Of a DNA stretch of 64,000 nt, positions 1 through 64,000 are shown one piece after another. Numbering within the stretch: the first letter of the stretch is position 1; every line of letters begins with the position of its first letter. The stretch is from Nitrospina sp. LS_NOB (GTDB lineage Bacteria > Nitrospinota > Nitrospinia > Nitrospinales > VA-1): the NCBI GenBank assembly GCA_001542995.1, contig LFLA01000026.1:1-64000 (forward strand), given 5' to 3'. The position numbers and the translations under genes were made by a program. The notes under the pieces were generated by a model, which saw nothing but the letters and a program-made list of their open reading frames with translations, was not told where the DNA came from and searched no databases.

Positions 1-64
1 TGAAATTTACCCTTTAGTTTGCAACGTTTTAAGCCCATTCCCTATCATAAATAATCTTAGTTAT

Positions 65-1192
65 CTACGACAGCCCCTTCTTTTTTTCTTCAGTTCCTAC
101 GATTCTTTCAATGGAGGCAATGTATTTCAACAACTTTGTTGAGGGTGATAGTTCTGAAACGGCTTCTCCGTACCATTTCAAAGAATCAAAAATTCGTTGA
201 CTCAAAAAATTTGACTTATCTGGTTCAGTAATGGTTTGTAACCCCATATTTAAGCTATTTAGCTCATGTTTATAGTTCTCTGTTATTTTTTCAAACCAGT
301 CGTCACAAACAAAATTGCTGTCAGAATCCTGACGAAGGGAAAAATTAAAATGACCCTTAGAATTTTTAATCACGGATGCGGTTTTAATTGGTGGAGTCGC
401 AGAATTCCCTAACCGCATTTTGTCTGAATGGAATTCACCTATAATTAATTTTAAAATATTTAGTGCTCCCTCGACGGCCATTTTTGCCCGCATTTTAGAC
501 ACTTCATGATGGCAATTGTTAACAGTGACTTCTGCAACCCAATCATAATTTTTTAAATAGCTTAATGAATTATCAACCAAATAATTCGCATATTCATCCG
601 ATTGTCTTGGGGTTGCAACTTTAGATGCAGGATATCCTTCCTTAATGGCCAATTTACATCTTTCTTTATGGGATTGAGAAATTCGTTCACGTTCGAGGGA
701 AAAATTACTATTATTATTTTCAATATACTTTTCAGTCCTGAAGAATTGCACTGGGCCCATAGTAAAAGAGGATGGATTTTCATGCCGCACCACTGAACAT
801 GGAATTACGTGTGTAATTGAATCAAAACTGCGCTCGATAGTTTTATATGCTTTCGCTAGCATAAGGCTGACGTTTTTTTCGTTTACAATATTTTGCTTTT
901 CAAGAAATCGAGTAGAAAATTCTGAAAACAATTCCTTGGTAAAATCGGAGCCCTTCACTTTGTCATTTTTGTCTTTTTGGGTTGACAAGTATCTTTCGGC
1001 CATGCGGTGGAAGCGATTATGAGCTTCCTTGCCATAGATGGAGATCCCACGTCTAGAAGGGAGATTCAGGAAAAATGAAGCATCAGAGTCATGCTTTTTT
1101 AATTCCCCCGGTGTTTTAGTAAGAGATTGGAAAAAGTTTATTTTCTCAATGATAAAATTGACATCAGCTAAATTCTGCTCTGTTTTGTTCAT
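65..1192 (-). CDS. Hypothetical protein with possible C-terminal HEPN (ApeA-like) segment
   Basis: A 375-residue soluble protein with no signal peptide or membrane segment. I do not recognise the full-length family. The C-terminal part (about residues 325-365, containing RIFDSLKWYGEAVSEL followed by a short helix with LLKYIASIERIVG) resembles the helical signature of Apea-like HEPN domains, which occur in defence and stress RNases. I do not see the complete RxxxxH catalytic motif, so nuclease activity is not claimed. The DNA is AT-rich compared with the housekeeping genes further on, which suits acquired DNA. The ATG at 1192 is the only good start; there is no partner gene close by. The assignment rests on recollection of HEPN profiles rather than a search. 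Confidence 0.55.
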   Translation of the reverse strand: MNKTEQNLADVNFIIEKINFFQSLTKTPGELKKHDSDASFFLNLPSRRGISIYGKEAHNRFHRMAERYLSTQKDKNDKVKGSDFTKELFSEFSTRFLEKQNIVNEKNVSLMLAKAYKTIERSFDSITHVIPCSVVRHENPSSFTMGPVQFFRTEKYIENNNSNFSLERERISQSHKERCKLAIKEGYPASKVATPRQSDEYANYLVDNSLSYLKNYDWVAEVTVNNCHHEVSKMRAKMAVEGALNILKLIIGEFHSDKMRLGNSATPPIKTASVIKNSKGHFNFSLRQDSDSNFVCDDWFEKITENYKHELNSLNMGLQTITEPDKSNFLSQRIFDSLKWYGEAVSELSPSTKLLKYIASIERIVGTEEKKKGLS

Positions 1193-1499
1193 AGTTTTTG
1201 AATTTATAGGGGTCGGAGGAGATTAGAGAAATTACGAATTAACAGCGACTCTTAACCTAATCTTAAGTTTATTCCCTGTTCCAGTTTTACTTGTTTGGTG
1301 GGGGTAGTGCAAGGTGGTGGGTAGCTTTTTCCATGTCATCGCGAGTCGCTGAAAGCGGCGTGGCGATCTAGGATTTTTTTGGATTGCTTTGTCGTCTTTG
1401 GCTCCCTGCAAAAATAAGGGCCCTGAATGTAAATCACCCCGCCCCTCTTTAAGAAAGAGGGAGTTTGAAATCCAACCCTCTCGATCCCCCTTATCAGGG
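1193..1499. repeat. Intergenic mosaic of short dispersed repeats
   Basis: No gene is visible. The stretch contains a 'gtcatcgcgag...gcggcgtggcgatcta' type repeat near 1337-1375 and a hairpin built on CCCTCTTT/AAAGAGGG near 1443-1462. Both motifs recur together at about 10200-10310, and the first alone near 25155. Similar repeats are scattered in many bacterial genomes. The ORF called at 1389-1670 is made of repeat sequence and is not a gene. Confidence 0.6.
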
Positions 1500-1627
1500 A
1501 GAGCTTTACGTAAGTCAGAAAAGGGTAAAGACGAGATTCTTCACTGCGTTCAGAATGACAAGAAACGCCGGTTTGTCATCCTCGAGAAGCCGAAGGCGAC
1601 GAAGGATCCGGGGTTATGCAAAGGTCT
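1500..1627. mobile_element. 128-bp MITE-like element, copy 1
   Basis: The element starts AGAGCTTTACGTAA and ends TTATGCAAAGGTCT, which form an imperfect inverted repeat. It is flanked by the 11-bp direct repeat CCTTATCAGGG (1489-1499 and 1628-1638), consistent with target duplication. A second element of exactly 128 bp lies at 40311-40438 and differs at only about three positions. The interior contains an imperfect hairpin of the 'attcttcactgcgttcagaa' type. It has no coding capacity, so any mobility would depend on a transposase elsewhere. Confidence 0.7.
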
Positions 1628-1802
1628 CCTTATCAGGGGGAAGTTCATTCCAGTAAGAACCTCTTATTAAACAGACCCCCCCCCTTTTAAATTACAATCT
1701 TGAAAAGAACTGTGGTTTGTCCGAGAATGCCGGAGTAACGTTTGTTCGCGTTAAACTTTCCTGTTCCTTGAATAATGCTAAACCTAATCGGGCTTTGAAA
1801 AA
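1628..1802. other. Leader region upstream of trmB fusion gene
   Basis: A short AT-rich gap holding the right-hand direct repeat of the 128-bp element, a run of nine C near 1676 and no ORF. No convincing promoter or strong ribosome binding site is visible before the ATG at 1803. Confidence 0.4.
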
Positions 1803-3383
1803 ATGGGTTTATTGACTGCCAGACCTTCTTCCGCCAAATTCGTTATGGAAGATCCCTGCTTTCTCGATGTCGGTGAACACCCGGACTGGCAAGGTCAATT
1901 CGGCAACAGCCAGCCTGTAAAGCTGGAAATCGGCTTTGGAATGGGGGATTTCCTGATTGAAATGGCGACCCGGGAACCTCATAGCAATTTTGTCGGGATA
2001 GATTTTTCCCAAGATGGTATCCGCAAATTATTGATCCGGATTAAAGAACTTCACTTGAATAATATTCGTGTTGTTTATGGTGATGTCCGGGAAAAAATCC
2101 CCTTTCTTTTCCAAGATGGTGAGTTGGATACGGTCTATATCAATTTTCCCGACCCCTGGCCGAAAAAAAGGCATTTTAAACGACGGCTGATCAAACCAGC
2201 ACTGGTCACGCTGATTGCCAGAAAGCTGACTCTGGAAGGTCACGTTTATCTGGCCACCGACAGCGAACCCTATGCCCATGAAATTCTTGAATATTTCAAT
2301 GCTGAACCCTTGTTGCAAAACAAAAGTCAGGAGCCTGGTTTTCTTTTTCGCCGTGACCAACTGCCCAAAACGAAATACGAAAAAAGTTTTATTTACGCTG
2401 GGGATAAAATCCATTACCTGGAATATTCCCGACGAGCGGCAAAGGGACAACCCGGGGAAATTGTTTCTTCTGCACAAGAAGAAACCAATGGACTTGCAGA
2501 GGAAAAAACCTTGAGCAATGACGAAATGCTGATTAAAAAATTTAAACGTACTGAAGCGAAAGCTAAAGATGCCTGTGATCTTCAACAGCTTGGCGGTCAT
2601 TTAGCCTATGCAGGCGACAGGCAGTGGGCCGAAAAAGTTTATCAAAAAGCCGAAGCCATGGCCGAAGACAGTCTGGATTTGAATTGGCTGGCCTACAATG
2701 TTTCTGAAACACTGGGCGATAAAGACTGGGCGAAAAAATTATACGATAAAGCCGAAGCCAGGGCCGAAAGCAGTCTGGACTTGAACTGGCTGGCCTACAG
2801 TGTTTCTGAAACACTGGGCGATAAAAGCCGGGCGAGAAAACTCTATGAGAAAGCTGAGAACAACCCCCAAAACATTCGTGAACTCTGTGATCTCGCTGAC
2901 AGCATTTCCGAAACATTGGGCGATCAGGAATGGCAAATAAAAGTTTATAAGAAAGCCGAAGCTATGGCGAAAGAGCATTCCGACTTCTACGAACTTGCCG
3001 ACAGCGTCTGTGCAAAGCTTGGCGACAAAAAATGGGCCAGAGAGCTCTATGAGAAAGCCGAGGACACGGCCCAAGACAGCAGCGACCTCCATAGTCTGGT
3101 CGAGAGCCTTGCAGAAAATCTGGGCGATCAGGAATGGGCTAAAAAAGTTTATTTAAAGGCCGAAAGCATGGCCCAGGACAGCACTGATTTCTGCTGTCTG
3201 GCCGAGAGCCTGTTGCAAAATTTGAGTGATGAGGAATGGGCCAGGAAGTTATATAAAAAAGCCGAAGACCAAGCTGAAGAAAGTTTTGAATACCGCTGGC
3301 TGGCCGACAGCCTGAGTGAATTACTGGGTGATAAAGAATGGGCTGAACAGGTATGTCAGAAAGCGAAAAACCTTTTTAGCTGA
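1803..3383 (+). CDS. trmB: tRNA (guanine46-N7)-methyltransferase TrmB fused to eight TPR-like repeats
   Basis: Residues 1-215 are a TrmB methyltransferase, which places m7G at position 46 of tRNA using S-adenosylmethionine. The SAM loop LEIGFGMGDFLIEMA (about 41-55) and the family signature FPDPWPKKRHFKRRLI (115-130) are both present. After a polar linker the C-terminal half (about 249-520) is eight consecutive 34-residue repeats of the form AEx(M/R)AxxSxDLxxLAxSxSExLGDKEWAxKxYxK, the length of tetratricopeptide repeats. Bacterial TrmB proteins are usually 200-240 residues, so this one is more than twice the normal length. The repeats are strongly acidic and similar to one another, pointing to recent expansion. 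The methyltransferase call is firm; what the repeat array binds is unknown. Confidence 0.9.
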   Translation: MGLLTARPSSAKFVMEDPCFLDVGEHPDWQGQFGNSQPVKLEIGFGMGDFLIEMATREPHSNFVGIDFSQDGIRKLLIRIKELHLNNIRVVYGDVREKIPFLFQDGELDTVYINFPDPWPKKRHFKRRLIKPALVTLIARKLTLEGHVYLATDSEPYAHEILEYFNAEPLLQNKSQEPGFLFRRDQLPKTKYEKSFIYAGDKIHYLEYSRRAAKGQPGEIVSSAQEETNGLAEEKTLSNDEMLIKKFKRTEAKAKDACDLQQLGGHLAYAGDRQWAEKVYQKAEAMAEDSLDLNWLAYNVSETLGDKDWAKKLYDKAEARAESSLDLNWLAYSVSETLGDKSRARKLYEKAENNPQNIRELCDLADSISETLGDQEWQIKVYKKAEAMAKEHSDFYELADSVCAKLGDKKWARELYEKAEDTAQDSSDLHSLVESLAENLGDQEWAKKVYLKAESMAQDSTDFCCLAESLLQNLSDEEWARKLYKKAEDQAEESFEYRWLADSLSELLGDKEWAEQVCQKAKNLFS

Positions 3384-3415
3384 GATACCGCAGTTGCAGT
3401 TAAGGGTGGGTTTGC

Positions 3416-3939
3416 TCACTCGTGACATTCTTCAATGCAGGCCTCTAAACCTTTGCTAATGACTTCTATGATTTCATTTTTCAGGGTTTCGCCTAACTCA
3501 TTAATTCCGCCTTCATCGCAATTTTCTATTTTCCACTCATAACCTTCAGATAGATCTTTTTCGGCGCATATTTTTTTAACTTCGGCAATAGCCTCTTCCT
3601 TTGTGTCAGATTTCAAGGGAGCTTCCAGATTGGTGTTGACCGAGATTTGGGCGACGTTTAAATCATAGTGAGCGGTGAACCCATCCCAGAATATATTTTC
3701 ATCGGTTTCATCCTGTTCGAGCTGTTCAATGATGTTGTCTGATAATTTATCGTCAAAGGTGTTGATTCCCCCGTGCTCACATCCTTCAATTTTCCACTTA
3801 TAACCTTCGAATATTTTTTTTTGTCTATCATCCTTTCAACTTCTTTGTTGGCTTCTTCTTTAGTGGTTCTGGATTTCAACCGTACTTCCAGATTTGTATG
3901 CACATAGATATTACGAACTTTTAATTTCAAACTACTCAT
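3416..3939 (-). pseudogene. Frameshifted gene for a protein with two copies of a ~75-residue domain
   Basis: The ORF track shows two pieces (3658-3969 and 3416-3616). They join into one reading frame if a -1 shift occurs at a run of nine A (minus strand, 3822-3814). The joined protein would be about 175 residues starting at the ATG at 3939, which has AGAGGA just upstream. The two halves are repeats of each other: both have xVxTNLExxLKSxTKEEAxxEV followed by EGYxWKIExCxxGGIN. I do not recognise the domain; it is small, acidic and has no signal peptide or membrane segment. Three explanations remain: an inactivated gene, a sequencing slip in the homopolymer, or real -1 frameshifting on A9. Confidence 0.7.
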
Positions 3940-4173
3940 TTTTAATCCTCTATTAGCGGTTCCTGCCAAACGGCTTTATTTTTATTTAATACTTGATCCT
4001 GCTTTCTAGGGTTTAGAGTTGGGAATTAAGATAAGGATTTAATATTTTTGTCCATTTTTGAATTAACATTGGAATGGGAAAAATGTAAGTTTTGCGCGGC
4101 CTATCCGACTGCTTTCTAGATGATTAAGGGAAGAGGACATCATTGCTGAGGAAGAATATTATATAGCCACACC

Positions 4174-5535
4174 CTAATAGAACACTTTAGCGATGAAGAC
4201 GATGCCCACCGCAACCGGGGTGATATAGCGGATGAGGAACTCCCAACTTTGCGCCCAGGGGAAGCCGAACTTGTTTTTGTGTTTTTCGATTTCAATATGT
4301 GCGTTTTTGGTTCCCCAGACCCAGCCTACGAAAATGGCGGTCAACATGCCGCCTAACGGTAAAAGGTAATTGGAAGCAATGTTGTCAATATGATCGAAGA
4401 AGGTCATGCCGAGAAACTTAACGTCTGCCATGACCCCGAACGAAAGCCCTGATGGAATGCCAAACGCGAAAATGGCGGACCCGACAATCAGCACGGCTCT
4501 TTTTCGTTGCCATCCACGCTGGTCGATGAAATAGGCCACGACCACCTCCAGCAGGGAAATCCCCGATGTGATGGCGGCAATGGCCAGCAGGATGAAGAAG
4601 ATAGCTGCTACGCCATGACCCAATGGCATCCCGGCAAATACGGTGGGCAGAACGCTGAAAACCAGCCCCGGTCCTTCGGTAGGTTCGAGTCCCATCGCAA
4701 ACACCGCCGGGAAAATGACCATGCCGACCAGAAGGGCGATGAGGGTGTCGAACATCACAACATAAACGGTGGAAGAGGTCAGGTTTTCTTTTTCCGGCAG
4801 GTAACTGCCGTAAGTGATCATAGCCCCCATCCCCAGGCTGAGTGAAAAGAAGGCGTGCCCCAAAGCAATGAGGACTACGTTGCCGCTGATCTTGCTGAAG
4901 TCGGGAGTTAGATAAAAGGCCACGCCTTCCATCGCTCCATCGAGAGTGAGGGAGCGAATCATCAGTAGAATCAGGATGATGACCAGAGTCGGCATGAGGA
5001 TGTTGCAGGCTTTTTCAATGCCTCCATGCACGCCTCTTAAGACGATGGCGATGCAGGTCCCCATGAATAGCGCGTGGTAGAAAAGCACTTCCCCGGAATT
5101 TCTTATAAAGCTTGCAAAAAACTCGCCCGATTCCTTAGGGGAGGAAAATGCCAGCACCGAACCGGTGATGGATTTCGCGACATAAGCGAAAGTCCAACCG
5201 CCCACCACCCCGTAAAAGGAAAGAATAAGGAATCCGCCGAGCACGCCCATATAACCGATACCGATCCACGGCGATTTGGGTTGCAGTTGTTCAAAAGCGC
5301 CGACCGGGTTGCGATTGGTTTTTCGGCCCAGAGTGAATTCGGCCAGCATGACGGGCGTACCGATCACGAAAATACAGACCAGATAAATGAGCACAAACGC
5401 CCCGCCGCCATTTTCGCCCACTATATAAGGAAACTTCCAGATATTACCGAGTCCGACCGCGGACCCGGAAGCGGCCAGGATGAAACCCATGCGACTTCCC
5501 CAGAACCCGCGCTGATTATTGCTTTCGGTCTTCAT
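4174..5535 (-). CDS. Sodium-dependent amino acid symporter, NSS/SNF family
   Basis: A 453-residue inner-membrane transporter of the neurotransmitter:sodium symporter family, which couples amino-acid uptake to Na+ entry. The TM1 hallmark AASGSAVGLGNIWKFPY, with its unwound Na+/substrate site, is at residues 21-37, followed by ENGGGAFVLIY in TM2. Around eleven hydrophobic segments can be counted, the length and topology of short bacterial members such as MhsT rather than the 12-TM LeuT form. Substrate cannot be told from sequence. The gene faces away from uvrC with only about 30 bp between the two starts, so their promoters must overlap or lie inside the coding regions. Confidence 0.92.
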   Translation of the reverse strand: MKTESNNQRGFWGSRMGFILAASGSAVGLGNIWKFPYIVGENGGGAFVLIYLVCIFVIGTPVMLAEFTLGRKTNRNPVGAFEQLQPKSPWIGIGYMGVLGGFLILSFYGVVGGWTFAYVAKSITGSVLAFSSPKESGEFFASFIRNSGEVLFYHALFMGTCIAIVLRGVHGGIEKACNILMPTLVIILILLMIRSLTLDGAMEGVAFYLTPDFSKISGNVVLIALGHAFFSLSLGMGAMITYGSYLPEKENLTSSTVYVVMFDTLIALLVGMVIFPAVFAMGLEPTEGPGLVFSVLPTVFAGMPLGHGVAAIFFILLAIAAITSGISLLEVVVAYFIDQRGWQRKRAVLIVGSAIFAFGIPSGLSFGVMADVKFLGMTFFDHIDNIASNYLLPLGGMLTAIFVGWVWGTKNAHIEIEKHKNKFGFPWAQSWEFLIRYITPVAVGIVFIAKVFY

Positions 5536-5566
5536 CTAAATGGGAGTATATTTCTAATATGACTCG

Positions 5567-7429
5567 TTGTTGGCAACCGGGAGGTTTCCCCTGGAAAAAA
5601 TAATCAAAGATATTATAGAGAATATTCCCAAGCTACCCGGCATTTATATCATGAAGGATTCCCGATTGGAAATTCTTTATATCGGCAAGGCCAAAGTTCT
5701 GAGAAACCGGGTGCGTTCTTATTTCCAAAATTCCCGCACCCTTCACCCCAGGACGAGGATGTTTTTGGACAAAGTCCGCGACATCAAGTTTTTGACCACC
5801 AAGACCGAAGCCGAAGCGCTGATCCTGGAAAGTAATTTCGTCAAGAAGCATCAACCCCGCTATAACGTCCTGCTCAAAGACGACAAGCATTACCCTTATT
5901 TACGTTTGACCACGCAGGAGAAATTTCCAAGGCTGGAGGTGGTGCGCCAGGTGCGAAAAGACAAGGCGACCTATTTCGGTCCTTATACCATGGTCAAGGA
6001 AGTCCGTGAAACGATCCGGCTGATTTATAAAATCTTTCCGCTTCGCCAGAGCAAAGACAAGCTGAACGGACAACCCATGCGTCGCCCCTGCCTCAACCAC
6101 CAGATGGGCCGGTGCCTGGCCCCGTGTGCCGGCAAGGTTTCTCCCGACGAATATAAGAAAGTGGTTGAGGATGTGGAGCTGTTTCTCAAAGGCAAAAACA
6201 CGTCGCTCCTGAAAAACCTGAAGGCGGGTATGGAAGCGGCGTCTGCAGAGACACGCTACGAAGAAGCCGCGATTTTCCGGGATAAAATCCAAGCTGTGCA
6301 AACGGTGCTCGACAAACAGAAAATCATCTCCACTTCTCTGCAGGATCAGGATGTCATTGCCTATTGTTCCGAAAAAGATCAGGCCATGGCGCAGGTGCTG
6401 ATCATCCGTGATGGAAAAATGCTGAGCGAAAAAATATTCAAGATGAAATCGCTCAACGAAATGGAAGAAGATGAAACCCTGTCCTCTTTTCTCAAACAGT
6501 ACTACGCCGAAGAGGTGGTTCTGCCCGCTGAAATTTTATTGCCCCATCCTGTTGAAGATTCCGATTTGATCGCCGACTGGCTGTCAGAAAAAAAAGGAAC
6601 CCGGGTGAGGCTTGAAACTCCTGTAATCGGTAAAAAACGCGATCTCGTGAGAATGGCGGAAGAAAACGCCCGCTTTGCCATGAGAGTGGAGCGCGACAAG
6701 GGCAATGTTGGCACCCGCTCGCTGGAAGAACTGCAAACGGCTCTCGGCCTGAACCATTTCCCGGAAGTGATTGAAGGGTTTGATTTGTCCAATATATCGG
6801 GAAGACACGCGGTGGGTTCGATGGTGGTGTTTGAAAACGCCCTGGCAGAAAAATCTAAATATCGCCGCTACAAAATTGCCACAGTAAAAGGAATTGACGA
6901 TTACGCCATGCTGAGAGAGGTGATGACCCGCCGTTATCGCCGCCTCCTCAACGAGGGCAGTCCGTTGCCCAATCTGGTGCTCATCGACGGGGGTAAAGGC
7001 CATTTGAACTCCGGCCGGGAAGTTTTTGAGGCCTTGGGACTTCTTGACCGGGTCGATCTGGCCTGCATCGCCAAGGGGAAATATCGCAACAATCTTGATA
7101 CGGATGAGGTTTATTTATTGCACAAAAAAGAACCGGTGCTTTTTAAAGAGAACTCCCCTTCCCGATTTCTCATGCAACGGATTCGCGATGAGGCGCACCG
7201 GTTTGCCATTTCCCATCACCGTCGATTACGCGACAAGGAGGCTTTGAGTTCGCCGTTGGAAAACATTCCGGGTATCGGCAAAAAACGCCGATTGCTGCTT
7301 TTAAAGCAATTTGGCAGTCTGGAAAATATCCGCAATGCTTCGGTGGAGGAACTGACCACCCTGCCGGGCATCACCCCGTCTCTGGCAGAAAAACTGCGCC
7401 AGCGTGACGCTGGACCCAATGAGCAATAG
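5567..7429 (+). CDS. uvrC: Excinuclease ABC subunit C
   Basis: UvrC makes both incisions in nucleotide excision repair after UvrAB has located a lesion. The order of parts is standard: GIY-YIG nuclease (LPGIYIMKDSRLEILYIGKA, near residues 22-41), the CLNHQMGRCLAPC cysteine cluster, a UVR motif (YEEAAIFRDKIQAV), the RNase H-like 3' incision domain (EGFDLSNISG, VLIDGGKGHLN) and a C-terminal helix-hairpin-helix pair (IPGIGKKRRLLLL, LPGITPSLAEKL). The start is uncertain: the frame opens with TTG codons at 5567 and 5570, and GGGAGG precedes a CTG closer to the family's usual N-terminus. The final residues QRDAGPNEQ are encoded by a dispersed palindromic repeat and look like a non-native tail. Confidence 0.95.
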   Translation: MLATGRFPLEKIIKDIIENIPKLPGIYIMKDSRLEILYIGKAKVLRNRVRSYFQNSRTLHPRTRMFLDKVRDIKFLTTKTEAEALILESNFVKKHQPRYNVLLKDDKHYPYLRLTTQEKFPRLEVVRQVRKDKATYFGPYTMVKEVRETIRLIYKIFPLRQSKDKLNGQPMRRPCLNHQMGRCLAPCAGKVSPDEYKKVVEDVELFLKGKNTSLLKNLKAGMEAASAETRYEEAAIFRDKIQAVQTVLDKQKIISTSLQDQDVIAYCSEKDQAMAQVLIIRDGKMLSEKIFKMKSLNEMEEDETLSSFLKQYYAEEVVLPAEILLPHPVEDSDLIADWLSEKKGTRVRLETPVIGKKRDLVRMAEENARFAMRVERDKGNVGTRSLEELQTALGLNHFPEVIEGFDLSNISGRHAVGSMVVFENALAEKSKYRRYKIATVKGIDDYAMLREVMTRRYRRLLNEGSPLPNLVLIDGGKGHLNSGREVFEALGLLDRVDLACIAKGKYRNNLDTDEVYLLHKKEPVLFKENSPSRFLMQRIRDEAHRFAISHHRRLRDKEALSSPLENIPGIGKKRRLLLLKQFGSLENIRNASVEELTTLPGITPSLAEKLRQRDAGPNEQ

Positions 7430-7600
7430 CTTTTTCTGGCAAGCAAAGAGTTGTCTCGGCTTGAAGAGGCTTTGCCCATTGCCCCCACGGCTAGTGGCCA
7501 GCGACCGGGGGCAACTAGCAATGGCTTTCATCTGCCAGTAAAGAGTTGTCTCGGCTGATAAGACTATTGCCAGTTCCCTCCCACGGGAGTGGGTGGCTTT
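7399..7600. repeat. Two adjacent palindrome-capped repeats overlapping the uvrC 3' end
   Basis: The first copy begins with CCAGCGTGACGCTGG (7399-7413, inside uvrC), runs through a core containing GAGCAATAGCTTT, AGAGTTGTCTCGGCTT and CTTTGCCCATTGCC, and ends in the hairpin CCACGGCTAGTGG. A second copy of the core follows (GCAATGGCTTT, GAGTTGTCTCGGCTGATAAG) and ends in another stem near CTCCCACGGGAG. Relatives occur at many intergenic sites in this window. There is no coding potential. Confidence 0.75.
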
Positions 7601-7619
7601 TATCTGCGCTCAATCGTGT

Positions 7620-7739
7620 ATGGGTGATATTTCAAAAATAACGGGTTGTCTTTTGGGCACGATATTTTTGCTGGTTGCTGTCTCCGAAAAAAGTTGGGGG
7701 GGGCAGGTGTCCGATATGGGGGAAATTAAATCTCAATAA
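7620..7739 (+). CDS. Possible short ORF with signal-like N-terminus (probable gene remnant)
   Basis: A 39-codon ORF from ATG to TAA, below the ORF-track cutoff. It encodes a hydrophobic run (GCLLGTIFLLVAV) after a short polar start, like the front end of an exported protein, with almost no mature part. It abuts the aminotransferase remnant. It may be the beginning of a lost gene and may not be expressed. Confidence 0.25.
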   Translation: MGDISKITGCLLGTIFLLVAVSEKSWGGQVSDMGEIKSQ

Positions 7740-7741
7740 AT

Positions 7742-8094
7742 GTTAACCTGCCGTTTCATAAAGCCTGGCTGGAGGAAGAGGAACACCGGGAAGTTGAAGA
7801 TACCCTGAACTCCGGCTGGCTGACCACGGGTCCCAAAACCCAAAAATTTGAAGAGGCATTCAAAGACTATATAGGGTGCAAGCACACGGTGGCCTTGAAC
7901 TCCTGCGCGGCAGGATTGAACCTGGCCCTGCACCTGCAACCTTATTTGTGAAAAACTTCAACACCAAGCCTCAGGATTTCCCCGTCGCTTCAAATTATTC
8001 CGAACGGGTCATCAGTCTGCCCCTGTATCCGAAAATGTCTCCCGATGATGTGGAACGAGTGATCGGAACCGTGAAGGTTCTCGCCTTACACTAA
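7742..8094 (+). pseudogene. DegT/DnrJ/EryC1 aminotransferase remnant with internal deletion
   Basis: The first part reads NLPFHKAWLEEEEHREVEDTL and then SGWLTTGPKTQKFEEAF, the start of a PLP-dependent sugar aminotransferase of the DegT family. It runs to about residue 65 and hits a stop at 7949-7951. The next stretch, in another frame, reads SNYSERVISLPLYPKMSPDD and ends VERVIGTVKVLALH, the C-terminus of the same family. About 280 central residues, including the PLP lysine, are missing. No good start codon precedes the first part. Family members make amino-sugars for surface polysaccharide or lipid A. The gene is dead. Its last bases resemble the end of the 127-bp unit repeated just downstream. 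Confidence 0.85.
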
Positions 8095-8100
8095 AACCTG

Positions 8101-8512
8101 GGGATTCTTCACTGCGTTCAGAATGACAGCAACAAGATTCTTCACTGCGTTCAGAATGACAACAGCGGGATTCTTCACTACGCTCAGAATGACAAGAAAT
8201 GCCAGTTTGTCATCCTCGAGGAGCCGAAGGCGACGAAGGATCTCGCCTTGCACTAACCTGGAGATTCTTCACTGCGTTCAGAATGACAGCAACAAGATTC
8301 TTCACTGCGTTCAGAATGACAAGAAATGCCAGTTTGTCATCCTCGAGGAGCCGAAGGCGACGAAGGATCTCGCCTTGCACTAACTTGGAGATTCTTCACT
8401 GCGTTCAGAATGACAGCAACAAGATTCTTCACTGCGTTCAGAATGACAAGAAACGCCAGTTTGTCATTCTGAGGAACAAGGTGACGAAGAATCTCAGGTT
8501 ATGCAAAGGTCT
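8101..8512. repeat. Tandem array of ~127-bp units ending in a MITE-type right end
   Basis: Units begin 'attcttcactgcgttcagaa' and include a second copy of that motif, an inverse 'tgtcatcctcgaggagccga' arm and a tail resembling the aminotransferase 3' end. Successive units start near 8101, 8261 and 8388; the last interval is 127 bp and the first is 33 bp longer because of one extra short motif. The array closes with ATGCAAAGGTCT (8501-8512), the right end of the 128-bp MITE-like element. It runs into a CTCTTT/AAAGAG hairpin. ORFs called here are repeat translations. Confidence 0.75.
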
Positions 8513-8593
8513 CTCTTTCTCAAAGAGGGGATGGGGTGATTTGCATTAAGGGATGTTGACTTGTCTGGTGGGCCAAGTACTCCAACAATTCCC

Positions 8594-8622
8594 TTGCATG
8601 ATATCAATATTGATACTATAAT
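8594..8622 (+). promoter_or_regulatory. hicAB promoter with palindromic operator in the spacer
   Basis: A perfect -10 TATAAT (8617-8622) lies 17 bp after a weak -35 TTGCAT (8594-8599). The spacer holds the perfect 14-bp palindrome TATCAATATTGATA (8602-8615), a natural site for autorepression by the HicB antitoxin. Transcription starting about seven bases after the -10 would begin at or within a base of the hicA GTG codon. Confidence 0.65.
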
Positions 8623-8628
8623 AGGCCT

Positions 8629-8886
8629 GTGGGCAAAGTAGACAAGCTACTGAAAGAGGTGGAAGCAAACCCTGAAAACGTGAGGTTTGCCGACCTTGCA
8701 AAGTTATGCGCTCACTATTTTGGTGAACCTCGTAGCAAGGGCACAAGCCACCATGTTTACCAAACGTCTTGGCATGGAGGCCCTCGCGTAAACATTCAAA
8801 AGAGTAAGGATGGAAAGGCTAAACCTTACCAGGTGAAGCAAGTGTTGGCCGCCATTAACAAACTGGGGGATGCGGACAATGGTTAA
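8629..8886 (+). CDS. hicA: HicA-type toxin (mRNA interferase)
   Basis: An 85-residue HicA-family protein, the RNA-cleaving toxin of a type II toxin-antitoxin pair. It has the double-stranded-RNA-binding-like fold signature with the active-site histidine in GTSHHVYQ and the closing KAKPYQVKQVLAAI. HicA proteins are usually 60-90 residues. The start is GTG; there is no Shine-Dalgarno sequence, and the -10 box sits so close that the message may be leaderless. The stop overlaps the start of the antitoxin gene by 8 bp, so the pair is one transcript in toxin-first order, as is usual for hicAB. Confidence 0.88.
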   Translation: MGKVDKLLKEVEANPENVRFADLAKLCAHYFGEPRSKGTSHHVYQTSWHGGPRVNIQKSKDGKAKPYQVKQVLAAINKLGDADNG

Positions 8887-9202
8887 TCACAAGCACTACA
8901 CATATCGAGTCACATGGTCCGAAGAGGATGGCGAGCACCTTGCCCTTTGTGCAGAATTTCCAAGCCTCTCCTATCTTGCGGCAAAACCCACAGACGCACT
9001 GAAAAACATCGTGAAGCTCGTTGGTGAAGTTGTAGAAGATATGGCTACCAACGACGAGCCAATCCCGATGCCGCTTGGAGACAAGCAATATAGCGGAAAA
9101 TTTATGGTGCGTATTCCGCCGGAGCAACACAGAAACCTGGTGATGCAGGCGGCAGAACAAGGCATCAGCCTGAACCGTTATATTTCCAGCAAACTCCACT
9201 AG
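8879..9202 (+). CDS. hicB: HicB-type antitoxin
   Basis: A 107-residue antitoxin that should bind and neutralise HicA and repress the operon. The N-terminal half (YRVTWSEEDGEHLALCAEFP) is the partially degraded RNase H fold of HicB. The C-terminal half (FMVRIPPEQHRNLVMQAAEQGISLNRYISSKL) is a ribbon-helix-helix DNA-binding domain. The ATG at 8879 follows a G-rich stretch (CTGGGGG) at good spacing; the ORF track's 8870 start is less likely. The stop codon falls inside a palindromic repeat: CAC TAG within CCACTAGGCGTGG. Confidence 0.88.
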   Translation: MVNHKHYTYRVTWSEEDGEHLALCAEFPSLSYLAAKPTDALKNIVKLVGEVVEDMATNDEPIPMPLGDKQYSGKFMVRIPPEQHRNLVMQAAEQGISLNRYISSKLH

Positions 9203-9345
9203 GCGTGGGGCCAGCGTGACCGCCGAAAAGCTTCAATGTTCCCCTCACTTCATAGAGAGGGGCTAGGGGAGGGGGTTGTGTGGTACGCCCTCTTTTTAAA
9301 GTACCCCTGTGGGGCAATGAGGCTAATGTTGGGGATACCACATAC
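9196..9345. repeat. Palindromic repeats downstream of hicB
   Basis: The stem CCAC/GTGG with loop TAGGC (9196-9208) overlaps the hicB stop. A CCCCTC/GAGGGG-type inverted repeat follows near 9241-9262, and CCCCTGTGGGG lies near 9303. The last motif recurs at about 38234. No gene is visible up to 9431. Confidence 0.55.
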
Positions 9346-9431
9346 ACGTTCCGGGCATGAAGGTAGTTGAAGAAATATCACAAGGACTGAGGTAATTTGC
9401 ATTATTCATATTTTATATTTTTTTGCATAAG

Positions 9432-10142
9432 ATGAAGAATCAATATTTTGGGGATATAAATGATTATCGCAAATATGGCCTAATTCGCATTCTGGCTAAT
9501 GATGGAATTATAAGAACAGGAGTTTGTTGGATGCTTACTCCAGACGATACCAGAGCGGATGGAAAATTTACTGAGTACCTTGCTGAACCCAAAAAATATA
9601 GAGAGTTTGATCCAGGTTTGTATGATTTTCTAGGCCAATGTTTAAAAGCAAATTTAAGAGATATACATGAAATCTCTGGTTCTGATAAATTTCCTAATGC
9701 TATTTTTTATAACCCAATATTAGAAGATGATGTTGCTCGGAGAGAACAATATTTTTCGAGTATGTTTAAGTTGTTTCAAGATGCTGATTTGATATTTTTT
9801 GATCCAGACAATGGCCTGGAAATTAAATCCAGGTCTCTAGGGCAGAAAGACTCTTCAAAATATCTGTACTGGTTTGAAGTTGCTGAATGTTATGAAGCGG
9901 GTCATTCTATTTTGATATATCAGCATTTCATTCGCGAAAATAGAGATGATTTTATATCAAAAAAATTAAGAAAGATTCATATAGAAACAGGCAGTAAAAA
10001 TATTATTTCCCTCCAAACGCCTCATGTTGTGTTTTTTCTCGCTCCCCAAGACAAACATAATGAGTACTTTTTGAAAAGAACTGAAATGGTTTCAAAAGTT
10101 TGGAATGGGCAAATTAAGGTGTCCTTTCATTCTTTTTCCTGA
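9432..10142 (+). CDS. Orphan low-GC protein, possible Rossmann-type methyltransferase relative
   Basis: A 236-residue soluble protein opening MKNQYFGDINDYRKYGLIR, a start I recall from a family of uncharacterised proteins found in accessory regions. DLIFFDPDNGLEI (near residues 118-130) looks like a strand ending in an acidic FDPDNG motif and could be a degenerate DPPY-like catalytic or SAM-site motif; this is only a resemblance. The gene is clearly AT-richer than its neighbours, has no operon partner and lies between repeat blocks, all pointing to horizontal arrival. The ATG at 9432 is preferred over the TTG at 9423 because the family-like sequence begins there. Confidence 0.6.
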   Translation: MKNQYFGDINDYRKYGLIRILANDGIIRTGVCWMLTPDDTRADGKFTEYLAEPKKYREFDPGLYDFLGQCLKANLRDIHEISGSDKFPNAIFYNPILEDDVARREQYFSSMFKLFQDADLIFFDPDNGLEIKSRSLGQKDSSKYLYWFEVAECYEAGHSILIYQHFIRENRDDFISKKLRKIHIETGSKNIISLQTPHVVFFLAPQDKHNEYFLKRTEMVSKVWNGQIKVSFHSFS

Positions 10143-10441
10143 TTTACGCTGTCAATAAAGAGACAAAGAACGGGTGTCAGGCCGAGTCGGCCAAAAAGAT
10201 GTAAATCACCCCAACCCTCTTTAACAAAGAGGGAGTTAAAACCCAAACCGCTCCTGATCGTCATCGCGAACCGCAAAGCGGTGTGGCGATCTAGGTTCTG
10301 GATTGCTTCGTCATCTTGTTCCTCGCAATGACAGCAACCCCCTCAGTTACCCCTCCGGGGCACGAAAATTTAGGAAAAATATCACGTCTTCGTCGCCATG
10401 GCTCCTCAGAATGACAAGAAAAGCCACCTTGTCGTCGCTGT
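10143..10441. repeat. Intergenic mosaic of dispersed repeats
   Basis: It holds a CCCTCTTT/AAAGAGGG hairpin (about 10214-10232), a 'gtcatcgcgaaccgc...gtggcgatcta' repeat (about 10260-10295), CCCCTCCGGGG, and a partial 'attctgagg' arm. The same motifs occur at 1337-1465 in reverse order. No gene is visible. Confidence 0.6.
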
Positions 10442-11410
10442 TTATTCTTGAAATATCCTTATCAACTTTTCTACCGATTCGGATTGCAGGGCTTTGAAAA
10501 TTTTTTCTACTTGTACGGATAATTCTTTTTCGCTCTGGAACTTCAGTTCCAGTTTCAATTCGTTACTCTCAAACGTATCCTGAAACCGGAGCTTGGTTTT
10601 GTCGTCCAGTTCCATTTCATCGAGAGCGCGGGCGACCCGCTTTCTCATGTCCGACAGAACCGGATAACGCAGGCCATAAAGTATTTTGTGGATCTGTTCA
10701 TATTGCTGGGGAGCCGGTAAGTCCGATGCCGCCAGGATTTTTTGAAGTTCGCCGCGGGATAAAATTTCTCCCGGTGTGGTGTTTTCCCGTGTCGCGACTT
10801 CGTCAACGAGTTCCAGCAGGTCCCGCCATTTGTTGACTCCCGGCCTGAGAGCAGAAAACAAATTTTCGGCTTCTTCCAGACGGTCCCATTTATAAAAATT
10901 GCTGAAGGTTTTAACCGGAACTCCGGCACGGTGCAGCAGGATTTGCATCTTGGGGCTTAAGGATTTGACGCCGGACAAGTCTAAAAATATTTTTTTACTG
11001 CGTTCCAGTTCCAGTAAAGGCATATACTCTTCAATAATGGTTTCATCAGAAATTCCAGAATGCTTGAGTTTGTTAAGGATGATTCCCTTTTCAATGTCGC
11101 TATAATGCCGCTGCCCGAAATTTTCGTTCAGGTTTATGGCCAATCGAGATGCATTATCTATTTCAGGTATGATGAAGGCGGGGATGCTGGTTAAGCCCGA
11201 TCGGGGGGCCGCCTGGAAACGTTTATGTCCGCTGACGATTGCATAGTAATTTCCGGATAGGCAGACCGAAATAGGATGCCGGATGCCGATCACTTTGATC
11301 GAGTCCATTAACTTTTCCGGACAGCCGTCCAGCGAGAAATCCGTCAACCGGTCTTCAGGGTCGATATCTGTTATCGGGATTTCGGAAACATCAGAAAGTT
11401 TGATTTTCAT
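10442..11410 (-). CDS. ParB/RepB/Spo0J-family protein (orphan)
   Basis: A 322-residue ParB-like protein. The N-terminal ParB/sulfiredoxin-type fold carries VSGHKRFQAA (the GxxRxxA-like nucleotide-binding box appears as GHKRFQA) and NLNENFGQRHYSDIEKG. The middle part is helical like the KorB/ParB DNA-binding region, and the C-terminus is a charged helix. No parA lies next to it and no parS-like cluster is seen, so it is unlikely to be the main chromosome partition protein and could be a regulator or relic of a plasmid. The ATG at 11410 overlaps head-to-head with the start of the lipoprotein gene; upstream in-frame starts (11440, 11443) would overlap that gene's signal peptide. Confidence 0.78.
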   Translation of the reverse strand: MKIKLSDVSEIPITDIDPEDRLTDFSLDGCPEKLMDSIKVIGIRHPISVCLSGNYYAIVSGHKRFQAAPRSGLTSIPAFIIPEIDNASRLAINLNENFGQRHYSDIEKGIILNKLKHSGISDETIIEEYMPLLELERSKKIFLDLSGVKSLSPKMQILLHRAGVPVKTFSNFYKWDRLEEAENLFSALRPGVNKWRDLLELVDEVATRENTTPGEILSRGELQKILAASDLPAPQQYEQIHKILYGLRYPVLSDMRKRVARALDEMELDDKTKLRFQDTFESNELKLELKFQSEKELSVQVEKIFKALQSESVEKLIRIFQE

Positions 11411-12296
11411 GCAATCGATCAAAAAAATATTATGGACCATCACCCTGGGGTTGATTCTTTCCGGTTGTCAGGAAAAAATTCCTCAAGGCATGGTTTTGAT
11501 TCTTTCGGGAGAGTTTACCATTGGAACCGACCAGACGGATGAGGAAAACCACGCGCTTTCTTTAGGGCTGAACAAGCCTTGGTTTGCCGACGAGTCGCCG
11601 GAGCGGCGTATCGACATCCCCGATTATTATATTGACCGGTTTGAGGTGACCAACCTGCAATATTTTATTTTTTGCCAGGCCAGCGACCACAAACCGCCAC
11701 GTTATTGGAAGGGCGAAAAGTTTCCCGAAGGGCAGGAGCGCTTCCCAGTCACGGAAGTGAATTATTTTGACGCCAGCACCTACGCCAAATGGGCTGGCAA
11801 GCGCTTGCCCAATGAGAAGGAGTGGGAAAAAGCGGCGAGGGGTCGGGCGGGATTCATCTATCCCTGGGGCGATGATTTTTTACCAGGTGTTGCCAACCTA
11901 AGTCTTTCTCCCAGAACAAAAACAGGACAGGGATTGAAACCGGTCGGCAGTTTCCCTAAAAGCGCCAGTCCTTACAAGGTGCACGATATGATCGGCAACG
12001 CCTGGGAATGGGTCTGGGAATATTATCAGCCTTATCCTGGCAACAGGTTTAAAAACCCGGCCTATGAAAAGAAAGAGATCGTGGTGCGGGGCTTGTCGTA
12101 TATGGGTGTGGGGCATTTTAGCAAAAAGGATTTTTTAAGGGTTGTCTCGCTCAAGGCCCGGGCTTCTTACCGTGCGCACCTCAACCCGCTGGCACGGAAA
12201 AAGGATGTCGGTTTTCGTTGCGCCAAAGATCGCCCGCCATTTATGGAAAGAGTTTTTGGCATCAAATCCGCCGAGCCGAAAGAAACGGCAGTATAA
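11409..12296 (+). CDS. Lipoprotein with formylglycine-generating-enzyme-like (SUMF1) domain
   Basis: A 295-residue predicted lipoprotein. The signal peptide ends in the lipobox LILSGC (Cys about residue 20). The rest is an FGE-sulfatase/SUMF1 fold: PQGMVLILSGEFTIGTD, DYYIDRFEVTNLQYF, FPVTEVNYFDASTYAKWAGK, RLPNEKEWEKAARG, MIGNAWEWVW and a closing VGFRCAKD. Only some family members oxidise sulfatase cysteines; many are binding or structural proteins, and no sulfatase is in the window, so activity is not claimed. The upstream 126 bp of the called ORF lies antisense to the ParB-like gene and is not part of the protein, because the signal peptide begins at the ATG at 11409. Confidence 0.85.
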   Translation: MQSIKKILWTITLGLILSGCQEKIPQGMVLILSGEFTIGTDQTDEENHALSLGLNKPWFADESPERRIDIPDYYIDRFEVTNLQYFIFCQASDHKPPRYWKGEKFPEGQERFPVTEVNYFDASTYAKWAGKRLPNEKEWEKAARGRAGFIYPWGDDFLPGVANLSLSPRTKTGQGLKPVGSFPKSASPYKVHDMIGNAWEWVWEYYQPYPGNRFKNPAYEKKEIVVRGLSYMGVGHFSKKDFLRVVSLKARASYRAHLNPLARKKDVGFRCAKDRPPFMERVFGIKSAEPKETAV

Positions 12297-12418
12297 AAAT
12301 TTGTTTGAAAGGGTGGTTGTTTTCACTGATTTTAATGGAGTAGTATAATATTATCATCCTGTTTGATTCCCCGTTTTGTTCGGAATGTTAACCCGCAAAT
12401 TTAAGGTCAGAAAACGTT

Positions 12419-15400
12419 TTGAAATTTGAAGATGTATTAGGAACCCAGGTTCTTTTTCTCGATGGCGCCATGGGCACCATGGTCCAGAACCTGGAGTTGG
12501 AAGATTCTGCTTTTGGCGGTCCCGCGTTTAAAATGCTGACTGATCTGTTGATCTTTTCCCGCCCGGATGATCTGGAAGGCATCCACCTGAAATATTTAGA
12601 GGCCGGGGCCAACCTGATCGAGACCGATACCTTTGGCGCTTCTCCTTTCCGTCTGGCCGAATTCGATTTTAAGGATATCGACCTGGCCGATATCAAAGCC
12701 ATTCCGAAAGAGCTGAACCTTAAAGAGTCGGACTATGACGCGATCACTCACCATTTGAATGTTGAGGGTTGCCGCATAGCCAGAAAGGCGATCGACCGCT
12801 ATAAAGCCTCGCCGGATTATGACGACCGGCCCTTGTTTGTTGCCGGTTCCATCGGGCCTTCCAACTATGTTCTTTCCAAGACCGAGGCCGATCTCAAAAA
12901 AGCGACCTGGTCGCAGATTGTTGATAACAACAAAAAACAGGTGTTGGGATTGATCGAAGGTGGCGCCGATGTGCTTTTGTTTGAAACGCAGCAGGACATT
13001 CTGGAACTGAAAGCTTCACTGGTCGGTGCCCACGAGGCGTTCAAGGAAACCGGGAAAAAAGTTCCCATCATCGCCCAGGTCACGGTGGATGGGTTTTCCA
13101 AAATGCAGATTTTCAATACTGATATTCACGCGGCTTATGTGGCGGTGCAGGGCATGGGGATTTCCGCCTTCGGCATCAACTGCAATACTGGTCCGGAGCT
13201 GATGGAAAAAACGGTGGAAAAACTGAGTCGGTTTTGTCATCACCCGATATCCATCGTGCCCAATGCCGGGCAACCCGTCTCCGAAGATGGCAAAACCTGT
13301 TACAAGCTTCAGCCTGAAGAGATGGCAGATTATGTCGAACGGTTTGTGAAAGATTCCGGAGTTGCCATTATCGGCGGTTGTTGCGGAACCACGCCGGACC
13401 ATATTCGCGCCTTGTCGAACCGTTTGAAAGGTGTAGTCCCCAATAGAAAAAAAATAGAGAAGCAGGTTTATGTCTCCGGTCCGCAGGTGGCGGTGGCTCT
13501 CGACAGTTCTGAGGCATTGCTCCGCATTGGTGAAAGGCTGAACGTCAGGGGCAGTAAAAAGGTTCGCGAAGCGGTGGAGCGTGACGATGGCATCCAGATG
13601 GCGACGCTGGAAGAGGTGACCGAAGAGCAGGTCAAGGATTTAGGAATCGAAATCATCGATGTTTGTATGGACAGCAACATTGTCGAAACCGAAGTGGCAT
13701 TGACCAAAACCATTTATGAGCTGACCAGCGATTTCAAGGGTGTCATGTGCATCGACTCGTTTTCGGTTGAGGCGCTCAAGATGGCCATCGAAGTTTATCC
13801 GGGCAGGCCGATCATCAACTCCATCAGTCTTGAAGAATATGAGGCTGGGGTGAGCAAGCTTGATGCCGTGTTGTCTCAAACTGCGGAACATAATCCGGTT
13901 TACATCGCTTTGGTGAATGGACCGGAGGGACCGGGCCAGACTGCTGACGAAAAATATGAGTTGGCTGTAGAAATTGTGAAACAGGCCGGGGAAAAATTTA
14001 ATGTTCTGCCCGACCAGATTATTATTGATGTCAATGCTTATCCCATCGGTTCGGAATCCGTCGAGGGTCTCAACTTTTGCGCGGAGACTTTAAAATGTCT
14101 GCCACGTATCAAAGCCATTCACCCGGATATTAAAACCAGTATGGGTGTGGGCAACCTGACCAACGGGCTTGCCGCCAAGCCCTATATGCGCAAAGTGCTG
14201 ACCAGTGTGTTTCTCGATGAGGCTCGAAAGGCCGGGTTGGACTGTGCCATTTTGAATCCGCATCATTATGTTCCACTTGAAAGTCTGCCGGAAAGTGATG
14301 TGGTTCTGGCCCGCAAGGTTATTCTCGATCGCGACATGACCTCCTTTGAAGAATTGGAGGAGATCGCGTTGACCAAGAAAACAGGAGTCCAAGCCAAAAA
14401 GGTTGTGTACGAAGACCTTCCTCTGGAAGAAAGTATTTGCCAGCGCATCAAGGACGGGTTCAAGCAAAAGCAGGAAGGAAACATTGAAAAAGCGGGTAGG
14501 ATTTTTCCCTATAAAGACCGCATTGTGGAGGACGTTGCCAAAGCCATCGAAACCCACGCGCCTTTGGAATTTATAAGTGGCCATCTCATGATTGCCATGC
14601 GTGAGTTGGGCGATGCTTTTGGTCGCGGGGAAGTGAGCCTGCCGCATCTTTTAAAGAGCGCCGATGTCATGCGCCATGTGATGCAGTTTCTCGAAAGCTT
14701 CATGCGTTTTCAAAGCGGTATCGAGCCCGGTGCCGAGATTGACTATAAAGGGGTGGTGGTGATCGGCACGGTTTATCAGGATGTGCATAGCATTGGTAAA
14801 GACCTGGCGAAAACCTTGCTTGAAAATTATGGTTACCGGGTGATTGACCTGGGTGTGCAGGTTCCGCTGGACCGGTTTATCGACACGGCCAAGCAGGAAA
14901 ACGCTGATGCCATTGGCATGAGCGCTTTACTGGTGCAAACCTCCAACCACATGATAACGATCAGCCGCATGTTGCTCGACCAGAAATATTCCATTCCGAT
15001 TCTCATTGGCGGGGCTCCGGTTAACTCCCGGCACGCCGGGTATGTGGCCATGCATGGCGGAGACGATACGCAAGCGATTCTGGATAATGTTTTTTATTGC
15101 GGCAGTGGAATGGATGGTGTCAACACCATGGGACTTCTCATGGACAAAAATCAGCGTCCTGGCCTGCTGAAAGAAAATAAAGAAAAGTTGTTGCGTGAAT
15201 ATCAAAAGGCAAAAGGAATTCAGAAAGAGAAAGACAAACTATTGCAGACCCTGCCCAGAAGAAAGGTCAATTTCAGGCATCATGAAAGTCCTTCAGACGG
15301 ATACGGAATTCACAAGGTCGAGTTCAAACTGCATAAGCTTGCAGGAAATATAGATCGCAAAAGTTTGTATTCGCTGAATTGGAAGTTCGGTAAAAAATCA

Positions 15401-16036
15401 AGCTGGATCCATAAGGGAGTGACCCTGCAACAACTTCAGGCTTTGGAAAAAACCTGGATAGAAAAAGCCGAGCAGAGAGGGTGGGTTGTTCCTAAGGCCC
15501 GGTTTGCACTGTTCCCGGCGCAATCGGATGGAGATGAGGTCATTATTTATGATCCGAAAAACCGGGAGAAGGAATTGGCCCGGCTCCGATTCGATGTCTG
15601 CATTGGCAAGGGAAGAAAAGATATCTTTTCGGTGGGCCAGTATTTTTATGGCAAAGCTTCTGGACAATGGGATGTGATTGGATTGCAGATATCGACCGCG
15701 GGCGACCAGGTCGAAGCGGGCATCGAAGAGTTCAAGGCGCAGAATGACAGCGAGTCGGCGTTATACCTTCAGGGTTTGAGCGATCGGGTGGCTGAAGACC
15801 TGGCCGAATACATCCATCAATTGCTGCGTCAGCGGGTTGGGGCGAACAAAGACAACCGGGGCCAACGCTACAGTCCGGGTTATCCGGCCATCACCGACCT
15901 GACTTACAATCGTGTTATCTGGGAACTTCTGGGTGCCGAGGATATTGGTGTGACCCTGACCTCAGCGAACGAGTTTTACCCGCCCAGTACCACTGCCGCA
16001 GTGATCTGTTTTCACAAAGATGCCGGATACAGTTGA
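12419..16036 (+). CDS. metH: Cobalamin-dependent methionine synthase
   Basis: A full-length MetH (1205 residues; the E. coli enzyme is about 1227) that moves a methyl group from methyl-tetrahydrofolate through cobalamin to homocysteine. In order: homocysteine-binding domain with zinc ligands in GINCNTGPE (about 250) and GGCCGTTPDH (about 318); pterin-binding domain (DSFSVEALK, GVGNLTNGL); B12 cap and Rossmann domain with the lower-ligand motif DVHSIGKDL (about 787); and the AdoMet reactivation domain with RYSPGYPAITDL (about 1150). The start is TTG at 12419, the only start that matches the family's N-terminus. No B12 riboswitch is apparent in the 122 bp upstream. Confidence 0.97.
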   Translation: MKFEDVLGTQVLFLDGAMGTMVQNLELEDSAFGGPAFKMLTDLLIFSRPDDLEGIHLKYLEAGANLIETDTFGASPFRLAEFDFKDIDLADIKAIPKELNLKESDYDAITHHLNVEGCRIARKAIDRYKASPDYDDRPLFVAGSIGPSNYVLSKTEADLKKATWSQIVDNNKKQVLGLIEGGADVLLFETQQDILELKASLVGAHEAFKETGKKVPIIAQVTVDGFSKMQIFNTDIHAAYVAVQGMGISAFGINCNTGPELMEKTVEKLSRFCHHPISIVPNAGQPVSEDGKTCYKLQPEEMADYVERFVKDSGVAIIGGCCGTTPDHIRALSNRLKGVVPNRKKIEKQVYVSGPQVAVALDSSEALLRIGERLNVRGSKKVREAVERDDGIQMATLEEVTEEQVKDLGIEIIDVCMDSNIVETEVALTKTIYELTSDFKGVMCIDSFSVEALKMAIEVYPGRPIINSISLEEYEAGVSKLDAVLSQTAEHNPVYIALVNGPEGPGQTADEKYELAVEIVKQAGEKFNVLPDQIIIDVNAYPIGSESVEGLNFCAETLKCLPRIKAIHPDIKTSMGVGNLTNGLAAKPYMRKVLTSVFLDEARKAGLDCAILNPHHYVPLESLPESDVVLARKVILDRDMTSFEELEEIALTKKTGVQAKKVVYEDLPLEESICQRIKDGFKQKQEGNIEKAGRIFPYKDRIVEDVAKAIETHAPLEFISGHLMIAMRELGDAFGRGEVSLPHLLKSADVMRHVMQFLESFMRFQSGIEPGAEIDYKGVVVIGTVYQDVHSIGKDLAKTLLENYGYRVIDLGVQVPLDRFIDTAKQENADAIGMSALLVQTSNHMITISRMLLDQKYSIPILIGGAPVNSRHAGYVAMHGGDDTQAILDNVFYCGSGMDGVNTMGLLMDKNQRPGLLKENKEKLLREYQKAKGIQKEKDKLLQTLPRRKVNFRHHESPSDGYGIHKVEFKLHKLAGNIDRKSLYSLNWKFGKKSSWIHKGVTLQQLQALEKTWIEKAEQRGWVVPKARFALFPAQSDGDEVIIYDPKNREKELARLRFDVCIGKGRKDIFSVGQYFYGKASGQWDVIGLQISTAGDQVEAGIEEFKAQNDSESALYLQGLSDRVAEDLAEYIHQLLRQRVGANKDNRGQRYSPGYPAITDLTYNRVIWELLGAEDIGVTLTSANEFYPPSTTAAVICFHKDAGYS

Positions 16037-16413
16037 TCCCCGGCGAGCCGCCGCCGGCAAACTGCCATACTCTCATTAGTCGGCAAAGAGTTATCTTGGC
16101 CTAAAAAGTCTTTGCCCAATTACCACCGGGCGTTGCCCGGTCAAGTCCTTTCAATTTTTAGCCAATAAGAAAACACTCGCCGGATCGGGATTTGCTGGTT
16201 TGGCGGGTTGCGGAGTGATAAGATAAACCCATAAAATATAAGGTCTTGGTCGATAGAAGCTGGAGAGGAAATAAAACCTTTGTATAATTGACATCATTTG
16301 TTAAGATAATGAGGACGTTTACCCAAATAGAACAGAGATGTTGCCTGTCAGTTTTTACCCCTGCAGGCCTCTTTTCAGATTATGAATCCGCTATTTTTGA
16401 GGCAAGTTGAATC
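16037..16413. other. Intergenic region with palindrome-capped repeat and clpC leader
   Basis: The first half carries the repeat core (AAAGAGTTATCTTGGCC, GTCTTTGCCCAATTACC) closed by the perfect stem CCGGGCGTTGCCCGG near 16126-16140. The second half is the clpC leader: a TTGACA is present at 16288-16293 but no -10 lies at the right distance, and TATAAT occurs just before it. No RNA gene is recognised. Confidence 0.55.
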
Positions 16414-18843
16414 ATGTTTAAGCGATTCACAGAGAGGGCGCGAAGAGTCATCATCCTTGCTCGCGAGGAAGCTGAGCTTTACCGCCATGAATATCTAGGA
16501 ACAGAACATATTTTGCAGGGTGTTATTAAAGATGGCGGGGGTATTGCTGTTGCCATCGTTCAAAAAAGCGGAGTGGATCTGGTTCAGTTGAAAAAGGAAC
16601 TGGAGAAAAACCTGCCTCGTAGTTCAAACTCCCTGATCATTGGGGATATTCCCTTCACCTCCCGTGCCAAGAAAGTTTTGGAATTCGCGGTGGAGGAAGC
16701 GCGAGCCCTGAATCATAATTATATCGGCACCGAGCATCTGCTTCTGGGACTTTTGAAGGAAAAAGAAGGCGTTGCTTGCCGGGTACTGAATAGTTTCGGC
16801 ATGTTCTTTGATGATGTCCGGGAAAAAATTGTGGAAATGTTCAAAGAACCCACCGAGAGCAGCCGCGAAGTGGGCAAAACCCCGACGCTGGATGAATTCA
16901 GCCGTGACTTGACGAAGATGGCAATAGACGGGAAGTTGGATCCGATCATTGGCCGAGCCAAGGAAATCGAACGGGTGATTCAAATTCTCAGCCGTCGCAC
17001 CAAAAACAATCCGGTATTGATTGGCGAACCCGGTGTCGGTAAAACCGCGATCGTCGAAGGTCTGGCCCAACTTATTATTGAACGGGAAGTGCCGGACACG
17101 CTTTTTGAGAAACGCGTGGTCTCTTTGGATTTGGGTTCCCTGATTGCGGGCACTAAGTACCGCGGTCAGTTCGAAGCTCGTCTCAAAGGCATCATGAAAG
17201 AAATCATCCAGAATGACAGCGTTATTTTGTTTATTGACGAGTTGCATACTCTGGTAGGAGCGGGAGCCGCCGAGGGTTCGGTGGATGCTTCCAATATGCT
17301 CAAGCCGGCTCTTTCCCGTGGTGAGATCCAGTGCATCGGTGCCACCACTCTGGAAGAGTATCGTAAATACATTGAGAAGAACGGCGCGTTGGAAAGACGT
17401 TTTCAGCCCATCATTGTGAATCCGCCAACAGTGGAAGAAACAATTGAGATCATCAAGGGGCTGAGGGTTCCGTATGAACTGCACCACAGAGCAAAAATCT
17501 CCGATGAAGCGATTGTCACTGCGGTCCGGTTTGCCGAGCGGTACATCAGCGACCGGTTCCTCCCTGATAAAGCTATTGACGTGATCGATGAGGCGGGGTC
17601 CCGGGTGCGTCTGCGTGAGATCACCCAATCTCCCGAGATGAAAAAAATTCAGCGCGATGTAGATGTTGTCATTCGCGACAAGAAAATCTGCATCGAAAAT
17701 CAGGAATTTGAAAAGGCTGTTGAATTGCGCGACAAGGAAGAAGAGTTGCGCGATAAGCTGGATGTGGTGAAGGCAGACTGGGATAAAGGCCGCGATACCA
17801 GTGAACCCAGCATTACAGAAGATGATATTGCCGATGTTGTTTCCAGCATGACCGGAATACCGCTCCATAGAATTGAGGAGAAAGAAAGTGCCCGCCTGAT
17901 GAATATGGAAAAAGAACTGGCTGGTAAAGTGGTTGGGCAGAGCGAGGCCATCAAAGTTTTGACTAAGGCGATTCGCCGGTCCCGCTCAGGCTTGAAAGAT
18001 ATGAAAAGGCCGATTGGCACTTTTCTTTTTCTTGGCCCCACCGGTGTTGGTAAAACTGAGCTGGCAAAAGTTCTGGCCGAATTTCTGTTTGGCAATGAGG
18101 ACGCGCTCATCCGGTTGGATATGTCGGAGTATATGGAAAAATTCAACGTGTCCCGTTTGACAGGAGCACCTCCAGGATATGTCGGCTATGAGGAAGGCGG
18201 CCAGTTGACAGAAAAGGTACGCCGTAAACCTTATTCGGTGGTCCTCTTTGACGAGATCGAAAAAGCCAATCCGGATATCTACCATCTCCTGTTGCAGATC
18301 ATGGACGATGGTCGATTGACCGATAGCTATGGCCGGGTGGTGGATTTTAAGAATACGGTTGTGATTCTTACCTCCAATATCAGTTCCCGGATGCTGGAAA
18401 AGGGAACCAGTCTTGGATTTCACAAGGATGACGATGAACTGAGCTACGACAGGATGCAAAAGGAATTGAAGCAGGACTTGAAAAAGACCTTCAATCCTGA
18501 GTTTCTCAACCGGTTGAGTGAGACGGTGGTCTTCCGTCCCCTGGAATTGGGAAATATTGTCGAGATTCTCGATGTTCAGTTGAACATTCTCAACGAGCAA
18601 TTGATTGAGCAGGGATTGACCATTGATGTGACTCCTGATGCGAAAAAATGGCTGGCTGAAAAGGGCTTCGATGCTAATTTTGGTGCCCGGCCTTTGAAAC
18701 GAGCCATTCAAAAACATTTGGAAGATGTCTTGTCCGACGAAATGCTCAAAGGTCGATTTACAAACGGTGGGCTCATTGAGGTTAGCTTGCAGGATGAGGC
18801 CCTGGTGTTTGTTGAAAAATCCGGGGCTCTCAATGTTGGCTGA
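16414..18843 (+). CDS. clpC: ATP-dependent Clp protease ATPase subunit ClpC
   Basis: An 809-residue Hsp100 unfoldase that feeds proteins to ClpP. It has a double Clp-N repeat ([20 protein letters not shown]), a first AAA+ module with Walker [10 protein letters not shown] (about 206), and a UVR-type coiled insert ([21 protein letters not shown], about 428-450) that marks ClpC rather than ClpA or ClpB. A second AAA+ module follows with GPTGVGKTE (about 541) and a ClpP-docking C-terminal half. The ATG follows GAGG with somewhat long spacing. No clpP, mcsA or mcsB lies nearby, so the adaptor is unknown. Confidence 0.95.
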
Positions 18844-19005
18844 TGGATTTTTCTTTGCTTAAACGGAAGCAATGACGATAAAAAATATTTAAGGTATTAA
18901 GTTTAAGCAGGTTGTACCGCTGAGGCTTAATACTTTTTTTTGCTTGGAAATGCAGGTGAGGTTTTACCTCTGATAACTCGAAAAAATTTAGATAGTTCTG
19001 GCCGA

Positions 19006-21276
19006 ATGTTGAAAAAAGCCCACATTTTTTTTGCGGCCCTGATTGGTTTTACTCTTCTTATCTCGATCCCCTTTGTGTCTGCTCAAGAAGGTGAAATCAT
19101 CCAGTCCGTGAAGGTGCAAGGGAACAAGCGGATTGACGAGTCAACGATCCTCTATTACATCAAATCCAAGCCCGGCACCGTTCTCTCCAAAAAACAAATC
19201 CGTGAGGATATCGAGCAAATATACAGCCTGGGGCAATTCAAGGACATCCGTGTTGAAACGCGAGAGATCCTGAAGGGGTTGGAGGTTGAATTTTTTGTCG
19301 AAGAGATTCCTTCAATTGGGGATGTTGAAATCGTGGGTACTGACAAGGTTGACGCGAATGACATCCGGGAAAAAATTGGGCTCAAGCGGGGAGCGACTTT
19401 TAGTGATCACCTGGTTCTGGAAAACAGTGAGGAAATCCTCAAGCTTTATCGTGAGAAAGGATACTTTTTTGCCCAAGTAAATATCGATACCCAGTCAGGT
19501 CAGGAAAACCTGGTTAACGTTACCATCAGGATCAAGGAAGGTGAAAAGGTGAAAATTGAAAAGATCCGTTTTTCAGGAAACAGATCCTTTCCGGATAAAG
19601 AACTCCGTGAACAGATGGAAACCCGGCAAAGGACCTGGTATTCCTTTCTGGATGATTCAGGAGTGTACCAAACAGATACCTTGAAGCTGGATATGTTCCG
19701 GGTAGAAGGTTTTTACCACGATCACGGTTTTCTCAGGATCAAAGTATTGGAGCCTCGTATAGATATCAACAAAAAATCCAGGGAAGTTCATATTACTATC
19801 CCGGTTGAGGAAGGCCCGCAGTTTCGCGTGAAGACTTTGGACTTGAGTGGTGGTGATGCGGTTTCTCCGGATGAAATTCAAAAAAGCATTCAGACGAAGG
19901 TTGGCGACATCTACAATGTGTCCCAGCTTCGTCAGGATATTTTAACGATCACTGATTTGTACTCCCAAAAAGGTTATGCCTATGCTGACGCGAACCCGAT
20001 ATCCAAGTTAAACGATGAAGATCGCACCGTTGATTTGTCCATTGAAGTAGATAAAGGCAAAAAGGTTTATGTTGGCAATATTGAAATTCTGGGAAATATT
20101 AAAACCCGGGACAATGTTATCCGCCGTGAATTCCGGCTGAAGGAAGGGGAGTTGTTTGACAGTTTCAAATTGAAGCGGAGTAAACAACGGATCAACAACC
20201 TCAACTTTTTTGAAGATGTCAAGATTGATACCCATAGGGGCCAGGATCCTGACCTCATTGATATCCTCACGACAGTGACGGAAAGGCCGACCGGGTCGTT
20301 TTCGGTAGGTGCTGGTTTCAGCTCGGTCGAGAATTTGATTTTTACTACCTCCATCACCCAGGACAACCTGCTCGGAAATGGTCAGAGGTTGGACTTGAAT
20401 GCCCAGTTGTCCTCTATCCGTTCAGATTTTAGTTTAAGCTTTACTGAACCACGTTTGTTTGATTCCGAAATATTATTGGGAGTCGATGTGTTTAATGAGG
20501 ATCAGGATTTTCTCAGCTTCGATTCCCAATCAATCGGAGGCGGTATTCGCCTGGGTAAAAATATTTCTGAGTATGATTCAGTTAACCTCAGATACCGATT
20601 TGAGAATGTAGAGGTGACGGGGCTTGCTGCTATCGATGAAACGCCGTTTTCTAAGAATGGGACCCGCGTGACCAGCAGAATTGCTCCCACCTATGCTCAT
20701 GATTCGCGGGATAATTTTTTAAATCCTTCCAGAGGATGGAAGCATGTGGTAGGATTTGAACTCGCTGGTCTGGGAGGCGCTAAATTCACCAAATCCTTTT
20801 ATGAAGTGACGTACTACCACCCCCTTTTTGGAAAGCTTGTTGGTGCGGTGCATGCCCGGATTAATTACGCGGCGGGGTATGGTGGAGAAGAACTTCCGGG
20901 TTTTGAAAAGTACTTCATGGGAGGGCCGACTTCCCTCAGAGGCTTTACGATTGAAGATGTCGGGCCAAAAGATAGTGATAACGATCCAGTAGGGGGTGAC
21001 CAGGCACTTCTTTTGAATTTGGAATTGCAGTACCCCTTTACCAAATCTTTTCGCGGGTTTGTGTTTTATGACCGTGGTAATGTTTATGGCAGTGGTCATG
21101 ACACCAGTAATACATCCGATAATTTTGACTTGGGAGAAATGCGCAGCAGTATAGGCGCTGGTATTCGTTTTATCAGTCCTTTTGGCCCACTGGGTTTTGC
21201 CTATGGCATCAAGCTGGACAAGGAAACTGGCGAAGAGGCGGCAGAATTTCATTTCTCAGCAGGAAGCGCATTTTAA
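19006..21276 (+). CDS. bamA: Outer membrane protein assembly factor BamA
   Basis: BamA is the Omp85 core of the complex that folds beta-barrel proteins into the outer membrane. The ATG at 19006 is chosen because it begins a normal signal peptide (MLKKAHIFFAALIGFTLLIS, cleaved near SAQ); the ORF track's upstream TTG would bury it. About five POTRA domains follow (IIQSVKVQGNKRIDESTI opens the first), then the C-terminal 16-stranded barrel with GGPTSLRGF (the conserved VRGF/LRGF loop-6 motif) and a terminal aromatic residue (FHFSAGSAF). Length is about 756 residues. It heads the envelope cluster with skp 14 bp downstream. Confidence 0.95.
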   Translation: MLKKAHIFFAALIGFTLLISIPFVSAQEGEIIQSVKVQGNKRIDESTILYYIKSKPGTVLSKKQIREDIEQIYSLGQFKDIRVETREILKGLEVEFFVEEIPSIGDVEIVGTDKVDANDIREKIGLKRGATFSDHLVLENSEEILKLYREKGYFFAQVNIDTQSGQENLVNVTIRIKEGEKVKIEKIRFSGNRSFPDKELREQMETRQRTWYSFLDDSGVYQTDTLKLDMFRVEGFYHDHGFLRIKVLEPRIDINKKSREVHITIPVEEGPQFRVKTLDLSGGDAVSPDEIQKSIQTKVGDIYNVSQLRQDILTITDLYSQKGYAYADANPISKLNDEDRTVDLSIEVDKGKKVYVGNIEILGNIKTRDNVIRREFRLKEGELFDSFKLKRSKQRINNLNFFEDVKIDTHRGQDPDLIDILTTVTERPTGSFSVGAGFSSVENLIFTTSITQDNLLGNGQRLDLNAQLSSIRSDFSLSFTEPRLFDSEILLGVDVFNEDQDFLSFDSQSIGGGIRLGKNISEYDSVNLRYRFENVEVTGLAAIDETPFSKNGTRVTSRIAPTYAHDSRDNFLNPSRGWKHVVGFELAGLGGAKFTKSFYEVTYYHPLFGKLVGAVHARINYAAGYGGEELPGFEKYFMGGPTSLRGFTIEDVGPKDSDNDPVGGDQALLLNLELQYPFTKSFRGFVFYDRGNVYGSGHDTSNTSDNFDLGEMRSSIGAGIRFISPFGPLGFAYGIKLDKETGEEAAEFHFSAGSAF

Positions 21277-21290
21277 AAAGGATCAGATTT

Positions 21291-21833
21291 ATGCGATTAA
21301 CAATTTTTCGGAAGTTCAGAATCATTTCCCCACTACTCGTTTTGGGTTTTTTAATTTGCGGACCTTTTGCAGTTTCGTCTTTTGCCGCAGATAGCCGGAT
21401 AGGGTTTCTGAATATTCAAAAAGCGGTTTCCAGTACCAAAGAGTGGAAAACCAAGTTTAAAAAATTTAAAGCGGATTTCACTAAAGAGAAGAAAAGAATC
21501 AAGGCTAAGGAACGGAAGATCAAAAAAATGTTGGAGGATTTGAATAAACAAAGCTTTGTTCTGGATCCGGAGCTGAAAAAGAAAAAAGAAGATACATTTA
21601 GAAAAGAAAAAGTTGCTTTTGAAAGATATGTCCAGGACCAGAACGCGGAGTTTGGTAAAGAAGAAAAAGAAATGACCCAAAAAATCCTGATTAAAATGAT
21701 GAGGATCATAAAAAAAATCGGCAAAGAAAAGAAATATACAATGATCCTGGAGCAGAAGGTGGTTCTATATCATGATAAAGGAAACGATTTGACGGGCATT
21801 GCGACCCAGGCCTATAACAGGGCTAATAAATAG
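21291..21833 (+). CDS. skp: OmpH/Skp-family periplasmic chaperone
   Basis: A 180-residue exported protein. The signal peptide ends near SSFAA, followed by the OmpH opening SRIGFLNIQKAVSST. The centre is a very long lysine-rich coiled coil (about residues 60-140), the tentacle region that cages unfolded outer-membrane proteins on their way to BamA. The terminal segment (KKYTMILEQKVVLYHDKGNDLT) is the usual strand cap. AAGGA before the ATG supports the start. In many genomes skp is followed by lpxD; here it is not. Confidence 0.9.
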   Translation: MRLTIFRKFRIISPLLVLGFLICGPFAVSSFAADSRIGFLNIQKAVSSTKEWKTKFKKFKADFTKEKKRIKAKERKIKKMLEDLNKQSFVLDPELKKKKEDTFRKEKVAFERYVQDQNAEFGKEEKEMTQKILIKMMRIIKKIGKEKKYTMILEQKVVLYHDKGNDLTGIATQAYNRANK

Positions 21834-21940
21834 TTTCTGGTTATGCTCCAGCTAAAATAACCTGCTCGACTCCCGCGCTTCAACTCGCTGAAATTTCCAG
21901 AAAAGTCATAGGCATTCAACAGTAAGAATGGACTCCTGAT

Positions 21941-22372
21941 ATGATGGATATTAATGAAATCAAAAAGATCATACCCCATAGATATCCTTTTCTACTGGTT
22001 GATAAGATTATCGAATGTGATATGGACTCCCGAATTGTCGGCATCAAAAATGTGACAATCAATGAACCTTTTTTTCAGGGTCATTTCCCGGAGTTTCCCG
22101 TCATGCCCGGTGTGCTGATTATCGAGGCCCTTGCTCAGGTCGCCTGCATCTTGGGAATTAAAATTATGAACAAGGAGGGCCAGGCTTCTGTGTTCTTCAC
22201 TGGTATTGATAAGGCCAAATTCAGGAAGCCTGTGGTCCCGGGAGATCAATTACGGCTGGAGTTGACTAAAATCAAGCAAAGGGGAACGCTTTTCCGGTTT
22301 GAAGGCAAAGCCTATGTAGGCGATGCTTTGGCTACTGAATGTACTATTCAGGCAATGCTCGGTAAAGATTGA
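21941..22372 (+). CDS. fabZ: 3-hydroxyacyl-ACP dehydratase FabZ
   Basis: A 143-residue hot-dog-fold dehydratase of fatty acid synthesis, supplying beta-hydroxyacyl-ACP flux shared with lipid A synthesis. The HRYPFLLVDKI box with catalytic histidine and the HFPEFPVMPGVLIIEALAQ helix with catalytic glutamate are both intact. Two ATGs sit side by side at 21941 and 21944. It lies between skp and lpxA, the standard place in lipid A clusters. Confidence 0.95.
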   Translation: MMDINEIKKIIPHRYPFLLVDKIIECDMDSRIVGIKNVTINEPFFQGHFPEFPVMPGVLIIEALAQVACILGIKIMNKEGQASVFFTGIDKAKFRKPVVPGDQLRLELTKIKQRGTLFRFEGKAYVGDALATECTIQAMLGKD

Positions 22373-22451
22373 TATTGTAAAGGGCGGGCTTCACCATTTT
22401 TCATTCACGTCTTTTCCTGGCCAATCATACGATGGCTTTATCCTTTAGAAC

Positions 22452-23222
22452 GTGAACATTCATTCCAGCGCAATCATTCATCCAGATGCCGAATTGGCCC
22501 AAGGGGTTGGAGTGGGTCCTTTCACCACCATTGGCCCCAAGGCCAAGATCCGCGAGGGAACGGTTATAGGCCCCAACGTATTGATTGAAGCGGGGACGAT
22601 CATTGGCAGGAACTGTAGGATTTTTCATGGTGCCTCGCTGGGCGGAGAACCTCAGATTCTTAACTTTAAAAACGTTCCGGCCTCACTGGAAATTGGTGAT
22701 GGAACTGTGGTGCGGGAATATGTCACTGCTCATCGATCGGGTTTCGAAAATGGTGTTACCCGTATCGGCAAGGGTTGCCTGCTCATGGCCTATTCACATG
22801 TGGGCCATGACTGTGAAATAGGTGACGACGTGGTGATTGTCAATAGCACGGCTTTATCCGGTCATGTTATGGTGGAAGACAAAGCGTTTATTTCGGGCTT
22901 GGTGGGTATCCATCAGTTTGTCCGAATAGGCAGACATGCCATGGTTGGGGGAATGGCCCGGGTGAATCAGGATGTACTGCCCTTTTCCACCGTGGAAGGA
23001 AATCCGGGCCGGCTTTACAGCACCAACGCAGTGGGACTCAAACGTGCAAACTTCAAACCGGATGTTCGGGCTGCGATAAAAAAAGCTTTGAAATTCATTG
23101 CCCAACCAGAATTAAATACCAAGCAAGCTGTGGAAAAGATCGCAGCTGAAATTGAAATGTTTGACGAAATCAAGTACTTCATCGACTTTATAAATAACTC
23201 CTCCAGAGGAGTGACCAAATAG
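22452..23222 (+). CDS. lpxA: UDP-N-acetylglucosamine O-acyltransferase LpxA
   Basis: First enzyme of lipid A synthesis, a trimeric left-handed beta-helix acyltransferase using hydroxyacyl-ACP. Hexapeptide repeats run from residue 2 to about 180 (IHSSAIIHPDAELAQGVGVG onward), with the catalytic histidine in SHVGHDCEIGDD, and a helical C-terminal domain ends the protein. The start is GTG at 22452. Its TAG stop shares a base with the GTG start of the next gene (TAGTG), implying translational coupling. Whether it prefers UDP-GlcNAc or the 3-amino analogue cannot be decided from sequence by eye. Confidence 0.95.
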   Translation: MNIHSSAIIHPDAELAQGVGVGPFTTIGPKAKIREGTVIGPNVLIEAGTIIGRNCRIFHGASLGGEPQILNFKNVPASLEIGDGTVVREYVTAHRSGFENGVTRIGKGCLLMAYSHVGHDCEIGDDVVIVNSTALSGHVMVEDKAFISGLVGIHQFVRIGRHAMVGGMARVNQDVLPFSTVEGNPGRLYSTNAVGLKRANFKPDVRAAIKKALKFIAQPELNTKQAVEKIAAEIEMFDEIKYFIDFINNSSRGVTK

Positions 23223-24187
23223 TGGCAAAGGTAAGAGCTGGTGTGATTGGAGTAGGCAGAATGGGTGAATACCATGTTGGCGTGCTATCCGAGATGCAGG
23301 GGGTAGATCTTGCCGGGGTGGTGGATGTTGATTCTCAGCGCCGAAAGACCATCCAGGATACCTACAACATCCCCAACTATGCGGACCACAAGGATCTTTT
23401 TGGCCAGATTGATATCGCAGTAGTCGCAGTACCGACAAAGTTGCATTATCCTATCGCCAAAGACCTGCTTAATAATGGCATTCATGTCTTGCTGGAAAAG
23501 CCCTGTTCCAACGACCTCAATCACGCCCGCGAGCTTTTTCAATTGGCTCAGGATAAGAGCCTGATTTTGCACATTGGTCACGTGGAACGTTTTAATGGGG
23601 CGGTGCAGGAACTCCACAAAATTGTTGATGCTCCACTTTTTGTGGAGTGCAAGCGCATGGGGCCTTTCGCCGAACGAATCATTGATGATGGAGTGGTCTT
23701 GGATATCATGATCCATGATATAGATATTATTCTTAACCTGATCAAATCCAAGGTGGTCACATGCCATGTTCTTGGGGCTTCGGTTTTTTCAGAAATAGAT
23801 GACCTCGTGAGCGCCCAGCTCGAATTTGAAAATGGATGCATCGCCAATATCGTTGCCAGCCGGGCTTCGCAGAATAAAGTCCGAACCTTGTCGGTCACTC
23901 AGAAAGATTCTTTCGTGGTTTTGGATTACACCGATCAAGAAATTTATGTTCATCGCAAATCGTCTTCGGAGCATCAAGTGAGCAAGGGCTCGCTGCGGTA
24001 CAAGCAGGAATCGCTGGTCGAAAGAATTTTTGTCCACAAAGATAATCCCCTCAAGCTGGAACTCCAGCATTTCATTGATTGCGTGAAAAATGGAAGCACT
24101 CGGAATGTTGCGGTGGACGATGAACTTTATTCGCTGGAAATCGCCTTGGATATTCTGGATCAGTTCAATAAAAAAAGAAAAAATTAG
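23222..24187 (+). CDS. Gfo/Idh/MocA-family NAD(P)-dependent sugar oxidoreductase in the lipid A operon
   Basis: A 321-residue oxidoreductase with an N-terminal Rossmann fold (RAGVIGVGRMGEYHVGVL) and the family's EKP motif (LLEKPCSNDL, near residue 97). The gene is coupled to lpxA and followed by lpxI. Oxidoreductases in this position include GnnA, which oxidises UDP-GlcNAc at C3 so that a DegT-type aminotransferase (GnnB) can make the 3-amino sugar for amide-linked lipid A. No gnnB is adjacent, and the only DegT gene in the window is a remnant at 7742, so the GnnA role is a suggestion only. Confidence 0.85.
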   Translation: MAKVRAGVIGVGRMGEYHVGVLSEMQGVDLAGVVDVDSQRRKTIQDTYNIPNYADHKDLFGQIDIAVVAVPTKLHYPIAKDLLNNGIHVLLEKPCSNDLNHARELFQLAQDKSLILHIGHVERFNGAVQELHKIVDAPLFVECKRMGPFAERIIDDGVVLDIMIHDIDIILNLIKSKVVTCHVLGASVFSEIDDLVSAQLEFENGCIANIVASRASQNKVRTLSVTQKDSFVVLDYTDQEIYVHRKSSSEHQVSKGSLRYKQESLVERIFVHKDNPLKLELQHFIDCVKNGSTRNVAVDDELYSLEIALDILDQFNKKRKN

Positions 24188-24289
24188 TTTCGCAGCCTGT
24201 ACAAATATCGCATCGCATTCCCATATATTACTGCTAACCTATAGCGGCAACGGCCGCACCTTCTATAAATCTTCTTTTTGCCCATCATT

Positions 24290-25096
24290 ATGGATGCTAC
24301 CCAGGGAAAAATAGGTCTTGTCGCTGGAGCGGGAGAAGTTCCCGTATATTTTGCACGCAAAGCCAGCCAGGTGGGGGTAAAAATTATCAGCGTGGGTTTT
24401 ACAGAGGAAATCAAAAATGGTCTTGCGCCATTTTCGGAAATGAGCTATTCGATTGGAGTCGGCCAGGCGGGGAAAATTCTTGAGACCTTTAAAAAGAACA
24501 ATGTCAAAGATCTGTTGATTCTCGGCAAGGTTGAAAAAAGCGTCATTTTTAAATTGCAGAAATTTGATCTTAAGGTCCTTAAATTTTTAAAAAATATTGT
24601 GACGCATGAAGACAAGGTTTTATTGTTGGGAATGATTGATGAGCTTGCAAAGGAAGGTTTTAGAGTTTTAAGTCAAAAAGAATTTTTGTCGGATATTTTT
24701 CCGCCAAAAGGAAACCTGACTAACCGAGCGCCCAGCAAACAGGAGTTGGCCGATATAGAATTTGGACTGCCCATTGCCCGAAAACTGGCGGATATGGAAA
24801 TCGGCCAGACTCTCATAGTAAAAAATAAAACGGTGGTGGCCGTTGAAGCTCTGGAAGGAACAGATGAGGCCATTCAAAGAGGTTGTGAACTGGCCCAGGG
24901 AAAATGTGTGGTGATCAAGGTCAGCAGAACCAATCAGGATTACCGTTATGACAGCCCTGGCATTGGACCGCAAACCATTCGCATGCTGAGCGAGGGATCG
25001 GTTCTGGCGCTGGAGGCAGAGCGAGTTATGGTGGTGGAACAGGAGAAAGTTCTTGAACTGGCTGATGCGGCAAAAATCGTCGTGACCTGTTACTAG
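24290..25096 (+). CDS. lpxI: UDP-2,3-diacylglucosamine pyrophosphatase LpxI
   Basis: A 268-residue member of the DUF1009/LpxI family, which hydrolyses UDP-2,3-diacylglucosamine to lipid X and replaces LpxH in many alpha- and deltaproteobacteria and related lineages. The N-terminal half has GLVAGAGEVPVYFARKA. The C-terminal catalytic half has AVEALEGTDEAIQRGCELA, VVIKVSRTNQDYRYDSPGIG and the conserved PGIGPQTI stretch. The ATG at 24290 is preferred to the TTG at 24278. It sits between the oxidoreductase and lpxB. Confidence 0.92.
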   Translation: MDATQGKIGLVAGAGEVPVYFARKASQVGVKIISVGFTEEIKNGLAPFSEMSYSIGVGQAGKILETFKKNNVKDLLILGKVEKSVIFKLQKFDLKVLKFLKNIVTHEDKVLLLGMIDELAKEGFRVLSQKEFLSDIFPPKGNLTNRAPSKQELADIEFGLPIARKLADMEIGQTLIVKNKTVVAVEALEGTDEAIQRGCELAQGKCVVIKVSRTNQDYRYDSPGIGPQTIRMLSEGSVLALEAERVMVVEQEKVLELADAAKIVVTCY

Positions 25097-25476
25097 CCCC
25101 CACTCGGCGTGGGGCCAATAATTGGCTAGAAGGAGTTGTCTCGGCTCACTGGCACGTCATCGCGAGCCGCAAGGCGGCGCGGCGATCCAATTAGCTGTGG
25201 AGACTGGTAGCAATTGTTTGTTAAGTCGAGAGCACGTTTGTCCGCAAGATAAAAACATTGCATTTTGAGTCCAGCGTCACGCTGGCCACTCGGCGTGAGG
25301 CCAATGGTAATGGCTTATTAGGCTGAAATACCGATTGAGGCAAAGTAAAAATAATGCAAATTACCAGCGGAGGTTCTCCGCCCACTAGCCGTGGAGGCAG
25401 GAACAATGCCCATGGAGCGAGAGCATGATTGATAGCAGTAACAAGACATTGCATCCTGAGTCCAGCGTCACGCTGG
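25097..25476. repeat. Cluster of three palindrome-capped repeats between lpxI and lpxB
   Basis: Palindromes include CCCCACTCGGCGTGGGG (about 25098-25114), CCAGCGTCACGCTGG (25271-25285 and again 25462-25476), CACTCGGCGTG and CCACTAGCCGTGG. Between them lie core fragments such as GGAGTTGTCTCGGCT and ACATTGCATTTTGAGT. The last copy runs into lpxB and encodes its first residues. A 'gtcatcgcgagccgc' type repeat is also present at 25156. There is no separate gene. Confidence 0.7.
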
Positions 25477-26630
25477 AGTTTTTAATTATTGCTGGCGAGG
25501 CCTCCGGAGATTTGCATGGTTCGAATCTGGTATCGGCTTTAAAGGCTCTTTTGCCGCAGGTCCGTTTCAGCGGAATGGGTGGGTCGAGAATGCGGCAGGC
25601 TGGGGTGGAAACACTCTTTGGTATTGAGCGTATGGGCGCTGTCGGGGTGGTTGAGGTGCTGGGGGAATTCGGTCATTACTACAAGGTCTATCGGACATTG
25701 ATGAAGGAAATCGCCTCGCGCCGTTATGATGCGGTGATTCTCATCGACTATCCCACACTAAATCTTAGATTGGCAAAACAGGCACGACGTTTTGATTGCC
25801 CGGTATTCTTTTTCATCAGCCCGCAGATTTGGGCCTGGAGGAAAGGGAGGATCCGGGATATCCGGGAGTCTGTGAGCAAGATGTTCGTCATTCTCCCGTT
25901 TGAAGAAAAACTGTATCTCGATGCCGGGGTGGACGCGGAATTTCTGGGGCATCCGTTTGTGGACATGGTCCATCCTAGCCGGACTCGTGCAGAGAGTCGG
26001 GTAAAATATTCCTTGAATTCCGAGATTAAGACTATCGGGCTCTTGCCCGGAAGCAGGATGAACGAGGTCAACTCCCTTTTAGATGTGATGGTTCAGGCGG
26101 GAGAAAAAATTCGCGATGAACTGGGTTCCTGCCAGTTTCTTCTTCCCGTTGCCGACTCTATCGATCCCGATCTGATCCGCCAGCGTCTGGGTACCAACCC
26201 GCTTGGCATCCAATTGGTTGAGGGAGAACCCTATGATGTGATGAATAGTTGTGACATGCTGATCATTGCATCCGGTTCCGCCACGCTGGAAGCGGGAATT
26301 CTTGGATGTCCCATGGTCATCATCTACAAGCTGAATCCCTTGACCTACTTGCTGGCACAGTTGTTGGTTGATGCTCCATTGGTAGGTCTGGTGAATATTG
26401 TGGCGGAGGAAGAGGTGGTGCCCGAATTAATACAGGATAAAGTGACAGCAGAAAATATCTCTAACGAAGTGCTTGCAGTTTTGCGGGTTTCTGAAAAGGA
26501 ACAGGCTGTTCGCGAGCGTCTTCTTGAAATCAGAAAAACTCTGGGAGAACCCGGGGTCATGAAGGTTGTCGCGAAACGCATTGCCGATTTTATGGACAAA
26601 TTGAGCATCAATGAAAAAGCTCCTTTTTAA
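25425..26630 (+). CDS. lpxB: Lipid-A-disaccharide synthase LpxB
   Basis: A glycosyltransferase (GT19) joining lipid X and UDP-diacylglucosamine to make the lipid A disaccharide. The family start LIIAGEASGDLHGSNLVSAL is at residues 22-41, and FSGMGGSRMRQAGVETLF and the UDP-binding C-terminal region follow. The N-terminus carries about 20 extra residues (MIDSSNKTLHPESSVTLE) encoded by a dispersed repeat. GGAG lies seven bases before the ATG at 25425, so the start inside the repeat is well supported. The 3' end overlaps the acyltransferase gene by 20 bp. Confidence 0.94.
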   Translation: MIDSSNKTLHPESSVTLEFLIIAGEASGDLHGSNLVSALKALLPQVRFSGMGGSRMRQAGVETLFGIERMGAVGVVEVLGEFGHYYKVYRTLMKEIASRRYDAVILIDYPTLNLRLAKQARRFDCPVFFFISPQIWAWRKGRIRDIRESVSKMFVILPFEEKLYLDAGVDAEFLGHPFVDMVHPSRTRAESRVKYSLNSEIKTIGLLPGSRMNEVNSLLDVMVQAGEKIRDELGSCQFLLPVADSIDPDLIRQRLGTNPLGIQLVEGEPYDVMNSCDMLIIASGSATLEAGILGCPMVIIYKLNPLTYLLAQLLVDAPLVGLVNIVAEEEVVPELIQDKVTAENISNEVLAVLRVSEKEQAVRERLLEIRKTLGEPGVMKVVAKRIADFMDKLSINEKAPF

Positions 26631-27255
26631 ATACGTACTCCCATATCTCCTTTTTGGATTGGTGTATCTTTGGTGCCGGACTCTTCGCTCAAAAAACCTG
26701 AACGAGGAAGAAGAAAACCATTTTAAGAATCTTACCGGACCTTATATCCTCACCTTGTGGCATGGAAGAATCTTTTACCTGTTTTATTATCTTCGTCGAC
26801 ACCCCGATTATTTCCTGCTGATTAGCCCGAGTGAAGATGGTGATCTTCTGGCCAGACTCGCGCAATTGATGGGTTATTCCGTGATACGGGGATCGACCTT
26901 TAAAAAAGCTGTTCCCGCAGCCCGATCCCTGATTAAAGTTTTGCGCAGGAACCAAAGGATTATTATAATTGCCGATGGTTCCCGCGGCCCGCGATGTGTG
27001 GCTCAATCGGGATCGGTACAATTGGCCGGAATAACCGGAGCGCCCATTTTCCCCATGACCTTCGGAGCTAAAAATAAAATGGTCTTAAATAGCTGGGACC
27101 GGTTTGTCATCCCCTGGCCTTTTACCCGTTGTGCTCTTAACTTTTCATCACCCATTTCTTTGCCCCGCAAATCGTCTGAACCAAGCATCGAGGAAAAGCG
27201 ATTGGAGCTGGAAAGTGCCCTCAATCTTATAACCAAAGCCAGCGACGAAAGCTAA
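26611..27255 (+). CDS. DUF374-family lysophospholipid acyltransferase-like protein
   Basis: A 214-residue membrane-associated protein with an N-terminal hydrophobic segment (YVLPYLLFGLVYLWC). LTLWHGRIFYL and the IIADGSRGPR box are typical of the DUF374 branch of the PlsC-like acyltransferases. Position at the end of the lpx cluster, with its start inside lpxB, suggests a role in finishing lipid A acylation. Substrate is unproven. No LpxK, LpxL or KdtA gene follows, so the pathway is completed elsewhere. Confidence 0.82.
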   Translation: MKKLLFKYVLPYLLFGLVYLWCRTLRSKNLNEEEENHFKNLTGPYILTLWHGRIFYLFYYLRRHPDYFLLISPSEDGDLLARLAQLMGYSVIRGSTFKKAVPAARSLIKVLRRNQRIIIIADGSRGPRCVAQSGSVQLAGITGAPIFPMTFGAKNKMVLNSWDRFVIPWPFTRCALNFSSPISLPRKSSEPSIEEKRLELESALNLITKASDES

Positions 27256-27907
<652 letters not shown>

Positions 27908-27994
27908 TCCGTGGATTCTGTGATAGACCGTTTCCTTTCTTAGTAGCATAATCATATATTTCCCAATCAGAGATTGGTGGATTTTATATATAAA

Positions 27995-28026
27995 ACGGAC
28001 ACCGTATGGACGGTACCCGTTTTTTT
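27995..28026 (+). terminator. Hairpin with T run between glnB and glnA
   Basis: ACGGACACCGT (27995-28005) can pair with ACGGTACCCGT (28010-28020) with two central mismatches around an ATGG loop, followed by six T. It looks like a moderate intrinsic terminator or attenuator that would make glnA levels partly independent of glnB. Confidence 0.55.
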
Positions 28027-28080
28027 GCGTCTTTTTTTAATGCTTATAATCTTTAACTATTTTTTGCAGGAGATACTCTA

Positions 28081-29493
28081 ATGACCCCCAAAGAGGCGGT
28101 AGATTTCGCAAAAAAAAATAATGCCCGGATTGTCGATCTGAAATTCATAGATCTACTTGGATCTTGGCAGCATTTTTCTGTACCTGTGAGTGAATTGGAA
28201 GAAGATTTGTTTGAAGAAGGCCTGGGGTTTGATGGCTCAAGCATCCGCGGATGGCAGGCCATTAATAATAGCGATATGCTGGTTATTCCCGATCCAACCA
28301 CCACGGTCATGGATCCGTTCACGAAAATTCCGACGGTCACCATGATCTGTAATATTGTTGACCCGATCACCAAGGAAAAATACAGTCGTGATCCTCGCAA
28401 TATCGCCCAGAAAGCAGAAGCCTATCTCAAATCTACTGGAATTGGGGACACGGCCTATTTTGGACCGGAAGCAGAATTTTTTGTTTTTGACAATATCCAA
28501 TACGATTCCACCACCAATGAATCATTTTATTCTATTGATTCTGTGGAGGGGACCTGGAACACCGGTCGGGATGAAGACCCCAACCTGGGTCATAAGCCGA
28601 GGCATAAAGAAGGTTATTTCCCGGTAGCTCCCAACGATACCTTTCAGGATATCCGTTCTGAAATGATGTTGACGATGGAGGGGGTTGGTATTGGCATGGA
28701 ATGTCACCACCATGAAGTCGCAACGGGAGGACAAAACGAAATCGCCATGCGTTTTTCTTCGCTGGTTAAATGTGCTGACAACCTGATTTGGTACAAATAC
28801 ATTGTTAAAAATGTTGCCCGTGCGCATAGCAAGACCGCAACTTTCATGCCCAAACCCATGTATGGTGATAATGGAACCGGGATGCATGTTCATCAGAGTA
28901 TCTGGAAGGATGGCAAGCCCCTGTTTGCCGGAAGCAGCTATGCAGGTTTCAGCGAAATGGGGATGCACTACATCGGCGGTATCTTGAAGCATGCCCGGGC
29001 AATTTGCGCATTTGCCGCACCGAGCACCAATTCCTACAAACGATTGGTACCCGGTTTTGAGGCCCCGGTTAACCTGGCCTATTCCAGCCGGAACAGGAGT
29101 GCGGCTATCCGGATTCCTATGTACTCGCCCAGCCCTAAAGCCAAGCGGTTGGAGATCCGTTTCCCCGATCCTTCCTGTAATGGTTATCTGGCTTTCTCTG
29201 TAATGCTCATGGCTGGCCTGGATGGCATCGAAAACAAAATTGATCCCGGTGAACCGCTGGATAAAAATATTTACTCCCTCGGACCCGAAGAGTTGGCAAG
29301 CATTCCTACCCTGCCGCACTCATTGGATCAGTCGCTTCAGGCTTTGGAGGACGATCATGAATTCCTCCTCAAGGGCGATGTGTTCACTCAGGACCTGATC
29401 GAAACCTGGATCGAATACAAACGTGAAAATGAAATTGATCCCCTGCGACTGCGACCGCATCCTCTGGAATTCGAAATGTACTACGATTGCTGA
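28081..29493 (+). CDS. glnA: Glutamine synthetase, type I
   Basis: A 470-residue dodecameric GSI that makes glutamine from glutamate, ammonia and ATP. Visible signatures are the beta-grasp opening ([20 protein letters not shown]), [10 protein letters not shown], the NxNSYKRLxPGxEAP signature, here as [16 protein letters not shown], and [12 protein letters not shown]. The adenylylation tyrosine is present in [12 protein letters not shown] near residue 397-400, marking it as the GSI-beta form regulated by GlnE, which is encoded just downstream. AGGAGA precedes the ATG. Confidence 0.97.
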
Positions 29494-29518
29494 TCCAGAG
29501 AAAAACTTGAACTTAAAA

Positions 29519-29548
29519 ACCCCCTGGGTTCTCCCAGGGGGTTTTTTT
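29519..29548 (+). terminator. Strong intrinsic terminator after glnA
   Basis: A perfect 10-bp stem ACCCCCTGGG / CCCAGGGGGT around the loop TTCT, followed by seven T. It separates glnA from glnE, so glnE is expressed from its own promoter or by read-through. Confidence 0.93.
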
Positions 29549-29606
29549 ATGTGCTAAATTAGGCCGATATTGAGGTTAAAATCCCAATTGCCATGAGAAA
29601 GCTTAC

Positions 29607-32600
29607 ATGACTTTTTCTGTAGAACTGATCCAGCGAATTCACCAACGTCAGCCCTGGGACGAAACCCTGTCCAAACCTTTACAGGGTTTTGGTCTTCGTG
29701 ATCCTGAAACCGCCTGGAAAGACCTCGTTGGCCTGGCTGGCCATGCCCAATTTGAAAAACTGTACCCGGATTTTTTCAAGGTTTTGTTGGAACTGATTTC
29801 CAGTTCGCATAACGGGGATATGGCCCTGCACAACTTCGAGCGTTTTTCAGAAAAAATTTGGGATAAGGATTATCTATACACGCAGCTGACCGAATCGCCT
29901 TCCCTGTTTGTAGCTCTGATATTTTTATTTTCCGGTAGTCAGGTGCTCACCGATGTCCTGCTCAAAGAGCCATCATATGTAGACTGGCTGAGCCGACCGG
30001 AGACTCTGATCAGCTCCAAATCAAAAGATATACTGATGCGGGACTTCTATGAAATGGCGGGGAAAGAGTTTCAAAGTAAAAACATTTTTTCTGCTCTGAG
30101 AAAATTTAAAAAAAGGGAATACATACGAATCGGATTGCGGGACCTGTTGGGGAAAGTCAACTTCCAGGAAACAGTTGAGGATATTTCCAACCTCGCTGAT
30201 GTTTGCCTGCAAGCCGCCTATGAGCATGCCGACCGGGAGTTACGAAAAAAATATGGCCGCCCTGTTTACCAGAATGTAGATGGTAGTTGGAAAGAATCAG
30301 AATTTACTGTCCTGGGCATGGGAAAACTGGGAGGCCGCGAACTCAATTACAGTTCCGATATTGACCTGATCTATATTTATACATCCAGTCAGGGAGAAAC
30401 GCGCCCGGCAAATGAGAATGATCAACCCATTTTGAGTATCAGTAATCATGAGTACTTCACCAAGCTGGCGTTAGAAATCTCCAAATCTCTCAACGAAATA
30501 ACTTCAGACGGCAATGTGTTCCGAGTGGACCTTGAACTTCGACCGGAAGGAAACAGTGGTGAGATTGTGAACTCTCTGGCCAGTTGCGAAATTTATTACC
30601 AGTCCTGGGGGAGAACCTGGGAAAGGCAGGCCCTCATCAAGGCCCGTGTTTCGGCGGGCAGTGAGAACCTGGGCAAGAAATTCTTTGAAATGATCGAGCC
30701 GTTTATTTACCGAAGAAGCCTGGACTTTGAGGCCATTGAAGAAATAAAGTCCATGAAGCATCAGATCAATAAAAGTCTCAAGGGAAAACACTCGAAGGGA
30801 AATATTAAACTTGGGTTTGGCGGTATCCGGGAAGTGGAATTTATCATTCAGACTTATCAGTTGCTATTGGGTGGAAGGGATAAAAGCCTGCGTGTTCGCG
30901 ATTCACTGGGAGCCATGAAAATCCTTTGCGAAAAAAGTATTCTTACAAAAGAAGACCACGATTGTCTCCGCGAGGCCTACATCTTTTTGCGCAACTTGGA
31001 AAATCGCGTGCAAATCACCTTTGGTCTGCAAACCTACCTTTTACCGGATAACGAAACCGACTTGGCCGTGCTGGCCCGAAAAATGAGGACCCCGGGTGAC
31101 AGCCAGAAAAGTCTTGCAGATAACCTGATGAAAGAATATGAAAATCACACCCAGTTCGTGGGCACAATGTTCGCTGAACAATTCGCCGAAAAAGAAAAGC
31201 GGGAAGCGGCAGAAACCCTCTCCGGTGAATGGAGTCGATCCCGAATAGGGGAGAAGCAGTTTACTGAAAGCAGATTGGCGGAGATCCTCTTTCTTTCCGA
31301 TCCAAAAAGAATATACCGGTTTCTCGAAGCATTTCGCGACGGAGCCCAGTTTTCGCATCCTTCCGTACACAGCATTCAGGAGTTTTATAGCATCATTCCT
31401 AAAATATTCCAGCAGTGCGAAAAGGTTCCCAGGCCCGATGCGGCAATCGAGAACCTGTGCCGATTTGTGGAAGCGACCGGAGCCAGAGAGTCTTTCCTCA
31501 ACCTGTTTCAGGAAAATGAAAAATTTCTTGAGTTATTGCTCATACTTTTTGGTAGCAGTGGAATGCTGTCACAAATCCTGATCAGGCGGCCTGGTCTGGT
31601 CGATGTGCTGACCGACATGGATAGTATTTACCGTTTCAAGCTGGCGGAAAAAATACAGGAAGATTTAAACCGGGCACTAAAAAATTCTCCAAATTTTGAG
31701 TCTAAGTCTATGGTGCTTCGGCGTATCAAGCAGGCCGAGGAACTTTGTATCGGAGTGCGCTACCTGATCAAAGAAGCTGACCTTGCCGGAACCTTGGAGG
31801 ACCTTTCCAATCTCGCAGATATTTTCCTGGAAACCGTTTACCAAATCGCCTGTGATGAGCTCGAAAAAAAATATGGGCATGGCAACTTTCGTGATTTTTG
31901 CATCATTGGCATGGGCAAGTTGGGAGGGCATGAATTGAATTTTGGATCGGACCTCGATGTGCTCCTGGTCTACGATGAAGGCGAAAGGGATCCTCCGCCT
32001 GAAGGATTTGCGGGTTATTACTCAGCCCTGTCGCAGATGATCTATAAACTGACTTCTGAAATGACTCCGGCTGGTTATGCCTACAAAATTGATACCGAAC
32101 TTCGGCCAGAGGGGGATGCGGGAGTGCTGGTTCTTTCTGTCCAGGGCTACGAAAAATATTTTCAATCTCGAGCCAGAATCTGGGAGCAGCAGGCTCTGGT
32201 GCGTGCACGATTTGTGGCTGGCAACGCCGAGGTGGGAAAAAAGTTCATCGAGTCCGTTCACAAGTTTGTCTACCAGGATAAGTTTGAATATGTTTCTCTC
32301 ATAGAAATATCACGTCTTAGAGAAAGAATGGAACAGGAGCTGGCAAAGGAAGCCACCAAAGGAAAAAATGTGAAGCTGGGATTTGGGGGTCTGGCCGATA
32401 TCGAGTTTGCGGTGCAGATTCTCCAGTTGAAGCACGGCAAAAAGTTTGAGCGTCTTCGGCAAACCAACACCCTTTCAGCTCTGCAGAGTTTTGTCGATCT
32501 TGGGTTGGTCGATCAGGATGTGGCCGAAGAACTTCAGGGCAGTTATCTTTTTCTGAGAAACCTGGAATGCGCCCTGCGAATCATTCACCAGACTCCCACC

Positions 32601-32774
32601 AACACGCTTCCCAAAGATAATAAGGGGTTGGCACCTGTCTCCCGGCTACTCGGATACGAGGGGAAGGACGCTGAAACCCTAGCAGACAGCTTACTCACCG
32701 ATTATGCTCGCCATACGCAACAGGTCCGCAAGCATTATCGCAAAACCATCGGCAACCTCCTCCGCGCGCACTAG
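29607..32774 (+). CDS. glnE: Bifunctional glutamine synthetase adenylyltransferase/deadenylylase
   Basis: A GlnE that attaches or removes AMP on the glnA product in response to PII. It has the expected duplicated nucleotidyltransferase modules: GMGKLGGRELNYSSDIDLIY (about residues 236-255) and GMGKLGGHELNFGSDLDVLLVYD (about 770-792), each with the G-S-D-x-D metal motif, and helical domains after each. At 1055 residues it is longer than the E. coli enzyme (946). The TAG stop lies inside the palindrome GCGCACTAGGCGTGCG, so the final residues come from a repeat. Confidence 0.95.
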   Translation: MTFSVELIQRIHQRQPWDETLSKPLQGFGLRDPETAWKDLVGLAGHAQFEKLYPDFFKVLLELISSSHNGDMALHNFERFSEKIWDKDYLYTQLTESPSLFVALIFLFSGSQVLTDVLLKEPSYVDWLSRPETLISSKSKDILMRDFYEMAGKEFQSKNIFSALRKFKKREYIRIGLRDLLGKVNFQETVEDISNLADVCLQAAYEHADRELRKKYGRPVYQNVDGSWKESEFTVLGMGKLGGRELNYSSDIDLIYIYTSSQGETRPANENDQPILSISNHEYFTKLALEISKSLNEITSDGNVFRVDLELRPEGNSGEIVNSLASCEIYYQSWGRTWERQALIKARVSAGSENLGKKFFEMIEPFIYRRSLDFEAIEEIKSMKHQINKSLKGKHSKGNIKLGFGGIREVEFIIQTYQLLLGGRDKSLRVRDSLGAMKILCEKSILTKEDHDCLREAYIFLRNLENRVQITFGLQTYLLPDNETDLAVLARKMRTPGDSQKSLADNLMKEYENHTQFVGTMFAEQFAEKEKREAAETLSGEWSRSRIGEKQFTESRLAEILFLSDPKRIYRFLEAFRDGAQFSHPSVHSIQEFYSIIPKIFQQCEKVPRPDAAIENLCRFVEATGARESFLNLFQENEKFLELLLILFGSSGMLSQILIRRPGLVDVLTDMDSIYRFKLAEKIQEDLNRALKNSPNFESKSMVLRRIKQAEELCIGVRYLIKEADLAGTLEDLSNLADIFLETVYQIACDELEKKYGHGNFRDFCIIGMGKLGGHELNFGSDLDVLLVYDEGERDPPPEGFAGYYSALSQMIYKLTSEMTPAGYAYKIDTELRPEGDAGVLVLSVQGYEKYFQSRARIWEQQALVRARFVAGNAEVGKKFIESVHKFVYQDKFEYVSLIEISRLRERMEQELAKEATKGKNVKLGFGGLADIEFAVQILQLKHGKKFERLRQTNTLSALQSFVDLGLVDQDVAEELQGSYLFLRNLECALRIIHQTPTNTLPKDNKGLAPVSRLLGYEGKDAETLADSLLTDYARHTQQVRKHYRKTIGNLLRAH

Positions 32775-32808
32775 GCGTGCGGCCTGTTCTCTCCGGGCCA
32801 CGGCCCGG
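32766..32808. repeat. Two palindromes between glnE and the chemoreceptor remnant
   Basis: CGCAC/GTGCG with loop TAGGC (32767-32781) overlaps the glnE stop; CCGGGC/GCCCGG with a 4-base centre lies at 32793-32808. The convergent genes are separated by only 36 bp, nearly all of it palindrome. It could serve as a bidirectional transcript end, although no T run is present. Confidence 0.65.
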
Positions 32809-32810
32809 GG

Positions 32811-33630
32811 CTATTCCGTTTTGAACATACCGACCAGTTCTTTCAGTTCGCTTGAAATAGCGGACATTTCCTGAGCAGAGTTCTGGGTATCGGTTGCACC
32901 CTGCGAGGTGCTTTGCGCCGCAGTGGCAACGCCAGTGATGTTGTTGGCGATCTCCTGAGTTCCAGCGGCGGCCTCGGTGATGTTCCTGCCAATTTCGTTG
33001 GTGGTCGCGGTTTGCTCTTCCACCGCACTGGCAATGGTGCTTGAAATGTCATTGATACGATTAATAATTGTGCCAATATTTTGAATCGCTTCTTCCGAAC
33101 TTTTTGAATCCACCTGAATGGCCTGAATCTTGTTGCTGATGTCCTCGGTGGCTTTGGCGGTCTGGTTTGTCATCTCCTTGACTTCGTTGGCGACGACGGC
33201 AAAACCTTTTCCTGCTTCTCCGGCACGTGCCGCCTCGATGGTGGCATTTAAGGCAAGCAGGTTGGTTTGTTCGGCAATGGAAGTGATGACCTTGATGACT
33301 TGTCCGATTTCTACCGAACTCTCACCAAGTTTCACCACGGTGGCAGCGGGAGTGATCTCTTCGCTCCAGGCATTTTCGCGTTCGACTTTAAACTTGTCTT
33401 TACCAAGAATCATCCATCCTCGAAGTGCCGCCAGCGAATGGTTGATGCCGTTTAACATCTCAAGGCTGGACTGTGCGGTGGGAACCCGAAGGTCGACCAC
33501 TTTGTCTGAAATGGATTTCACTTCCTTGGTTTGCCAGATGGTGACAGAAACGATGCCAACCATTATGATGGCCACGGCGGCAAACCCAACTTGAATTTTG
33601 CTGACGATTTTTTGTCTATCTTCATTTCAT
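32811..33630 (-). pseudogene. Methyl-accepting chemotaxis protein with internal deletion
   Basis: The intact C-terminal signalling tip ([32 protein letters not shown]) is joined almost directly to the beginning of a four-helix-bundle sensor (first membrane segment, [26 protein letters not shown]). The second half of the sensor, TM2, HAMP and the first signalling helix are absent, so a receptor of roughly 500 residues is reduced to about 254. At the 5' end, family-like residues ([18 protein letters not shown]) are in frame upstream of the annotated GTG, but the probable original ATG at 33630 is in another frame. Signalling across the membrane is not possible in the usual way. It may be a dead gene, though the remaining frame is open. 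Confidence 0.8.
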
Positions 33631-34008
33631 AGTTTTAGCAATTATGAGTTGGAAAAATGGGGGTGGTGGAAAATGAGATATAGGTGAAATTTTTGAAGGA
33701 TTTATTGTAATTATTGTATTTATATTATTATAAAGAAGTCTGGAAAGAGCGGCTCTTAAGAGATGGCTGGTTAAAAAATTTTGTGGGCGAAGAAAATAAA
33801 ACTCGGTGATAAAGAGGATTAGGGGCCGTGGAATGTTCCGATAACGAAAATTATAAATATTTGTTTACGGAAATTTTTAATGTTTAGCGAATATTGGTGT
33901 TGGCGGGGTTTGTGATCAGGGCGGCTAGCTTCCGCCAGCGTGACGCTAGACTCAGTAACAATCGCTTTATCTGGCTATCAACGATGCTCTCGGCCTGACG
34001 AGCCTTTG
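33631..34008. other. Intergenic region with repeat at its right end
   Basis: AT-rich with no ORF from 33631 to about 33910. From 33935 a palindrome-capped repeat begins (CCAGCGTGACGCTAG, core GTAACAATCGCTTT and GCTCTCGGCC) and continues into the cimA 3' end, where CCAC/GTGG (34019-34031) closes it. Nothing else is recognised. Confidence 0.5.
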
Positions 34009-35589
34009 CTAGTGAACTCCACGCTTAGTGGCTTGATTGAGTTTGTAGTCGATGCTGTCGATCAAAGCCTGCCAGCTGGCTTCGATGATATTTTCGGAGA
34101 CGCCGACCGTTCCCCATTTGGAATGATGGTCGCCGGATTCCACCAGCACCCGGGTTTTGGCACGGGTGCCTTTTTTTTCTTCCAGAATGCGAACCTTGTA
34201 ATCGTAGAGGTTGACATCTTCGAGTTCCGGGTAGAATTTCACCAGGGCTTTTTTGATGGCTTTATCCAAGGCGTTGATCGGGCCGATGCCTTCGGCGGCT
34301 GAAACCTCTTGCACACCATTGACCCGCAGTTTGACCGTGGCCTCGGAGATGGGTTCTTCATCTTCCTTGCGTTTTTCAACGATGACACGAAAGCCGATAA
34401 ACTCGAAAAAGACTTCTTTTTGGCCCAAGGCGTCGCGCATCATCAGTTCAAAGGAAGCTTCGGCCCCTTCATACTGGAAGCCGAGGTTCTCGGACTCTTT
34501 AAGGGAGTTCAGGATTTTTGCCACCTTGGGGTCTTTATCGTCAATGTCGATGCCATATTCCTTGGCTTTGTGGAGCACATTACTTTTTCCTGAAAGGTCG
34601 GAAACCAGAATGCGCTGGTGGTTCCCCACTTTTTCGGGTTCGATGTGTTCATAGGTCAGCGCATTTTTGCGTACCGCGTTGACATGTACGCCGCCTTTAT
34701 GGGCAAACGCGCTTTTTCCCACAAACGGTTGCTGGTTCCAGTGCGCACGGTTGGCCAGCTCATCCACAAAAGCGGAAGCGTCTTTCAGGGATTGCATTTG
34801 CTCATCGGTGATGCAGTCGATGCCCATTTTGATTTTTAAATTGGCGATAACGGAAACCAAGTTGGCGTTGCCACAACGTTCGCCGATTCCATTGATTGTG
34901 CCTTGCACCTGTTCGGCACCGGCCTGAACAGCGGTGAGAGAATTGGCGATCGCCACTTCTGAATCGTTGTGGGCATGGATGCCCATTTTAACGGAAATGG
35001 ATTTTTTAACTTCTTCGAAGATCGAGCGCACCTCGTGCGGTAGCGAGCCACCGTTGGTGTCGCACAGGATGATCCAGTCGGCTCCGGCAGATTCGGCTTC
35101 TTTGATCGCCTTGAGGGCGTAGTCCGGATTATTTTTGTAACCATCAAAAAAATGTTCGCAATCAAACAGGACCTCCTCGCGGTGCTTTTTAATATAAGCG
35201 ACGCTCTCAAAGATCATGCGCAGGTTCTCGTCGAGGCTGGTGCCCAAGGCATCTTTCACGTGCAGGTCCCAGGTTTTTCCGAACAGGGTCACCACTTGGG
35301 TCTCGGTTTTCAGCAGAGCCTGTAGGACGACATCATCTTCCACCTTTTTTTCCGGATAACGGGTACTGCCGAAGGCCGTGATCCGGGTCTGGGAAAATTT
35401 GGCACGGTTTGCTTTTTCAAAAAAATCGATGTCCCTCGGATTTGATCCCGGCCAACCGCCTTCGACATAATGCGCTCCCAACTCGTCGAGTTTGTGGGCG
35501 ATGCGGATTTTGTCCTCGACGGTGAAGGAGATGCCTTCGGCCTGGGATCCGTCTCTCAGGGTAGTGTCATAAATTTTTACGGAACTCAT
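34009..35589 (-). CDS. cimA: (R)-citramalate synthase
   Basis: A 526-residue enzyme of the HMGL-like family that condenses pyruvate and acetyl-CoA to citramalate, the threonine-independent entry to isoleucine. The opening KIYDTTLRDGSQAEGISFT, with GWPGSNPRD and FDCEHFFDGYK, is diagnostic of the CimA branch rather than LeuA. The metal histidines in HAHND and the C-terminal LeuA-type allosteric domain are present. It follows lysC by two bases. The last residues (NQATKRGVH) are encoded by a palindromic repeat and extend past the usual end. Confidence 0.93.
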   Translation of the reverse strand: MSSVKIYDTTLRDGSQAEGISFTVEDKIRIAHKLDELGAHYVEGGWPGSNPRDIDFFEKANRAKFSQTRITAFGSTRYPEKKVEDDVVLQALLKTETQVVTLFGKTWDLHVKDALGTSLDENLRMIFESVAYIKKHREEVLFDCEHFFDGYKNNPDYALKAIKEAESAGADWIILCDTNGGSLPHEVRSIFEEVKKSISVKMGIHAHNDSEVAIANSLTAVQAGAEQVQGTINGIGERCGNANLVSVIANLKIKMGIDCITDEQMQSLKDASAFVDELANRAHWNQQPFVGKSAFAHKGGVHVNAVRKNALTYEHIEPEKVGNHQRILVSDLSGKSNVLHKAKEYGIDIDDKDPKVAKILNSLKESENLGFQYEGAEASFELMMRDALGQKEVFFEFIGFRVIVEKRKEDEEPISEATVKLRVNGVQEVSAAEGIGPINALDKAIKKALVKFYPELEDVNLYDYKVRILEEKKGTRAKTRVLVESGDHHSKWGTVGVSENIIEASWQALIDSIDYKLNQATKRGVH

Positions 35590-35591
35590 TT

Positions 35592-36869
35592 TTAAACAGC
35601 GCTCATTTTTTTTGCGGTTTTGTTTTTAGCATTCTTTTTGACCGGTTTGTTCTCCAACTTAAAGATATCGTGCAGAGCGGTAACGGCAAGTTTAGAATTT
35701 TTTTGTTCAATGATGCAGGACACTTTGATCTCTGAGGTGCTGATCATCAATATATTAATTTTATGCGCAGACAAGGTTTTAAAAATTTGCGCCGCGACTC
35801 CTGCATGGCTACGCATACCTGCTCCGACAATTGAAAGTTTAGCAATTTTTGCATCGGAACTGACATGGGTGGCATGGATTTTTTTTGCAACTTTCTTCAT
35901 AATGACCATGGCTTCATTCAGTTCTTCCCGTTCCAGCGTGAACGACAGGTCGGTATGCCCTTGTTCGCTGACATTCTGAATGATCATGTCCACAGAAATG
36001 GACGCAGATGCCAAAGGCTCAAAAATATTAGCGGCGATACCCGGCTGATCGGGAACTTCCTTCAGAGTGATTTTTGCCTGGTTTTTGTCGCACATGATTC
36101 CGGAAACTACCGGTTGTTCCATTTTTGGATCCTCCTCGCAGATCAAAGTTCCCTTGTCCCTCTCCTTGAAAGACGATTTAACAAGCAGGGGCATCTTGTA
36201 TTTATGGGCAAACTCCACACAACGGATTTGCAGGACTTTGGCTCCCAGACTGGCCATTTCCAGCATCTCATCATACGATACCACATCCAGCCTTCTGGCC
36301 TGTGGCACGAGTCTGGGATCGGCGGTATAAACCCCATCGACATCGGTACAGATTTCGCATTGCCGGGCACCGAGCGCAACTGCAAGGGCCACTGCAGAAG
36401 TGTCTGACCCGCCTCTGCCCAAAGTGGTCACATCGCCTTCCTCGTTGATGCCTTGGAATCCGGCGACCACGATCACATGATTTTCCTTCAGCATTTTACG
36501 AGCCCGCTGGGCATCAATACTCTTGATGCGAGCCCGGGTGTGGGTGCTGTCGGTCTGCAGGCCAATCTGCCTTCCCGTCATGGAAAGCGCGGGAATACCT
36601 CTGGACTGCAGGGCGAGGGTCAGCAGGGCGGAAGAGATGCGTTCGCCGGATGACAGGAGCATGTCTATTTCCCGTCTCGCCGGATTTTTAGAAAGGCTGC
36701 GCGCCATTTTCAACAATTTGTCGGTCTCCCCCGCCATGGCCGAAACCACGACAACGATATCGACGCCGGTCTTGCGGAGTTTGACGATCCGGTCGGCCAC
36801 ACATTCGATGCGCTCCAGCGTTCCTAAAGAGGTGCCACCATATTTTTGTACAATTAAAGATTTGCTCAT
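35592..36869 (-). CDS. lysC: Aspartate kinase
   Basis: A 425-residue monofunctional aspartokinase, first step of lysine, threonine and methionine synthesis. The N-terminal kinase domain has VQKYGGTSLGTLERIE, SSGERISSALL and the aspartate-site region (TLGRGGSDTSAVALA). Two ACT domains at the C-terminus (about 270-400) would bind lysine and/or threonine. The tail is very lysine-rich (KKNAKNKTAKKMSAV). It overlaps the ApgM-like gene by 4 bp and precedes cimA by 2 bp, forming a tight three-gene unit for aspartate-family and branched-chain synthesis. Confidence 0.95.
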   Translation of the reverse strand: MSKSLIVQKYGGTSLGTLERIECVADRIVKLRKTGVDIVVVVSAMAGETDKLLKMARSLSKNPARREIDMLLSSGERISSALLTLALQSRGIPALSMTGRQIGLQTDSTHTRARIKSIDAQRARKMLKENHVIVVAGFQGINEEGDVTTLGRGGSDTSAVALAVALGARQCEICTDVDGVYTADPRLVPQARRLDVVSYDEMLEMASLGAKVLQIRCVEFAHKYKMPLLVKSSFKERDKGTLICEEDPKMEQPVVSGIMCDKNQAKITLKEVPDQPGIAANIFEPLASASISVDMIIQNVSEQGHTDLSFTLEREELNEAMVIMKKVAKKIHATHVSSDAKIAKLSIVGAGMRSHAGVAAQIFKTLSAHKINILMISTSEIKVSCIIEQKNSKLAVTALHDIFKLENKPVKKNAKNKTAKKMSAV

Positions 36870-38053
36870 AACTGGTTTGTCAAAAAAGCCGTCAATAGAT
36901 CGGGAGCGCTATCGAATAATTTCCCTGTTTCTAAAAGTTGTTCATCATATTGGTAGGCGTCTCCAGATTGGGTGGGATACACCAGATAAGGAACCGGAGA
37001 GCGTTCGTATTTCATCGACATGGCGGAACTGACATGGTTGACCACCACCATCATTTTTATATTTTCATTCGTCTCCATCACCTGAGCCAGAGGCCTGATG
37101 ACCTCTGTATCGAAATCTTCGATCATTAAAACCTTATCGTCAATATCGCCTTTGAGTGAAACTTCTTCTCCCGCTGAAATGTGGAGGAAAACGACATCTT
37201 TGCTTTCCAGTTCCTTGAGCGTCGCAGAAACTTTGGCGGAATAATTGGTGTCGGCAAACCCGGTCGCGCCTTCCACATCTACAATACCCATACCGGTGAG
37301 TTTGCCGATGCCCTTGACCATCAAAGACGCGGTGATTAAAGATGCACTTTTATCATACCGTTCTCTGAAGGTAGGCAGACTGGGCAGTTCACCGTTGCCC
37401 CAAAACCAAATGCTGTTAACCGGGTCTTCATTATCGGCAACACGTTTTCTGTTGTAAGCATGGTTATGCAAAATAATTTGCGCCTGATTCATCACGAAGA
37501 TCAGTTCGCGGTTTTCCTCGGGCATGAACTTGCGGATGCCTTCGCCGATGAGTTCGTTGGGCGGAGACAACTTTTCTGCAATCGGCGGACTTTTGATAAA
37601 CATCAAGTTATGATAACCACCGCCCGGATGGAACGTGACCGGAGCATCGACCACTTGCTCTTTAAGGGCGTCCATGAGAAGGCCGGAATCACTACGGGAA
37701 AGATGCCCGGCGGTATAATCTTTCATGACCATATCGTCATGAGAGGGCTGCAGCGTTATTAAATCGCAACAGAGTGCGACTTCATCTTGCGCCGGTCTTA
37801 TTCCCAATCCCATCGCAGAGAGTGGAGCATGACCCGCAGAATATTTTTTTGGATCAAGGCCCAGAAGTCCCAGGCAGGAGATTTCATTCCCCGGATGTAA
37901 ATCATCCGGAATGGTTTGGACCGGCCCGCAGGTTGCATTTTTAGTCAGGGCATCCAGGTTAGGGGTGTCGGCCAACTGCAACGGGGTTTTATTATCTTTT
38001 TCCGCGAAAGGCTTGTCTGTCAGGCCCGCCACGATAACAACCAAGTACTTCAT
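36866..38053 (-). CDS. ApgM-like (phosphoglycerate mutase/proposed homoserine kinase family) protein with degenerate active site
   Basis: A 395-residue alkaline-phosphatase-superfamily protein of the archaeal-type phosphoglycerate mutase group. Members next to aspartate kinase have been proposed to act as homoserine kinases. Overall fold landmarks are kept (KTPLQLADTPNLDAL, GHAPLSAMGLGI, FHPGGGYHNL, WFWGNGELPSLP). Compared with the motifs I know for the family, however, the metal-binding Asp near residue 9 is Ala (VIVAGLTD) and the nucleophile Ser near 56 is Asn (PGNEIS). The late metal motifs are also altered (HISAGEEVSL at 291-300; VNH for PDH at 338-340). It is likely not an active phosphotransferase and may have a regulatory or structural role linked to LysC. 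Confidence 0.8.
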   Translation of the reverse strand: MKYLVVIVAGLTDKPFAEKDNKTPLQLADTPNLDALTKNATCGPVQTIPDDLHPGNEISCLGLLGLDPKKYSAGHAPLSAMGLGIRPAQDEVALCCDLITLQPSHDDMVMKDYTAGHLSRSDSGLLMDALKEQVVDAPVTFHPGGGYHNLMFIKSPPIAEKLSPPNELIGEGIRKFMPEENRELIFVMNQAQIILHNHAYNRKRVADNEDPVNSIWFWGNGELPSLPTFRERYDKSASLITASLMVKGIGKLTGMGIVDVEGATGFADTNYSAKVSATLKELESKDVVFLHISAGEEVSLKGDIDDKVLMIEDFDTEVIRPLAQVMETNENIKMMVVVNHVSSAMSMKYERSPVPYLVYPTQSGDAYQYDEQLLETGKLFDSAPDLLTAFLTNQL

Positions 38054-38352
38054 TTCTTCAGGGATACGGGGATTAAGACGTCAAACATAATCAGGAAGTT
38101 ATGATTATAACTTAATTTTTGCCATTTCCCCAACTTATTGAGAAACAAGGGGTCGGCGGTGTAGCCACCGCTGGCAAATTGTAATGTCTTTAACTTGCCC
38201 TCAATCGGCTACTCGGCCCAACGAGTTATTTACCCCTGTGGGGCACGAAATTTAAGGAAGAGGGCATCACGGCTACTGGCCCCACGCTGAGTGGCCGGAT
38301 AGAGTTTATACAATCGTGACTTTGATGGCGGTTGCCTTGATGCAACCTATTC
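38054..38352. repeat. Intergenic palindrome-capped repeat cluster
   Basis: It includes ATTGTAATGTCTTTA and GGCTACTCGGCCC core-like pieces, CCCCTGTGGGG (about 38235-38245) and CCAC/GTGG with loop GCTGA near 38283-38295. No gene is visible. Confidence 0.5.
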
Positions 38353-38866
38353 GTGTCTGACCATGGCTACAAAAACCCATGGTGGGAAACAGTGCGAGAC
38401 ATGGCCTTTAAGAACCCGGCAAGGGGCGGGTTTAATTTAAAAATCAGACTGTTATGGACGTTAAAATGCTTTTATGGTAGCGTTTTACGGACAAAAGCTG
38501 AGCGACCTCTACATTTTCATATTTCTATTATTGCCAACCTTGTTCGGGGAGAAGAAGGAGAGCTTTGTCGTGTGTGGATATCGGGAGATACCATGTTTGG
38601 TGCAGATTATCCTATCCGCTTTTAGCAAGTTGGCGGAAGTCATGTTTCACGACACGCAATTACTTTTCGGCGGCGTGTACGCTTCTTATCAGGAGTTAAT
38701 GACATTGCCCGGTAATGTGCGGGCAAAGACGTATCTCTACCATTACGGAGATAATTGGGACAGGCCCGAAACCTGGGCCGGGGATTCAGGTAAATACACC
38801 GGTGATCCGGCCAAAGACGGATTTTTGGGTTGGACTGAACAACGCACGGCTTATGATTTTCTCTGA
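38353..38866 (+). pseudogene. MBL-fold metallo-hydrolase remnant, frameshifted and 5' truncated
   Basis: Two overlapping frames form one ancestral protein. The first (38353-38625) ends RVWISGDTMFGADYPIRF; the second (through 38866) continues KLAEVMFHDTQLLFGGVYAS and then YQELMTLPGNVRAKTYLYHYGD. This is the second half of a metallo-beta-lactamase-fold enzyme, with the ISGDT and HDTQ metal motifs. The N-terminal HxHxDH half is missing, so it cannot be active. Confidence 0.7.
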
Positions 38867-38913
38867 TCTTTATTCAGGGATTAGTGAGCTATAAAATAAG
38901 ATGAGCTTCTTTC

Positions 38914-40158
38914 ATGAGTTACCAAATTACATTAAACACCTGGTCGGGATCGAGTAAGGCCGAGGCGGCCGAAAAGCTTGCCAGCGTGTTTCGTCTGGGC
39001 AATGACAAGGCCGTGGTCGTTGTGGATCATCTATGCCAGGGGATGCCCTGGCGTTTCGACCAGCCTATTCCCAATAGTCAGGCGGATGGTGCATCGACCT
39101 ATCTTCGGAGCCTGGGGTTTGCCGTGGACATTCAATCTGTTGAAGGCGAGATCGAGCCTCTGTCCGATGCCGTTGCTATGCCAGCCGCTCCCCAAAAAGA
39201 GGAAGCCGGTGTCTCCACACCCGAAGACAGCTACCGATTCAAGTTCCAGGGGGATGGCCGCATCCTTTTGAATATCAGTTTTGTCAACCTGATCAAGACA
39301 GTGTTCACTCTGGGGGTTTACCGATTCTGGGCCAAAACAAATGTCCGTCAGTATATCTGGAGCCAAACCTTATTTTGGGGAGACCGTTTTTCCTATCACG
39401 GAACCGGCAAGGAGCTAATGAAGGGAGCTATCCGGTTTGGCTCTATCTTAATACTGCTTATTTTGGCAACCGTATATGTCACGTTCAATATCGGGCCTGA
39501 GGCAGGGGGGCTGGCTTCCGACTTGCTCGGTTTCATCATTCTTATTATGATTCCGGCGCTCATGGTGGGGGCTTGGAGATACCGGCTTTCTCGAACTGCC
39601 TGGCGCAATATCCGTTTTTCCTTCCGGGGGAAAAGAATGGAGGCGGTTACTTTATACCTTAAGGGAGGGATTTTTTTAGGATTGACTTTAGGTCTTTACT
39701 GGCCGTTTTTCAAAATGAAAACTGAAAAGTTCTGGCGAGAAAATTCCTGGTTTGGGGATGTGCAGTTTCGCTTTTCCGGGATTGGAAAAGATTTTTTCAA
39801 AAAGTTCATTATTTCCATTATCCTAACTCCACTCACGCTGGGTTTTTATCAGTTTTGGTTTACTGCTGATTTAAAGCGCTATCTATGGTCCCACACCCAC
39901 GTTGGCGGGGCGACCTTCCGTTTCCCGATAAAGGGAAAAGATTATATGAGCTTAAAGGTGGCTAATTTTTTCATTATCCTGTTTACCTTAGGGCTGGGTT
40001 TCCCCTGGGTGGTGGTTCGCAATCAGAAGTTTGTGACGGACAACCTGGCTCTTGCCGGAAACATCGAATTAAACAAAATAGTCCAGGAAATGAAAGACAG
40101 TGGAGCATTTGGAGAAGAAGCTATGGATATCATGGATGTTCCCATTGATATGGGTTAA
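38914..40158 (+). CDS. DUF898 (YjgN-like) inner membrane protein
   Basis: A 414-residue protein. Residues 1-80 form a small soluble domain (YQITLNTWSGSSKAEAAEKLASVF) resembling ribosomal L7/L12-type or zinc-free antiparallel folds, and I do not recognise it. From about residue 107 it is a DUF898 domain: FKFQGDGRILLNISFVNLIK, GVYRFWAKTNVRQYIW and repeated FxFxGxGK blocks, with about six membrane segments. Function is unknown for the family. Start at 38914. Confidence 0.85.
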   Translation: MSYQITLNTWSGSSKAEAAEKLASVFRLGNDKAVVVVDHLCQGMPWRFDQPIPNSQADGASTYLRSLGFAVDIQSVEGEIEPLSDAVAMPAAPQKEEAGVSTPEDSYRFKFQGDGRILLNISFVNLIKTVFTLGVYRFWAKTNVRQYIWSQTLFWGDRFSYHGTGKELMKGAIRFGSILILLILATVYVTFNIGPEAGGLASDLLGFIILIMIPALMVGAWRYRLSRTAWRNIRFSFRGKRMEAVTLYLKGGIFLGLTLGLYWPFFKMKTEKFWRENSWFGDVQFRFSGIGKDFFKKFIISIILTPLTLGFYQFWFTADLKRYLWSHTHVGGATFRFPIKGKDYMSLKVANFFIILFTLGLGFPWVVVRNQKFVTDNLALAGNIELNKIVQEMKDSGAFGEEAMDIMDVPIDMG

Positions 40159-40310
40159 GAGCACCTCATAATTCTGCCGAGATAACGCTTGCTTGCAATA
40201 AAAAGCCATTGCCCATTGGCCCCACGCCTGGGCCGGATATTGCCTGAGTATTGCTGTGCGCAGGGTGAAGTATTATTAAACCACCCTCACCTCAATCCTT
40301 TCCCCTCAAG
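40159..40310. repeat. Palindrome-capped repeat fragment and REP-like arm
   Basis: It holds core pieces (CTTGCAATAAAAAGCC, ATTGCCCATTGGCC) and CCCCACGCCTGGG, then 'ccaccctcacctcaatcc', the left arm of a REP-like inverted repeat whose right arm lies at 40445-40500. No gene is visible. Confidence 0.5.
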
Positions 40311-40438
40311 AGACCTTTGCGTAAGTCAGAAAAGGGTAAAGACGAGATTCTTCACTGCGTTCAGAATGACAAGAAACGCCGGTTTGTCATCCTCGAGGAG
40401 CCGAAGGCGACGAAGGATCCGGGGTTATGCAAAGGTCT
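40311..40438. mobile_element. 128-bp MITE-like element, copy 2, nested in a REP-like hairpin
   Basis: Ends AGACCTTTGCGTAA and TTATGCAAAGGTCT are inverted with one mismatch over 14 bases. Flanking direct repeats CCTCAAG lie at 40304-40310 and 40439-40445. The length equals copy 1 exactly and the interior is nearly identical. Removing the element restores a CCCCTCAAGGG-type hairpin, so it interrupted an older repeat. Confidence 0.72.
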
Positions 40439-40576
40439 CCTCAAGGGAGAGGAAGTAAAAAGTCCCTTCTCCCTTGGAGGGAGAAGGTTAGGATGAGGGG
40501 GATAATAAAGATCAAGCCTGCTTTTTTACTTGTTTACTCATGCAATATGCGGGCTAGTGGACGGCTAGGAGGCGGC

Positions 40577-41737
40577 ATGACTGCCCGAAAATTGCAATTT
40601 GCAGGTGCTTTGTTTGATGGTAAAAGCGCCGAAAAACATCCTGTCGATGTTGAACTCACCCCACAGGAAATAATTCTCAAAAAGCCCGGCCAGAAACCGG
40701 TCCACTGGTCCTATTCCAACCTTCGATGGGCCACAATCACGGCCAGCCCTTTTCATATTGAACATGGCGATAACAATGACGAAAACATGGAAACCCTGGT
40801 GGTGGAGGATCCCGGTTTTTATGAAAGTGTTTTAAAGATTGCACCGGATAGTTTTTCTGCCACCGGAAAGCAAACGGATATTAATTGGAAACTTTATGCT
40901 GCGGGAATACTGTTTCTAATTTTTTCTGGGTATGGTTTTATTAAAATCATCCCTCCGTTTTTAGCCGACCGGATGGTCGATAAAATTCCTGTTGAATGGG
41001 AAGTGAGCATGGGCCAGTCCATATTAAAAATGCTTCCGGTGAAGCGAGAACCCGATCCAAAAGTCCTCAAGGTTTTGCAGGACACGGTTGACCTGCTGGA
41101 ACAGTCTGTCGCGGGCAATCAGCCTTATGACCTGAAGATTTATATTTGGCCGATAGAACAGGTTAACGCGTTGGCTTTGCCAGGGGGGCCGATCGTGGTC
41201 TTTGAGGGTTTGCTTAATCAGGCCGAGTCTCCCGAGGAATTAGCCGGAGTCATTGCCCATGAAATCCAGCATATCCTGCTCAGGCATTCCACCCGAGGAA
41301 TTATCCGCAACATGGCCCAAAGTATGTTGTTGAGTCTTTTCATTGGGGATGTGAATGCTGTCATGGAAGGGATGGCCGCTCTCGTGGGAGAACTTGAAAC
41401 GCTGGGATTTAGCCGGGAAATGGAAGCGGAAGCCGACCAGAAAGGCATGGAATTGATCCTTTCCGCCAATATTGATCCGCATGGAATGATTCGAATTTTT
41501 GAAAAGCTGATGCAAGAGGAGCCCGAGGATTTGCCGAAGGAGAAAACCGCTTCCAAAGAAAATGATTTGGAACTTTCTTCTTATTTTTCCACCCATCCCT
41601 CCGGCCAGAACCGATTGGCCCAGATGGAGAAGCAGGTGAAGCCTCATGAAGACAGAACCTGGGCACCTCTTTTTCCAAACCTGGATTGGAACGAAATAAA
41701 GCCTGGAAATAGAGCCCTTCAGCAACCCGGCCCTTGA
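40577..41737 (+). CDS. M48-family membrane metallopeptidase
   Basis: A 386-residue zinc peptidase. The catalytic HEIQH (HExxH) is in the helix VIAHEIQHILLRHSTRG, and the third ligand is in MEAEADQKGMEL. ALALPGGPIVVFEGLL is the usual M48 substrate-strand region. An N-terminal cytoplasmic domain of about 110 residues precedes a single membrane helix (YAAGILFLIFSGYGFI), so the peptidase domain probably faces the periplasm. GGAGG just before the ATG at 40577 fixes the start. Relatives include BepA and Oma1-type quality-control proteases; the substrate is unknown. Confidence 0.9.
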   Translation: MTARKLQFAGALFDGKSAEKHPVDVELTPQEIILKKPGQKPVHWSYSNLRWATITASPFHIEHGDNNDENMETLVVEDPGFYESVLKIAPDSFSATGKQTDINWKLYAAGILFLIFSGYGFIKIIPPFLADRMVDKIPVEWEVSMGQSILKMLPVKREPDPKVLKVLQDTVDLLEQSVAGNQPYDLKIYIWPIEQVNALALPGGPIVVFEGLLNQAESPEELAGVIAHEIQHILLRHSTRGIIRNMAQSMLLSLFIGDVNAVMEGMAALVGELETLGFSREMEAEADQKGMELILSANIDPHGMIRIFEKLMQEEPEDLPKEKTASKENDLELSSYFSTHPSGQNRLAQMEKQVKPHEDRTWAPLFPNLDWNEIKPGNRALQQPGP

Positions 41738-41850
41738 TCAGGTTTGGAACGCCAGTGTGAATATTGGCAAACCATAAAAAAACCCGTATTGAAATAATTT
41801 TCTGTATTATATCTGCACATCCACCAGTCAAAATTCAAAGTATTGTTAGG

Positions 41851-44616
41851 ATGCTGAATTCAAACCAAACCCCTGAACAAAAAGCCCGTGACAACATAGA
41901 CAAAATGTTGGACGAATCAGGCTGGAAAGTTCAGGACAAAAAGAAGATCGATTTTAATGCAGGGCTGGGCATTGCCGTGCGCGAGTACGATACCGATGTA
42001 GGCCCTGCCGATTATGTGCTGTTTGTCGATCAAAAAGCCGTAGGGGTTATTGAAGCAAAAAAGGAAGAAGCCGGGCAGAATATCACCACCGTAGAAGAGC
42101 AATCCGAAAGTTATGCTTCCGCTAAGCTCAAACGGGTCAATAACAAGGAGCCCCTGCCTTTTGTTTATGAGAGCACCGGAGTTATTACCCGGTTTACCGA
42201 TGGCCGGGACCCCAGGCCCCGCTCACGGGAAGTTTTTACCTTCCACCGTCCGGAAACCTTGAATGAATGGTTTTCTCAAAAGGGTTCGTTGCGAGAACGT
42301 TTGCAGACTATTCCATCCCTTAATTACGAAGGGTTGCGGAACTGCCAGATCACAGCAATAGAAAACCTGGAACAATCCTTCAAGGATGATCGTCCGCGTG
42401 CGCTCATTCAAATGGCCACGGGTGCGGGTAAGACCTATACAGCGATAACCACTATTTACCGTCTTTTAAAACACGTCGATGCGAAGCGCGTCCTCTTCCT
42501 GGTCGACACCAAAAATCTTGGCGAGCAGGCTGAACAGGAATTCATGTCCTATGTGCCCAACGATGATAACCGCAAATTTACCGAGCTTTATAACGTTCAG
42601 CGTCTTAAATCGTCCTTTGTTGCCAAAGACAGCCAAGTCTATATCAGCACCATTCAGCGCATGTACTCCCTGTTAAAAGACCAACCGCTTGAAGAAGACG
42701 CCGAAGAGATCAACCCGGCTGAACTGGTCCAGCCTAGAAAACCCATGCCAGTGGTTTATAACGGAAAAATCCCTATCGAGTTTTTCGATTTCATCTTTAT
42801 CGATGAATGCCATCGATCCATCTACAATCTCTGGCGGCAGGTTCTGGAATATTTTGATTCTTGCCTCATAGGTCTGTCAGCCACACCTGATAACCGCACC
42901 TATGGATTTTTCAGGAAAAATGTGGTCAGCGAATATGACCATGAGAAAGCCGTGGCCGATGGCGTGAATGTCGGCAATGAAATCTACACCATTGAAACAG
43001 AAATAACGAAGCAAGGCGGAAAGCTCAAAGCCGACCAGCAAATCCAGAAACGCGAACGCAGGACCCGCAAGAAACGATGGGAACGTCAGGACGAAGATGA
43101 AGTTTATACCTCCAGACAACTCGATAAAGATATTGTCAATCCCGATCAAATCCGTACCGTTCTTAGAACTTTCAGGGACAAGCTCCCGGAAATCTTTCCG
43201 GGGCGCAATGAAGTCCCCAAGACCCTGATTTTTGCCAAAACCGATAGCCACGCCGATGACATTATTCAAATTGCCCGTGAGGAGTTTGCCGAAGGCAATG
43301 AATTTTGTAAAAAAGTAACCTATCGAACCGAGGAGGACCCCAAATTTATTCTAGCGCAATTTCGTAATGATTATTATCCGCGTATCGCCGTCACTGTGGA
43401 TATGATCGCCACCGGAACGGATGTTAAACCGCTGGAATGCCTGCTCTTCATGCGCGATGTGAAAAGCAGAAATTATTTTGAACAGATGAAAGGGCGCGGT
43501 ACACGAATCCTGGAACATGACGACCTGAAAAAAGTTACCCCCTCAGCCACCAGCGCCAAAACCCATTATGTGATTGTCGATGCGATTGGCGTGACAAAAT
43601 CCCTGAAAACCGCCAGCCAGCCGCTCATTACAAAACCTTCAGTCCCTTTAAAGGATTTGGCAATGGGATTAATGATGGGCGTGCGCGATGAAGATACCGT
43701 CAGCTCCCTTGCCGGTCGCCTGGCCCGTCTCAACAATCAACTGGATGAAAAAGACCGGCAGCGTATCAGGGAAAAAGCGGACGGGGTAGAGCTTTCAGAG
43801 ATTGTCGGCAACTTGCTTTCTGCTATAGATGCGGACAGGATCGAAAGCAAAGCCTGTGAAATAGCTGAAGTGTCGGAAGGTTCAGACCCAGGAGACGATA
43901 ACCGTGTTAAAGCACAGGAACAGCTTGTGGGTGAAGCGGCCCAGGTGTTTAATGGTGAGCTGATTGAACTGATCGACACCATCCGGCGAGACAAGGAGCA
44001 AACCCTCGACCATGATACTCTGGATAAAGTCCTGACAGCGGAATGGGATGGGGATGCGATAGAAAACGCGAAAACCATGGTGCAGGATTTTCAGGAATAT
44101 CTCGAAGCCAACCGCGATGAAATTGAAGCGCTGACCCTATTTTATTTACAACCGCAACGGCGGCAGGAAGTCACCTATGACATGATTCGCCAGGTGATGG
44201 ACAAACTCAGAAGCAATAAACCGGGTCTGGCCCCAATGCGTGTGTGGCAGGCCTATGCCCAGTTGGATGAATACAAGGGCGGTCATCCGGTCAGCGAGCT
44301 CACGGCATTGGTGGCACTCATCCGCCGGGCCTGCGGCATTGATAAAACCGTTGCTCCTTACTCTGAAACTGTGCGGAAAAATTTTCAGGACTGGATTATG
44401 AAACACCATAGTGGAGGCGGGGAAAAGTTCAATAAAGAACAAATGGCCTGGTTGTGCATGATCCGCGATCATGTTATCAGTTCCTTCCATATAGAGCGGG
44501 ATGATCTGGATAGGACCCCCTTCGATTCCCGAGGCGGAATGGGAAAAATGTATCAGCTCTTTGGCGACAATATGGACGGCCTGATTGATGAATTGAATGA
44601 GGCGTTGGCAGTGTGA
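41851..44616 (+). CDS. hsdR: Type I restriction enzyme R subunit
   Basis: A 921-residue motor and nuclease subunit. The N-terminal PD-(D/E)xK nuclease has its acidic residues in GPADYVLFVDQKAVGVIEAK (51-70). The SF2 translocase has Walker A MATGAGKTYTA (188-198), DECH (318-321) and SATPDNRTYGFF, then QMKGRGTRIL in the second RecA lobe. The C-terminus is of the EcoEI type. The ATG at 41851 begins normal family sequence; the longer ORF from TTG 41764 adds non-family residues. The stop overlaps hsdS by one base (TGATG), so subunits are translationally coupled. Confidence 0.94.
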   Translation: MLNSNQTPEQKARDNIDKMLDESGWKVQDKKKIDFNAGLGIAVREYDTDVGPADYVLFVDQKAVGVIEAKKEEAGQNITTVEEQSESYASAKLKRVNNKEPLPFVYESTGVITRFTDGRDPRPRSREVFTFHRPETLNEWFSQKGSLRERLQTIPSLNYEGLRNCQITAIENLEQSFKDDRPRALIQMATGAGKTYTAITTIYRLLKHVDAKRVLFLVDTKNLGEQAEQEFMSYVPNDDNRKFTELYNVQRLKSSFVAKDSQVYISTIQRMYSLLKDQPLEEDAEEINPAELVQPRKPMPVVYNGKIPIEFFDFIFIDECHRSIYNLWRQVLEYFDSCLIGLSATPDNRTYGFFRKNVVSEYDHEKAVADGVNVGNEIYTIETEITKQGGKLKADQQIQKRERRTRKKRWERQDEDEVYTSRQLDKDIVNPDQIRTVLRTFRDKLPEIFPGRNEVPKTLIFAKTDSHADDIIQIAREEFAEGNEFCKKVTYRTEEDPKFILAQFRNDYYPRIAVTVDMIATGTDVKPLECLLFMRDVKSRNYFEQMKGRGTRILEHDDLKKVTPSATSAKTHYVIVDAIGVTKSLKTASQPLITKPSVPLKDLAMGLMMGVRDEDTVSSLAGRLARLNNQLDEKDRQRIREKADGVELSEIVGNLLSAIDADRIESKACEIAEVSEGSDPGDDNRVKAQEQLVGEAAQVFNGELIELIDTIRRDKEQTLDHDTLDKVLTAEWDGDAIENAKTMVQDFQEYLEANRDEIEALTLFYLQPQRRQEVTYDMIRQVMDKLRSNKPGLAPMRVWQAYAQLDEYKGGHPVSELTALVALIRRACGIDKTVAPYSETVRKNFQDWIMKHHSGGGEKFNKEQMAWLCMIRDHVISSFHIERDDLDRTPFDSRGGMGKMYQLFGDNMDGLIDELNEALAV

Positions 44617-46163
44617 TGGATAAATTTCTTAGTAAAAAAAATGATCATTGGATTTGGAGCAATTTTGGAACTGTCGCAAATATTGAGGCAGGGAATCCTG
44701 CTCCGCAAGGAGATATATATTTTAATGGTGGCAATTACCCCTTTGTACGGGTGCAAGATATGGGGCGACTTAACGGTGAAATGAGGCTCAGAAAAACAAA
44801 AGATACAGTAAACGCCAAGGGCAAAGAACAATTAAAGCTATTTCCAAAGGGAAGCGTATTATTTACCAAAAGCGGCGCATCAACTTTATTAAATCAAAGG
44901 GCTATTCTTGGTCAAGATAGCTACATAGTTAGTCATATTGGTATAGCAATGCCAAAAGATGGAGTCTTAAGTGAATGGCTTTTTTACTGGTTAAAACTGG
45001 TCGATTTTGCTGATTATGCACATGGGGCGAATATGCCTTCAATGCCTTTATCTAAAGCAAAATTAATTTCCACACCCCTGCCACCCCTAAACGAACAAAA
45101 GCGCATTGTTGCCAAAATTGAGGAGTTGTTTTCTGAGTTGGATAAGGGCATTGAGAGCCTGAAAACCGCACGGGAACAATTAAAAGTCTACCGCCAGGCT
45201 GTGCTCAAACATGCCTTTGAGGGCAAACTCACCGCAGATTGGCGCGAAGCAAACAAAGACAAACTCAAAACCGCCGACCAACTGCTCGACCGAATCAAAC
45301 AGGAACGCGAAGCCCATTACCAGCAACAACTGAAAGAGTGGGAATCCGCCATCAAAAAATGGGAGCAAAATGGAAAAGATGGTAAAAAACCAGCAAAACC
45401 CAAAAAACTTTCTTCTGTAGAGATTTCATCTGAATCAAAATTACAGAAGCTTCCTTATGGTTGGTGTTGGGTAAGTTTTGGTGATTCTAGTGATTGGACA
45501 GGTGGGGGAACACCCTCAAAGTCACGCTCAGAATTTTGGGAAAACGGTGATATTTTGTGGGTTTCTCCAAAAGATATGAAAACCAGAAAAATTAAAGATA
45601 CATTGCAAAAAGTCACAAAGACTGGAGTTGATAATTCATCTGCGAAACTTATAAAATATTTATCAATTTTATTCGTTGTTCGAAGTGGAATATTAAGACG
45701 AATACTTCCCATTGCAATAGCCCCAGCCAACATTACCGTTAACCAAGATATGCAGGCAATAATGCCATATTTCCATGATATTGATTTCTTATATTGGTAC
45801 TCTTTTGCTAATGATTATCAAATTAGGGAACAATGCTCCAAAGATGGCACCACAGTAGAAAGTATTGAAGTTTATGAATTAAAAAAATTCCCGTGCCCTG
45901 TTGCTTCCATTGAAGAGCAAAAGGAAATTGTTAATCTAATTGAGCTGAAAATGTCAGTAATTGATGAATTAGAAGTAACTATTGATGTTGAAATCAAAAA
46001 ATCTGAATCACTGCGTCAGTCTATCTTGAAAAAAGCTTTCTCAGGAATGCTTGTCGAACAGGACCCGAACGATGAACCGGCATCCGTCTTGCTGGAGCGG
46101 ATCAAAGCTGAAAAAGCCAAACTCGTCAAAACCACAAAGAAGAAAAGGAAAAACGCCGCATGA
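44616..46163 (+). CDS. hsdS: Type I restriction-modification specificity subunit S
   Basis: A 515-residue DNA-recognition subunit with two target-recognition domains (opening WIWSNFGTVANIEAGNPAP and LPYGWCWVSFGDSSDWTG). Each is followed by a conserved helix: PPLNEQKRIVAKIEELFSEL with LKTAREQLKVYRQAVLKHAF in the centre, and SIEEQKEIVNLIE with SLRQSILKKAFSG at the end. Both recognition domains are visibly AT-richer than the linking helices, as expected for exchangeable specificity cassettes. The gene overlaps hsdM by four bases (ATGA). The target sequence cannot be read from the protein. Confidence 0.93.
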   Translation: MDKFLSKKNDHWIWSNFGTVANIEAGNPAPQGDIYFNGGNYPFVRVQDMGRLNGEMRLRKTKDTVNAKGKEQLKLFPKGSVLFTKSGASTLLNQRAILGQDSYIVSHIGIAMPKDGVLSEWLFYWLKLVDFADYAHGANMPSMPLSKAKLISTPLPPLNEQKRIVAKIEELFSELDKGIESLKTAREQLKVYRQAVLKHAFEGKLTADWREANKDKLKTADQLLDRIKQEREAHYQQQLKEWESAIKKWEQNGKDGKKPAKPKKLSSVEISSESKLQKLPYGWCWVSFGDSSDWTGGGTPSKSRSEFWENGDILWVSPKDMKTRKIKDTLQKVTKTGVDNSSAKLIKYLSILFVVRSGILRRILPIAIAPANITVNQDMQAIMPYFHDIDFLYWYSFANDYQIREQCSKDGTTVESIEVYELKKFPCPVASIEEQKEIVNLIELKMSVIDELEVTIDVEIKKSESLRQSILKKAFSGMLVEQDPNDEPASVLLERIKAEKAKLVKTTKKKRKNAA

Positions 46164-47650
46164 ACAGCGCATCCATCGTTTCAAAAGTCTGGAGCTTCTG
46201 CACAACCCTCCGCGATGACGGAGTAGGTTATGGTGATTATCTGGAGCAGTTGACCTATCTCATCTTTCTCAAGATGGCGGATGAATATTCCAAACCGCCT
46301 TATAACCGGGATGTGGGCATTCCCAAAAAATATAACTGGCAAAGCCTGAAATCCAGGAAGGGAGCAGAACTGGAAGGGCATTACATCACCTTGCTTCGGG
46401 AACTCGCTACTAAAAAAGGCATGCTTGGCCAGATATTCACCAAATCGCAAAACAAGATTCAGGACCCTGCCAAACTGTTTCGGATAATAGACATGGTGGA
46501 TGACACCGCATGGGTGACTATGGGCGCAGACATCAAGGGCGATATTTATGAAGGCCTGTTGGAAAAAAACGCGGAAGACACCAAATCCGGCGCGGGTCAA
46601 TATTTCACCCCGCGTTCTCTCATCCGCGCCATGGTGGAATGCATGCGGCCCGAACCTCGCAAAACCATTGCAGACCCGGCCTGTGGGACGGGCGGATTTT
46701 TCCTCTCCTCCTATGACTTCATCACCCACCCTGATAACTACAAGCTGGATAAAAAACAGAAGGCATTCTTAAAACACGACACGTTTTCCGGCAATGAGAT
46801 TGTGGCCAACACCCGCCGTCTATGCCTGATGAATATGTTTTTGCACAATATTGGCGAGATCGATGGCGGCACCGCCATTTCGCCCAATGATGCTTTGGTG
46901 GCCGATGCCGGAAACCGGTTTGATGTTGTGTTGACCAATCCGCCTTTTGGTAAAAAGAGCAGTATGAGCTTTACCAATGAAGAAGGAGAGCAGGAAAGGG
47001 ACGATTTGACCTACAACCGTCAGGATTTCTGGGCCACAACCTCAAACAAACAATTAAATTTTGTCCAGCATATTCGCACCATGCTGAAAACGTCCGGCAG
47101 GGCTGCCGTGGTGGTTCCCGATAACGTATTGTTTGAAGGTGGGGCAGGCGAAACCATTCGGCGCAAGTTGCTGGAGAATACGGAGCTCCATACCATTTTG
47201 CGTTTGCCGACCGGCATCTTCTATGCCCAGGGCGTGAAGGCGAATGTCATTTTCTTTGATAACCATGAGGCCAGTCCCAACCCGTGGACGAAGGAAGTCT
47301 GGTATTACGACTACCGTACCAATATCCATCACACCTTGAAAAAGAAAACCATGCGGTTTGAAGATTTGCAGGATTTCATCACCTGCTACAACCCGGAAAA
47401 TCGCCATAAACGAAAAGCCACCTGGAGTGAAAAGAGAAACCCCGAAGGCCGGTGGCGTAAATACAGTTATAAAGAACTCATAGCGCGAGACAAGACCAGT
47501 CTGGATATTTTCTGGCTGAAGGATAAGAGTCTCACCGACCTCGATAATTTACCCGAACCTGACATTCTTGCTCAGGAAATCATCGATAACATTGAAGCAG
47601 GGCTTAACAGCTTCCGGGAAATTGCCGGGTCGTTAGAAGAGAAGGCATAA
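46160..47650 (+). CDS. hsdM: Type I restriction-modification methyltransferase subunit M
   Basis: A 496-residue N6-adenine methyltransferase subunit. The N-terminal helical HsdM_N domain (YGDYLEQLTYLIFLKMADEY) precedes the SAM motif ADPACGTGGFFLSSYD and the catalytic NPPFG. Residues in GAGQYFTPRSLIRAMVE mark the family. With hsdR and hsdS it forms a complete coupled operon in the order R-S-M, less common than R-M-S or M-S-R. No anti-restriction or extra defence gene is inserted. Confidence 0.95.
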   Translation: MNSASIVSKVWSFCTTLRDDGVGYGDYLEQLTYLIFLKMADEYSKPPYNRDVGIPKKYNWQSLKSRKGAELEGHYITLLRELATKKGMLGQIFTKSQNKIQDPAKLFRIIDMVDDTAWVTMGADIKGDIYEGLLEKNAEDTKSGAGQYFTPRSLIRAMVECMRPEPRKTIADPACGTGGFFLSSYDFITHPDNYKLDKKQKAFLKHDTFSGNEIVANTRRLCLMNMFLHNIGEIDGGTAISPNDALVADAGNRFDVVLTNPPFGKKSSMSFTNEEGEQERDDLTYNRQDFWATTSNKQLNFVQHIRTMLKTSGRAAVVVPDNVLFEGGAGETIRRKLLENTELHTILRLPTGIFYAQGVKANVIFFDNHEASPNPWTKEVWYYDYRTNIHHTLKKKTMRFEDLQDFITCYNPENRHKRKATWSEKRNPEGRWRKYSYKELIARDKTSLDIFWLKDKSLTDLDNLPEPDILAQEIIDNIEAGLNSFREIAGSLEEKA

Positions 47651-47883
47651 AATGGAAAAGTTGCCTCACTGCAAGGGGAGCTTTGCATAAAGTAGCAAAA
47701 ACAAAAAAGCCAACCCTCCCTCAGTCCCTCCCTATGAAGGGAGGGATGTAGGGATGCTTCGACAAGCTCAGCATGACGACAGCGGAGGGTTTTGGGGTGT
47801 CATCTGAGTTAGTGATGTTCCTTCCGTTGCCTTCTTGCCCCGGAAGGGGTACATCGAACTGATGAACCAGAGGTGGAAAAAAA
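47651..47883. other. Intergenic gap with REP-like hairpin
   Basis: It contains a CCCTCCCT/AGGGAGGG inverted repeat (about 47726-47747) and a 'gcttcgacaagctcagcatgac' type dispersed repeat. No gene is visible. Confidence 0.5.
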
Positions 47884-48852
47884 GTGATCGTCGTTACAGG
47901 CGGAGCAGGATTCATAGGCAGTGCTCTGGTGCACGGGCTTAATCAGAAAGAGGTTGGGGATATCTGGGTGGTGGATGATATAGATCATCCTGAAAAACAG
48001 AAGAATCTCGATGCTCTTACCTATTCGCGATGGATGGGCAAGGATGATTTTTTGCGGGAGGTCGTGGGGCTAAAACTTCCGGCGTGTTCAGCGATTCTGC
48101 ATATGGGAGCCTGTTCATCCACGACGGAGACCAATGAAGCCTATCTGCGGGAAAATAATTTTGAATACACGCAATCCCTTGCTCAGTTCTGCCTGAAAAA
48201 GGATGTGCGTTTTATCTATGCTTCCAGTGCCGCAACTTATGGGGCGGGAGAGAAGGGATATGCTGATGACGAATCCCTGCTGGAAACATTGGCTCCTCTC
48301 AATCTTTATGGGGCTAGCAAACAGTGGTTCGACCTATGGGCCAAAGAGGTAGGAGCGTTGAAGACCATCGTGGGGCTAAAATATTTTAACGTGTTCGGTC
48401 CGAATGAATACCATAAAGGGGATATGCAAAGCATGGTCCGCAAGGGATTTTTGCAGGCGCGCGATGCGGGCGCTCTGAATCTTTTTAAATCCTACAAGCC
48501 CGAATATGGCGATGGGGGGCAGGAAAGGGATTTCTTATATGTGCGCGACGCGGTGGCGATGACCTTGTTTTTTCTGGAGCATAAGGAGATTGGGGGGATC
48601 TTTAATATCGGGTCGGGCAGGGCGAGAAACTGGAATGATCTGGCTTCCGCAGTCTTCCAGGCGATGAATAAAAAAGTGAATATTAAATATATAGAGATGC
48701 CCGAATCTACCCGAAACCAATATCAGTATCACACCTGTGCTGAAATGGAGAAAATTCGCTCAGCGGGATATGCTGAAACGATCACTTCTTTAGAGGAAGG
48801 AATTTTAGATTACGTCAAAAACTACCTGATTCCTGATAGGCACCTTGAGTAA
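47884..48852 (+). CDS. hldD: ADP-L-glycero-D-manno-heptose-6-epimerase
   Basis: A 322-residue short-chain dehydrogenase/reductase that makes the L,D-heptose donor of the LPS inner core. It has the Rossmann motif VVTGGAGFIGSALVHGL at the N-terminus, the HldD-specific DIDHPEKQKNLDAL region, and SSAATYG with the catalytic YGASK (YxxxK, about residue 140). The start is GTG at 47884. The gene converges on hldE with only 20 bp between stops. Confidence 0.94.
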   Translation: MIVVTGGAGFIGSALVHGLNQKEVGDIWVVDDIDHPEKQKNLDALTYSRWMGKDDFLREVVGLKLPACSAILHMGACSSTTETNEAYLRENNFEYTQSLAQFCLKKDVRFIYASSAATYGAGEKGYADDESLLETLAPLNLYGASKQWFDLWAKEVGALKTIVGLKYFNVFGPNEYHKGDMQSMVRKGFLQARDAGALNLFKSYKPEYGDGGQERDFLYVRDAVAMTLFFLEHKEIGGIFNIGSGRARNWNDLASAVFQAMNKKVNIKYIEMPESTRNQYQYHTCAEMEKIRSAGYAETITSLEEGILDYVKNYLIPDRHLE

Positions 48853-48871
48853 ACGCAATTTTGCGGAGACG

Positions 48872-50347
48872 TCAACTGGCTTTGTGTTTTTCCAGGATTT
48901 TTTCCAGGGTTTGTGTGGTGGAATGGCCCTGGACAATGGGAATGAGCTCAACTTTTGCCCCGTAGCCTTCAACGATTTCTCGGCCGACAACTTCATCGAT
49001 TTTATAGTCGTCTCCTTTTACCAGAATATCAGGCCTTATTTCCCGGATGAGTTTTTCGGGAGTGGTTTCGTCAAACAAGGTGATGTAGTCGATATATTTT
49101 AAAGCCGAAAGAATATTGGCGCGCTCTTTTTCAGACTTAATGGGCCGGTTTTCCCCTTTTAATTTTTTAACGGACTGATCAGTATTGAGTCCGACTATAA
49201 GAATATCCCCTAGGGCTTTTGCTTTTTGCAGGAATTCGATATGTCCCCCGTGGATAATGTCGAAACAACCATTGGTGAACACCACCTTTTTTTCCGTGCT
49301 CTTTGCAAGGCCGATGATTTTTTTCAACTCTTCGAGCCCAAGAACGGTATGAGAGGTGCGCAACATCTCTTCGTGCAGAAATTCGTTAATTTCTTCCAGA
49401 GTCACGACAGCGGTTCCCACTTTTCCGACAACAACACTGGCGGCCATATTTGAGAGCCATGCAGCTTCCTCAAAATTGAAACCCACGAACACTGCCATAC
49501 CAAAGACGCTGATGACTGTGTCTCCGGCACCGGTAACATCAAAGACTTCTTTGGCTACGGTGGGGATGGATATGGGTTTCTCCTTGCTTTGATAGAGCGA
49601 CATGCCGTCTTTCCCCTGTGTGATGAGGATGGCTTGTGCCTTCGTCAGGTTCAAAAGGTATTCGGCGGCCCGGCCCAGGTCTTCTTCATCCTTATCCTTG
49701 ATCTTGATGGGAACTGAGCGAGCGACCTCCCTTAAATTGGGGGTGATGACGGTGGCGCCTTTGTACAGGGCGAAATCCGCACTTTTGGGATCGACGATGA
49801 CGGGTTTTTTAGATTTCTGAGCCCGGTGCATAATCGCCTTAATGACTTTTTCGGTCAGAATGCCCTTATGATAATCGGAGCAGATAATTCCATCTACTCC
49901 GGGAATAATCTGATTGATATACTGAATCAACTTTTTTTCAGTTTCTTCGGTGATGGGACGGTTGTCTTCCTTGTCGACTCGCAAAATCTGCTGGTTATGG
50001 GCGATGATCCTCATTTTGGAAGTTGTGGGGCGATGGACGAACCGAAAAATTCCTTCCGTTTGAATAGAGCGGTCATGGATGGTTTGTAAAAGTTTATCGC
50101 CCTTTTCATCCTGCCCAATGGCGCCGCAAAGATGGACTTCGCATCCGAGACCTACAAGGTTATTGGCGACATTGGCGGCTCCGCCCAAAGCCAGGTTTTC
50201 GGAGCGCGTTTCCAGAATGGGAACGGGAGCCTCGGGAGAGATGCGATGCACTCCTCCCCAGATGTATTCATCCAGTATCAAATCGCCGACAACGAGAATT
50301 TTTGGCCGCTCATTACTGTTGAAAAAAAATTTAAACTTTTCTTTCAT
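48872..50347 (-). CDS. hldE: Bifunctional heptose-7-phosphate kinase/heptose-1-phosphate adenylyltransferase
   Basis: A 491-residue fusion enzyme. Residues 1-330 are a ribokinase-like kinase (ILVVGDLILDEYIWGGVHRI, ... DVTGAGDTVISVFG with the catalytic Asp). Residues 355-491 are a nucleotidyltransferase (VFTNGCFDIIHGGHIEFL; GxFDxxHxGH motif). Together they carry out kinase and adenylylation steps of ADP-heptose synthesis. The ATG directly abuts the gmhA stop with no gap. GmhB, the intervening phosphatase, is not in the window. Confidence 0.95.
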   Translation of the reverse strand: MKEKFKFFFNSNERPKILVVGDLILDEYIWGGVHRISPEAPVPILETRSENLALGGAANVANNLVGLGCEVHLCGAIGQDEKGDKLLQTIHDRSIQTEGIFRFVHRPTTSKMRIIAHNQQILRVDKEDNRPITEETEKKLIQYINQIIPGVDGIICSDYHKGILTEKVIKAIMHRAQKSKKPVIVDPKSADFALYKGATVITPNLREVARSVPIKIKDKDEEDLGRAAEYLLNLTKAQAILITQGKDGMSLYQSKEKPISIPTVAKEVFDVTGAGDTVISVFGMAVFVGFNFEEAAWLSNMAASVVVGKVGTAVVTLEEINEFLHEEMLRTSHTVLGLEELKKIIGLAKSTEKKVVFTNGCFDIIHGGHIEFLQKAKALGDILIVGLNTDQSVKKLKGENRPIKSEKERANILSALKYIDYITLFDETTPEKLIREIRPDILVKGDDYKIDEVVGREIVEGYGAKVELIPIVQGHSTTQTLEKILEKHKAS

Positions 50348-50908
50348 TTACAAATCTTCTTCAATAAGTTCACAGATGATATGCCCGATGGTTATATGCA
50401 CTTCCTGAATTCTCGCCGTATCGTTGGAAGGAACGACGATAGATAAATTCGCGATCTCTTTTATTTTACCCCCATTGTTGCCCACCAGTCCAATGGTCTC
50501 TGCACCGAGGGCATTGGCCTTTTTCAAGGCTCTCACAACATTTTCCGAGTTGCCGCTGGTACTGATTCCCACCACTGCGTCGTTTTCCCGGGCCAGGGCT
50601 TCGAGTTGTCTTTCAAAAATTGTGTCAAAACCATAATCATTTCCCAGAGCAGTTAAAGAAGAGGTGTCGACCGTGAGGGCGATTGCGGGCAGGGCCCGGC
50701 GTTCTTTTTTGAATCTTCCGACCAGTTCCGCAGCGATATGCTGGCAGTCGGCCGCGCTTCCTCCGTTGCCCATTAATATCAGTTTACCCCCTTTATCAAG
50801 GCAGGACTTGATACGATTTGCGGCCTCCAGAATATCTCCTGAAAGGGTATCGGCGACCGTTTTTTTCAATTCGGCGCTGGAATAAAGAGAATCTTTAACG
50901 CGTTGCAT
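50348..50908 (-). CDS. gmhA: Phosphoheptose isomerase
   Basis: A 186-residue SIS-domain enzyme turning sedoheptulose-7-phosphate into heptose-7-phosphate, the first step of LPS heptose synthesis. Visible marks are GKLILMGNGGSAADCQHIAAELVGRF, TVDTSSLTALGNDYGFD and GISTSGNSENVVRAL. It is the upstream partner of hldE in the same transcript. Confidence 0.94.
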   Translation of the reverse strand: MQRVKDSLYSSAELKKTVADTLSGDILEAANRIKSCLDKGGKLILMGNGGSAADCQHIAAELVGRFKKERRALPAIALTVDTSSLTALGNDYGFDTIFERQLEALARENDAVVGISTSGNSENVVRALKKANALGAETIGLVGNNGGKIKEIANLSIVVPSNDTARIQEVHITIGHIICELIEEDL

Positions 50909-50966
50909 AGGTTTCCGTTGTGCTGAAAATTAATTCAAAAACATCTTACATTATACAGGTACTATT

Positions 50967-51665
50967 CTACAGTAAGCCTTCATCGGCAAAACTAAAAAAC
51001 TCATTGCCTCCGATAATAATGTGGTCGACCATATGAATTCCGACAATTTTCCCGGTTTGGTTGAGCCGGTGGGTGATTTCAAAGTCTTTCTGGCTGGGAG
51101 TGGGGTCCCCGCTTGGGTGGTTATGGATTAGGGCGAAGGATGCTGCAGATTCCCGGATCGCCGGGATCATGACCTCCCTGGGGTGGACAATGCTGGCATT
51201 CAAACTTCCTTCCGAAATAGTCAGGTCTTTAATAAATTGCAGCTTGGGATCCAGGAGCACGATCTTTACAATTTCTTTTTTCAGGTTTTTCAAAAAAGGG
51301 GAAAACTGTTCCACAAAAGCCTGGCTGGATTTTAATTTGATCTTCATGCCAGTCGGTTTTGAAGCCATGCGCTTTCCCACTTCCAACGCGGCTTTGATTT
51401 GTGCCGCTTTGGCGGCACCGATACCTTTTACCTGGCACATTTCGGTGACCGTTGCCTGATCCAGATTTTCCAGAGCGCCAAACACGCTAAGCAAATCCCG
51501 GCTCAGGTCCACCGCGTTTTTTTTGGAGCGTCGATCTCCGGACCCGATGAGGATTCCCAACAGATGTGCGTCCGACAAGGTATTGCTTCCATATTTGATC
51601 AATCTTTCACGTGGACGCTCATCTTCCGGCCAGTACTTTATCGCAGACTTGTTTTTTCCTGGCAT
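50967..51665 (-). CDS. radC: RadC-family JAB-domain protein
   Basis: A 232-residue protein with an N-terminal helix-hairpin-helix segment (CQVKGIGAAKAAQIKAALE) and a C-terminal JAB/MPN domain bearing the metal motif HNHPSGDPTPSQKD preceded by EVMIPAIRES. The family was once linked to DNA repair but that role is not supported, and its function remains unknown. It lies 16 bp after the epimerase gene, in the long minus-strand run. Confidence 0.92.
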   Translation of the reverse strand: MPGKNKSAIKYWPEDERPRERLIKYGSNTLSDAHLLGILIGSGDRRSKKNAVDLSRDLLSVFGALENLDQATVTEMCQVKGIGAAKAAQIKAALEVGKRMASKPTGMKIKLKSSQAFVEQFSPFLKNLKKEIVKIVLLDPKLQFIKDLTISEGSLNASIVHPREVMIPAIRESAASFALIHNHPSGDPTPSQKDFEITHRLNQTGKIVGIHMVDHIIIGGNEFFSFADEGLL

Positions 51666-51681
51666 GGTAACGTCCCGGATT

Positions 51682-52617
51682 TCAGGTTTTTAACTGTTCC
51701 TTGAAATATTTCAAAGTCGATTGCAAACCCTCGTCCAGACTGACTACAGGTTCCCAGTTTAGATGTTTTCTGGCGCGGGTGATATCGGGCTGCCGGATTT
51801 TTGGGTCATCTTCCGGCAAGGGAACGTAGATAATCTTACTCTCGCTGTGGGTCGCTTGCAAAATTTTATTGGCCATTTCTTTAACCGTCATTTCATTTGG
51901 GTTGCCAATATTAATAGGATAATTCTGGTCTGACATCAGCAGGCGATAGAGGCCTTCAACGAGATCCGACACGAAACAGAAGCTTCGTGTCTGTGAGCCT
52001 TCCCCGTAGACCGTTAAATCTTTTCCCGTGAGAGCCTGTTTCAAAAAATTAGGAATAGCCCGACCGTCATTGACCCGCATGCGGGGTCCATAGGTATTAA
52101 AAATACGGGCGATCTTGGTGTTGATCCCGTGTGTCCTGTGGTAAGCCATGGTGATGGCTTCGGCAAATCGTTTGGCTTCGTCATAGACACCGCGTGGGCC
52201 AATGGGGTTCACGTTTCCCCAATACTCTTCTGGTTGCGGGTGGATCAAGGGGTCGCCATAAACTTCAGAGGTGGAAGCAAGGAGAAAAGTGGTATTTTTG
52301 GCTTTTGCCAGACCTAGGGCATTATGCGTACCCAGCGCGCCAACTTTGAGAGTTTGAATGGGAAGCTCCAAATAGTCAATAGGACTGGCAGGGGATGCGA
52401 AATGAAGAATATAATCCAACTTGCCTTCCAGATTGATATATTCGGAAACATTATGCTCCACAAATTTAAACTTCTCGCTTTTTAAACCGGATATATTATC
52501 TCTGGAACCAGTGATAAGATTATCCATGCAGACCACCTCATGGCCTTTATCGAGAAAGTATTCGCATAAATGCGAACCCAGAAAACCTGCGCCGCCTGTG
52601 ACTAATGTTCTTGGCAT
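51682..52617 (-). CDS. UDP-glucuronate decarboxylase-like NAD-dependent epimerase
   Basis: A 311-residue extended SDR of the UDP-xylose synthase type, which decarboxylates UDP-glucuronate to UDP-xylose for surface glycans. It begins [21 protein letters not shown] and has STSEVYGDP with the catalytic YDEAK (here [14 protein letters not shown]), plus [10 protein letters not shown] and the UXS-like [15 protein letters not shown]. The start at 52617 is supported by GAGGTG upstream and replaces the longer ORF-track start. It is inserted between fmt and radC rather than near other sugar genes. Confidence 0.88.
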
Positions 52618-52624
52618 ACTCACC

Positions 52625-53572
52625 TCATGATTGATTTGGAACTGGATCAAACAGGGTTCCCCGTTCAATTTTATAGCCAGCTAGAAAACTTTTAGCCGAC
52701 ATACTTTTTTTGCCTTCCGGTTGCAGTTCGGTGATGACCAGTCGTCCCAGCCCGGTGCCCACCTCAATGCCCATATCGGAAACTCGGGCCACCTTTCCCG
52801 GCATGTCATCGGAAACTCCCTCAGCGATTTGAACTTTTAATATTCGTAACCGTTTCTTGTTTAGCAAAGTGAAGGTTCCCGGCCAGGGGGTCAGTCCCCG
52901 AACCTGATTCGAAAGAATGGCGGCAGACCGCTCCCATTTGATCAGGCCTTCTTCCTTTTTCAGTTTGGCCGCATACGTGGCTTGGTTGTGATCCTGCGGG
53001 ACAGGCAGTAGTGTATTTTCTTCAAGCCTCTTGAGGGTCTCCAGTACCAGAGTTCCCCCCATTTCAGACAAGGTGTCGTGCAGAGTTTGTGCGTTATCGG
53101 TTGCATGGATAGGAGTTTCTTGCATGAGCAGGATGTCTCCGGTATCCATGCCTTTATCCATAATCATAGTGGTGACTCCCGATTTGGTATCGCCGTTAAG
53201 AATGGACCGATGAATGGGAGCCGCCCCTCGATATTTAGGTAAAAGCGAGGAATGCAGGTTGATGCAGAACTGCTTGGGAATTTTAAGAAAGGTCTCACTC
53301 AATATTTGCCCGAAAGCGACCACGATAATTATGTCGGGCCGATTTTTTTTTAATGACTCGATGAACTCAGGGTCATTCACCGTTTCAGGTTGCAGTATGG
53401 GAAGGTTAGAGTCCAACGCATACTGTTTGATTGGGGAAACAAGAAGTTTCTGTCCCCGGCCCTTCGGCTTGTCGGGCTGGGTGATGACGGTCAGTACGGA
53501 ATGCGAAGAATGGTGCAGGACCTTAAGGGTTGGAAGCGCAAATTCCGGCGTTCCCATAAATACAATATTCAT
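52625..53572 (-). CDS. fmt: Methionyl-tRNA formyltransferase
   Basis: A 315-residue enzyme formylating initiator Met-tRNA. The N-terminal formyltransferase domain begins [18 protein letters not shown] and contains the catalytic region [20 protein letters not shown]. The C-terminal OB-like domain starts near residue 205 ([13 protein letters not shown]). The ATG at 53572 overlaps the def stop by four bases (ATGA) and has AGGA upstream, so the long ORF-track extension is rejected. The def-fmt pairing is standard. Confidence 0.95.
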
Positions 53573-54081
53573 GCATCCTGCTCTTTGATTTTCTTTTTGA
53601 ATTTTCGTTTTAGAATATCCCGTTTTACTTTTCCCAAGTTGTCCCAAAAAAGAACGCCGTTTAGATGATCCATTTCATGTTGAAAGGCTCGCGCCAGGTA
53701 CCCTTCGGCTTCATAGCGGACTTCGTTTCCATCGAGATCGTAGCCCTTGATTTCAATCTGGCTGGCCCGGGTCACTTCTGCCATCACATCGGGAATGCTC
53801 AGGCAACCTTCTTCCCCGAGTTCACTGCCTTCCATAGACGTGATTTCCGGATTGATCACGGTCACCAGGTTTTCTTTATCGGTTTCGACACCGATGTTGA
53901 TCACAAACAGGCGCCACGGCAACCCGATCTGGTTGGCGGCAAGCCCGACTCCCGGAGCGGCGAGTGTGGTTGCCACCATATTTTCCGCAAGGGTGACCAG
54001 CTCCCCATCAATATTATCAATGGGCAGGCACATTTTCCTTAAAACAGGATCGAGGCAGTTTTTTATTTCCAGCAAAGCCAT
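53569..54081 (-). CDS. def: Peptide deformylase
   Basis: A 170-residue metalloenzyme removing the formyl group from nascent proteins. All three family motifs are intact: GVGLAANQIG (GxGxAAxQ), EEGCLSIPD (EGCLS) and FQHEMDHLNGVLF (HExDH). The C-terminus is lysine-rich. It overlaps fmt. Confidence 0.96.
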   Translation of the reverse strand: MALLEIKNCLDPVLRKMCLPIDNIDGELVTLAENMVATTLAAPGVGLAANQIGLPWRLFVINIGVETDKENLVTVINPEITSMEGSELGEEGCLSIPDVMAEVTRASQIEIKGYDLDGNEVRYEAEGYLARAFQHEMDHLNGVLFWDNLGKVKRDILKRKFKKKIKEQDA

Positions 54082-54160
54082 GTTTATAAACCTTATCGGC
54101 CATCCACTGAGATATCAGTTATCACCGGTCAATTTTAATACAGAATGGAACCCGTATCTA

Positions 54161-54249
54161 GCCCCACTCGGCGTGGGGCCAGTTAAGCTGAGAAAACCGA
54201 TTGTTTAGCAACAAGAGCCATTGGCTCTCTACCCCCGGTCGTTGACCGG
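54161..54249. repeat. Palindrome-capped repeat upstream of def / after argJ
   Basis: The left cap is GCCCCACTCGGCGTGGGGC (54161-54179) and the right cap CCGGTCGTTGACCGG (54235-54249), ending four bases before the argJ stop. Between them are core remnants and an inner AGAGCCATTGGCTCT hairpin. The right cap differs from the CCGGGCGTTGCCCGG seen at 16126 and 56770 by a matched pair of changes. Confidence 0.75.
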
Positions 54250-54253
54250 GCCG

Positions 54254-55468
54254 TCAGGTGGTGTATTCCGCATTGATTTTAACGTAATCATACGACAAGT
54301 CGCAGGTCAAAACTTCTTCCCATTCTTTTCCACCATGCAGATCGATGGTGATATTGATTTCATGTTGCCGCATTGCTTTGACCAGTTTTTGGGAAGGTAA
54401 ATTTGCAGGGTTGCCATTTTTCAGCAGCAGGTTTTTATTTAACAATATATCAACTTTGTCGGGATCAAAGGGTGCGCCGGCATTGCCCACTGCGCAATAA
54501 ATTCGTCCCCAGTTCGGGTCTTCCCCAAACAACGCAGTTTTGACTAATGATGAGGTGGCAACAGAGTTTGCTATGAGGTATGCCTGTTTGCGTGTTTTTC
54601 CTCCCTGAACGCGAACGGTGACGAACTTGGTTGCGCCTTCTCCATCCAGAATAATTTTGGATGCCAGGTTTTTGCTTATTGTGGTCAACGCTTTCACAAA
54701 TTCCCGGTAGCCTGAGGTGTTGGCTTTTATCGTCAGATTTTTTGCCTCTCCATTGGCGAGGGCGATGACACAATCATTGGTGCTGTTGTCTCCATCTACG
54801 GTAATGCGATTGAAAGAACGATCGGTAGCTTCTATCAGGGCCATTTTAAGGGTCTTGGAATCGATCACCGCATTGGTCCATAAAAAACCTAGCATGGTTG
54901 CCATATTAGGATGGATCATTCCGGATCCCTTACATATTCCTCCAATGGCGATGCGGTGTCCTTTAAAGTTGTAACTCACCTTGTCTGTTTTAGATATCAG
55001 GTCGGTGGTCATGATGGCTTCTGAAGCATCGATCCAGTTTTTTACAGTCCGCCCCAGTTTTAGCACCAGTTGAGGAGCGGCCTTTAAAATTTTATGGGAG
55101 GGAAGCGGGACCCCAATCACTCCGGTGGCAGCGATGAGCACTTCTTTTTGCGGGATGGACAATTCTTCAGCTATTTTTTTCGTGATCGCGTCGCAGTCTT
55201 CCATGCCCTTGGCCCCGACTACCGCGTTGGCGTTTCCACTGTTAACAATAATGGCCCGGCAACTACCACCGGATGAGGACAAGGCACGGCGGCTCCAGGT
55301 CACAGTAGGAGATACAATCCGGTTTTTGCTAAATACACCGGCTACAGTGGCTGGAACATCGGACACGATTAATGCCAGATCTTTAATGTTATTTGCTTTG
55401 ATGCCGCAACTCAGTCCCACCGCTTTAAATCCGGGAACTGCCGGGTTGCGATTTTTTAAAAGTTTCAT
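54254..55468 (-). CDS. argJ: Glutamate N-acetyltransferase/amino-acid acetyltransferase
   Basis: A 404-residue ArgJ, which transfers acetyl groups between ornithine and glutamate in the cyclic arginine pathway. The self-cleavage site with the nucleophilic threonine is intact in GSGMIHPNMATMLGFLWT. The C-terminal half has NDCVIALANGEA, FGEDPNWGRIYCAVGNAG and the closing VKINAEYTT. It follows argC by five bases. Confidence 0.95.
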   Translation of the reverse strand: MKLLKNRNPAVPGFKAVGLSCGIKANNIKDLALIVSDVPATVAGVFSKNRIVSPTVTWSRRALSSSGGSCRAIIVNSGNANAVVGAKGMEDCDAITKKIAEELSIPQKEVLIAATGVIGVPLPSHKILKAAPQLVLKLGRTVKNWIDASEAIMTTDLISKTDKVSYNFKGHRIAIGGICKGSGMIHPNMATMLGFLWTNAVIDSKTLKMALIEATDRSFNRITVDGDNSTNDCVIALANGEAKNLTIKANTSGYREFVKALTTISKNLASKIILDGEGATKFVTVRVQGGKTRKQAYLIANSVATSSLVKTALFGEDPNWGRIYCAVGNAGAPFDPDKVDILLNKNLLLKNGNPANLPSQKLVKAMRQHEINITIDLHGGKEWEEVLTCDLSYDYVKINAEYTT

Positions 55469-55473
55469 GATTG

Positions 55474-56511
55474 TTAAGGAAAAACTGCCGGGGCCATGAG
55501 ACCGGTTTTTTCATCCAGGCCCAGCATGATGTTCATATTCTGGACGGCCTGCCCCGAGGCGCCTTTGATTAAATTATCTAACGCGCTGGTGATGATCAGA
55601 CGCTGGTTTCGCGCATCAACCTTGAGGCCAATATCGCAAAAATTAGACGAAAGCACATGATGACTGCTGGCGAATTTGCCCGGATTTAATACGCGAATAA
55701 AACTTTCGCTTTTATAAAAGTCGCGGTAATGCTCGACCAGTTTTTCATCGCTGAGAGTTTCGTTCAGGTTGATATAAACTGTGCTCAACATTCCCCGGGT
55801 CATGGGAACCAGGTGCGGGGAAAACGTAAGGCGCACGGGTTTACCCGCCAGAGTGGAAAGCTCCTGCTCCATTTCGGGGGTGTGCCGGTGATCGGCCAGA
55901 CCATAAGGACTGATCCCTTCATTGACCTCACTGTAATTTGTGGTCAGGGAAGGTTTGCGTCCGGCACCGGAGACGCCGGATTTGCTGTCTGAAATTATGG
56001 AATCGAGGTCTACCCAATCGGTCTTAAGAAGCGGAGCCAGAGCCAGAATCACACTGGTCGGGTAGCAACCAGGGTTGGCAATGAAGCGTGCGGTTTGAAT
56101 GGCTTGGCGATGCAGTTCCGGCAAACCATATACGGCCTGCTCAAGAAGCTCCGGGTGGGTATGGGTGACGGAGTACCAGTCTGAGTAGGCTTCTGGGTCT
56201 TTCAGCCGGTAGTCGGCACTCAGGTCGATGACTTTGCAGTCGGACTTTAAATAAACGGGAAGCTTGTCCATGACCGTTATGTGAGGCAAGGCCAGAAATA
56301 AAACATCACATTCGTTGGCGATACTATCATCCAGAGGCCGAAGCTTGAGGTCAACGATTCCATTCAAAGATGGAAACACCTCGGCGATGTTTTGACCCTG
56401 AAAAGTCTCGGAGGTCAAAGTCGTAAGTTCCACATCTGGATGCCCGGCAAGAAGACGAATCAATTCCAGTCCGGTATATCCACTGGCTCCAGCAATACCA
56501 ACTTTTATCAT
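55474..56511 (-). CDS. argC: N-acetyl-gamma-glutamyl-phosphate reductase
   Basis: A 345-residue NADP-dependent reductase, third step of arginine synthesis. It starts VGIAGASGYTGLELIRLL (nucleotide binding), has the catalytic cysteine in ANPGCYPTSVIL (near residue 148) and the GVSGAGRKP loop. It forms an operon with argJ. Confidence 0.96.
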   Translation of the reverse strand: MIKVGIAGASGYTGLELIRLLAGHPDVELTTLTSETFQGQNIAEVFPSLNGIVDLKLRPLDDSIANECDVLFLALPHITVMDKLPVYLKSDCKVIDLSADYRLKDPEAYSDWYSVTHTHPELLEQAVYGLPELHRQAIQTARFIANPGCYPTSVILALAPLLKTDWVDLDSIISDSKSGVSGAGRKPSLTTNYSEVNEGISPYGLADHRHTPEMEQELSTLAGKPVRLTFSPHLVPMTRGMLSTVYINLNETLSDEKLVEHYRDFYKSESFIRVLNPGKFASSHHVLSSNFCDIGLKVDARNQRLIITSALDNLIKGASGQAVQNMNIMLGLDEKTGLMAPAVFP

Positions 56512-56683
56512 AAAAAAATTCCTATTTATGAATAGGGTTTCACTTTAAATGATTTTACTTGATTGATAAGAAAAGGGGGTGTCTTTTCCCGGAAAAACCT
56601 TGCTTACGAAAAGAGATCGGCCAAAGTTTCCGGATAAAAAACCTGCTAGCAAATTGAGGGTTGTGGCCAGCCTCCTGCCACGA

Positions 56684-56787
56684 CCAGCGTGACGCTGGAC
56701 TTAATGAGCAATAACTTTCTTTGGCGAGAAATCTTTACTCTCGGCCGAATAAGCCCTTGCCATTTTCCTCCGGGCGTTGCCCGGGGC
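56684..56787. repeat. Palindrome-capped repeat upstream of argC, abutting rpsI
   Basis: The left cap is CCAGCGTGACGCTGG (56684-56698). The core contains GAGCAATAACTTTCTTTGGC, TTTACTCTCGGCC and AAGCCCTTGCCATTTTCC. The right cap CCGGGCGTTGCCCGG (56770-56784) ends at the rpsI stop. The first half matches the copy at the end of uvrC very closely. Confidence 0.78.
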
Positions 56788-57186
56788 TTAACGTTTGGAG
56801 AACTGGAACTTTTTGCGTGCCCCGGGTTGTCCGTATTTTTTTCTTTCTACGGTTCTTGAGTCCCGAGTGAGGAATCCAGCTTTTTTAAGGGGTACTCGTA
56901 AACTTGGGTCGGTCAAAATGAGAGCGCGGGAAATACCCAGACGCAATGCGCCGGACTGGCCGGAAAGACCTCCACCTTGAACGGTGGCCTGGATATCTAT
57001 AGACTCTAGTGTGTCAGTCGTGATCAACGGGTGCTTGATGATACACTCAAGGCTCTCCCGGCAAAAATATTCCTTAATTGATTTGTTGTTGACTACGATT
57101 TTGCCGTCGCCTTTTTGAATCCATACTTTGGCGATAGATTCTTTGCGTTTTCCCGTTGCGTAAAATTTTTCGATGGTGCCTTCCAT
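56788..57186 (-). CDS. rpsI: 30S ribosomal protein S9
   Basis: A 132-residue S9 protein. It has FYATGKRKESIAKVWI at the N-terminus, VQGGGLSGQSGALRLGISRAL in the middle and the universal C-terminal tail ending FQFSKR, which reaches the P-site tRNA. It normally follows rplM directly; here a repeat of about 100 bp sits between them. Confidence 0.97.
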   Translation of the reverse strand: MEGTIEKFYATGKRKESIAKVWIQKGDGKIVVNNKSIKEYFCRESLECIIKHPLITTDTLESIDIQATVQGGGLSGQSGALRLGISRALILTDPSLRVPLKKAGFLTRDSRTVERKKYGQPGARKKFQFSKR

Positions 57187-57238
57187 AATCGTGTCTGCTC
57201 TCTTTTTTAAATTTTGCTTAATGGATTATTTTGTTATA

Positions 57239-57337
57239 CCGGCGCAATCGCCGGTGGCAAATTGCAATGCCTTTATTATGTGGGCAAATGTTCTCTCGGC
57301 TTATAAGCTATTGCCCATTGCTTCTCTCGCTAGAGAG
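57239..57337. repeat. Palindrome-capped repeat inserted between rplM and rpsI
   Basis: The left cap is CCGGCGCAATCGCCGG (57239-57254). The core contains GCAATGCCTTTATTATG, GTTCTCTCGGCTTATAAG and CTATTGCCCATTGC. The right cap CTCTCGCTAGAGAG (57324-57337) covers the last two codons and stop of rplM. It is the clearest complete copy in the window. Confidence 0.8.
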
Positions 57338-57761
57338 CGACCACTTCCGGGTTCTGACTCGTATGTGGGTGCTGGTCGTTATTGTAAATTCTAAAATTGT
57401 TGTGCAGAGTTCTGCCTAATCTTGTTTTCGGTAACATTCCCTGAATCGCCTTTTTCAGTAGGTCAGAAGGCTGCTTCTCAAGAACCTGTTTTGCCGTGAC
57501 GGATTTGATTCCTCCCGGCCAACCCGTATGATGGTAATAAATTTTGTCGTCCCATTTCTTACCGGTCAGTTTAACCTTTGCGGCGTTGATGATGATGACG
57601 TTATCCCCTGTATCCACATGGGGAGTAAAAATAGGTTTGGTTTTGCCACGAATGATTGAAGCGGCTGTGCTGGCTACACGCCCCAACGGTTTATCGGCAG
57701 CATCAATCACCACCCATTTTTTAACAACATCGGTATTTTTAGCAAAAAAGGTCGTTTTCAT
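57330..57761 (-). CDS. rplM: 50S ribosomal protein L13
   Basis: A 143-residue L13 with KKWVVIDAADKPLGRVAST near the start, the GDNVIIINAAKVKLTGKKWDDK region, HTGWPGGIKS and the C-terminal HPHTSQNPEVVAL. The stop codon falls within the right cap of the repeat. It is first in the rplM-rpsI pair. Confidence 0.97.
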   Translation of the reverse strand: MKTTFFAKNTDVVKKWVVIDAADKPLGRVASTAASIIRGKTKPIFTPHVDTGDNVIIINAAKVKLTGKKWDDKIYYHHTGWPGGIKSVTAKQVLEKQPSDLLKKAIQGMLPKTRLGRTLHNNFRIYNNDQHPHTSQNPEVVAL

Positions 57762-57952
57762 TATATTCCGGTTTCTGTCGATATTTATTTTTAGTAGTGT
57801 AAACCGGCTATAATAAAAGAGATATCTGGCTCTGTCAACCGGAAAGCATCATTAAATGGCGGATTTGCCGGAAAGTTTCTTTACTTTATTTTTCGGAGAA
57901 AATAGACTAAATTTGTCTATTCTAAACTTTTCGCGATCTATAAGCTAACTAT

Positions 57953-59932
57953 ATGGAAAATATGGCACAATCTGAAGATTTTGCACCTGCACGAGCCGGT
58001 GGGGATGTTAATGGAGAGGCTCTGGACCGGTCCATTGAGCGCTCCCGGGACTTTTTGCTCTCCTGCCAGAACGCTGAGGGTTATTGGGTGGACGAATTGG
58101 AGGCCAATGTTACCATTTCGGCCGAATTTATTTTCTTCATGCATTTCACCGACCGGCTGGACCCTGTCAAACAAGACAAGATCGTAAAATATTTACTGCA
58201 TCATCAAAGGGAGGATGGCAGTTGGCCGCTTTTTTATGGTGGCCTGTGCGACATTAACTCGACGGTTGAGTCCTATATGGCTCTTAAAATGGCCGGCCTG
58301 CCCGCCGACCGGGAAGAGATGGCGCGAGCCCGTCAGGCGATTTTTGCCAACGGGGGTATTAAAAAAACCCGGGTCTTCACAAAAATGTTCCTCGCCATGT
58401 TCGGTCAGGTTTCCTGGGACGACTGCCCAGCGATGCCGGTAGAGATTATTTTGTTGCCCAACTGGTTTCTTATTAATATCTATGAGATTTCGAGCTGGTC
58501 GCGGGGCACGGTGGTTCCCCTTTCTATTGTGCGTTCCTTCGAACCGGTTTATGAGCTTCCGGAAGGACGGGACGTTCAGGAATTGTTCACCAAAAAAGAT
58601 CTGGATCTGGATTTCAAACCCAACGGCCTGCCTTTCACCAGTTGGAGAAACACGTTTATATATCTCGATCGCTTTATCAAGGCTATCGGCAAGTTCCCCT
58701 TTAAACCTCTGCGCAAAAAAGCGCTTAAAAAAGTCGAGGAATGGACGCTGGAGCACCAGGAAGACGAGGGTGACTTTGGCGGTATTCAACCGGCCATGTT
58801 CAATGCCCTTTTAGCGTTGTACCTTTTAGGCTACGCCGAAGACCATCCCGCGTGTGTGAAAGGAATGGAAGCGGTGGACCGCTTCATGCTGGAAAAAGAC
58901 GGGCGGCTCTGGATGCAGCCCTGCGTCTCGCCTTTGTGGGACACGGCCATCTGCGCCAACGCCTTGTTGGATTCGGGACTGCCACCCGACCACCCGGCCC
59001 TGGTGAAAGCCGGTGAGTGGATCATTGGCAAACAGGTGATCAAGCGTGGCGACTGGCAGGTGAAGAATCCGACAGTGGAGCCGGGAGGTTGGGCGTTTGA
59101 GTTTTATAATGAACTGTATCCGGACACCGATGACACGGCAGAGATTTTGCTTTTCCTCGATCGGATCGAGGTCACCGACAACCGCTGGAAGTTGAGCGAA
59201 TGCCAGCGGGCGATGGACTGGTTGTTGAGCATGCAGAGTAAAAGCGGTGGATGGGGAGCCTTCGATGTGGATAACGATAGGGAGGTTCTCAACGAAGTTC
59301 CTTTTGCCGACCATAAGGCGTTGCTGGATCCTGCAACGGTGGATGTGACGAGCCGGATTCTTTGGATGCTGGCAAAATGGGGATTTAAAAAACAGCACCC
59401 GCAGGTTCAACGGGCCATCAAGTTTATCAAAGACCGTCAGGAAGTGGATGGTTGCTGGTATGGCCGATGGGGAGTGAATTATATTTATGGAACGTTTTTA
59501 GCCTTGAACGGTTTGCGTGCCATCGGTGAGGACATGAAGGATAGGTTCAGCCGGCAAGCCGTCCTCTGGTTGGAAACTCACCAAAATGAAGATGGAGGTT
59601 GGGGTGAAACCTGCCAAAGTTATACAGAGCCGAGCTTGCGGGGTCGGGGTCAAAGCACTGCCTCACAAACCGCCTGGGCCTTGCTGGGGCTCATTGCCGC
59701 CGGTGAGGAAAAAAATTCGGTTGTAGAACGCGGCGTTCACTATTTGATCGAAACGCAAAAAGATTCAGGGGAATTTTCAGGAAGCTGGTGGGAGGATGAG
59801 TTCACCGGTACTGGGTTTCCCATCCATTTCTTCATCAAATACCATATGTATCAGCATTTCTTCCCGCTGATGGCTTTGTCCCGCTACCGGCACCAGCGTG
59901 ACGCTGGCCGGTCAGTGACCAGTGGTAGATAG
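57953..59932 (+). CDS. shc: Squalene-hopene cyclase
   Basis: A 659-residue monotopic membrane enzyme cyclising squalene to hopene, the first committed step to hopanoids. The catalytic acid motif DTDDTAE is at about residue 391. Several QW repeats are clear: QREDGSWPLFYGG, QSKSGGWGAFDVDN, QEVDGCWYGRWGVNYIYGTF and QNEDGGWGETCQSY. The normal family end is near SRYRH; the last dozen residues (QRDAGRSVTSGR) are encoded by a palindromic repeat. No other hopanoid gene is adjacent. Confidence 0.95.
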   Translation: MENMAQSEDFAPARAGGDVNGEALDRSIERSRDFLLSCQNAEGYWVDELEANVTISAEFIFFMHFTDRLDPVKQDKIVKYLLHHQREDGSWPLFYGGLCDINSTVESYMALKMAGLPADREEMARARQAIFANGGIKKTRVFTKMFLAMFGQVSWDDCPAMPVEIILLPNWFLINIYEISSWSRGTVVPLSIVRSFEPVYELPEGRDVQELFTKKDLDLDFKPNGLPFTSWRNTFIYLDRFIKAIGKFPFKPLRKKALKKVEEWTLEHQEDEGDFGGIQPAMFNALLALYLLGYAEDHPACVKGMEAVDRFMLEKDGRLWMQPCVSPLWDTAICANALLDSGLPPDHPALVKAGEWIIGKQVIKRGDWQVKNPTVEPGGWAFEFYNELYPDTDDTAEILLFLDRIEVTDNRWKLSECQRAMDWLLSMQSKSGGWGAFDVDNDREVLNEVPFADHKALLDPATVDVTSRILWMLAKWGFKKQHPQVQRAIKFIKDRQEVDGCWYGRWGVNYIYGTFLALNGLRAIGEDMKDRFSRQAVLWLETHQNEDGGWGETCQSYTEPSLRGRGQSTASQTAWALLGLIAAGEEKNSVVERGVHYLIETQKDSGEFSGSWWEDEFTGTGFPIHFFIKYHMYQHFFPLMALSRYRHQRDAGRSVTSGR

Positions 59933-60010
59933 CAATATAGCTTATCAAGCCGAGAACGCGTTTGCACGCAGCAAAAAGACATTGCAATTTGCCTCCCCTG
60001 CTGGTGGAAG
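59893..60010. repeat. Palindrome-capped repeat overlapping the shc 3' end
   Basis: CCAGCGTGACGCTGG (59893-59907) is inside the shc coding region, followed by core pieces ATAGCAATATAGCTTATC, AGCCGAGAACGCG and ACATTGCAATTTGCC. Confidence 0.68.
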
Positions 60011-60098
60011 GAGCAGGTCAGGAGGTTGCAGCCCCCCAACCGACGTGTGTGACCACGCCACGGATAAACCGCTACTCCAGCGAACAACGAGTTTATCA

Positions 60099-60251
60099 GT
60101 GGAATTGGAAAAAATCTATGAAGTCCGGTGCCGGTTTTGTGGCCGTCTTCTGTTCAACGTTAAAGAGTTTTTAAACACCCTTTTGATGTCATTTAAAGAG
60201 CATTTAATTGAAGTGAAATGCCAACGATGCAAGCAGATCAACAAACTATAA
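60099..60251 (+). CDS. Com-like small zinc-binding protein (phage-Mu Com family)
   Basis: About 50 residues from a GTG at 60099, inside a longer ORF whose first part is repeat sequence. It has two CxxC pairs: EVRCRFCGRLLFN and IEVKCQRCKQINKL. This matches Mu Com, a zinc-finger RNA-binding protein that activates translation of the mom DNA-modification gene. The next gene is a DNA adenine methylase remnant rather than mom, so the pair looks like debris of a phage modification cassette. The start is uncertain because no good ribosome binding site is seen. Confidence 0.68.
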   Translation: MELEKIYEVRCRFCGRLLFNVKEFLNTLLMSFKEHLIEVKCQRCKQINKL

Positions 60252-60256
60252 ATCGA

Positions 60257-60829
60257 ATGCCTCTGAGCATGAAAAAGCAGAGGTGTTTTCTCAGTTGGGT
60301 CGGAGGCAAGTCTCGGCTTGCGCCGGTGATCGTCAAACAATTTCCGGAACACAAAACTTACGTCGAGGTGTTCGGTGGTGCGGCATGGGTTTTATTCCGC
60401 AAAGAACCGTCGCATGTTGAGGTCTATAACGACATCAACGGGGACCTGGCTAATCTTTTCCGGGTGGTGAAGCACCGACCATCGGCATTGGTGGAACGGC
60501 TAAGCCTGATCCTGTATTCGCGTGAGAGCTATAAAGAGTTTGTTGGTGAGTGGAAAGAAAGACCAACTGACGAGGTGGACCGAGCTGCGAGTTTTATTTA
60601 TGTGGTTCGATCAGCATTCGGCGCAAAGCCAGCCGGTGGTTGGGCGTATGGCAAGACTTCTAAGCCAAGGACGGTGGGTCCGACCTTGATTTTTTAAAAG
60701 AAGTTCAGGAGAGGTCGAGAGCGGTATATATTGATGGTCAGTCATGGGAGAAGGTGATCGCGGCTTCCGGGTGCGCTCGACCGGGCCTATACATTATTCT
60801 GATAACAATAAACGATCCTCCGCCCGCAT
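60257..60829 (+). pseudogene. D12-class DNA adenine methylase (Dam-like), frameshifted and truncated
   Basis: The open part has FLSWVGGKSRLAPVIVKQFP (SAM motif), YVEVFGGAAWVLFRK and NDINGDLANLFRVVKHRP, the first half of a Dam-family N6-adenine methyltransferase. It stops at 60697. In another frame the sequence continues DFLKEVQERSRAVYIDGQSW, family-like, and then loses similarity before any DPPY catalytic motif. The gene is therefore inactive. Its start (60257 or 60269) lies just after the Com-like gene. Confidence 0.82.
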
Positions 60830-60892
60830 GAAAAAAGAACTTCTCATAAGGAATTTTTAGTAACAAATTCTATTCGTAACAGGGGATATCTA

Positions 60893-62992
60893 ATGTCCAA
60901 AGCAAAAGGAACAAATATATCGATTTCTATGCATGGTCATGGTCTCCAGGAGGTGTGCAACTTTATTGCCATTGCCAAGACAAAAAGCCATTCTGAAACC
61001 CTTCGGGAATTGATCTTAACCGCCATATTCACATTTCCGGATGAGAAAATATCAAATATTGAGGAAGTTGAAAAACTTCTTAAGACCATGTTTTCCATCA
61101 AAGACCCTAATCACCTGATTAGAGAATTGCTGGATCAGTTAATATCCGAGGGTCAGATTCAACAACCATTAGGAATAAATTACGTCCTCTCAGTTGAAGC
61201 CAGAAGTAAAATCAAAGCACGAGTTGATGATGCCTTCCGACTACAAAAGCGTGTAAAAAATCAATGGCTGGAAGAAATTGCAAGACAATTTCCTGATCTC
61301 AACACAGACTTAGCATGGAGTGGACTTTATGAGTATCTTGCAAATGCATTTCTCCAGCATGGAATGCAGGTGGCTCTCTTCCTTGATCCGTCCGTTGAAC
61401 TACCAACAGTATATGGTGCAAGTCTATCAGCTCTGCTCAACCAGGTAGTACAGAATAAATTCGACTCAACTCATCAGGAGAATGCCAAGAATGCGATCTC
61501 TGATTTTTTTGGAACCATTGCCAATAATCCCGAAAGGGCAAAGTTTGTCGCCGAATGTGCTGATGGTGCCGGCAACTTTTATTCCTTGGCAGTTTCCACT
61601 GAAATAGCGGGCCGTTTCAGGGATAAACTTAATCCGCTTATCCTGTTCTGCGATACCAATGTTCTTTTCGGAATTCTTGATTTGCATGTACATCCCCTTG
61701 CGGATGTTTCAAATGAACTGGTGGATGCTATTGCTAAGCATAAAATACCTATAAAGTTGCGATATCATGAGAATACGCTTGCTGAACTCTGTTCTTCGAT
61801 CGATCATCATGGAGAAATTCTACGTCAAAATAAATGGACACGGGCAATAAGTCGAGCAGCTACCAAGTCCCGCCTTATATCAGGGCTTGAAAAAAAATAT
61901 CACCAGAAAAACTCTGAAACTGCGTTAGAAGTTGATGAATTTTTGCAACCTTTTAAACATGTGGATGCGCTCCTTAATGAGCGTAAGTTAGTAATTTACC
62001 GGTCTGAGGAAAGATTAAAAGAACGTGCCACACTTGAAGCTGATTACAAGAAATTTTTGAAGCGTATCAATAGAGAAAAGGATCACTATTTGGTAGCTCA
62101 CGATGTTATAGTACTTGATTGTGTGCATTTGCTTAAAAGGAATGCCACCTCTACGCTTGATTCAGGTGCACTTTTCGTAACATGCGACCATTTATTGTAC
62201 CGATTTGACAGCGAGATAAGTCGAAAGAAGAAGACCCATGCATCCGTTGTAATGCCGAATGTGTTATTGCAAATCCTAAGACCCTTTATCCCTTCCAGCC
62301 AAAACTTCAATACGTCATTCGCTGAAACCTTTGCTATTCCCGAGTTTAGAACCATTGGAAGTGGCGCAGATAAAGCTTGCTTGAAAATGCTAAGCCTCCT
62401 CAATGCATACAAGGATATGACTGAAGACGTGGCGGTCAGGATGCTTACGAACGATATGCTGATAGATAACCTGCGCGGAATCGAAAATAACAAAACTTTC
62501 CAGGCAGAAGTAGATTCAGCAATAGCGGCTGACTATCAGAATCTCATTGAAGAGGTTGCCGAAGTTACAAAAGAAAAGGAGCAAGCCAATAAAAAATTTG
62601 AAGAACAGGTGCAATTATCAGAGTTAGAAGCCGCCAAGGCGCAAAAAGCACTAGAATCTGAAAGAGAAACCCAGGAAACGACTAAAAAATTATCTGAGGA
62701 ATTTACTGATCTGCGGAAAAAGAATCTTCTTCAAAAGAAAATATTTAGCACCATAGGTGCCATTCTAGTTAACATCATCCTCTTTCTATTTATCCATAAT
62801 ATTTGGCGCTGGGATTGGTTATTGAACCATCCCGAAAGTTATGGGTTACAGGTGGCTATTCACATAACAGTGTTATTTGGCATTGTAGGTTTTTTCGTGA
62901 ATTCTTGGAGAAAAGTCGTTTGGAGTATTACTTTTCTTGGGGCTGTGGTAATTGGAGTTATGCAGATGCTAGGTGGTCCAGAGAACCAATAA
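60893..62992 (+). CDS. PIN-like nuclease domain protein with coiled coil and C-terminal membrane segments
   Basis: A 699-residue protein I cannot place in a named family. Residues 30-115 look like a helical, possibly winged-helix region. A PIN-like domain is suggested by LILFCDTNVLFGIL (Asp254-Thr-Asn), an acidic residue in LAEL (about 298), HDVIVLDCVHLL (404-413) and the closing LFVTCDHLLYRFD (Asp432, Asp439), in the order of PIN active-site acids. A coiled coil follows (about 545-615), then three hydrophobic segments (about 618-636, 653-669, 674-691) that would anchor it in the inner membrane with the nuclease inside. There is no signal peptide. It stands alone after a phage-type remnant, as effectors of abortive infection often do; that role is inference. 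Confidence 0.62.
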   Translation: MSKAKGTNISISMHGHGLQEVCNFIAIAKTKSHSETLRELILTAIFTFPDEKISNIEEVEKLLKTMFSIKDPNHLIRELLDQLISEGQIQQPLGINYVLSVEARSKIKARVDDAFRLQKRVKNQWLEEIARQFPDLNTDLAWSGLYEYLANAFLQHGMQVALFLDPSVELPTVYGASLSALLNQVVQNKFDSTHQENAKNAISDFFGTIANNPERAKFVAECADGAGNFYSLAVSTEIAGRFRDKLNPLILFCDTNVLFGILDLHVHPLADVSNELVDAIAKHKIPIKLRYHENTLAELCSSIDHHGEILRQNKWTRAISRAATKSRLISGLEKKYHQKNSETALEVDEFLQPFKHVDALLNERKLVIYRSEERLKERATLEADYKKFLKRINREKDHYLVAHDVIVLDCVHLLKRNATSTLDSGALFVTCDHLLYRFDSEISRKKKTHASVVMPNVLLQILRPFIPSSQNFNTSFAETFAIPEFRTIGSGADKACLKMLSLLNAYKDMTEDVAVRMLTNDMLIDNLRGIENNKTFQAEVDSAIAADYQNLIEEVAEVTKEKEQANKKFEEQVQLSELEAAKAQKALESERETQETTKKLSEEFTDLRKKNLLQKKIFSTIGAILVNIILFLFIHNIWRWDWLLNHPESYGLQVAIHITVLFGIVGFFVNSWRKVVWSITFLGAVVIGVMQMLGGPENQ

Positions 62993-63271
62993 AAGATGAT
63001 CCTAAATGAAGGGGTCGGCTCCACTATTGACTGTAAATGACGGTGAGGTTAGAAAGAACTGGTAGTTTAAAGCTTTTAGAGATAGAGCTACATTTTGGGT
63101 TTTCAAATTATAATTGAATGACCGCTTTTGGCCGATAACCGACATTGGTCCCTCCTTTAATGGCCAGATAGAGTAATACCGGGTTACATCCTTACGTCAC
63201 AGAATTGACGCATTTCCGGGATATGGGGTTTTGCATCTGAGGTGTCTTTTTTTTGCAAATGAGCTGCGCGG
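62993..63271. other. Intergenic, no feature recognised
   Basis: AT-rich sequence with no ORF, repeat cap or hairpin-T-run terminator that I can support. It ends at the stop of the small minus-strand ORF. Confidence 0.4.
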
Positions 63272-63436
63272 TTACATCAAAGCTTGTATCAGGTCTTCAG
63301 ATTTATCTTTGTAGTAGTTGGAGTCCGTCTGCGTTCTAAATACCTTGTCCCGGAACTGTGATGGACCCATTTTCACTTCACGACCGGAAATGAAAACAGA
63401 AATAATCAGTAAATAAAAGAATGTTCGTGTGTTCAT
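63272..63436 (-). CDS. Small ORF, 54 residues, with hydrophobic leader
   Basis: Below the ORF-track size limit. It reads MNTRTFFYLLIISVFISGREV followed by a polar tail containing YYKDKSEDLIQALM. AAAGG lies ten bases before the ATG. The leader resembles a lipoprotein signal peptide, but the residue after ISG is Arg rather than the lipobox Cys, so it may be a secreted peptide, a signal-anchored microprotein or a decayed lipoprotein gene. Coding status is uncertain. Confidence 0.35.
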   Translation of the reverse strand: MNTRTFFYLLIISVFISGREVKMGPSQFRDKVFRTQTDSNYYKDKSEDLIQALM

Positions 63437-63896
63437 AGTTTATAAACCTTTAATATTTTACGGTCTTATCGTCATAAAGCAGATTTCACTTAACGGGTTT
63501 TGCAACTCGTATGCCGGGAGCGCACCTCGCCCGCAGGAAAGACGTTAACCCAGTTAAATAAAAAGGTTTATAGAGCATTAATAGAATCGGCATTCATCGG
63601 GCGAATGGGCAAAAACCGCCAGGTTTCCCCACTCCATCCGACCAATTTTCTGACTTTATCCATTTGAACCGCAGATAAGCAGAGTAATAAACTTCCTGCT
63701 CTGAGGGGGGTTCTCGTCACTGCGTGAGTTTCGTTGTAATAGCGTTAATGAGCTGACAATGAGGTTATCTCGGCTTCACTGGCCCCACGCCTAGTGGGCG
63801 GTGGCTACATCGCCTTAATTCACTGCAAGCAAAGGCGATTTAGTGTATAAATGTAACTTCATTTAAAACTCCATAAAATTCGAGGTGCAGGAAGGT
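63437..63896. other. Intergenic region with a palindromic repeat fragment
   Basis: No gene is visible. A repeat fragment near 63745-63800 contains GAGGTTATCTCGGCTTC and the stem CCCAC/GTGGG (CCCCACGCCTAGTGGG, 63783-63798). The last 60 bp is the leader of the lipoprotein gene. Confidence 0.5.
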
Positions 63897-64000
63897 ATGC
63901 AATACAAGCAGTGGGTGGTTTTTATATTGGCGGGGTTCCTGCTTTCAGGTTGTGGTGGTGGGATGGATGATGAAGATGTGGTCGAAAAGTCCAACTTCCA
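63897..64000 (+). CDS. Predicted lipoprotein (3' end outside window)
   Basis: Only the first 34 residues are present. MQYKQWVVFILAGFLLSGCGGG is a classic lipoprotein signal peptide with lipobox LLSGC, followed by acidic MDDEDVVEKSNF. GGAAGG precedes the ATG. Function cannot be inferred. Confidence 0.75.
   Translation, partial: MQYKQWVVFILAGFLLSGCGGGMDDEDVVEKSNF

What the first reader, a model, noticed from the sequence alone, without database searches (positions are those of the whole stretch)
1803..3383. TrmB methyltransferase fused to an eight-unit TPR-like array
TrmB is normally 200-240 residues. Here it is extended by eight uniform 34-residue acidic repeats, each with an L-GD-EWA core. 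A protein-binding scaffold on a tRNA m7G46 methyltransferase suggests partner control or localisation of tRNA modification.
Basis: partly seen in the sequence, partly recalled or inferred. Interest (0 to 1): 0.55.

Follow-up and report, generated by a model that had tools for sequence, protein, structure and literature searches.

The report
Extra TrmB fused to TPR-like solenoid
Some marine nitrite-oxidising-type bacteria (Nitrospinaceae) carry, besides the normal tRNA-methylating enzyme TrmB, a second copy joined to a rod of about 7-10 helical repeats; the joined gene is real, shared by many related species and kept by selection, but what the rod binds is unknown.

Summary
ORF 1803-3383 encodes a 526-aa protein: a TrmB-type methyltransferase (aa 1-212), a disordered linker (214-234) and a 34-residue helical-repeat array (eight units from aa 237, plus a partial ninth). 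It is not an artefact. Twenty-nine full-length in-frame orthologues occur in Nitrospinaceae and one related family, and one was found in a record not labelled as a MAG. Both parts are under purifying selection.

The same genome has an ordinary 223-aa-frame TrmB (69% identical), and all nine fusion genomes at least 90% complete have both. The fusion arose once, next to the standalone TrmB of genera g1/g6. It also sits at other loci in genera with a different standalone TrmB, so transfer or hidden paralogy is likely.

All catalytic and tRNA-binding residues that can be mapped from E. coli TrmB are kept. A cofactor-side loop and the strip beside the tRNA-binding Thr/Glu have changed. The array is an acidic TPR/PPR/HAT-class solenoid with unit-specific conserved surfaces. 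I found no separate homologue of it.

Most likely it is a neofunctionalised, active RNA m7G methyltransferase directed by an unknown partner bound to the solenoid. Function is inferred. This is a new variant of a known kind.

The parts
1803..3383 (+). trmB-like methyltransferase / repeat-array fusion gene, 526 aa
   Evidence: full-length orthologues; conserved N-terminus M[GS]L[LM]TARPSS supports the ATG start
1803..2438 (+). TrmB-type SAM methyltransferase domain (aa 1-212); FPDPWPKKRHFKRR, ATDSEPYA and PKTKYEK motifs present
   Evidence: Foldseek to EcTrmB 3dxz, TM 0.87 by target length; residue mapping
2442..2504 (+). variable acidic linker, predicted disordered (aa 214-234)
   Evidence: pLDDT < 50; length 14-33 aa in orthologues
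2511..2612 (+). repeat unit 1 (degenerate), aa 237-270; carries the conserved DACDLK motif of the family (DACDLQ here)
2610..2711 (+). repeat unit 2, aa 270-303 (SLDLNWLAY)
2712..2813 (+). repeat unit 3, aa 304-337 (SLDLNWLAYS); 79% DNA identity to unit 2
2814..2915 (+). repeat unit 4, aa 338-371 (NIRELCDLADS)
2916..3017 (+). repeat unit 5, aa 372-405
3018..3119 (+). repeat unit 6, aa 406-439
3120..3221 (+). repeat unit 7, aa 440-473
3222..3323 (+). repeat unit 8, aa 474-507
3324..3380 (+). partial ninth unit (capping helix), aa 508-526
   Evidence: last helix 511-525

Best explanation
The gene is a second, neofunctionalised copy of the tRNA m7G46 methyltransferase TrmB that acquired a C-terminal TPR-class solenoid through a flexible linker. 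The standalone TrmB of the same cell does bulk tRNA m7G46. The fusion is an active SAM-dependent guanosine-N7 RNA methyltransferase with altered RNA recognition. Its acidic solenoid, mainly the conserved concave faces of units 1-4, docks one specific protein partner, which brings the methyltransferase to a subset of tRNAs, another RNA, or a condition or location. Shown here by sequence: the fusion, its single origin, coexistence with a standalone copy, constraint on both parts, retention of catalytic residues, and divergence beside the RNA-binding strip. Inferred: catalytic activity, changed substrate choice, and binding of a partner protein.
For: There are 29 full-length orthologues, 53-80% identical to the window's. 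The fusions form one group (99/92), inside a 100/99 clade with the g1/g6 standalone TrmBs. All nine fusion-bearing genomes that are at least 90% complete also have a standalone TrmB of ~210-225 aa. Median dN/dS is 0.12 (methyltransferase part), 0.14 (array) and 0.07 (standalone). Seven E. coli residues needed for activity or tRNA binding (D144, H151, R154, R155, D180, T217, E220; PMC10130221) correspond to D117, H124, R127, R128, D153, T190 and E193, all present here. The motif invariant in Nitrospinota standalone TrmB (Y69, H70, R74) is changed in most fusions. S195 and Y198, 5-8 residues from T190, and the N-terminal TARPSS are fusion-specific. Array fold: pLDDT 95.7, helix pairs, TPR-class neighbours. 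Array units are more alike between genomes (53-71%) than within one protein (37%), with strongly conserved SLDxNWLAYS and RELCDLA surfaces: this is unit-by-unit constraint, as expected for a specific binding face. Net charge of -21 argues against nucleic-acid binding by the array.
Against: No activity, substrate or partner data exist. No neighbouring gene is conserved across all fusion loci: genera g1/g6 share the NSS transporter-uvrC side, g7 has another locus. So there is no genomic hint of the partner. Some near relatives lack the fusion at an otherwise intact locus (G007, 94% complete; G006), so it is dispensable there. Faster evolution of the methyltransferase part could also mean relaxed constraint rather than new function. 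That the conserved faces are concave is inferred from the repeat register, not measured on the model.
Confidence: 0.5

Rival explanations
1. The fusion is a redundant tRNA m7G46 methyltransferase with unchanged specificity; the solenoid only stabilises, oligomerises or localises it.
For: All mapped catalytic and tRNA-binding residues are kept. It passes the TrmB equivalog cut-off. It is dispensable in some relatives.
Against: Long co-existence with a standalone copy under purifying selection, fusion-specific changes beside the tRNA-binding strip, and loss of the invariant YHKG-R loop suggest divergence.
Confidence: 0.22
2. The array binds RNA directly, PPR/HAT-like, and itself gives the substrate specificity.
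For: Best Foldseek E-values are designer PPR-RNA complexes (6een 6e-7), and the best whole-array TM-score I saw is the SART3 HAT-C domain (5ctr_B, TM 0.59), a repeat class of RNA-processing factors.
Against: The array is strongly acidic in most members (down to -28, pI 4.4-5.9). No Pfam PPR or HAT match, only weak TPR matches. The SART3 complex hit is itself a protein-protein interface. PPR local similarity is expected for any TPR-clan solenoid.
Confidence: 0.1
3. The acidic array folds back on the RNA-binding face of its own methyltransferase domain and autoinhibits it until a partner or signal releases it.
For: Acidic array on a flexible linker; the whole model has pTM 0.82.
Against: Array charge varies from -4 to -28 between orthologues. 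The linker is variable and disordered. No interdomain error map was available.
Confidence: 0.1
4. The substrate is no longer RNA: the TPR part presents a bound protein to the methyltransferase.
For: TPR-methyltransferase combinations that act on proteins exist (e.g. PRMT9, SMYD proteins; from general knowledge, not tested).
Against: Nearly the complete set of tRNA-acting residues is retained across orthologues. TrmB-class N7-guanine chemistry is not known to act on proteins.
Confidence: 0.04
5. Artefact: chimeric contig, misjoined frames or recent stop loss.
For: Genomes are mostly MAGs.
Against: 29 independent in-frame orthologues including a record not labelled MAG (AH-679-O07), with dN/dS 0.12-0.14 over both parts. 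No separately encoded array was found.
Confidence: 0.01

Closest known systems
TrmB (TIGR00091 / PF02390), tRNA (guanine46-N7)-methyltransferase; E. coli TrmB 3dxy/3dxz, B. subtilis 7nyb
   Same: Methyltransferase fold (TM 0.87 by target), motifs, seven functionally tested residues, family score above cut-off
   Different: C-terminal ~290-aa solenoid; second copy beside a normal TrmB; changed loop 69-74 and residues 195/198; no E. coli-like N-terminal extension (absent in Nitrospinota TrmB generally)
METTL1-WDR4 / Trm8-Trm82 (eukaryotic m7G46 enzyme with a WD40 partner)
   Same: A TrmB-type methyltransferase working with a protein-interaction scaffold (functional analogy)
   Different: There the scaffold is a separate beta-propeller essential for the main m7G46 activity; here it is a fused alpha-solenoid on an extra copy. 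No homology of scaffolds
PrmC-TrmB fusion (PRK01544 / NF002421) and the ~400-aa TrmB of NF010719
   Same: Other long or fused TrmB proteins catalogued by NCBIfam
   Different: The extra parts differ; scores (64 and 75 bits) are far below those models' cut-offs (567 and 402), so this is not a member
TPR repeats (TPR_2 PF07719; designed CTPR proteins 7obi, 8chy)
   Same: 34-residue helix pairs, weak but real sequence matches (7e-5 TPR_2, 1.9e-4 CTPR-rv4)
   Different: Below the TPR_2 gathering score; unit pattern L-GD-EWA..Y.KAE..A....D..WLA.S; superhelix closest in TM to SART3 HAT-C

Membership tests
TrmB (TIGR00091 equivalog) | Score above the curated cut-off | tested here: met
   152.8 bits against 112.65
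TrmB (TIGR00091 equivalog) | Catalytic/tRNA-binding residues D144, H151, R154, R155, D180, T217, E220 of E. coli TrmB | tested here: met
   D117, H124, R127, R128, D153, T190, E193. Across 29 orthologues D117, H124, R128, D153 and E193 are invariant; R127 is Leu in two, T190 is Ser in a few
TrmB (TIGR00091 equivalog) | m7G46 formation in tRNA | not testable with these tools
   needs biochemistry
TrmB (TIGR00091 equivalog) | Orthology to the housekeeping copy | tested here: not met
   Fusion is a paralogue; the standalone copy coexists in the genome and falls in a different group
TPR repeat array | 34-residue tandem antiparallel helix pairs | tested here: met
TPR repeat array | Pfam TPR model above gathering score | tested here: not met
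   TPR_2 23.0 bits against 27; 8 of 29 orthologues match TPR_2 at E<0.01
PPR / HAT repeat array | PPR or HAT family sequence match | tested here: not met
   No PPR or HAT family among Pfam hits; only structural similarity

The most novel reading that the evidence does not exclude
A bacterial 'METTL1-WDR4-like' arrangement evolved in one polypeptide: a duplicated m7G methyltransferase steered by a covalently attached acidic TPR/HAT-like solenoid to a substrate other than bulk tRNA G46 (for example a specific tRNA set, rRNA, tmRNA or mRNA), and spread between genera of marine Nitrospinota by gene transfer.
Probability: 0.25. Interest if true: 0.7.

Novelty: new variant of a known kind. Interest (0 to 1): 0.45.

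Why it matters
As generally described, bacterial TrmB is a small enzyme that works alone, while the eukaryotic enzyme needs a scaffold protein. A bacterial clade that keeps a normal TrmB and adds a conserved scaffold-bearing copy offers a compact natural test of whether m7G placement can be directed by protein partners, and of whether bacteria have m7G targets beyond tRNA G46. The literature searches I ran found no description of a TrmB-TPR fusion, but only open-licence papers were covered.

Tried and rejected
Assembly artefact or stop loss: rejected (29 orthologues; low dN/dS). Separately encoded array in relatives: none found. Besides the fusions, only weak generic helical-repeat matches (E of 4e-5 or worse) turned up in 41 genomes. 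The genome contigs pattern scan returned only this fusion, 8 loci, all titled Nitrospinaceae, Nitrospina or Nitrospinota. No match in phages; three weak generic matches (30-31% identity) in actinobacterial plasmids, one annotated as a TPR protein. Conserved operon or partner gene: looked for in about 20 loci, none common to all. Simple vertical descent of both copies in g1, g6, g7 and g9: rejected by AU test (p 0.0002). An alignment of mixed repeat units was unusable as a scan query, so the single array of L013 was used.

Full report
Observation. The ORF at 1803-3383 (526 aa) holds a TrmB domain (TIGR00091 152.8 bits, aa 26-207; PF02390) followed by a 34-residue repeat array. Lag-34 self-identity is 43%, against 8% (maximum 15%) in 5000 shuffles. 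Units start at aa 237, 270, 304, 338, 372, 406, 440 and 474, with a partial ninth. Unit 1 is degenerate. Only units 2 and 3 are near-copies at DNA level, so the array is mostly old. AlphaFold2 on 29 orthologues gives mean pLDDT 87, a disordered linker at 214-234 and 17 helices. The array alone gives pLDDT 95.7.

Organism. The window lies on contig C18 of a 2.65-Mb genome, 98.8% complete. Relatives that carry the fusion are titled Nitrospinaceae, Nitrospina or Nitrospinota, mostly MAGs, plus AH-679-O07, whose record is not labelled MAG (that it is a single-cell genome is my inference from the name). The phylum search covered 77 genomes.

It is real and conserved. Full-length fusions were found in genera g1, g6, g7 and g9 of the same family and g16 of a second family, 29 in all, at 53-80% identity to the window. 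They are in frame, with a conserved start M[GS]L[LM]TARPSS. Unit number follows the clade: 7 in g6, 7-9 in g1, 10 in g7, g9 and g16. Differences are mostly at the C-terminal end. Median dN/dS over 17 pairs with dS < 1.8 is 0.12 for the methyltransferase part, 0.14 for the array and 0.07 for the standalone TrmB. The fusion is thus constrained but evolves faster than the standalone. These are simple pairwise Nei-Gojobori estimates.

It is an extra copy. The window genome has a standalone TrmB on contig C5 (223-aa open frame, 69% identical to the fusion's methyltransferase part). All nine fusion genomes of at least 90% completeness have both copies (G000, G002, G003, G008, G010, G015, G020, G021, G023). 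Genomes in which only the fusion was found are all under 90% complete. Two g1 genomes of at least 94% completeness (G005, G007) have only the standalone.

History. In a tree of 82 methyltransferase domains the fusions are one group (99/92), inside a 100/99 clade with the g1/g6 standalone TrmBs. The standalone TrmBs of g7, g9 and g16 lie elsewhere. Forcing the standalone copies of g1, g6, g7 and g9 into one clade is rejected (AU p 0.0002). Two histories fit. Either duplication and fusion occurred in the g1/g6 line with later transfer to g7, g9 and g16, or an older duplication was followed by differential loss. The different chromosomal context in g7 fits transfer. In g1/g6 the gene sits beside an NSS-type transporter (named by me from sequence, not family-tested) and uvrC. 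The same pair lacks the fusion in G007 and G006 and in the other genera sampled, G017 and G022.

Enzyme part. Schultz et al. (PMC10130221) list E. coli residues whose substitution cuts activity to under 10%: R26, D144, H151, R154, R155, D180, T217 and E220. All but R26, which is in an N-terminal extension that Nitrospinota TrmBs lack, map to identical residues D117, H124, R127, R128, D153, T190 and E193. Activity is therefore likely. Fusion-specific changes fall in the loop after the second strand (YHKGIR, invariant in standalone copies, becomes mostly SQDGIx), at S195 and Y198 next to T190/E193, and at the N-terminus. These suggest altered recognition; that is inference.

Array part. Sequence: weak TPR_2 (23.0 bits, below the 27-bit cut-off) and designed TPR (1.9e-4). 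Structure: best E-values to designer PPR proteins (6e-7) and consensus TPR (1.5e-5); the highest TM-score I saw is to the SART3 HAT-C domain (0.59). I call it a TPR/PPR/HAT-class solenoid. It is acidic (-21, pI 4.7; -4 to -28 across orthologues), which favours protein over nucleic-acid binding. Orthologous units are 53-71% identical between genomes, against 37% between units of one protein. The strongest conservation is in units 1-4 (DACDLK, SLDxNWLAYS twice, RELCDLA), the pattern expected of a specific binding surface. I found no separate homologue of this array, so its source is unknown.

Mechanism. Most likely (0.5) the standalone TrmB does bulk m7G46, and the fusion is an active m7G RNA methyltransferase with changed recognition, steered by a protein bound to the solenoid. 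Catalysis, substrate and partner are all inferred. Rivals are a redundant enzyme, RNA binding by the array, autoinhibition, and a protein substrate.

Novelty. No paper held mentions a TrmB-TPR fusion in the searches run. The parts are known and the combination is a new variant. Limits: open-licence literature only; no survey of TrmB fusions in other phyla; no experiments.

Noticed in passing
3419-3939 (- strand): The convergent neighbour gene (about 173 aa, intact in 7 or so other g1 loci, with an internal duplication TNLEV.LKS.TKEEA) appears frameshifted in the window: residues 1-42 and 40-172 lie in different frames, changing near 3810-3825.
   Followed up: partly
65-1192 (- strand): A 375-aa ORF with no match among the neighbour genes of related fusion loci, in a stretch of low G+C (36% against 47% for the window); possibly an acquired gene.
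   Followed up: no
4174-7429: The NSS-type transporter/uvrC divergent pair is conserved through the family and marks the site where the fusion is present in g1/g6 genomes and absent in G006, G007, G017 and G022.
   Followed up: partly
L011, L031, L037-L043 (genus g7): In genus g7 the fusion lies between a radical-SAM-like gene and a leucine-rich-repeat-like gene (named by eye from sequence), a different locus from g1/g6.
   Followed up: partly
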